Virus record (IMG/VR): IMGVR_UViG_3300032092_000245
Location: 1-24,392 of that record
Length of the DNA: 24,392 bases
Strand: one strand, 5' to 3'
DNA from: a virus
Both the position numbers and the translations under genes were made by a program. This document shows positions 1 to 24,392 of this stretch, piece after piece. Below the pieces are notes generated by a model. It was given only the letters and a program-made list of their open reading frames with translations. It searched no databases and had not been told where the DNA came from. Positions within the stretch are counted from its first letter, which is position 1; each line of letters opens with the position of its first letter.

Positions 1-2
1 AT

Positions 3-707
3 TACATTAGACCAAATTTTAATTTAAAGTCTAGTGAACATTTTAGTAGTTTTTTTGATGGAACAACTATAATAGTTGGTGGTGAACACAACGATCAACT
101 GTTGGGTAGTGATACTGCAGAGAAAATCCACTCTAAGTATGGATTTGATCGTATGCACGAACCTTATAAAAATAAGTTAATGTATGAGTGGTTTATAGCC
201 AATGATATCCCAAAGAATTGTGCTGATTGGTGGTTTGACATGTTGGTGTGGAGTGCTGAGCAAGCACCTTGTGAAATTAAATCTTTTTATGAATTGGCAT
301 GGTGGCTGAACTTTAATTTTAAATGGCAAAGTATATTCTTTAGAACTCTATTGAGAGTTGGTAAAAATTATAGACCAAATATCAATCAAGAATTTGTTGA
401 TCAAAATTATTTTCAATTTTATTCTAGTGAATATTTTCAAAAGTGGAGTATGTTAAATCCCAACTTAAAAATAAAAAATAGTTGGGACACTTACAAGTTT
501 CATCCTAAAGAATTGATTTTTGATTTCACTAAGGATTATACTTACAAAACTAACAAGGTGAAACAAGGCAGTCTGGCTAATATCTTTATTTCTAAAGATA
601 CACCAGTTGGTTTATCCACCGATTACCAGTACCTTTATAAATTAGATAAATCAGAGTTGTATAATCCTGAGAATAGTTTTAAAGGAACACCTTCATGGAA
701 ATTATAA
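3..707 (+). CDS. C-terminal part of a possible asparagine synthase-like (PP-loop type) protein, 5' truncated by window edge
   Basis: An open frame runs from the first bases to the stop at 707 with no stop before, so the gene begins outside the window and about 234 codons are visible. Near its start (residues about 25-37 of the visible part) lies IIVGGEHNDQLLGSD, which resembles the segment of asparagine synthase C-terminal domains containing GEGADELFGGY. The remainder is rich in Trp, Tyr and Phe (for example CADWWFDMLVW) and does not show another motif I recognise. If the resemblance is real, the missing N-terminal part should hold the ATP-binding SGGxD loop. Phages of aquatic bacteria often carry amidotransferase and asparagine-synthase-like genes of unclear role, but the assignment here rests on one motif. 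The reading frame is certain, the function is not. Confidence 0.4.
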   Translation, partial: YIRPNFNLKSSEHFSSFFDGTTIIVGGEHNDQLLGSDTAEKIHSKYGFDRMHEPYKNKLMYEWFIANDIPKNCADWWFDMLVWSAEQAPCEIKSFYELAWWLNFNFKWQSIFFRTLLRVGKNYRPNINQEFVDQNYFQFYSSEYFQKWSMLNPNLKIKNSWDTYKFHPKELIFDFTKDYTYKTNKVKQGSLANIFISKDTPVGLSTDYQYLYKLDKSELYNPENSFKGTPSWKL

Positions 708-711
708 GTTC

Positions 712-718
712 CTAAATA
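712..718 (+). promoter_or_regulatory. Candidate late promoter box CTAAATA
   Basis: CTAAATA just after the stop of the first gene resembles the T4 late promoter core TATAAATA recognised by the gp55 sigma factor with gp33. The same heptamer occurs before gp25 and before the minus-strand gene at 11538. Transcription would start near 724, exactly where the pseudoknot begins. No -35 element is expected for this class. A seven-base AT-rich match alone is weak, so position and recurrence carry the call. Confidence 0.45.
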
Positions 719-723
719 ATATA

Positions 724-756
724 CTGGCTTGGTGGAGCCAGCACAAGAATCCACCA
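724..756 (+). promoter_or_regulatory. Candidate H-type RNA pseudoknot in a 5' leader
   Basis: CTGGCT (724-729) pairs perfectly with AGCCAG (736-741). The six-base loop TGGTGG (730-735) is perfectly complementary to CCACCA (751-756). This is the geometry of a compact H-type pseudoknot: two stacked six-pair stems, no linker between them and a nine-base A-rich third loop (742-750). For steric reasons T730 would probably be left unpaired. It lies about 23 bases upstream of the AAAGGAG of the gene at 792 and directly after a late-promoter box. It could regulate that gene or protect the mRNA 5' end. I cannot match it to a named riboswitch class. Confidence 0.45.
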
Positions 757-791
757 TACACACAACTCATAACACACAAAGGAGATTTACT

Positions 792-1064
792 ATGAGTAAT
801 ATGACCCCGTTCGAGATTCGCCTTGAACTATTAAAAATGGCGAAAGACATGCTTAACGATGAATACTACGGTAAGCGTGAAGTGATTAGCAATAGTTGGC
901 ACGCAAAGTTAGATATTGCTAAAATCAATGGTGGAGAGTTACCTGAACATCCAGGATTCCCAGCTTATCCATCAGAGACTGAAATCATTGCAAAGGCTCA
1001 GACCCTAAATGGTTTTGTTTCAAACATCCCACTAGATACAAAGACTAGCAAAAAGTCCACCTGA
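792..1064 (+). CDS. Small conserved phage protein of unknown function
   Basis: The 90-codon frame starts at ATG 792, preceded by a strong AAAGGAG ribosome site at 778-784. An upstream in-frame start at 729 would place the N-terminus inside the pseudoknot and has no ribosome site, so it is rejected. The product begins MSNMTPFEIRLELLKMAKDM, looks soluble and partly helical, and has a proline-rich middle (PEHPGFPAYPSE). There are no Cys residues, membrane segments or catalytic motifs. It is followed by a terminator-like hairpin, so it may form its own short transcript from the candidate late promoter at 712. Proteins with this N-terminal style occur in T4-like phages of aquatic bacteria, but I know no function. 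Confidence 0.75.
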   Translation: MSNMTPFEIRLELLKMAKDMLNDEYYGKREVISNSWHAKLDIAKINGGELPEHPGFPAYPSETEIIAKAQTLNGFVSNIPLDTKTSKKST

Positions 1065-1073
1065 TAGGGATCG

Positions 1074-1102
1074 GAGTAACACATTCATTTGTGTTACTCT
1101 TT
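1074..1102 (+). terminator. Rho-independent terminator-like hairpin
   Basis: GAGTAACACA (1074-1083) pairs perfectly with TGTGTTACTC (1090-1099) around a six-base loop, followed by a short T run (1100-1102). It lies between the stop at 1064 and the ribosome site of the cell wall hydrolase. The stem is strong but the T tract is short, so it may be leaky or serve as an mRNA 3' processing and stability element. Confidence 0.55.
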
Positions 1103-1122
1103 AACTGATTTAAGGAGATCGT

Positions 1123-1638
1123 ATGCAAAAGCGATTATACGTTTTAGTAGCATTGTTTCTTATAAGTAGCGTTATTTTTATGAGTTCTACATTTTCATCT
1201 GATAAACTTATTGAGGTAGAGTATACTCAATTGACTAAAGATGCTAAGAAACAAGTTGATTGTTTAGCTGACAACATTTATTTCGAAGCTGGTCATGAAC
1301 CAGAAAATGGACGTGTTGCAGTTGCATTTGTAACAATGAATAGAGTGCAAGATCCAAGATATCCAAAAGATATTTGCTCTGTAGTGAAACAAAAGGTAAA
1401 CTATACATGTCAGTTCTCTTGGTTCTGCGACGAAGGTAAGAGAGTATCTAATTCACATGCATATAGAGAAGCAAGAAAAGTTGCACTCTTTGTTTATGCG
1501 AATTATGATAAAATTAAGGATGTCACACATGGTGCATTATTTTACCATGCCGATTATGTGAATCCAAAATGGCGTGGACTCGAAAAGACTACCGTAATTG
1601 GTAGACATATTTTTTATAAAGAAAGTAACAAACTTTAA
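1123..1638 (+). CDS. SleB/CwlJ-type cell wall hydrolase with N-terminal membrane anchor or signal
   Basis: 171 residues. Residues 5-20 are strongly hydrophobic (LYVLVALFLISSVIF) after a short basic MQKR, so the protein is probably exported or membrane-tethered. It could be a signal-arrest-release type endolysin. From about residue 47 it matches the Hydrolase_2 family (SleB/CwlJ, peptidoglycan hydrolases): ADNIYFEAG with the likely catalytic Glu55, GRVAVAFVTMNRV, CQFSWFCD at 96-103, and ALFYHADYVNPKW near 138-150. The start is ATG 1123 with AAGGAG eight bases upstream. Its stop overlaps the ATG of the ClpP-like gene (TAATG), so the two are translationally coupled. The likely role is peptidoglycan cleavage during lysis. 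A holin-like gene lies about 8.5 kb away on the other strand. Confidence 0.85.
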   Translation: MQKRLYVLVALFLISSVIFMSSTFSSDKLIEVEYTQLTKDAKKQVDCLADNIYFEAGHEPENGRVAVAFVTMNRVQDPRYPKDICSVVKQKVNYTCQFSWFCDEGKRVSNSHAYREARKVALFVYANYDKIKDVTHGALFYHADYVNPKWRGLEKTTVIGRHIFYKESNKL

Positions 1639-2195
1639 TGATGCAAAAACTAAATCTACAACTGAAAGAAGATTCTTCACAACACTCATTCTTTTTATTA
1701 ATGGAAGAAATCACATTGGCTACTGCCAAGACTGCGGTTGAGTGGATTTTTGAAGCAAACTTTGCCGAAGAGCGACCAGAGTTGCTCAATCTTGTCATCA
1801 CATCTCCAGGTGGTGATTTAAATGCAGCGTTTGCATTGATTGATGTTATGAGAGGTTCTGCTATTCCGATTCGTACAATCGGTCTTGGTCAGATTGCTTC
1901 TGCTGGACTTATGATTTTTATCGCTGGAGATAAAGACCAACGTATTCTTACACCAAACACTTCTATCTTATCCCATCAATATTCATGGGGTGCGTTTGGT
2001 AAGGAACACGAACTATTTGCAACGGTGAAAGAGTTTGACTTAACCACTAAAAAGATGATTGCACATTATAAAAAGTGCACTGGTCTTTCTGATGCAAAAA
2101 TCCGAGAGGTTCTTTTGCCACCACAAGACATTTGGTTGAGTCCACCTGAAGCCAAAAAATTAGGACTATGCGATCATGTTAAAGAATTATCTTAA
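1638..2195 (+). CDS. ClpP-like serine protease
   Basis: 185 residues, close to bacterial ClpP (about 190-207). The ClpP/crotonase-fold landmarks are in order: VITSPGGDLNAAFALIDVM (53-71), GQIASAG with catalytic Ser88, TSILSHQ with His113, and QDIWLSPPEAKKLGL with Asp164 aligned to the third triad residue (RDRFLSAPEA in E. coli ClpP). All three triad residues are therefore present and an active peptidase is predicted. No Clp ATPase lies in the window, so it may use host ClpX or ClpA, or act alone. ClpP-like genes are known in several T4-like phages of aquatic bacteria. ATG 1638 overlaps the upstream stop, with a second ATG at 1641 as an alternative start. Confidence 0.88.
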   Translation: MMQKLNLQLKEDSSQHSFFLLMEEITLATAKTAVEWIFEANFAEERPELLNLVITSPGGDLNAAFALIDVMRGSAIPIRTIGLGQIASAGLMIFIAGDKDQRILTPNTSILSHQYSWGAFGKEHELFATVKEFDLTTKKMIAHYKKCTGLSDAKIREVLLPPQDIWLSPPEAKKLGLCDHVKELS

Positions 2196-2355
2196 GCATT
2201 CTGGTCTGTGGGTAGGATTAGTTTTAAATCCTTACCACTGGAATTTTAAATTGGAGTTTAATCCTCCGCATGAAATTGATACATACATTTTTCACTTTGA
2301 ATTATATCTTGGTTTGGTATGGTTAAGAGTGGTGATTGATGATGGATCTTGGTAA
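2176..2355 (+). CDS. Small hypothetical protein, 59 residues
   Basis: This frame starts at ATG 2176 inside the last codons of the ClpP-like gene (20-base overlap) and ends at TAA 2355, filling what would otherwise be a 176-base gap before the next start. An AGGA at 2162-2165 is a weak ribosome site. The product begins MLKNYLKHSGLWVGLVLNPY, is rich in Trp, His and Phe, and ends VVIDDGSW. The composition looks protein-like rather than random, and short proteins with an LNPYHW-like motif and an IDDGSW-like end are familiar from T4-type phages of aquatic bacteria. Function unknown. There is one short hydrophobic patch (residues 10-20) but no clear membrane span. Confidence 0.6.
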   Translation: MLKNYLKHSGLWVGLVLNPYHWNFKLEFNPPHEIDTYIFHFELYLGLVWLRVVIDDGSW

Positions 2356-2371
2356 ACTAAAGGAGTTTGTT

Positions 2372-2602
2372 ATGAATGATAATGTTTTTACAGTTAGTGT
2401 TTTAATTGCAATCGTTTCACTGTTTGGTTCTATTACTTTTTACAAGTACAATGAATTGAAATCAGTAGAGCGAAATGTTGAATCAGCCATCGTTAAGGGT
2501 ATTGACCCTGTTGCAGTTCGATGTGCCTATGCCAATGAGAGAGACGTTGTTTGTGTGGCTTACGCTGCATCTCATAATCCACAACCTTCCAATAAAAAGT
2601 AA
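2372..2602 (+). CDS. Small single-span membrane protein
   Basis: The ATG at 2372 is chosen because AAAGGAG lies directly upstream (2359-2365). An in-frame TTG at 2336 overlaps the preceding gene and has no ribosome site. The 76-residue product has one hydrophobic segment at about residues 6-24 (TVSVLIAIVSLFGSITF), then a polar tail with two Cys (RCAYANERDVVCVAY). An N-out or N-in single-span topology is possible. It might belong to a lysis-related set with the hydrolase upstream, for example as a spanin-like or regulatory protein, but there is no motif to support that. It is followed directly by two hairpins. Confidence 0.7.
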   Translation: MNDNVFTVSVLIAIVSLFGSITFYKYNELKSVERNVESAIVKGIDPVAVRCAYANERDVVCVAYAASHNPQPSNKK

Positions 2603-2604
2603 TC

Positions 2605-2628
2605 CCCTACATTGTGTAGGGTTATTTT
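2605..2628 (+). terminator. Rho-independent terminator
   Basis: CCCTACA (2605-2611) pairs with TGTAGGG (2615-2621) around a three-base loop and is followed by TTATTTT. It lies three bases after the stop of the small membrane protein, as expected for the end of the operon that starts upstream. Confidence 0.7.
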
Positions 2629-2630
2629 CG

Positions 2631-2665
2631 ACCCTAGATCCTCTCTACTAGAAGGGTTCTAGGGT
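2631..2665 (+). terminator. Second long hairpin between operons
   Basis: ACCCTAGA (2631-2638) pairs with TCTAGGGT (2658-2665). Partial pairing continues inward after one mismatch (CC with GG). It directly follows the first hairpin and abuts the -35 box of the next promoter, so it may be a back-up terminator or insulate the promoter from read-through. No T tract follows it, which makes pure terminator function less sure. Confidence 0.45.
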
Positions 2666-2666
2666 G

Positions 2667-2695
2667 TTGTCTTTAATTCATAATTACTGTATAAT
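2667..2695 (+). promoter_or_regulatory. Sigma70-type early promoter for the GP88 gene
   Basis: TTGTCT (2667-2672), a 17-base spacer and a perfect TATAAT (2690-2695) lie 35 bases before the GP88 start. The spacer contains TAATTCATAATTA (2674-2686), which recurs exactly in the promoter at 3849, so the two are related copies. Transcription should start near 2702, leaving a leader with GGAG at 2717-2720. Confidence 0.75.
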
Positions 2696-2729
2696 ATCTC
2701 TTATATCGTTGATTATGGAGATGTGAAAA

Positions 2730-3431
2730 ATGGCTTTACTTACTGTTGGAAACCCAAAGTTGTTGAAGGGTCAAAAGAAGGGTTACTTATCCTCTGTCCT
2801 TCATCTTGCACCTGCTGACTTGTCTGGCAAAAATACCTGCCCAAAAGCCACAGCTGGATGCAAAGCTGCATGTTTGAATACTGCTGGTCGTGGTGGCATC
2901 TTCAAGAAAGGTGAGTCCACTAACGTGATTCAACAAGCACGTATCCGCAAGACCAAAATGTTCTTTGAGAATCGTAACACATTCATGCTTGACTTAGTGA
3001 AAGAGATTCAAGCCACGATTAAGAAAGCAGAGAAACAAGGATTGATTCCAGTCTTTCGTCTCAATGGCACTTCTGATCTCTCATGGGAGAAATATGAAGT
3101 AATATCTGGAAAAAATATTTTCCAAATGTTCCCAGAAGTCCAGTTCTATGACTACACCAAAGTTCTTGGTCGTAAAGTATCCCACATCCCAAACTATCAC
3201 CTAACTTTCTCCAAAGCCGATGGCAATGACGTGGATGTTCGTCTTGCTGCAAGCAATGGCATGAATATTGCAGCTGTGTTCAAAGAGTTGCCAGAGAAAT
3301 ACATCGGTCGTCCAGTTATTAATGGTGACGATACAGATCTGCGATTCTTAGATCCAAAAGGAGTTATCGTTGGTTTAAAAGCCAAAGGTAAAGCGAAGAA
3401 AGACACAACTGGTTTCGTGGTGGGAGCATAA
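2730..3431 (+). CDS. GP88-family phage protein (mycobacteriophage gene product 88-like)
   Basis: 233 residues, matching the phage GP88 family as I know it: N-terminal NPKLLKGQKKGYLSSVLHLAPADLSG, then a cysteine cluster CPKATAGCKAAC (Cys37, Cys44, Cys48), TAGRG, and VFRLNGTSDLSWE near 108-120. The three clustered Cys suggest a metal or Fe-S site, though no reaction has been established that I know of. The start is ATG 2730 with GGAG about ten bases upstream. It has its own sigma70-type promoter, so it is probably expressed early with host polymerase. The HNH-like gene follows two bases after its stop. Family membership is fairly sure, biological role unknown. Confidence 0.75.
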   Translation: MALLTVGNPKLLKGQKKGYLSSVLHLAPADLSGKNTCPKATAGCKAACLNTAGRGGIFKKGESTNVIQQARIRKTKMFFENRNTFMLDLVKEIQATIKKAEKQGLIPVFRLNGTSDLSWEKYEVISGKNIFQMFPEVQFYDYTKVLGRKVSHIPNYHLTFSKADGNDVDVRLAASNGMNIAAVFKELPEKYIGRPVINGDDTDLRFLDPKGVIVGLKAKGKAKKDTTGFVVGA

Positions 3432-3433
3432 TC

Positions 3434-3865
3434 ATGGGTTGGACTGATAAACAAAAACAAAAAGAGTATCATGCTATTTGGCGAGCAAACAATCGTGATA
3501 AAGTGAATGGATATACTCGAGACAAATATAAGCGAACTCAAACTGATCCTAAGTTGTTTGTTTCTTGGATGCTAAGAATGATTAGACAACGAGCAAAAAA
3601 ACATGGACATGAATTTGATATAACTAACGAATATCTAACTAAAATGTTTATTAAATCAAATGGTAAATGTGCTTTGTCTGGATTACCACTTACAGTTGAA
3701 CGAAACAACCCTTTAATTGCATCAGTTGATAGAATTAATAGCAATAAAGGTTACATTAAGGGTAATTTGCAACTTGTTGCATCCTGTGTAAACCTTGCAA
3801 AGAATAAACTGTCTCAGAAAGACTTTATCAAACTTTGCAAATCAGTTGTTGACAATAATTCATAA
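3434..3865 (+). CDS. HNH-like endonuclease, probably free-standing homing or mobile type
   Basis: 143 residues. The N-terminal part (DKQKQKEYHAIWRANNRDKV) resembles the basic DNA-binding leader seen in many small phage HNH proteins. The nuclease-like core is KCALSGLPL (78-86), SVDRINSNKGYIKGNLQLV (97-115) and NLAKNK (120-125), typical of the family with a conserved Asp-Arg and two Asn. A canonical HH or DH pair is not present; Asp99-Arg100 occupies that place, so activity is uncertain. The ATG lies two bases after the GP88 stop with GGGAG upstream. Its last codons contain the -35 box of the next promoter. Likely role: DNA cleavage for its own spread or for competition with related phages. Confidence 0.7.
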   Translation: MGWTDKQKQKEYHAIWRANNRDKVNGYTRDKYKRTQTDPKLFVSWMLRMIRQRAKKHGHEFDITNEYLTKMFIKSNGKCALSGLPLTVERNNPLIASVDRINSNKGYIKGNLQLVASCVNLAKNKLSQKDFIKLCKSVVDNNS

Positions 3866-3877
3866 TTAAGGTATAAT
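3849..3877 (+). promoter_or_regulatory. Consensus sigma70 promoter, start codon at the expected transcription start
   Basis: TTGACA (3849-3854), exactly 17 bases, TATAAT (3872-3877): a perfect match to the host housekeeping consensus. The ATG of the next gene is at 3885, seven bases after the -10 box, so the mRNA would be leaderless or nearly so. The spacer shares TAATTCATAATTA with the promoter at 2667. Confidence 0.85.
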
Positions 3878-3884
3878 AGATCTT

Positions 3885-4235
3885 ATGCAAATGCTACATA
3901 CATCACTCGGAAAATCTAAGAAACGCAAGCCAACTACTAAGCAACGAGAGTTGCAAGCAAGCTGGGAAGCAATGATAAAGAAGTATGCCACAAAGACTGT
4001 TGTGAAACCCAAAACACAACAACTCAGTGACGTGTACTCACTTGGGAGACCTGCTTGTCGTGAGACACCTAAGATTCCAAGTCTTCCATTTACTGGTGGT
4101 GTCTGTGCTTTGAAACCCAATCCTGTTTACACTGGCGATAAGATTAAGGGTATTGGCACTATGCATAAGTCTAACGCAGTTCCTGTGTTTAGTGATGAAG
4201 AAGCCAGAGATATCGCCACTATGAGGAGAGGTTGA
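3885..4235 (+). CDS. Conserved small phage protein of unknown function
   Basis: 116 residues with a very basic N-terminal region (GKSKKRKPTTKQRE, residues 9-22), a middle rich in Pro and Gly (LGRPACRETPKIPSLPFTGG) and a conserved-looking end (IGTMHKSNAVPVFSDEEARDIA). Proteins with the ending KSNAVPVFSDEEA are common in phages of aquatic bacteria, but I know no function. The gene starts seven bases downstream of a perfect -10 box, without a well-spaced ribosome site; the only candidate, AAGG at 3868-3871, is 13 bases away. It overlaps the next gene by one base (TGATG). Early expression by host polymerase is likely. Confidence 0.75.
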   Translation: MQMLHTSLGKSKKRKPTTKQRELQASWEAMIKKYATKTVVKPKTQQLSDVYSLGRPACRETPKIPSLPFTGGVCALKPNPVYTGDKIKGIGTMHKSNAVPVFSDEEARDIATMRRG

Positions 4236-4423
4236 TGAGTGAATTTTGTGTTAAGTGTTCTGAGTTAGAATCTGAACTGGAGTTGCTTCGAAAGAAACAT
4301 TACGAAGAAGTGCAGTGTATGAAAGCAAAGATTGAAAAGTTGCGGAATGAGAATGATGCACTCATCATGGATGTTGCATTCTATGGTGGCAATTTAATTA
4401 ACTTGTCTTGCAATAACAAATAA
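4235..4423 (+). CDS. Small coiled-coil protein
   Basis: 62 residues from ATG 4235, which overlaps the preceding TGA (TGATG). A TTG three bases earlier is less likely. The sequence SELESELELLRKKHYEEV continuing through KAKIEKLRNENDAL shows heptad-like Leu/Ile spacing over residues 8-42 and is predicted to form a short coiled coil. A CVKC pair sits at residues 5-8. It is translationally coupled to the upstream gene. Function unknown; dimerisation or binding of a host protein would fit an early phage gene of this size. Confidence 0.65.
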   Translation: MSEFCVKCSELESELELLRKKHYEEVQCMKAKIEKLRNENDALIMDVAFYGGNLINLSCNNK

Positions 4424-4431
4424 GGTATAAT
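4403..4431 (+). promoter_or_regulatory. Sigma70-type promoter with start codon at the expected transcription start
   Basis: TTGTCT (4403-4408), a 17-base spacer and TATAAT (4426-4431). The ATG of the next gene is at 4439, seven bases after the -10 box. AAGGTATAATA before that start codon is identical in the promoter at 3849. The -35 lies inside the end of the coiled-coil gene. Confidence 0.75.
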
Positions 4432-4438
4432 ACATATT

Positions 4439-4666
4439 ATGACGTTGATTGAAAAATATAACTCTTTGCAAATTGAGAAGATGAAACTGGATAAATTCTT
4501 TTCCATGTTTCTTGAAAAGTTTGAACGTAAGATGGATGCTGATAAAACAGATACACCTATCTGGAAACTTTACAAGACTAAACTAAAAGAGTATGATAAA
4601 GTGAGTCAAGAACTTAAACACACTCAATACTGGATTAAGAAAGAGCAGAATGACAGTTATATTTAA
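4439..4666 (+). CDS. Small helical protein upstream of gp33
   Basis: 75 residues, highly charged and helical (MKLDKFFSMFLEKFERKM; LYKTKLKEYDKVSQELKH), with no Cys, membrane segment or catalytic motif. It follows its own promoter with the ATG at the expected transcription start and no spaced ribosome site, so it may be translated leaderless or by read-through. Its end overlaps the gp33-like gene by 17 bases, which suggests coupled translation with the late-transcription factor. Unknown function. Confidence 0.65.
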   Translation: MTLIEKYNSLQIEKMKLDKFFSMFLEKFERKMDADKTDTPIWKLYKTKLKEYDKVSQELKHTQYWIKKEQNDSYI

Positions 4667-4874
4667 GAATGCCAACGATTTCTCTTTGCATATAGAGCAG
4701 ATAGTTGCTAATTCTAACATTAGTTATATGGATGCTGTTCTAGAGTATTGTAAAGAGAACTATCTTGAACCAGAAGATGTTGCCAAGTTGATTAACAAAT
4801 CGTTAAAAGATAAAATTGAGATGGACTTTCGTGAACTTAACTACTTACCTAAACAAGCACAACTAGATGTCTGA
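4650..4874 (+). CDS. 33: gp33-like late transcription co-activator
   Basis: 74 residues, shorter than T4 gp33 (112). The call rests on sequence style, SYMDAVLEYCKENYLEPEDVAKLINKSLKDKI followed by a C-terminal LNYLPKQAQLDV, and on synteny: it sits directly upstream of gp59 and gp32, as in T4 (33-59-32). gp33 bridges RNA polymerase and the sliding clamp so that the gp55 sigma factor fires late promoters. Its C-terminal hydrophobic residues bind the clamp, and the LPKxxxLxV end fits that role. The window carries TAAATA-type late promoter boxes, consistent with such a system. It overlaps the upstream gene by 17 bases and the downstream gene by eight. Confidence 0.7.
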   Translation: MTVIFKNANDFSLHIEQIVANSNISYMDAVLEYCKENYLEPEDVAKLINKSLKDKIEMDFRELNYLPKQAQLDV

Positions 4875-5064
4875 GAATAAACTTATAGTCATCGCTGTCA
4901 TTGTATTCATCTGTGCGCAAGTTACTTTTATGTATTGGGCTAAGGATTCATTCAAAGGTATGACAGTTAGATATGATTGTAGTATTTCTGAAATTTCACC
5001 AGACTTTCCACCACAAGTAAAAGAAGAATGTAGAAAACTCCGAGCAAAGTATGGACGGATTTAA
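4867..5064 (+). CDS. Small membrane protein between gp33 and gp59
   Basis: 65 residues with an N-terminal hydrophobic segment at about 5-24 (KLIVIAVIVFICAQVTFMYW), then a polar domain with DCSISEISPDFPPQVKEECRKLR containing two Cys. It may be an inner-membrane protein with a small periplasmic or cytoplasmic domain. The DCxxxEISPDxP-type motif is familiar from small proteins of T4-like phages in aquatic hosts, always of unknown function. It overlaps both neighbours (eight bases with gp33, 14 with gp59), so it is embedded in the replication operon. Confidence 0.7.
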   Translation: MSENKLIVIAVIVFICAQVTFMYWAKDSFKGMTVRYDCSISEISPDFPPQVKEECRKLRAKYGRI

Positions 5065-5662
5065 AGCATATCGTTATTACCTAGCAATTAAACTTCACTT
5101 TACCACTGACAAATTCAATGTTTTTGAAAACAGAGGAAATGTTAAGGGTACTCGTGAAGCATTTAATGCTAGAAATGACAGATACATATTCGAAAAGTTA
5201 GCCAGAAAGCACGAAGACGACAAAGAGATTATTCAGTTCTTTGTTTCCAACTTTGCTTATGGTAATGATACTGCAATCTATGCTGGAGCAGAAGCAGATG
5301 ATAACTTCATGCAATGGAACAAAAGAAAACAAAGCATTACAAAAGTATTTGTAGATGATTTAGCAACATTACTAACTTATATCGAAGTAAACAAATTGAA
5401 ACACTCTGCACTCTTTAATTTTACAGACAGTGAGTATCCTGTGGCACTATCATTGTTTGTTGGTGGAAAGATCTCCATCGAAACATTACGAATCATAGAT
5501 GACATGCATCCTATTGTTGAAAAGTGGAATCAAAACTTATCAGTTAAATACATATGGGATAGTGAATTAAGACGCATTACAAAGTTGACTGGATTCGTAA
5601 AATACGATAAGATTAAGGTTCAAAAGATTTTTAACCATTTCATGGAAGAAATTGCAGGGTAA
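5051..5662 (+). CDS. 59: gp59-like loader of the replicative DNA helicase
   Basis: 203 residues compared with 217 in T4. The N-terminal YRYYLAIKLHFTTDKFNVFENRGNV matches the start of the gp59 family. The all-helical, charged remainder with HPIVEKWNQ and a basic C-terminal part fits the two-domain helical fold. gp59 binds forked DNA and gp32 and loads the gp41 helicase hexamer, coordinating leading- and lagging-strand synthesis. Synteny with gp33 and gp32 supports the call. It starts within the end of the small membrane protein gene (14-base overlap) and is followed after one base by the next ATG. Confidence 0.85.
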   Translation: MDGFKAYRYYLAIKLHFTTDKFNVFENRGNVKGTREAFNARNDRYIFEKLARKHEDDKEIIQFFVSNFAYGNDTAIYAGAEADDNFMQWNKRKQSITKVFVDDLATLLTYIEVNKLKHSALFNFTDSEYPVALSLFVGGKISIETLRIIDDMHPIVEKWNQNLSVKYIWDSELRRITKLTGFVKYDKIKVQKIFNHFMEEIAG

Positions 5663-5663
5663 C

Positions 5664-5873
5664 ATGGGCAGGACATATCATAAGCAACCTAAAAGGTTTG
5701 AAGATGAGCAGACCAGTGGGCGATCTGGAAAGCACGCTAAACATTCGAATGGTCGAAAAAGTGGCGGAATGAAAACGCTAAATAGTTATGTAGATGAAGA
5801 TTATGATTCATTCGATGACGAAGTCGAACTGACTGATGAAATTCAGATACAACATACTAAAAATACACCGTAA
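5664..5873 (+). CDS. Small hydrophilic protein between gp59 and gp32
   Basis: 69 residues from ATG 5664, one base after the gp59 stop, with CAGGG upstream. An in-frame TTG at 5652 lies inside gp59 and is less likely. The N-terminal half is very basic (MGRTYHKQPKRF, GRSGKHAKHSNGRKSGG), the C-terminal half very acidic (VDEDYDSFDDEVELTDE). This charge split, with probable disorder, resembles nucleic-acid-associated or gp32-partner proteins. Small proteins of this type sit next to gene 32 in other T4-like phages. The function is not known, and a replication link is inferred only from position. Confidence 0.7.
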   Translation: MGRTYHKQPKRFEDEQTSGRSGKHAKHSNGRKSGGMKTLNSYVDEDYDSFDDEVELTDEIQIQHTKNTP

Positions 5874-5894
5874 TATTAATACAAAGGAAATACG

Positions 5895-6806
5895 ATGGAC
5901 ATTCAAGCACTCCGTAAAATGCGCAATTCTGACTTCAGCAAAATCGCTGGAGAATTCGACAAGATTGCGAATCCCGAAACAGCCAATACCAAATCTTTTG
6001 CTGACGATCGCTTTTGGCGACTCGAAGGTGACAAGGCAGGTAATGGAACTGCAACACTCCGATTCCTACCACGTGTAGAAGGTGATGAACTCCCATGGGT
6101 TCGAATCTTCAGTCATGGCTTCCAAGGTCCAACTGGAAAGTGGTATATCGAAAACTCCCTAACCACTCTTGGTGAAAACGATCCTGTTGGTGAGTTGAAC
6201 ACTCAACTTTGGAACTCTGGTTCTGAAGCCAACAAAGAAATCGCTCGCAAACAAAAGCGTAAACTTTCTTTCATCGCCAACGTACTCATTGTTTCAGATC
6301 CGAAGCATCCTGAGAACGAAGGTAAAGTAGTTTTGTTTAAGTTTGGTAAGAAGATCTTTGATAAGATTATGGACAAAGCACGTCCAACTTTCGAAGATGA
6401 AAAGCCAGTCAACGTATTTGACTTGTGGGAAGGTGCAAACTTTAAACTGCGTATGCGTAAGAAAGATGGTTACGCAAACTATGATGAGTCTGTATTCAGC
6501 GAACCAGCTGCAGTTTCTGATGATGAAGACAAGTTGTTGGCAATCGTAAATGCTCAACACAAGTTGTCTGAGTTTACAGATCGTAAGAACTTCAAGTCTT
6601 ATGATGAACTGAAGAAGAAGTTGAATGATGTTCTTTCTGGGGATGCCTTTGCTAGCAAATCTGCTGCAGAAATCTCTGAAGAAGATCGTCCAGTGGCACA
6701 AGCACCTAAGATCGCATCAAAATCTGCTCCAGCACCAAAGTCTGTAGCAGAAGATGACGATGAAGATGTTATGTCATACTTCCAGAAGATTGCTGACGAA
6801 GGTTAA
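5895..6806 (+). CDS. 32: gp32-like single-stranded DNA-binding protein
   Basis: 303 residues (T4: 301). It aligns with T4 gp32 through GNGTATLRFLPR (about 50-61), HGFQGPTGKWYIE, ENEGKVVLFKFGKKIFDKI, VFDLWEGANFKLRM and YDELKKKLNDVL, and ends in an acidic tail (EDDDEDVMSYF) like the T4 domain that recruits partners. The N-terminal LRKMRNSD is the cooperative-binding region. Odd point: the three zinc cysteines of T4 gp32 (Cys77, 87, 90) are absent here; the segment reads YIENSLTTLGENDPVGE, so the core must fold without that zinc. The leader is A-rich and unstructured with AAAGGAAA before the ATG, compatible with gp32 repressing its own translation. It is followed by a strong terminator. Confidence 0.93.
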   Translation: MDIQALRKMRNSDFSKIAGEFDKIANPETANTKSFADDRFWRLEGDKAGNGTATLRFLPRVEGDELPWVRIFSHGFQGPTGKWYIENSLTTLGENDPVGELNTQLWNSGSEANKEIARKQKRKLSFIANVLIVSDPKHPENEGKVVLFKFGKKIFDKIMDKARPTFEDEKPVNVFDLWEGANFKLRMRKKDGYANYDESVFSEPAAVSDDEDKLLAIVNAQHKLSEFTDRKNFKSYDELKKKLNDVLSGDAFASKSAAEISEEDRPVAQAPKIASKSAPAPKSVAEDDDEDVMSYFQKIADEG

Positions 6807-6841
6807 ACACTAACTCTGCAACTCGCTTGAGTTATTAGTTT

Positions 6842-6868
6842 AAAGGGATCGTAAAGATCCCTTTTTTT
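6842..6868. terminator. Bidirectional terminator between gp32 and the reversed block
   Basis: AAAGGGATC (6842-6850) pairs perfectly with GATCCCTTT (6856-6864) around a five-base loop, with T's continuing to 6868. The symmetric A/T flanks allow it to stop transcription from both sides. It overlaps the stop codon of the minus-strand gene. The 60 bases between the convergent genes hold nothing else that I see. Confidence 0.9.
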
Positions 6869-7988
6869 ATGCTCGAGAGAATCTGCTTCCAATAAACCTA
6901 GACATGGAAGACTCTTGATTCCGAATCGGAGACTTAATTACTTGAGAAGTGTTATTGTTTGTAGTGACTGGAGCATTGACAACAGCAGTATTACCACCAC
7001 CGCCACCAGAACTTGCTGCAGCTGCATCGGCATTTTGTTTAGATGCTTTTGTTACCACAGCACCATCTACTTGCATAGAACCACCTGCTGCAACGAAGGC
7101 AGTTGCTTTAAGCCATGGAAAATCATTAATAGCTTCCATTGTCTTTTTATCAATCTTACCAAAAGCACCCATGGCACTGCCAAGTTTTTCCATGCCATCT
7201 GCAGCTTTTTGGATACCCTCGCCACGATCTCCGATCTTGATTAACTGTTCTACTGGAGAATCAGAACCGATCGTTAATAGATTACCAACTAAAGAACCAA
7301 GTCCAGCCAGTGCTTGTGCACCACCAAATGCTACCATGGCACCAGACAAAGCCAGAAGTCCACCTGCTACTTCTAATAAAGCACCACCATCTATCTGAGC
7401 AAGTCTTTCGATACTTCCTGTTACAGCATCAATAATTTTGATAATAGAATCAGAAATAGCACCGATAACACCCATGATAACATCACCAACTGATTTGATG
7501 ATTTCTGGGATCTTTTCAATAGCTGCAACAAATACAGTGCCAACCACTTCAGCAATTTTCATAAGAACTGGAGCGAATGCTTCAATGGCAGGTGCAGCTA
7601 ATCTTAATGCTGCACCTAATCCAATAGCTGCGAGAGTTAATACACCAATAACTGGAATAGCTGGAGTTAGAGCGACTAGACCAGCAGATAATTGAAACAA
7701 TCCTCTGCCAATGCCAGAAAGAATAGCACCTAGTCCTTTACCAAGACCAGTGCCAAGAGATTTTAATCCTTTACCCAATCCACCTAATAGCCCACCACCA
7801 TCTTCTGCTGCAGGCTTAGCAGCACCAGCAGAATCTCCACCACGAGTGTTTTCTTCAATCTTCTGCAATAGGGAAGTTTGGGCATCCATTAACTTAGCAT
7901 TTTCTTGTGCAGCTTCTTGTTGCTCCCCTGCAGATGCAAATGCCTCTGTTGGAGTTTTAGCTACTTCTCGTGCAGCAGGAGAAACCAT
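6867..7988 (-). CDS. Tape-measure-like virion protein, C-terminal part after an in-frame stop
   Basis: 373 codons from the first usable ATG at 7988. The open frame itself extends to 8186, where a TAA separates it from the gene at 8657 in the same frame. The product has an Ala/Gly-rich hydrophobic middle (GGGLLGGLGKGLKSLGTGLG, then long stretches such as VIGVLTLAAIGLGAALRLAA and GGLLALSGAMVAFGG) and a polar Asn/Ser-rich end. Hydrophobic Gly/Ala segments after a coiled-coil N-terminus are typical of tail tape-measure proteins. With the upstream piece the total is about 596 codons, near T4 gp29 (590), and the gene lies directly downstream of gp26/gp51, where tail assembly chaperones precede the tape measure in many phages. 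No good ribosome site precedes ATG 7988, so separate translation looks weak. Confidence 0.65.
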   Translation of the reverse strand: MVSPAAREVAKTPTEAFASAGEQQEAAQENAKLMDAQTSLLQKIEENTRGGDSAGAAKPAAEDGGGLLGGLGKGLKSLGTGLGKGLGAILSGIGRGLFQLSAGLVALTPAIPVIGVLTLAAIGLGAALRLAAPAIEAFAPVLMKIAEVVGTVFVAAIEKIPEIIKSVGDVIMGVIGAISDSIIKIIDAVTGSIERLAQIDGGALLEVAGGLLALSGAMVAFGGAQALAGLGSLVGNLLTIGSDSPVEQLIKIGDRGEGIQKAADGMEKLGSAMGAFGKIDKKTMEAINDFPWLKATAFVAAGGSMQVDGAVVTKASKQNADAAAASSGGGGGNTAVVNAPVTTNNNTSQVIKSPIRNQESSMSRFIGSRFSRA

Positions 7989-8186
7989 TGATGCTTTATC
8001 ACCAGATTTTAATTGAGCACCTTTATCGAACTGTGCATACTCATCAGCCAGTGCAGACTTTTTATCAAAAAGAGCTTGGTTACCTTTAGATGATTTGGCT
8101 AACTCCTCATCAGTAAATTTACCACCAGTGGCATCTCTTAGCTTCTGAATTTTTTCTTCATTCTTTGAAGATTCTTTTTTAGCAGA

Positions 8187-8657
8187 TTAAGCACCTTCAA
8201 ACTTTTTATTAAGATCACCTGTAGCACCAAGTGCTGTTTGTTCTTTAATAAACTTTTGTTTTTCTAATCGTTTATTATTAATACCAAGAACATTAGTAGA
8301 CTCAAGAAAGTTCTTTTTAATGTTTTCACCAGAGAACTTACCTGCAAAACCCTTTACGCCATCACGCACACGTTCTAATGGAGACTTAAACGTCTTCATA
8401 CTATCCATTAGTTTTTGAATATCCTCGTGTGCTTTTTTTCTGTCCTCTTCAGAATCTTCAAGAATTGTTAGCTGTTTCTTTTGAACAGTTAATGATTCTT
8501 GTTCTAGTTTTAATCTTTCATCGTCTTTAATGTTTGCTGTCTTTTCCATCAAACTTTGTATAGTTGATAGATGACCCACAGATAGTCTCTGTGCCTCAAG
8601 TAAGGATTTCATATCACTTGATGTAACATGAACTTGATAGTCTTTATTTTTTGCCAT
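8187..8657 (-). CDS. Tape-measure-like virion protein, N-terminal part ending at an in-frame TAA
   Basis: 156 codons from ATG 8657, one base after the gp51 stop, with only a weak TAAGAGA ribosome site. The product is charged and helical, probably coiled coil from residue 15 to 95 (SLLEAQRLSVGHLSTIQSLM; ERLKLEQESLTVQKKQLTIL). The TAA at 8187-8189 is followed in the same frame by 66 protein-like codons and then by the 373 codons from ATG 7988, with no further stop. One base change (for example TAA from GAA or CAA) would restore a single protein of about 596 residues. Either this is a nonsense mutation or sequence error, or the stop is read through or splits the protein deliberately. The rest of the genome uses TAA as a normal stop. 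Confidence 0.65.
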   Translation of the reverse strand: MAKNKDYQVHVTSSDMKSLLEAQRLSVGHLSTIQSLMEKTANIKDDERLKLEQESLTVQKKQLTILEDSEEDRKKAHEDIQKLMDSMKTFKSPLERVRDGVKGFAGKFSGENIKKNFLESTNVLGINNKRLEKQKFIKEQTALGATGDLNKKFEGA

Positions 8658-8658
8658 T

Positions 8659-8844
8659 TTATTTTCTCTTAGATTCTATTCTTTTCTTTTCTTCTTCCAG
8701 ATACTCAATTAACATAAAGACATACACTTCTCTTTCAAACGGAATCATTTCCTCAAGTTCCGCAAGCGAGTATTTGTGGTACTGCATCAGAGCGAAATTC
8801 ATTTTATAGTAATTCGCTAAACTTTCATGACAAAGGTTTATTAA
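8659..8844 (-). CDS. 51: gp51-like tail assembly factor, probably made as a -1 frameshift extension of gp26
   Basis: The -1 frame relative to gp26 is open from the gp26 stop region to TAA at 8659-8661. It gives 61 residues beginning LINLCHESLANYYKMNFALM and continuing with HKYSLAELEEMIPFEREVYV, the style of short gp51-type hub assembly proteins of T4-like phages. An internal ATG at 8802 would give 47 residues but lacks a ribosome site, and the 14 residues before it look like part of the same helix. A -1 slip at the T run ending gp26 would produce a fused protein of about 301 residues alongside the 240-residue gp26. T4 gp51 is larger (249) and is called a hub assembly catalyst. The gene directly precedes the tape-measure-like gene, the usual place for a tail assembly chaperone extension. 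Confidence 0.7.
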   Translation of the reverse strand, partial: LINLCHESLANYYKMNFALMQYHKYSLAELEEMIPFEREVYVFMLIEYLEEEKKRIESKRK

Positions 8845-8865
8845 AAAAAACTTTGCATGCCCTCC
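8819..8865 (-). promoter_or_regulatory. Candidate -1 programmed frameshift signal
   Basis: Read on the minus strand: an SD-like GGAGG at 8865-8861, ten bases of spacer, then a run of eight T (8850-8843). In the gp26 frame this gives the slippery heptamer T TTT TTT immediately before the gp26 stop TAA (8843-8841). Four bases after the heptamer a weak hairpin can form: AAAC (8839-8836) and TTT (8834-8832) pairing with AAA (8825-8823) and GTTT (8822-8819), one C bulged. The ten-base SD spacing equals that of the E. coli dnaX -1 site. Confidence 0.7.
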
Positions 8866-9563
8866 AGCATCTTCTTGTGTTGCTTTTGGCACACAGGGCA
8901 AGTATATTCAATTTCTTTCTTAATTCTTGGCATTGTCGCAAAGAATTTCTGGATCTTTAAAAATTGGTCAGATGTTAAGTTGTTTAAAAACTGTAACAGT
9001 TCTTCGTGTTTTTGTTCTTTTGCATAAAAGATTTCTTCACCTTGATAGATGTAGTCAACAGATAAAGCAACTACATCAAAAATCTTGTCTAGGTTATCTT
9101 CATCCAAAGACTCTAATTTTTTCATAATGTCAACTGTTGGATATTTCATCACAACACCAACATCATTGAATAAATCAATTTTCGCTACGTGACTAGGATC
9201 CTTTTCCACCTGCAACGTAGTTAAGTCAATAGAAACTTTAACTCTAGCCTTTTCGTTATCTTCACCATGATCGTTATCACATGGAAAGATTAATTCAATA
9301 ATTTCACCAACAGACTTAGCACGGATTTGAGTAAACATGTACTCTAAATCAAATGTTGCTAGTTTATTAGCATCAATGTTATCCATAACGCAGGTTTTAA
9401 TGACACTCTTAAGAGTATCAACCATAACCATTAAGTCTTCACTTTGTTGTGCGATTAAGAGTGCCTTTTCCTCTTTAACGAGAAATGGTCTAAACTTAAC
9501 ACTCACTCCACTCGAAGGTATGACCATATTATAGGTCGGTGTATTCATCATCGGCAATGCCAT
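8841..9563 (-). CDS. 26: gp26-like baseplate hub subunit or tail assembly chaperone
   Basis: 240 residues (T4 gp26: 208). Family features: the N-terminal MNTPTYNMVIPSSGVSVKFR and PFLVKEEKALLIA, TFDLEYMFTQIRAKSVGEII (70-89), and a C-terminal CPVC pair (Cys222, Cys225) like the zinc-knuckle end common in this family. gp26 takes part in hub assembly on the inside of the baseplate. Its place before gp51 and the tape-measure-like gene, plus the frameshift signal at its 3' end, suggest it acts as a tail assembly chaperone pair with gp51. The start is ATG 9563 with CAGGAG at the end of the terminase gene. It ends in Phe-Phe on the slippery T run. Confidence 0.85.
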   Translation of the reverse strand: MALPMMNTPTYNMVIPSSGVSVKFRPFLVKEEKALLIAQQSEDLMVMVDTLKSVIKTCVMDNIDANKLATFDLEYMFTQIRAKSVGEIIELIFPCDNDHGEDNEKARVKVSIDLTTLQVEKDPSHVAKIDLFNDVGVVMKYPTVDIMKKLESLDEDNLDKIFDVVALSVDYIYQGEEIFYAKEQKHEELLQFLNNLTSDQFLKIQKFFATMPRIKKEIEYTCPVCQKQHKKMLEGMQSFF

Positions 9564-9565
9564 AA

Positions 9566-9982
9566 TTATTCTCCTGTATTCATTTTCTTGATTAACTTAT
9601 TCAATTCAGCAGTGCTACCAACAAAGATAGCATTGTTATTCGTAACCTGTTTAGCCTTTTCAGCTTTAGATGGTTCATCTAATTTTTGTTTCTGTTGATG
9701 AAGATCCATCAACTGTTGGTTCACTTCAGCGAGTTGTTTCATAAGATTACCCACTACTTCAAAGGCACGTGGGTGCTCAGATTGCATCGCTACATCGAGA
9801 GACTTCTGAAGTGCTTCCTGCCCCTGCTGTAATAAAATACGAAGATTGTTACGAGTTGTATCGTAATCTGATTCAATCTTTTGACTCGCTGTAGAAATAA
9901 TCTCACCATCTTGTGTAATCACTTCTGTCTTTGGTAGTGTTTGAACATCAAACACTTCAGACAAACTATCATCTATTCTCAT
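9566..9982 (-). CDS. 16: gp16-like terminase small subunit
   Basis: 138 residues (T4 gp16: 164). The central coiled-coil region has the typical pattern SDYDTTRNNLRILLQQGQEAL, SEHPRAFEVVGNLMKQLAEV and NQQLMDLHQQKQKL (about residues 38-100), flanked by polar ends, as in T4-type small terminases, which form oligomers that recognise DNA and regulate the gp17 motor. The large subunit is not in this window. The ATG overlaps the stop of the holin-like gene (ATGA), so translation is coupled. Its location among tail genes rather than beside gp17 differs from T4 order. Confidence 0.8.
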   Translation of the reverse strand: MRIDDSLSEVFDVQTLPKTEVITQDGEIISTASQKIESDYDTTRNNLRILLQQGQEALQKSLDVAMQSEHPRAFEVVGNLMKQLAEVNQQLMDLHQQKQKLDEPSKAEKAKQVTNNNAIFVGSTAELNKLIKKMNTGE

Positions 9983-10260
9983 TCTTCATCCTTGCTATTT
10001 ATTGACGAATTTGCAACTCCAGCTAGCTTCTCTTTACCACGACTCCATACAGCGATACCTAAAACAGCACCCATTGCCATATGGAATAATCCAGCACCCT
10101 CAAGCGTTAGAGGTTTCCATTGAGTGATTGGTTGCCCAGCACTATTTTGCAGCAGGTTCCATAGAACTGGAAAAATAATAAAGTCAGTTATACAAACGAC
10201 CATGTACATCCACCCCATGGATGGACGCCATTTATTATTTAACCAACTTTCTTGTGCCAT
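9979..10260 (-). CDS. Holin-like small membrane protein
   Basis: 93 residues with two clear hydrophobic segments, about 16-36 (GWMYMVVCITDFIIFPVLW) and 54-72 (GAGLFHMAMGAVLGIAVW), and a charged C-terminal tail (SRGKEKLAG, ending SINSKDEE). The N-terminal NNKWRPSMGWMYM followed by a membrane span and then a short WxPLTLxGAGL stretch is the style of phage holins of the three-span GTA type. A holin would permeabilise the inner membrane at lysis and give the cell wall hydrolase access to peptidoglycan. The start overlaps the upstream stop (TAATG) and its stop overlaps the gp16 start. The holin call is good but not certain; another small inner-membrane protein is possible. Confidence 0.65.
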   Translation of the reverse strand: MAQESWLNNKWRPSMGWMYMVVCITDFIIFPVLWNLLQNSAGQPITQWKPLTLEGAGLFHMAMGAVLGIAVWSRGKEKLAGVANSSINSKDEE

Positions 10261-10946
10261 TAGAATTTTAACAATCTTGGAAGTTTAGTAACAACTGCAG
10301 AGCCCAAAGCACCTGTCACAAAATTACCAGCATTTTCACCGATAACTCCATTTAACTGTTGCTGGAATCCAGTAAAGTTTTGAGTCAATCTATCGATAAA
10401 GTTTGTTGGGATTCTTTGGTCATTTCCTAAAGAGCTAATTGGTGTAGCAGTCCAATATTTGTACTGCATAGTTACTGTCATTTTCATGAAATCTTTATTA
10501 GCATAATCCATCTGAATCGAACCAATGTTCTTTGGATAACATTCTTCCAGAACCATTTGATATCGTGTTTTGTTTTGAAGATCTTGAACTTCAATAGTCA
10601 TTTTTGAAATATAATCATTATAGTAACTAAATGTTCTTGTGGTCGGATTTTGAATAATACCAATCCAGTCATCAAACAATGCTTTAACTTTCATATCGTT
10701 ATCTACATAGAACGACATGTTTAAATTATCAAACAACTTTTCATATGGTGTTTCTCTAAACTCACCGAATGTTCTATTTTGAACTGTAGAGTAATTGACA
10801 CCTGGAAGTTGAATTTGATCGCAGAACAATAAAACTTTCCTCAATGAACCTGGATTCACTCGAGCAGGTGGAGTAAAAATAACAGCATATCTGTTATTTC
10901 TAGCTAGAGAACCTTTTTTAATTTCTGATATAAAATCTTTAAGCAT
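10260..10946 (-). CDS. Tail-tube-fold protein, probably gp54-like baseplate tube initiator
   Basis: 228 residues. The N-terminal ARNNRYAVIFTPPARV, then FCDQIQLPGVNYSTV, the central MSFYVDNDMKVKALFDDWI and the end of the fold CYPKNIGSIQMDYANKDFMK..VTMQYKYW follow the pattern of T4 tail tube proteins (gp19 ends WPTNVGELQLDW and then LALDYW) and of the tube initiator gp54. At 228 residues it is longer than gp19 (163) and shorter than gp54 (320), and it sits among hub genes rather than beside the sheath, so gp54 is favoured. It has a polar C-terminal extension (residues 185-228). gp54 polymerises on gp48, and gp48 is the first gene of the opposite operon. A gp19 paralogue is the alternative. Confidence 0.6.
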   Translation of the reverse strand: MLKDFISEIKKGSLARNNRYAVIFTPPARVNPGSLRKVLLFCDQIQLPGVNYSTVQNRTFGEFRETPYEKLFDNLNMSFYVDNDMKVKALFDDWIGIIQNPTTRTFSYYNDYISKMTIEVQDLQNKTRYQMVLEECYPKNIGSIQMDYANKDFMKMTVTMQYKYWTATPISSLGNDQRIPTNFIDRLTQNFTGFQQQLNGVIGENAGNFVTGALGSAVVTKLPRLLKF

Positions 10947-10947
10947 T

Positions 10948-11538
10948 TTATTTTCTCATTATCTTTCTGGACTCTGCCCAGATTTCTTGTTTGCTGGCTC
11001 CCACGAATCTTTCAACTGGAAGTAACATAGCGGTTGCCCAATCATTAGAGTTTATCTGTCTAAACTGAGATCTAACATGACCAGTAAGATATTGCTTCAC
11101 GCAGGGTTTTGCTGCAGCGTATTTTGAGACTCCATCGATGAGTGCCCATGAATACTTAATTTTAGTAGTTTCATCTATCTTAGAGTTATTTTTAAACACT
11201 AATAAATTATCAAGAAGCGTAATACGTAATTGATATGGCAAGTAGTGTAAATTTAACCCAATAAATCCATCTGGTGTTTTACGAAATGGAAGAACTAGTG
11301 GAAACCTGTCATAATATGGGAGTTCTGCTTTACCCTTTGGATCATATGCGAACATATACAAAAATCCAGGCATAACTCTAGTTGTTAATTGATCTGGATT
11401 TCCCTGAAGAACTCTTTGAGGGGTGATTTGTTGCCTACTCATTATAAGTACTTGCTGTTCAAACCATGCACGAGACTTCTTAACTGCTGTTAAGAGATCG
11501 TACTGATTTCGCTCGAAAACGTCTTTTAGTTTTGCCAT
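10948..11538 (-). CDS. Conserved T4-type virion protein, possibly gp2-like DNA end protector
   Basis: 196 residues. The core reads MPGFLYMFAYDPKGKAELPY, YDRFPLVLPF, DGFIGLNLHYLPYQLRITLL, then a Lys/Tyr-rich middle and LLPVERFVGASKQEIWAESRKI at the end. Proteins with the YYDRFPLVxP and GxNLHYLP motifs are widespread in T4-like phages of aquatic and soil bacteria, and I recall some annotated as DNA end protector (gp2). In T4 genes 2 and 4 are neighbours, as here, which supports the idea. The size is below T4 gp2 (274). The start is ATG 11538, six bases downstream of a CTAAATA late box, leaving no room for a ribosome site on a transcript from that box. Confidence 0.55.
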   Translation of the reverse strand: MAKLKDVFERNQYDLLTAVKKSRAWFEQQVLIMSRQQITPQRVLQGNPDQLTTRVMPGFLYMFAYDPKGKAELPYYDRFPLVLPFRKTPDGFIGLNLHYLPYQLRITLLDNLLVFKNNSKIDETTKIKYSWALIDGVSKYAAAKPCVKQYLTGHVRSQFRQINSNDWATAMLLPVERFVGASKQEIWAESRKIMRK

Positions 11539-11543
11539 ATTAG

Positions 11544-11987
11544 TTATTTAGGTGCCAAACCCAACTCGTGCTCAGTTATAATCTTAAACTCCCACCCTCG
11601 ATCTTTGGCATACTCTACTGCAGCTGCCCATTTAGCTTTATTTTTCATAAAGGTTAAGGATTCTGTTAAATACCTTTGAGTCTGTTTTCCAGGATACACT
11701 GGAGCCACTGTCTGCTTTTGAGGTTTTACTTCCACCAGATAGGTTTTTAAAGAGGAGTCTTTAGATCTAACTTGGATCTTAAAGTCCACGAAATATCGAT
11801 GAATGTTATTATCCGTAGGGCAACGATAGGGTATAATCGTTTCCTCTGAATTCCACTTTATAATACTAGGGTTTTTATCACACCAAGATGCGAACATAGT
11901 TTCCCAACTAGACCTCATAATAATGTTAGTTGGATCTCCTGTGTATTTTTCTGGAAATATTGGAGTAAACTTTCTTTTATGGAACAT
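11544..11987 (-). CDS. 4: gp4-like head completion protein (nuclease-fold)
   Basis: 147 residues (T4 gp4: 150). Family signatures: PIFPEKYTGDPTNIIMRSSWE at the N-terminus, MFASWCDKNPSIIKWNSEE, then RYFVDFKIQV and LVEVKPQKQT, the D...E.K arrangement of a nuclease-like active site (Asp in YFVDF, Glu and Lys in VEVKP), and AAVEYAKDRGWEFKIITE at the end. gp4 acts late in capsid maturation, closing the filled head so that the tail can join. It is the first gene of the reversed block and starts at ATG 11987. No ribosome site is visible upstream, only AT-rich sequence with late-promoter boxes. Confidence 0.85.
   Translation of the reverse strand: MFHKRKFTPIFPEKYTGDPTNIIMRSSWETMFASWCDKNPSIIKWNSEETIIPYRCPTDNNIHRYFVDFKIQVRSKDSSLKTYLVEVKPQKQTVAPVYPGKQTQRYLTESLTFMKNKAKWAAAVEYAKDRGWEFKIITEHELGLAPK
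11545..11551 (-). promoter_or_regulatory. Candidate late promoter box CTAAATA
   Basis: On the minus strand CCTAAATAA lies at the end of the gp4 gene, with the ATG of the next gene six bases beyond the heptamer. The context is nearly identical to the box before gp25 on the plus strand (CCTAAATAA, a few bases, then ATATGGCA), so it looks like a repeated promoter-start unit. Confidence 0.45.
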
Positions 11988-12028
11988 AAATAAGTAATAG
12001 GAAAATAAATAACACCACTCTTATTTAG
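11986..12028. promoter_or_regulatory. Divergent late-promoter region between gp4 and gp48
   Basis: On the plus strand ATAAATA occurs at 11986-11992 and 12005-12011, close to the T4 late core TATAAATA and well placed for gp48 at 12043. On the minus strand CTAAATA occurs at 12028-12022, 34 bases before the gp4 start at 11987. The 55-base gap therefore appears to drive both structural blocks in opposite directions, with overlapping elements. AAAGGA at 12032-12037 is the gp48 ribosome site. Confidence 0.6.
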
Positions 12029-12042
12029 GGTAAAGGACTAGA

Positions 12043-13140
12043 ATGGCTATTAATCCAGAAACTGGAGAAGAATACACTCCACTAAAAGAAAATCTTTATA
12101 ATAAACGTGGTGGTGCGAGTTCGATGAGTGACAAGTACTCGGTGAAGATGCACTCATATCCAGAAGATTTAATCTCAAACACTGGACAGTATGGTGGAAA
12201 CTATGCTATTTTCTACATCAACGTGCAAACTGATTCCAAATTAGGAAAATCTAAAGATGAAAACGAATTCGTCAATGAAACTACTCCAAGAGATCGTGGA
12301 GATTTAATTGCACAAAATTTATCTGGGGATAAGTTACTAGCTACAAATCTTGGACTTATTGGTGGTGGTGCTATTTTAGGTAAAGCATTAGGAGTTGGTG
12401 CTGTTTCTGGACCAGCTGCAGGTTTGGCAGCAGTTGGTGCTGGTGCAACTGCCACAGTTGCTGCAACTGCGAGTCGTGCTCAAAGAAGATTAAAAACTGC
12501 GATTGCTTTACACGTACCAAATCAACTACAGATTCGCTACGGTATGCAGTACGGTGAACAAGATACTGGCACTTTTGCCATGGGTGCAGCTGCACTAGAT
12601 CAAGGAATAGAAGTCGCTAAAGCATTGATGGAAGGTGGTAGTGCTAACAGCAAAGACGTCGGTAATCTTGCTGGTGCTATCGGTACAAATTTAGCATTAT
12701 CTAAAGGTCCATTTGCTGCAGCAAATTCTGCAGCTACAGGTCTAGCAGCAAACCCTAAAAAAGAACAAGTATTCAGTGGTGTAGATTTTAGAACATTTCA
12801 AGTGGAGTATCAGTTCTTTCCTAGAAGTGCAGCTGAAGCTGGAAATGTTCAAAGAATTATCAAAGAGTTTAAGTATCATATGCATCCAGAATTTAAAGAT
12901 GCTAATAACTTTGTTTACATCTATCCATCTGAGTTTGATATTTTCTATTATCAAAATGGTAGAGAAAACTTAAACATACATCGCCACACATCTTGTGTGT
13001 TGACAGAAATGAGTATCAACTATACACCCAACGGAGCATTCACTACATTTGATAACGGTATGCCAACGCAAATTAACGTACAAATGTCATTCCGTGAACT
13101 TGCTCTTCTCACTAAAGATAAAATTTTGGATGGTCTATAA
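12043..13140 (+). CDS. 48: gp48-like baseplate tail tube cap protein
   Basis: 365 residues (T4 gp48: 364). Recognisable parts: MHSYPEDLISNTGQYGGNYA with AIFYINVQ, a Gly/Ala-rich hydrophobic stretch at about 104-145, then VFSGVDFRTFQVEYQFFPRS, IIKEFKYHMHPEFKDANNFV, YIYPSEFDIFYY, RHTSCVLTEMSINYTPN and FDNGMPTQINVQMSFRELAL. gp48 caps the hub and, with gp54, starts tail tube polymerisation around the tape measure. It is the first gene of the baseplate operon with AAAGGA upstream and late boxes before it. The stop overlaps the gp53 start (TAATG). Confidence 0.9.
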   Translation: MAINPETGEEYTPLKENLYNKRGGASSMSDKYSVKMHSYPEDLISNTGQYGGNYAIFYINVQTDSKLGKSKDENEFVNETTPRDRGDLIAQNLSGDKLLATNLGLIGGGAILGKALGVGAVSGPAAGLAAVGAGATATVAATASRAQRRLKTAIALHVPNQLQIRYGMQYGEQDTGTFAMGAAALDQGIEVAKALMEGGSANSKDVGNLAGAIGTNLALSKGPFAAANSAATGLAANPKKEQVFSGVDFRTFQVEYQFFPRSAAEAGNVQRIIKEFKYHMHPEFKDANNFVYIYPSEFDIFYYQNGRENLNIHRHTSCVLTEMSINYTPNGAFTTFDNGMPTQINVQMSFRELALLTKDKILDGL

Positions 13141-13634
13141 TGTATTTTAAAGATTTCCCAAAGTTTCTGTATGACTTTAACTACGATGCAAATACAAATA
13201 AAACATCTGTAGTCACAGACATAACAAGAAACGTAAGGTTTCGTAAAGAACTGTTGTCATCTATAACCTATTTTGATGAGTATGATATTGTTGATGGAGA
13301 AACTCCTGAGATTATAGCAGAGAAGATTTACGGTAATGCAGAATATCACTGGATCATTATGCTTGCCAATGATAGGTATGATTACTTAAGTGACTTCCCT
13401 CTACCAGAAGCTCAATTGGTCCGACATATTGAAAAACTTTATGGTACCAACGCTAATGGTATAAAACATTATGTTGATGCACGTGGGTTTACTGTAAACT
13501 CTGATTTTCCTGGAGCACTTCCTGAAACTTTTGCTACTCATGAGAGAAACATTAATGAAAGCAAACGAAAAATCAAGATTATATCTCCGCAGCTAGTTAA
13601 TACAATTCTTAAAAACTTTAAAGATTCTCTATAA
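13140..13634 (+). CDS. 53: gp53-like baseplate wedge protein
   Basis: 164 residues (T4 gp53: 196). Typical parts are MYFKDFPKFLYDF, TRNVRFRKELL, YDIVDGETPEIIAEKIYG and the hallmark YHWIIMLANDRYDYLSDFPL (about residues 70-89), which resembles a LysM-like or sugar-binding fold in some family members. gp53 joins the wedge complexes to each other and to the hub, completing the hexagonal baseplate. Both ends overlap neighbours by TAATG, implying coupled translation. Confidence 0.9.
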   Translation: MYFKDFPKFLYDFNYDANTNKTSVVTDITRNVRFRKELLSSITYFDEYDIVDGETPEIIAEKIYGNAEYHWIIMLANDRYDYLSDFPLPEAQLVRHIEKLYGTNANGIKHYVDARGFTVNSDFPGALPETFATHERNINESKRKIKIISPQLVNTILKNFKDSL

Positions 13635-14911
13635 TGCAATCAGGCGAGCAGTTAAAATTTGCTGGTGAAGTACTTCTTGACAAAGTCAGGATAATTACTC
13701 CATCAGGTTTTTATCAGGATATTGCTGGACAGGTAATTACTGTTCAGTTATATGAAGATTTATTTTCACCATTTATTACTGGTAGTTTAATTGTAAAAGA
13801 ATCTTTAGACCTTATCAATCTATTCCCATTTATTGGTGAAGAATATCTAGAGTTAGAAATTAGAACTCCAACACTAGAGAAAAATAATATTAAAAATACA
13901 TTCTACATCTACAAGATGGGAAACAGAGAGTTGCTTGGTGATCGTTCAGTTGTTTATCAACTACATTTTATTTCAATTGAAGCTGTTGCCGATTTAAATA
14001 AAAAGATAAGCAAGTCATTCACAGGAAAAGTATCTGACATGGTTCAGAAATTTGTTACTGACAAATATGATGGTATGGAAAGTACCAAATCAGTTAATGT
14101 TGAACCTACTACAAACTCAACAAAATATACTTCTAATTATTGGAGTCCAGTCCAAAACATTATGTATTTAACTGATACTGCAATTAATGTTAATGGCACT
14201 CCAGACTTTGTTTTTTTCGAGAACAGAGATGGCTTTTACTTTATAAGTTTGGAATCATTATATTCAAATAACGTATTTCAAGAGTTCACTTACGACAAGT
14301 ATACTCGTGATGATCTTCCAGGTGGTGGAAGCGCAAGAAACGTGCAAGAAGATTATAAACGTATTTTATCAATTAGTATTCCAACTGGCTTTGATTATAT
14401 GGATCGTATTCGATCTGGTATGTTGTCATCAAAGTTAATTACATATGATGTAACAAAGAAAACATATACAACTAAAAATTATGATATGTTTAAACGATTT
14501 GAAAAACAGAAACACTTAAATAAATTTCCCATCAATTCTAACAAATCTATTTTTAGAAACAACGCTTTAATCATGAATGAATATAAAGCATTTGCGAATC
14601 ATTCAGGTTTTGGTGACGTCACTAATACAAGAATAATTCAGGAAAGAACTTCATTGATGAAGTTGGCTGAAGCCAATAAACTAGAAATTACAGTTCCAGG
14701 AAGAGCAGATTATACTGTTGGTCAAAAGATTGCAGTTGTGTTAAATAAGATAGAACCAATTTCTGACAAATCTGAAGATACCACTGATAAAATGTTTTCT
14801 GGTTATTATATTATTGCAGCGATTAATCACTATGTAGATAGAGAAAAGCACGAGTGTGTTATGGAAGTGATTAAAGATTCTTCACAAATGGATATGAGTA
14901 AAGGTAAATAA
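13634..14911 (+). CDS. 27: gp27-like baseplate hub protein
   Basis: 425 residues (T4 gp27: 391). The N-terminal pattern VRIITPSGFYQDIAGQVITV, LYEDLFSPFITGSLIVKESL, LINLFPFIGEEYLELEI and later YQLHFISIEAVADLN is the tube-like fold of gp27 hubs. The middle has NYWSPVQNIMYLTD and DFVFFENRDGFYFISLESL; the end has GYYIIAAINHYVDREKHECV. gp27 trimers form the torus that holds the gp5 spike and start the tube, and the gene lies directly before gp5 as expected for a functional pair. It overlaps both neighbours by TAATG. Confidence 0.88.
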   Translation: MQSGEQLKFAGEVLLDKVRIITPSGFYQDIAGQVITVQLYEDLFSPFITGSLIVKESLDLINLFPFIGEEYLELEIRTPTLEKNNIKNTFYIYKMGNRELLGDRSVVYQLHFISIEAVADLNKKISKSFTGKVSDMVQKFVTDKYDGMESTKSVNVEPTTNSTKYTSNYWSPVQNIMYLTDTAINVNGTPDFVFFENRDGFYFISLESLYSNNVFQEFTYDKYTRDDLPGGGSARNVQEDYKRILSISIPTGFDYMDRIRSGMLSSKLITYDVTKKTYTTKNYDMFKRFEKQKHLNKFPINSNKSIFRNNALIMNEYKAFANHSGFGDVTNTRIIQERTSLMKLAEANKLEITVPGRADYTVGQKIAVVLNKIEPISDKSEDTTDKMFSGYYIIAAINHYVDREKHECVMEVIKDSSQMDMSKGK

Positions 14912-17900
14912 TGAATTTTTACTATGGTGTGGTCGAGAATAGACAAGATCCATTAAGACTTGGTCGTTGCCAAGTTCGAGTGGTTGGTTTACACACTCAT
15001 GATAAGTCACAGTTACCGACTGCAGATTTACCATGGGCTACTCCAGTTCAACCAGTAACTTCTGCTGCGATGAACGGTATTGGATATTCTCCAATCGGTC
15101 CAGTTGAAGGCACTTCTGTTATTATTATGTTTGCTGATGGTGAACAACAACAACCAATTATTCTTGGTACAGTTGGTGGTATACCATCAACACCGATTCC
15201 ACCTGATTCTGATGATAGTGGTCCAATTGGTGCATCTCCGAAGATCGATAATTTAAAATTAAGAACTATTGCTGGACCAGTAAATGGCAGACAATTAACC
15301 TTCTATGATCCAGAGACAGGTTCAACCAGTTTAACATCAGCATTATCAGCAAACATGAAAGTGTTTGGCTTTGGTATTCCAGAAGGTGCGTTTATTGTTT
15401 CTATTGATAATGGAACACAAATCACTATTAGCACTGCAGTTACAGAATACGCAGAAAATATTATATCGTTTGACGAAGCACCAACCAATCTTGCTGCAGT
15501 AAATGCAAGTAAAATACAAAATATATTGACAAGTTCAGATGGAACTCCAGTGACTTCTGGAGATGGTACAGTTGTTACGACAGGCAGTGATGAACCAGAT
15601 AAAGTAAAACCAACAGCAACTAATACTGCAATACCAACAATTCCTCCTTCAAAATCATCTCCTAATTCAGCAAAATCTGAAGCAGGTATTAAGGCATTGA
15701 TTGCAGCTTGTGATAAAGTTGGATTAACCACACGTGAGCAAAAGTGTGCATTGCTAGGTATTGCTGGTGGTGAATCTCGTTGGATTCCTCAGTTAGAATC
15801 TTTTAATTATTCTGCTAATCGTATGAAGCAGATCTATTCATTTGCCACTCCAGAAGATATTGCAACATATTCTGATGCGACTAAAAAGGGAGTGACCCGT
15901 GAACAGTTTTTCTCTTGGGCATATGGTCCAACAAAACGTGGTAAAGGATTTCTTGGGAATACTACTGATGCAGACGGAGGAAAATACTTTGGACGTGGTT
16001 TCATTCAGCTAACTGGTAAAGCAAACTACCAGCGTTATCAAAAGTTGGCCAATGAGATGGGGTTAAGTTTAGATATTGTTAACAACCCAAATTCGTTAGA
16101 TGACGACATTAACGTATCTGCTTTGGTTGCTGCGCTGTATATTAAAGATCGTGTTAAAGGTGTTGCTCCATCTGCACATCCAGGATTTTTTCTTGCAGCA
16201 AAGAAAGCTGTTGGCGTAAACTCACCAGATATTTCAGCGTTAAAACAAAACTATTACGAGTATTTTTACGGTAAAGCTGGTACTGGTGGTGAAGAAAAGG
16301 ATGCTGGTGCTCCAGTCGCAACACCACCAGCTGATGGAGATTCTACACCAAGACCATCAGAAGAATCTGTTCGTTCAGGTGCAGACAATAATGGATTTAG
16401 AGATCCAAATAGTAAGTATCCGTTAAAGGGATATATTGGCGAACCAGACACAAATCGTTTAGCACGTGGCATTATTGAAGGTACAGTTGTTAAGAAAAAA
16501 GACGCTGTGCGAGTTCGTGCTGTTCCTCGTGCATTAGATCTTGGTCCATGGGATCAACCTGAAGCACCATATGGAGCAAAGTATCCATTTAATAAAGTGT
16601 TTGAAACTGAGTCTGGACATATTCAAGAGTTTGATGATACTCCAGGACAAGAACGTATTCATACATATCATCGCTCTGGTACATTCCACGAGATTGATAC
16701 CAATGGAACACAAGTAAACTATATCGTTGGTGATAACTTTGTTCTTATGGAAAAGAACGGATGCATCAGCGTAAGAGGTGAGTGTAATATTACCGTTGAT
16801 GGTAATACGAACATTTATGCAAGAACTGATGCGAACATTCAAGTGGATCAAAATGCAACTATTAAAGTTGGTAACAATTTAGACATTGGTGTTGGCACTG
16901 ACGTTACCATGGCAATCGGTGGAGACTTTAAAGTTAAAGTCGCTGGTGACTATTCTATAGATGCTGCAACTATCAGTACTAAATCACAAGGTGGTTTAAC
17001 TACACAAGCAGTCGGTGCTATGAACATCAAAGGTTCTACAATCAATCAAGAATCTGAAGGTGCTATGAACATCAAAGGTTCTACAATCAATCAAGAAGCT
17101 GCAGGCGAGGCAAATTATCTATCTGGTGGTATAACCAATATGGATTATTCACAAGGGCAGTTCGGTAATGGTGCTGCTGGTGCAGATGGTGCACAAGATG
17201 TTGCTGACGTACCATTAACTCCTCCAGCAGCAACTGTTGGTTTAAGTCCAGTTGTTCCTTTTGCAATTCCACCAGAACGTGAGTTTGAAGAAAAGACAAC
17301 TGCTGAAACACCAGATGATTTTGAAACACCTGAAGGTCGTGCTGCATCTGCACAACAAGCTAGAACAGAGGGTGTGGTTGGCGCACTGCCACCTGTTGCT
17401 ACTGAAGAAGCACCTGCTCCAAGTGGTGGATCTAAAACTGAAATTCCTGTCAGTTGTGATATTATTTACGCAAGAAAAGAGTTCTCCAACGATTTTAGAA
17501 TGTCTAAGAACTTTACCCTTGGTATGTTAATTGATGGTGGTGTTGGTGGTCAGCATCGTCTTGTAGACCAGATGCTAAAAGAATCTAAGTCTTCACCAGA
17601 ACGTATTTACACAGTTCAAGAAATTGTATGTAACCTTGCTCAGACAGCACAAAACATTCTTGAACCGATGTTAGAAATTCTTCCAGGTGGTATCGGTGGA
17701 TATAAAACTCAGTGGAAGATTAACTCTGGTTATCGCTTGAAAGGTGTTGTTAAAAATGAATCACCAACATCAGATCACTGTAAAGGACATGCTATTGATA
17801 TTGGTATTATGTTGCCAAACAAGTCAACATCTACATATGATATTATTCAAAAGATGGAAAAAAGTATTCCTTATGATCAACTAATTTTAGAGTATCGTTA

Positions 17901-18054
17901 TCCAGGATCTGTTTGGATTCACGTTTCTTATAAAGCAAAGGGATCACGTAAAATGGCATTTACTATGGTTAATGATTCAACGTATAAACGTAATACATCA
18001 GGTGTTCCATCTGGATTTGTATTAGTCGAAAACATTCCACCTAAGAGCGCATAA
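14911..18054 (+). CDS. 5: Giant gp5-like hub and spike protein with GH19-type lysozyme and C-terminal M15 peptidase domains
   Basis: 1047 residues (T4 gp5: 575). In order: an OB-fold domain 1-92 (YYGVVENRQDPLRLGRCQVR, GTSVIIMFADGEQQQPIILG); a Ser/Thr/Pro-rich region to about 255; a glycoside hydrolase 19 (chitinase/lysozyme)-like domain at about 256-455 with AGGES (probable catalytic Glu288) and YFGRGFIQLTGKANY (359-373); a linker; the spike beta-helix at about 565-740 with short alternating strands (NITVDGNTNIYARTDANIQV) and two 15-residue repeats; a Pro/Glu-rich linker to about 845; and an M15-type peptidase domain with SGYR (939-942), SDHCKGHAIDIG (ligands His956, Asp963), DQLILEY (Glu994) and WIHVSY (His1004). 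It thus has two different peptidoglycan-cleaving modules on one spike, whereas T4 has one. The role is local cell wall opening at infection. Confidence 0.88.
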   Translation: MNFYYGVVENRQDPLRLGRCQVRVVGLHTHDKSQLPTADLPWATPVQPVTSAAMNGIGYSPIGPVEGTSVIIMFADGEQQQPIILGTVGGIPSTPIPPDSDDSGPIGASPKIDNLKLRTIAGPVNGRQLTFYDPETGSTSLTSALSANMKVFGFGIPEGAFIVSIDNGTQITISTAVTEYAENIISFDEAPTNLAAVNASKIQNILTSSDGTPVTSGDGTVVTTGSDEPDKVKPTATNTAIPTIPPSKSSPNSAKSEAGIKALIAACDKVGLTTREQKCALLGIAGGESRWIPQLESFNYSANRMKQIYSFATPEDIATYSDATKKGVTREQFFSWAYGPTKRGKGFLGNTTDADGGKYFGRGFIQLTGKANYQRYQKLANEMGLSLDIVNNPNSLDDDINVSALVAALYIKDRVKGVAPSAHPGFFLAAKKAVGVNSPDISALKQNYYEYFYGKAGTGGEEKDAGAPVATPPADGDSTPRPSEESVRSGADNNGFRDPNSKYPLKGYIGEPDTNRLARGIIEGTVVKKKDAVRVRAVPRALDLGPWDQPEAPYGAKYPFNKVFETESGHIQEFDDTPGQERIHTYHRSGTFHEIDTNGTQVNYIVGDNFVLMEKNGCISVRGECNITVDGNTNIYARTDANIQVDQNATIKVGNNLDIGVGTDVTMAIGGDFKVKVAGDYSIDAATISTKSQGGLTTQAVGAMNIKGSTINQESEGAMNIKGSTINQEAAGEANYLSGGITNMDYSQGQFGNGAAGADGAQDVADVPLTPPAATVGLSPVVPFAIPPEREFEEKTTAETPDDFETPEGRAASAQQARTEGVVGALPPVATEEAPAPSGGSKTEIPVSCDIIYARKEFSNDFRMSKNFTLGMLIDGGVGGQHRLVDQMLKESKSSPERIYTVQEIVCNLAQTAQNILEPMLEILPGGIGGYKTQWKINSGYRLKGVVKNESPTSDHCKGHAIDIGIMLPNKSTSTYDIIQKMEKSIPYDQLILEYRYPGSVWIHVSYKAKGSRKMAFTMVNDSTYKRNTSGVPSGFVLVENIPPKSA
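17014..17103 (+). repeat. Tandem 45-bp repeat in the gp5 spike beta-helix
   Basis: Two units, 17014-17058 and 17059-17103, are identical over their first 39 bases and differ only in the last two codons. They encode GAMNIKGSTINQESE and GAMNIKGSTINQEAA. The near-perfect DNA identity, including silent positions, points to a recent duplication that lengthens the spike by about one helical turn per unit. Confidence 0.9.
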
Positions 18055-18056
18055 TT

Positions 18057-18359
18057 ATGCCAGCAGTAAGTAGAATCGGAGATATGAGTACAGGGCACGG
18101 ATGTTTTCCTCCGACTGCCTTAACATCTACACCAGTCTCTAAAACCTTTTTTAATGGTAAACTAGCTTCTGTTGTTGATAGCGGATGCCTTCACGCACCT
18201 CATACCTGCGGTAGAGTAACACATGCTGGTGCTACTAGATCTCCTTCTGCTGGAGCTAGTAAAACCTATATTGAGGGTAAATTGGCTGCAAGAATTGGCG
18301 ATAGTATTGCCTGTGGCGATGCAATTGCTCAAGGCTCTCCCAACTCTTTTATAGAATAA
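18057..18359 (+). CDS. PAAR-motif spike tip protein (gp5.4-like)
   Basis: 100 residues, the size of PAAR proteins. The N-terminal MPAVSRIGDMSTGHGCFPPT, the middle with Cys44, His46, His49 and Cys51 (GCLHAPHTCG), VTHAG, the central KTYIEGKLAARIGDSIACGD and the final GSPNSFIE match the PAAR fold, a small cone that sits on the gp5/VgrG beta-helix and binds a metal ion through His and Cys residues. In T4 gp5.4 is the equivalent. It lies immediately after gp5, whose tip it should sharpen for membrane piercing. Confidence 0.9.
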   Translation: MPAVSRIGDMSTGHGCFPPTALTSTPVSKTFFNGKLASVVDSGCLHAPHTCGRVTHAGATRSPSAGASKTYIEGKLAARIGDSIACGDAIAQGSPNSFIE

Positions 18360-18360
18360 C

Positions 18361-18367
18361 CTAAATA
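18361..18367 (+). promoter_or_regulatory. Candidate late promoter box CTAAATA before gp25
   Basis: CCTAAATAAG follows directly after the PAAR gene stop, with the gp25 ATG only five bases beyond the heptamer. A transcript starting six to seven bases after the box would begin at the ATG. It is the same arrangement as the minus-strand box at 11545. It may give extra wedge protein synthesis. Confidence 0.45.
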
Positions 18368-18372
18368 AGAAT

Positions 18373-18765
18373 ATGGCAAGAAATACAAGACTTTTCTCAG
18401 ATATAGACCTAAATTTCACTAAACATCCAGTGACTAGGGATATAACTCGCAGATATGACGAGAATGCTATTAAAGCATCAATTAAAAACCTTATATTGAC
18501 CAGAAATTTTGAGAGACCATTTCATAGTGAAATTGGTTCTCCTATTCGATCATTAATGTTTGAACTTCCTGGACCAATGTTTGATGTTATGCTTCAACGT
18601 GCTATTATTGATCTTGTCAATAACTTTGAACCAAGAGTTGAAATTATAGACGTTAGAGTAAATGATGCGTCAGATCTAAATGCAGTTTATGTTACATTAG
18701 AATTTAAAATAGTCAATACCGAGAGACCCTTCACTCTCGATCTAGCACTAGAGAGAACACGATAA
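18373..18765 (+). CDS. 25: gp25-like baseplate wedge protein
   Basis: 130 residues (T4 gp25: 132). Family features are FSDIDLNFTKHPVTRDITRR, the variant DENAIKASIKNLILTRNFER and the conserved FHSEIGSPIRSLMFELPGP (about residues 51-69), ending in a beta-rich part (VYVTLEFKI). gp25 is the lysozyme-fold wedge core and sheath initiator that is also universal in type VI secretion (TssE). It is followed without a gap by gp6. No ribosome site is visible before ATG 18373, only the late box. Confidence 0.92.
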   Translation: MARNTRLFSDIDLNFTKHPVTRDITRRYDENAIKASIKNLILTRNFERPFHSEIGSPIRSLMFELPGPMFDVMLQRAIIDLVNNFEPRVEIIDVRVNDASDLNAVYVTLEFKIVNTERPFTLDLALERTR

Positions 18766-20613
18766 ATGTCAATCAATAATAAAAGAATAACAGTTTCAGA
18801 TTTAGACTTTGATACAATCAAAGCTAACTTAAAGACATTCCTACAGGGACAATCAGAGTTTTCTGATTATGACTTTGAAGGATCTGGTCTTTCAGTTTTA
18901 CTAGATGTGCTTGCTTATAATACTCACTACAATGCTCTTTATACTAACTTAGCTGTAAATGAAGGTTTCTTGGACTCTGCCAGTAAACGTGCCTCTGTAG
19001 TTTCTTTAGCAAAAATGCTTGGATATGTCCCACGTTCTGCTAAGTGTTCATTTGCTTTAGTAAATGCCACTATTACTTTACCAACAGCTACTCCTGGAAC
19101 AGTAACCTTACCTGCCAACCAACCATTTAATACTTCTATTGATGGTAATTCTTATACATTCTATAATAGATCTGCAGTCACTGTTGCTAGAAATACTGCA
19201 GGTAATTATACTTTTCCAAATCTACAGATTGTAGAAGGAACTCCACTTCAATTCAAATATACTGTTGCTGCTGGTGTTCGTTATGTTATCCCTAATGCAA
19301 ATATGGACATCGATACATTAACAGTCCGTGTTCAGGAAACTGCCAACTCAGATTTATTCCAAGTTTATACTCGTGCTGAATCATTAACGCAAGCAACATC
19401 AACTACTAAAGTTTATTTTATTAAAGAAATCGATGATGGTTTATATGAAATTAGTTTTGGAAATGGTGTTATTGGTACACAGTTAGCAAACGGTAATGTT
19501 ATCACTTTTGATTATTTCGTTTCAAATTTAGAAGAACCAAATACAGCCAGCAATTTTGTTTACGGTGGTGTTAATTTATTGGGTAGTACTTTATCAGTCA
19601 CAACTGTCGCTCGAGCATCAGGTGGTGCTGCCTCAGAAGGTATCGACTCTATTAAATTTAATGCGCCAAGAATGTATGCTGCACAGAATCGTGCCGTGAC
19701 ACCAGATGATTACAAATCGATTATTTTAAGTGAGTTTCCACAAGCTGCATCAGTAGCAGTTTGGGGTGGTGAAGATAATGACCCACCTATTTACGGTAAA
19801 ACTTTTATCTGTGTTAAACCTAAAGACGCAAGTAAATTAACAAATTTACAAAAAGAATTTGTGACTAATAACATTTTAGATCAAAAAAATATCGTCTCTA
19901 TAACTCCAGAAATTATTGATCCAGAATATTTTAATATTAAGGTAACTTGTTTTGTATATTACAATCCAAGAGAAACTACAAAGACACCAACACAAATTGA
20001 AACTATTGTTAAGAACGCTATCTTAAATTATAATGCAACAGAGCTAGAAAGATTTGATGGTGTTCTGAGGTTCTCTAAACTATCAAGAATTATTGACTCT
20101 TCCGACCCAGCAATTACTAATAATACATCTCGTATTATGGTGCGTCGTCAATTTTCTCCTGTATTTAATATTAGTTCAGAATACAAACTAAATCTGATTA
20201 ATCCAATTTCTCAAGATGGTGGTAAACAAGGTGATGTGTTTGCAAGCACTGGATTTTTTATTCCAAATAGCACACGTGTGCATTATCTTGATGATGATTC
20301 TGTTGGTAATGTACGTTTATATTATAATGGTCCAGAAGGTACTATTGCTGATAGGGTTATTGTAGACCCATCAATTGGTACTATTGAATATGAGGCAGGA
20401 CGTGTGGTTGTTCGTAACCTAACTATTACTGCTCTTGATGACGTCATTTTTGAGATGCAAGTTAAACCAGAATCATATGACGTTGTTTCTGCATTAAATC
20501 AAATCGTTCAGATTGATCCAACATTACTAAGAGTTGAAGCAATTGCTGATCAAACAGCTAATGGCGATCTACGTGCAGGTTACAACTACGACTTCCAATC
20601 AATTAGATCATAA
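18766..20613 (+). CDS. 6: gp6-like baseplate wedge protein
   Basis: 615 residues (T4 gp6: 660). Typical sequence: FEGSGLSVLLDVLAYNTHYN followed by ALYTNLAVNEGFLDSA and MLGYVPRSAK (about 45-95), ISFGNGVIGTQLANGNVITF near 225, and RAVTPDDYKSIILSEFPQAA, VAVWGGEDNDPPIYGKTFIC near 305-345. gp6 dimers form the inner ring that links neighbouring wedges and triggers baseplate rearrangement during contraction (TssF-like in type VI systems). The start directly abuts the gp25 stop and its own stop overlaps the next start (TAATG). Confidence 0.92.
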   Translation: MSINNKRITVSDLDFDTIKANLKTFLQGQSEFSDYDFEGSGLSVLLDVLAYNTHYNALYTNLAVNEGFLDSASKRASVVSLAKMLGYVPRSAKCSFALVNATITLPTATPGTVTLPANQPFNTSIDGNSYTFYNRSAVTVARNTAGNYTFPNLQIVEGTPLQFKYTVAAGVRYVIPNANMDIDTLTVRVQETANSDLFQVYTRAESLTQATSTTKVYFIKEIDDGLYEISFGNGVIGTQLANGNVITFDYFVSNLEEPNTASNFVYGGVNLLGSTLSVTTVARASGGAASEGIDSIKFNAPRMYAAQNRAVTPDDYKSIILSEFPQAASVAVWGGEDNDPPIYGKTFICVKPKDASKLTNLQKEFVTNNILDQKNIVSITPEIIDPEYFNIKVTCFVYYNPRETTKTPTQIETIVKNAILNYNATELERFDGVLRFSKLSRIIDSSDPAITNNTSRIMVRRQFSPVFNISSEYKLNLINPISQDGGKQGDVFASTGFFIPNSTRVHYLDDDSVGNVRLYYNGPEGTIADRVIVDPSIGTIEYEAGRVVVRNLTITALDDVIFEMQVKPESYDVVSALNQIVQIDPTLLRVEAIADQTANGDLRAGYNYDFQSIRS

Positions 20614-22754
20614 TGTCAAGAACTAATCTTTCTACTGTCGTTTCAAGACAACTCCCTGAACATATCAGGGAGGATTACCCAACATTCGTTGCTTTCGTAG
20701 AAGCATACTATGAGTATCTTCAAGCACAAGGTGTTGACTTTAGTACATTCAGAGATATTGATAAAACTCTTGATTCTTTCGTAGATCAGTTTAAAAAAGA
20801 ACTTGCGTATAATTTACCAAATATTACTGAAGATGAAAGATTTTTATTACAAAATGTAAAGGATCAATATCTCTCAAAGGGATCCCAAGGTTCTTATAAA
20901 CTACTATTCAGATTGCTGTTTGGTAAAGAAGTTGAGTTGGTATATCCAGGTCGTTCAATGCTACGTGCTTCAGATGGTCGATGGAACCAAGAAATTTCTT
21001 TATTTGCAAAAATAGATTACGGTAACGCAGATGATGTGGTTGGTAAACTTGTAGATATACAAACAGCAACAAAACTTATTCGTGTTCTTGTTGATAGACG
21101 TCAAGATATTATTGGTGAAGTAGATCGTATTGTTCTTATCGATCCTAACCAACAAGTTTATGAATTCTTTTTAGATAAACGATTCTTTGGTAATGTAAAT
21201 CCAGGAGATAAGATTAAGTATCGTGATGAATTTCAAGCTACTATTCTTCCAGCCACTAAAAAATTAAATATTGTACAACAAGGTAAAAACTTCCGTATAG
21301 GACAAGTTTTTGAATTAAGATCAGGTAATGGTACTGGTGCGTTACTAAAGGTTACTGCAGTTACATCTGATGGTGGTATTAAATATGCAGAACTTATTAA
21401 ATTTGGTATTGGTTATACTGCAGACTTTGCAGTTAGTATATTGGCTAAAAATACCGCAGGATCAAACTTTAGTATAGCACCTACCACTACAACAACACTT
21501 CAGCTATTAACTTATACCGCTGCTGGAACTGGAACTGTATCAGCAAGTGATTCTAGCCTTACTGTTACTGGCTCTGGAACTAATTTTGGTCAAGCTGGTG
21601 GTCCAATAGTAGGCGATCAGCTTTGGTCTACAAATAATCCAGCTAAACTAATTGGTGTTATAAAATCTATAGCAAGCACAACATCATTAACACTACACGC
21701 TTTGCCATCTAGCTATCTAAATGGTATTACTGGAACTTATACAGGTTCATTTACATTTAGAAATAATAGAAACGTCGGTACTCCTTTAGCACCGAGTGGT
21801 GTGCAGGCATACAGTTTTGATGTTGGTATAACAGAAAGAACTTTAGGGTTTGATGAACAAGGTTACATTAATGCTGCAGACTATGTTACGCATGAATATG
21901 TAGATGGTACTTACGCAGGAAGTTTAATTAGAGAATTTTCTTTAGGTTATAAAAACGCACAGCAGGCATCAGATGAGCCAGCAATTGTTGAATTGGATTT
22001 AGGTGCTCTAGTTAAATATCCAGGCTTTTTTGAAACTAATAATGGCTTTTTAGATGATGCTATTTTTATTCAAGATAGTAGATATTATCAGGCATTCTCA
22101 TATGTTTTAAGGATTGACGAGCGACTAGCATCTTATAGTTCTGCAGTTAAAACTATGTTACACCCTGCTGGTATGGCATTATTTGGTGAGTTTAACATTA
22201 CTAATAATTATGATTTAAGTGTGGCTCTTGAGTCTATTGTTAAATCTTTGGGTATTGGTGTTGAAGATTTAATTGATAACATTACAGATCGTAGCACCTT
22301 TTTGTTCACTAAATCTTTAACTAGTCAATTAAATACTCCAAATGATAGTAATATAACACAGAGATTCTCAAAAAGATTAGATACTTCTCTTGCTACACCA
22401 ACAGACATTGCTGCAAAAGTTTTCACTAAATCTGCGAATACTGATACCTTTACACCTGTAGATAGTGTAACTAACAAAACTTTCGGTAAGAGGTTATCTA
22501 CTTCATACACAGGTATGACAGATGCCATAAATAACTTTGTTATTGATAAGTCATTAACAGACAATCCTATTGTAACGGAGGTGTTTCGTTTTACAATGGA
22601 TAAATATCTGTTTACACAAGCTGCTCCTGATATTTTGCCACCACAAGATCATCAAGGGTATTTACAATTGAATTCATATTTCGGGCAAGATTACGTCGTA
22701 TTCGCAGACGAATATTCAGTGGGTTCAAGACAATCCACGTTTAACACTCTATAA
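20613..22754 (+). CDS. Large baseplate-region virion protein in the gp7 position, with repeats at the C-terminus
   Basis: 713 residues. The N-terminal domain (about 10-135) has HIREDYPTFVAFVEAYYEYL, LDSFVDQFKKELAYNLP, SKGSQGSYKLLFRLLFG and YPGRSMLRASDGRW, a domain I know from many structural proteins of T4-like phages in aquatic hosts. At about 262-275 there is FGIGYTADFAVSI. Residues 295-386 look like an inserted beta-rich domain (GTGTVSASDSSLTVTGSG, IASTTSLTL). After a further conserved part (YQAFSYVLRIDERLASYSS with MLHPAGMALFGEF), residues 565-669 form degenerate 18-20 residue repeats. The place between gp6 and gp8-like genes is that of T4 gp7, which anchors the outer wedge, but similarity to gp7 (1032 residues) is not visible, so only a structural role is claimed. 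Confidence 0.7.
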   Translation: MSRTNLSTVVSRQLPEHIREDYPTFVAFVEAYYEYLQAQGVDFSTFRDIDKTLDSFVDQFKKELAYNLPNITEDERFLLQNVKDQYLSKGSQGSYKLLFRLLFGKEVELVYPGRSMLRASDGRWNQEISLFAKIDYGNADDVVGKLVDIQTATKLIRVLVDRRQDIIGEVDRIVLIDPNQQVYEFFLDKRFFGNVNPGDKIKYRDEFQATILPATKKLNIVQQGKNFRIGQVFELRSGNGTGALLKVTAVTSDGGIKYAELIKFGIGYTADFAVSILAKNTAGSNFSIAPTTTTTLQLLTYTAAGTGTVSASDSSLTVTGSGTNFGQAGGPIVGDQLWSTNNPAKLIGVIKSIASTTSLTLHALPSSYLNGITGTYTGSFTFRNNRNVGTPLAPSGVQAYSFDVGITERTLGFDEQGYINAADYVTHEYVDGTYAGSLIREFSLGYKNAQQASDEPAIVELDLGALVKYPGFFETNNGFLDDAIFIQDSRYYQAFSYVLRIDERLASYSSAVKTMLHPAGMALFGEFNITNNYDLSVALESIVKSLGIGVEDLIDNITDRSTFLFTKSLTSQLNTPNDSNITQRFSKRLDTSLATPTDIAAKVFTKSANTDTFTPVDSVTNKTFGKRLSTSYTGMTDAINNFVIDKSLTDNPIVTEVFRFTMDKYLFTQAAPDILPPQDHQGYLQLNSYFGQDYVVFADEYSVGSRQSTFNTL
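22305..22616 (+). repeat. Degenerate 18-20 residue tandem repeats in the 713-residue protein
   Basis: Units begin with F(T/S/G)K(S/R) or (I/M)DK at residues 565, 585, 604, 624, 644 and 662 and mostly carry a Thr-Pro-x-Asp or similar turn about ten residues later (NTPNDSN, ATPTDIA, FTPVDSV). The last two units are degraded. This is a protein-level repeat; the DNA units have diverged, so the array is old. Confidence 0.65.
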
Positions 22755-22771
22755 ATCAACAAGGAGATTTT

Positions 22772-23230
22772 ATGAACTTACAAAAAGTTACTGAAGAATT
22801 AAAAGCCACTGGTCTAGTTAAGATCGTTCACACTAATGCAGCTGGAGAGATCGTTAAGGAATTTCAAGTTCCTAACTTAGTAGTTAATGCTGGTAAACAA
22901 CATATTGCTGCTAAAATTGCAGCAACTAGCAACACCCCTCCAGCCATGACTCATATGGGTATTGGTACTGGAACTAATACTCCAGGTCCAGACGATACTG
23001 CATTGATATCTCAAACTACTCGTGCATCACTAGCTGGTGCTGTAGTTTCTGCAAATACTATTACCTACACTGCTACATTCCCAGCAGGTACTGGTGATGG
23101 TGCTATCACTGAAGCAGGTATTTTTAATGCACTTACTTCTGGTGCCATGCTTTGCCGTACCACTTTCCCAGTTGTCACTAAAGGTTCTGGTGATACTATT
23201 GCTGTTACTTGGGTAGTTACTGTAAGTTAA
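22772..23230 (+). CDS. Small virion structural protein, tail fibre or collar-like
   Basis: 152 residues preceded by a very good AAGGAG. The pattern FQVPNLVVNAGKQHIAAKIA, MTHMGIGTGTN, TYTATFPAGTGDGAITEAGI and GAMLCRTTFPVVTKGSGDTI with a final VTWVVTVS is common in phage structural gene regions, where it is annotated as tail fibre-like or hypothetical virion protein. The product is rich in Thr, Ala and Gly, predicted beta-structured and without Cys clusters. Its own strong ribosome site, unlike the coupled neighbours, suggests high copy number in the particle. The place between the gp7-position gene and the gp8-like gene suggests an outer baseplate or fibre part. Confidence 0.7.
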   Translation: MNLQKVTEELKATGLVKIVHTNAAGEIVKEFQVPNLVVNAGKQHIAAKIAATSNTPPAMTHMGIGTGTNTPGPDDTALISQTTRASLAGAVVSANTITYTATFPAGTGDGAITEAGIFNALTSGAMLCRTTFPVVTKGSGDTIAVTWVVTVS

Positions 23231-23252
23231 TTTTTTAGGCTCAGGATTCTAA

Positions 23253-24392
23253 ATGGCAAACGTCACTGGAACTTCATCGTTAATTAAAACTATTCTGCAT
23301 AAATCTTTGGCAGAGGGTGTATATCGAGATATAGTAACTAGAAGTTCAAACTATTACTATTTTCTCGGTAAAACTCTAGCTTGGGGCGATGAACTTAATC
23401 CTCCTTATCCTGTAGATAGTTATGCATATGAAAGATTAGTTCGTTCAGATATTATAACATTAAAACAAATTAATCCAACAGACGTTTCTTTTGTTATTCC
23501 TAGAACAAATTGGATATCTGGTGAAATATATGACATGTATGACGATGAATACTCAAATCAAATCGTCGGCTTTGATATAATTTCTGGTGGAACATCATAT
23601 ACATCACTTCCTACAATTAGTATAACAGGAGGTGGTGGTTTTGGTGCTGCAGCGACTCCTGTATTATTTGATGGACAACTTGTCGATATAGACATAGTTT
23701 CCAAAGGAGAAGGATACACGTCTCAACCAACAGTGACACTTACTGGTGGTGGAGGAGTTGGTGCAAACGTAAGAGCAATTGTTAACCTAGCATTCTCTGG
23801 AGCAAATAAGTTAGAAGACTCTGTATTTTATGTTATGACAGAAGACTTTAACGTCTATAAATGTCTTGACAATAATAATAATTCACGTTCTACTATTAAG
23901 CCACTAGGTTCTTCTATTAATCCAATTGAAACTTCAGATGGATATCGTTGGAAGTTTATGTATAATGTGCCAATTAACCTAAGAAGTAAATTTTTATCTG
24001 ATCTACAAATTCCAGTTGTATCAGCTTTAACTAATCAATTTTATTCAAATGGTACTTTAGATAACATTATTATTAATAATAAAGGTGCTGGTTATACCTC
24101 AGCTAATATTAATGTTACTGGTGATGGATTTAGAATAGAAGATCCTACTTTTCTAACAGGTGTTGTTGTTAGTGTTGGTGGAACTGGATATACTTCACCA
24201 ACATTAAATATTGGTAATCCAGTTTCCTCTTCTTCTGCTTTCGTTAGTGGTGCTAGTGTATTTTTAGGACAAAATATTTACAGTACAAATTTTGACTTTT
24301 ATGAAGTTGTGACTCCTGGAACATTATCAGCAAGTGCACCTACACATAGATTTGGTACTGTTCAAAATGGCACTACTGGATTAAAATATGTT
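23253..24392 (+). CDS. 8: gp8-like baseplate wedge protein with inserted repeat domains, 3' truncated by window edge
   Basis: The frame is open from ATG 23253 to the window edge (380 codons, no stop). T4 gp8 (334 residues) landmarks are seen in order: YYYFLGKTLAWGDE with PPYPVDS (34-56), DVSFVIPRTNWISGEIYD (77-94), VMTEDFNVYKCLDNNNNS (194-211) and ETSDGYRWKFMYNVP (226-240), matching FGRSEPW, APPYPTDS, VIPRRDW, YRCLD and PGDGYVWEYLFEIP of T4. Between and after them are glycine-rich modules not in T4 gp8, with SYTS or GYTS motifs at 115, 154, 280 and 312 and GGGG turns at 126 and 165. gp8 belongs to the outer wedge together with gp7 and gp10. AGGA precedes the start. Confidence 0.75.
   Translation, partial: MANVTGTSSLIKTILHKSLAEGVYRDIVTRSSNYYYFLGKTLAWGDELNPPYPVDSYAYERLVRSDIITLKQINPTDVSFVIPRTNWISGEIYDMYDDEYSNQIVGFDIISGGTSYTSLPTISITGGGGFGAAATPVLFDGQLVDIDIVSKGEGYTSQPTVTLTGGGGVGANVRAIVNLAFSGANKLEDSVFYVMTEDFNVYKCLDNNNNSRSTIKPLGSSINPIETSDGYRWKFMYNVPINLRSKFLSDLQIPVVSALTNQFYSNGTLDNIIINNKGAGYTSANINVTGDGFRIEDPTFLTGVVVSVGGTGYTSPTLNIGNPVSSSSAFVSGASVFLGQNIYSTNFDFYEVVTPGTLSASAPTHRFGTVQNGTTGLKYV

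Follow-up and report, generated by a model that had tools for sequence, protein, structure and literature searches.

The gene at 14911-18054 of the window, i.e. the whole 24,392-nucleotide stretch analysed here (IMG/VR virus record IMGVR_UViG_3300032092_000245), is a T4-type gp5 within a T4 baseplate gene order. Its chain comprises, in order, an OB domain, a small beta module, a GH19 domain, a beta-helix, a tether and an M15-type zinc peptidase. The reading that we prefer, with a probability of roughly 0.7, is a cell-puncturing spike that carries two peptidoglycan hydrolases on each chain of the presumed trimer, the M15 domain being tethered at the tip. Virion lysins with two enzymes are already known, e.g. 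CwlP, HydH5 and the diffocin hub-hydrolase (PMC5380687, PMC6116005, PMC11329794), and according to reviews Gram-positive phages are the source of those with two lytic domains, endopeptidases in virions being likewise almost restricted to such phages (PMC5380687, PMC6116005). A widespread T4-like phage family, whose closest kin infect Gram-negative hosts, appears to be an exception to this rule, and its M15 module offers a hypothesis, open to experiment, for the origin of tip-borne enzymes in contractile injection machines.

Spike gene and neighbourhood

The features of the spike gene and of the surrounding genes are listed below.

14911-18054, + strand: gp5-type central spike / tail lysozyme gene; ATG start, single ORF, 1047 aa
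14911-15192, + strand: OB domain, residues 1-94; Gp5_OB 9.3e-25 and alignment with T4 gp5
15226-15483, + strand: small beta module between OB and GH19, residues ~106-191; strands in structure model, weak 8eci match
15676-16275, + strand: GH19 domain of the muramidase type, residues 256-455, with E288 (15772-15774) and E296 (15796-15798) as putative catalytic residues
16546-17166, + strand: pre-helix segment and trimeric beta-helix, residues ~546-752; phrog_430 2.4e-92 (for the whole gp5 chain) and alignment with T4 gp5
17014-17105, + strand: 45-bp tandem duplication within the beta-helix, adding 15 residues
17167-17442, + strand: tether, residues ~753-844; rich in Ala, Pro, Glu, Gly and Thr, with a conserved stretch at ~768-812
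17443-17982, + strand: M15-type zinc peptidase domain, residues 845-1024; profile, model and fold match
17776-17778, 17797-17799 and 17920-17922, + strand: M15 zinc ligands H956, D963 and H1004
17890-17892, + strand: putative catalytic E994 of the M15 domain
18057-18359, + strand: separate PAAR tip protein, 100 aa; PAAR_motif 2e-6, phrog_281 3.8e-23, aligned with T4 gp5.4
13634-14911, + strand: tail/hub protein directly upstream of gp5 (T4 gp27 position); phrog_350 2.7e-81
18373-18765, + strand: baseplate wedge gp25; GPW_gp25 3.1e-10
12043-13140: tail tube cap, T4-type baseplate cluster
13140-13634: gp53, T4-type baseplate cluster
18766-20613: gp6, T4-type baseplate cluster
1123-1638, + strand: separate Hydrolase_2 cell-wall hydrolase; PF07486 1.8e-23, phrog_938 8.6e-25
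9979-10260, - strand: putative holin; phrog_3427 2.7e-7, PF11351 1e-5

Membership in the spike family is supported first by the gp5 N-terminus, which scores 88 bits with PF06714 (Gp5_OB) against a cut-off of 25. The Pfam model Gp5_trimer_C alone is sub-threshold on the window gp5 (24.6 vs 30.9); phrog_430, the profile matched by the chain as a whole, carries the annotation "baseplate hub subunit and tail lysozyme", and by direct alignment residues 546-690 correspond to the pre-helix segment and helix of T4 gp5. The order gp53, gp27 position, gp5, PAAR, gp25 and gp6 matches the T4-type cluster, in which gene 53 lies before gene 5, and gene 5.4 (PAAR) and gene 6 come after it. T4 gp5 (tail lysozyme, 1K28/1PDL) shares with the window protein the OB domain, a glycan-cutting domain in the same place, the trimeric beta-helix and the gene order. 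However, the glycan-cutting domain of the T4 protein is a T4-type (GH24) lysozyme, and its chain stops at the tip of the helix, whereas the window protein has a GH19 domain and continues past the helix into a 92-residue tether and the M15 domain.

Several smaller features of this region may be recorded. The beta module at residues ~106-191 weakly matches protein 8ECI of the Arthrobacter phage Bridgette (76 residues at Z 8.9). The duplication within the beta-helix is near-perfect and is lacking in the closest relatives (L002, L039 and L052), and the length of the beta-helix differs between relatives. Three other ORFs of the window, at 6867-7988 (-), 8187-8657 (-) and 102-707 (+) (373, 156 and 201 aa, respectively), had no Pfam or PHROG match.

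The GH19 and M15 domains

Residues 256-455 are a domain of the GH19 muramidase type, with muramidase activity predicted from profiles and from the structure model. Scanned alone, these residues score 26.7 bits with PF00182, above the cut-off of 25.5; the score is 26.1 bits with in-frame neighbours in the genome search, and 22.1 bits, under the cut-off, across the whole gp5 chain. The endolysin profile phrog_181 matches the region at 1.3e-26 in the full-chain scan, and a profile built from 29 homologues reaches the phage GH19 endolysins 8P8E, 4OK7 and 9MS6 in the PDB at E values of 2e-8 to 2e-6. In the model of gp5 residues 96-465 (mean pLDDT 85.7) the GH19 part is mostly above 90, and it superposes on 7R6S, 8P8E, 9EOI, 8XCL and 4OK7 with Z scores of 15.4-16.2. 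E288 and E296 are invariant in 79/79 sequences and align with the equivalent glutamate pair of 4OK7 and 8P8E; a proven muramidase of this type, PaGH19Lys, has E51/E60 as its catalytic residues (PMC12329726). The Foldseek match of first rank is the T6SS effector TseP (8XCL, PMC11893102), which resembles gp5 in having a GH19-like lysozyme domain within a two-enzyme peptidoglycan hydrolase, but which differs in that the partner domain is an amidase and there is no spike.

Residues 845-1024 are filed as M15-type, by fold and zinc ligands, rather than as a certified member of PF08291, because the score with that family is under the cut-off (17.7 bits vs 23.2, E 0.004). A PF08291 hit is seen in 27 of 32 homologues (best 8.9e-5), and the endolysin profile phrog_894 matches the domain at 2.6e-14. 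Although PF08291 is seen in 3/8 of the large relatives, below cut-off, the relatives' own family alignment finds M15 in 8/8, so that the misses reflect a problem of sensitivity and not absence of the domain. The AlphaFold2 model of the domain has a pLDDT of 93.6, and its top Foldseek match is the zinc DD-peptidase 1LBU (probability 0.99, E 4.6e-3), on which VIA-align places it at Z 11.6 over 131 residues with an rmsd of 3.0. The connection to 1LBU comes only through fold comparison, since phmmer and profile searches of PDB sequences with the M15 domain gave no genuine match, the hits being for the most part ribosomal proteins with E values of 0.1-1.

The domain contains the motif SDHCKGHAID...WIHVSY, which is of the zinc-ligand type SxHxxGxAxD plus WxH, and the motifs are far from chance. 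The ligands H956, D963 and H1004, together with W1002 and E994, show no variation among the homologues that extend over these positions. Well-known M15 enzymes such as VanX and the S. albus enzyme have an acidic catalytic residue three positions before the last histidine; in the window gp5 this position, three before H1004, is V1001 and is not acidic. E994 is likely the catalytic residue that replaces the missing acidic residue at 1001, because in the model its strand pairs with the H1004 strand in a hairpin (model strands 146-153 and 156-162).

Conservation is deep for both domains. One scan of IMG/VR yielded at least 425 gp5 relatives, 80 of which were kept and 78 of these 80 extracted as one ORF. 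All 78 extracted relatives have the GH19 domain; 77 extend as far as the first two zinc ligands, and in 76 the zinc site is complete, the shorter ones being truncated by contig ends; GH19 E288/E296 and M15 H956/D963/H1004/E994 are invariant in all of the 77-79 sequences that cover them. Among unsaturated pairs, M15 has a median dN/dS of 0.064 and GH19 one of 0.069; these values (~0.07) indicate purifying selection on both domains. Together, the conservation among relatives and the low dN/dS argue that the fusion is neither an assembly artefact nor a decaying remnant.

A first-pass annotation of this DNA had proposed that a single gp5 spike bears two modules that cleave the wall, and this is supported by the profile matches, the folds, the invariance of the catalytic residues and the depth of conservation. 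It had recognised a GH19-like motif with E288 and a C-terminal M15-type zinc peptidase with intact ligands, both of which hold, but it had overlooked the second glutamate E296 as well as E994; the domain limits that it drew, 256-455 and 845-1047, were accurate. The profile searches that it suggested gave a divided answer for M15, where PF08291 stayed below its cut-off and phrog_894 matched, while GH19 came out over its cut-off. Neither a non-enzymatic fold nor unconserved zinc ligands, named there as grounds against an M15 enzyme, were found, the best fold match being 1LBU and the ligands invariant.

Probable position and proposed action of the M15 domain

The proposed action of the spike is as follows. 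The PAAR protein would cap the helix, and three M15 domains would hang from the helix end on tethers of ~90 residues. On sheath contraction the M15 domains would meet the wall first and, around the hole, cut bonds of the stem peptides or cross-links. Cleavage of MurNAc-GlcNAc bonds would follow, by the GH19 domains at the helix base, which is the T4 lysozyme site, and would allow the tube to pass.

The tip protein itself has not been replaced, since a PAAR gene is kept within 700 bases downstream of gp5 in 71/71 relatives with enough downstream sequence. The first-pass annotation had held that, with PAAR expected to bind at the helix end, the M15 domain has either to loop back or to be removed by cleavage; this is unsupported, given the retention of PAAR in these relatives and the fusion of the module to PAAR elsewhere. 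Neither event is needed: in evolved VgrG proteins, C-terminal enzymes sit past a helix of this same type, and a tether at the tip suffices. The T6SS protein VgrG2b has a metallopeptidase beyond its helix, and relatives have the same enzyme on PAAR (PMC6899460). The likeness to the window spike is that a zinc metallopeptidase lies past the spike helix and that, depending on the bacterium, either VgrG or PAAR is the carrier of this enzyme family. However, the VgrG2b enzyme is of the HEXXH/DUF4157 type, unrelated to M15, and serves as a weapon with an immunity gene and not as an entry tool.

Among phages, a homologous M15 module stands at the end of gp5 in BUCT-ZZ01, Cr30 and the Pseudomonas phage pf16, and in the pf16 gp5 no middle enzyme was found. 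A homologous module stands at the end of PAAR in the Pseudomonas phages Paride, Lauda and Milchi and in the Vibrio phages 1.244.A and 207E48.1; these fusions have the same ligands and glutamate but carry them on PAAR and not on gp5. A linker joins PAAR to an M15-type peptidase at L085:3476-4498, L086:4343-5332, L159:4437-5441, L160:3850-4836 and L161:2374-3381. The residues of the SxHxxGxAxD type, the E and the WxH are kept in all of the distant gp5 and PAAR fusions. The occurrence of one module on the ends of either protein points to the needle tip as the simplest common location. We lean, with some reserve, towards a more general view, in which Gram-negative T4-like phages would have an exchangeable slot for a tip enzyme, with M15 tethered to the gp5 helix or to the PAAR cap and striking the wall before the base lysozyme; this would be a phage counterpart, and perhaps a forerunner, of the evolved VgrG/PAAR effectors of T6SS. 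A survey of jumbo phages states that phage PAAR proteins stand alone and unfused (PMC7824862), which the PAAR-M15 proteins, including those of the jumbo phage Paride and of its PA5oct-like relatives, contradict. No paper on a PAAR-M15 fusion in phages was found in a literature search on PA5oct/PAAR.

The tether comprises 92 residues, 83% of which are Ala, Pro, Glu, Thr, Gly, Ser, Val or Asp, and it carries segments that are conserved in homologues. The conserved stretch at 17212-17346 reads PLTPP...PFAIPPERxFE...ETPDDFETPEGR, and it could be a docking site. This would suit a rival reading, in which the M15 domain folds back along the helix and sits beside GH19 at the baseplate. The two-lobed hydrolase of diffocin is a parallel, its transglycosylase-endopeptidase pair being stored at the baseplate until contraction (PMC11329794), and a tether of 90 residues could span the helix. 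We consider this arrangement unlikely, since in other phages the homologous module is fused to PAAR and is therefore fixed at the tip there.

A doubt of another kind is whether the M15 fold is still an enzyme, or has become a wall- or metal-binding domain of the tip, leaving GH19 alone to cut. The hedgehog signalling domain has the same fold and zinc ligands as the M15 domain and yet is no wall enzyme; hedgehog domains form the second structural group for the M15 model in VIA-align (Z ~6), and the missing acidic residue before H1004 and the sub-threshold Pfam score would also fit such a loss of activity. Against it, the active peptidase 1LBU is the best match by far, the set of five invariant residues recurs in the distant gp5 and PAAR fusions, and the E994 strand is paired with that of H1004, so that a purely binding role appears quite improbable.

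Clipping of the M15 domain from gp5 as a free enzyme, or the chance fusion of a lysis enzyme to gp5, appears improbable. In its favour are the length and Pro/Glu-rich composition of the tether, the cleavage that T4 gp5 undergoes as it matures, and the free M15 relative in BUCT-ZZ01. Against it, a separate Hydrolase_2 gene is present in this virus and in 8/8 large relatives, the only M15 match of the large relatives lies inside gp5, and the fusion is kept in all extracted homologues along with the conserved tether segments. The separate Hydrolase_2 gene led us to reject a free lysis role as the main reading of the M15 domain; lysis probably falls to the enzyme that this gene encodes (1123-1638). 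With lysis so provided for, the earlier suggestion that on entry this phage cleaves glycan as well as peptide bonds is well supported, as a predicted activity of the tip-tethered spike.

Relatives, host and comparable proteins

Synechococcus phage BUCT-ZZ01 has a gp5 (UTS51949.1) that shares the OB domain, GH19 (PF00182 1.7e-8), beta-helix, tether and M15 domain and has 31% identity across residues 203-1019; it is annotated only as "baseplate hub subunit". The gp5 of Caulobacter phage Cr30 shares the OB domain, a glycosidase-type domain, the helix and M15, but its middle domain is Phage_lysozyme2 (PF18013 5.5e-29) and not GH19. In Methylophilales phage Melnitz-3 gp5 is split into two ORFs (L084:2962-6005), with M15 on the helix half and a VanY-like domain (PF02557 1.1e-4, sub-threshold) on the OB half; this spike possibly has two peptidases and no glycosidase. 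The Melnitz paper makes no mention of a peptidase or of M15.

By gp6 and gp32 the nearest cultured relatives are Methylophilales phages (Melnitz), followed by Pelagibacter and cyanobacterial phages, all of which infect diderm bacteria, and the host is probably Gram-negative. A cyanophage origin was considered, BUCT-ZZ01 being the best single gp5 match among isolates, and was rejected: psbA was not found in 8 large relatives of 91-174 kb, and gp6 and gp32 are nearest to Methylophilales and Pelagibacter phages.

Two enzymes on one tail protein occur also outside this group. The phi29 protein gp13 (3CSQ) has a glycan-cutting and a peptide-cutting domain in a single tail protein, but phi29 infects Bacillus and the enzymes are on the tail knob, not at the two ends of a spike helix. 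The diffocin hub-hydrolase CD1368 (PMC11329794) shares the same pair of activities in one tail protein; it differs in having a Gram-positive target and in carrying the enzymes on a gp27-type hub rather than at the two ends of a spike helix. The two-enzyme gp5 architecture is already present in databases (UTS51949.1, A0A6J7WXM8), and no remark upon it was found in the literature searched, most subscription journals lying outside the search. The second of these, A0A6J7WXM8, has 1025 aa and a gp5 OB fold, and part of it matches the M15 model with 69% identity.

Two minor observations concern other genes in relatives. The free 182-residue M15 relative of BUCT-ZZ01 (ON615601.1 76730-77020) is a possible source of the gp5 module. 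In the window gp5 and PAAR are nearly contiguous (18054-18057), whereas 33/71 relatives have a gap of 300-700 bases between the two genes. The window was found to lack the gap gene, at the gp5/PAAR junction or elsewhere, though the gp5 of L039, which has this gene, is ~91% identical. The five gaps that were read each hold a gene of ~150-180 aa (e.g. L039 ~9090-9550), weakly similar to the gene in the same position of Vibrio phage 1.244.A.
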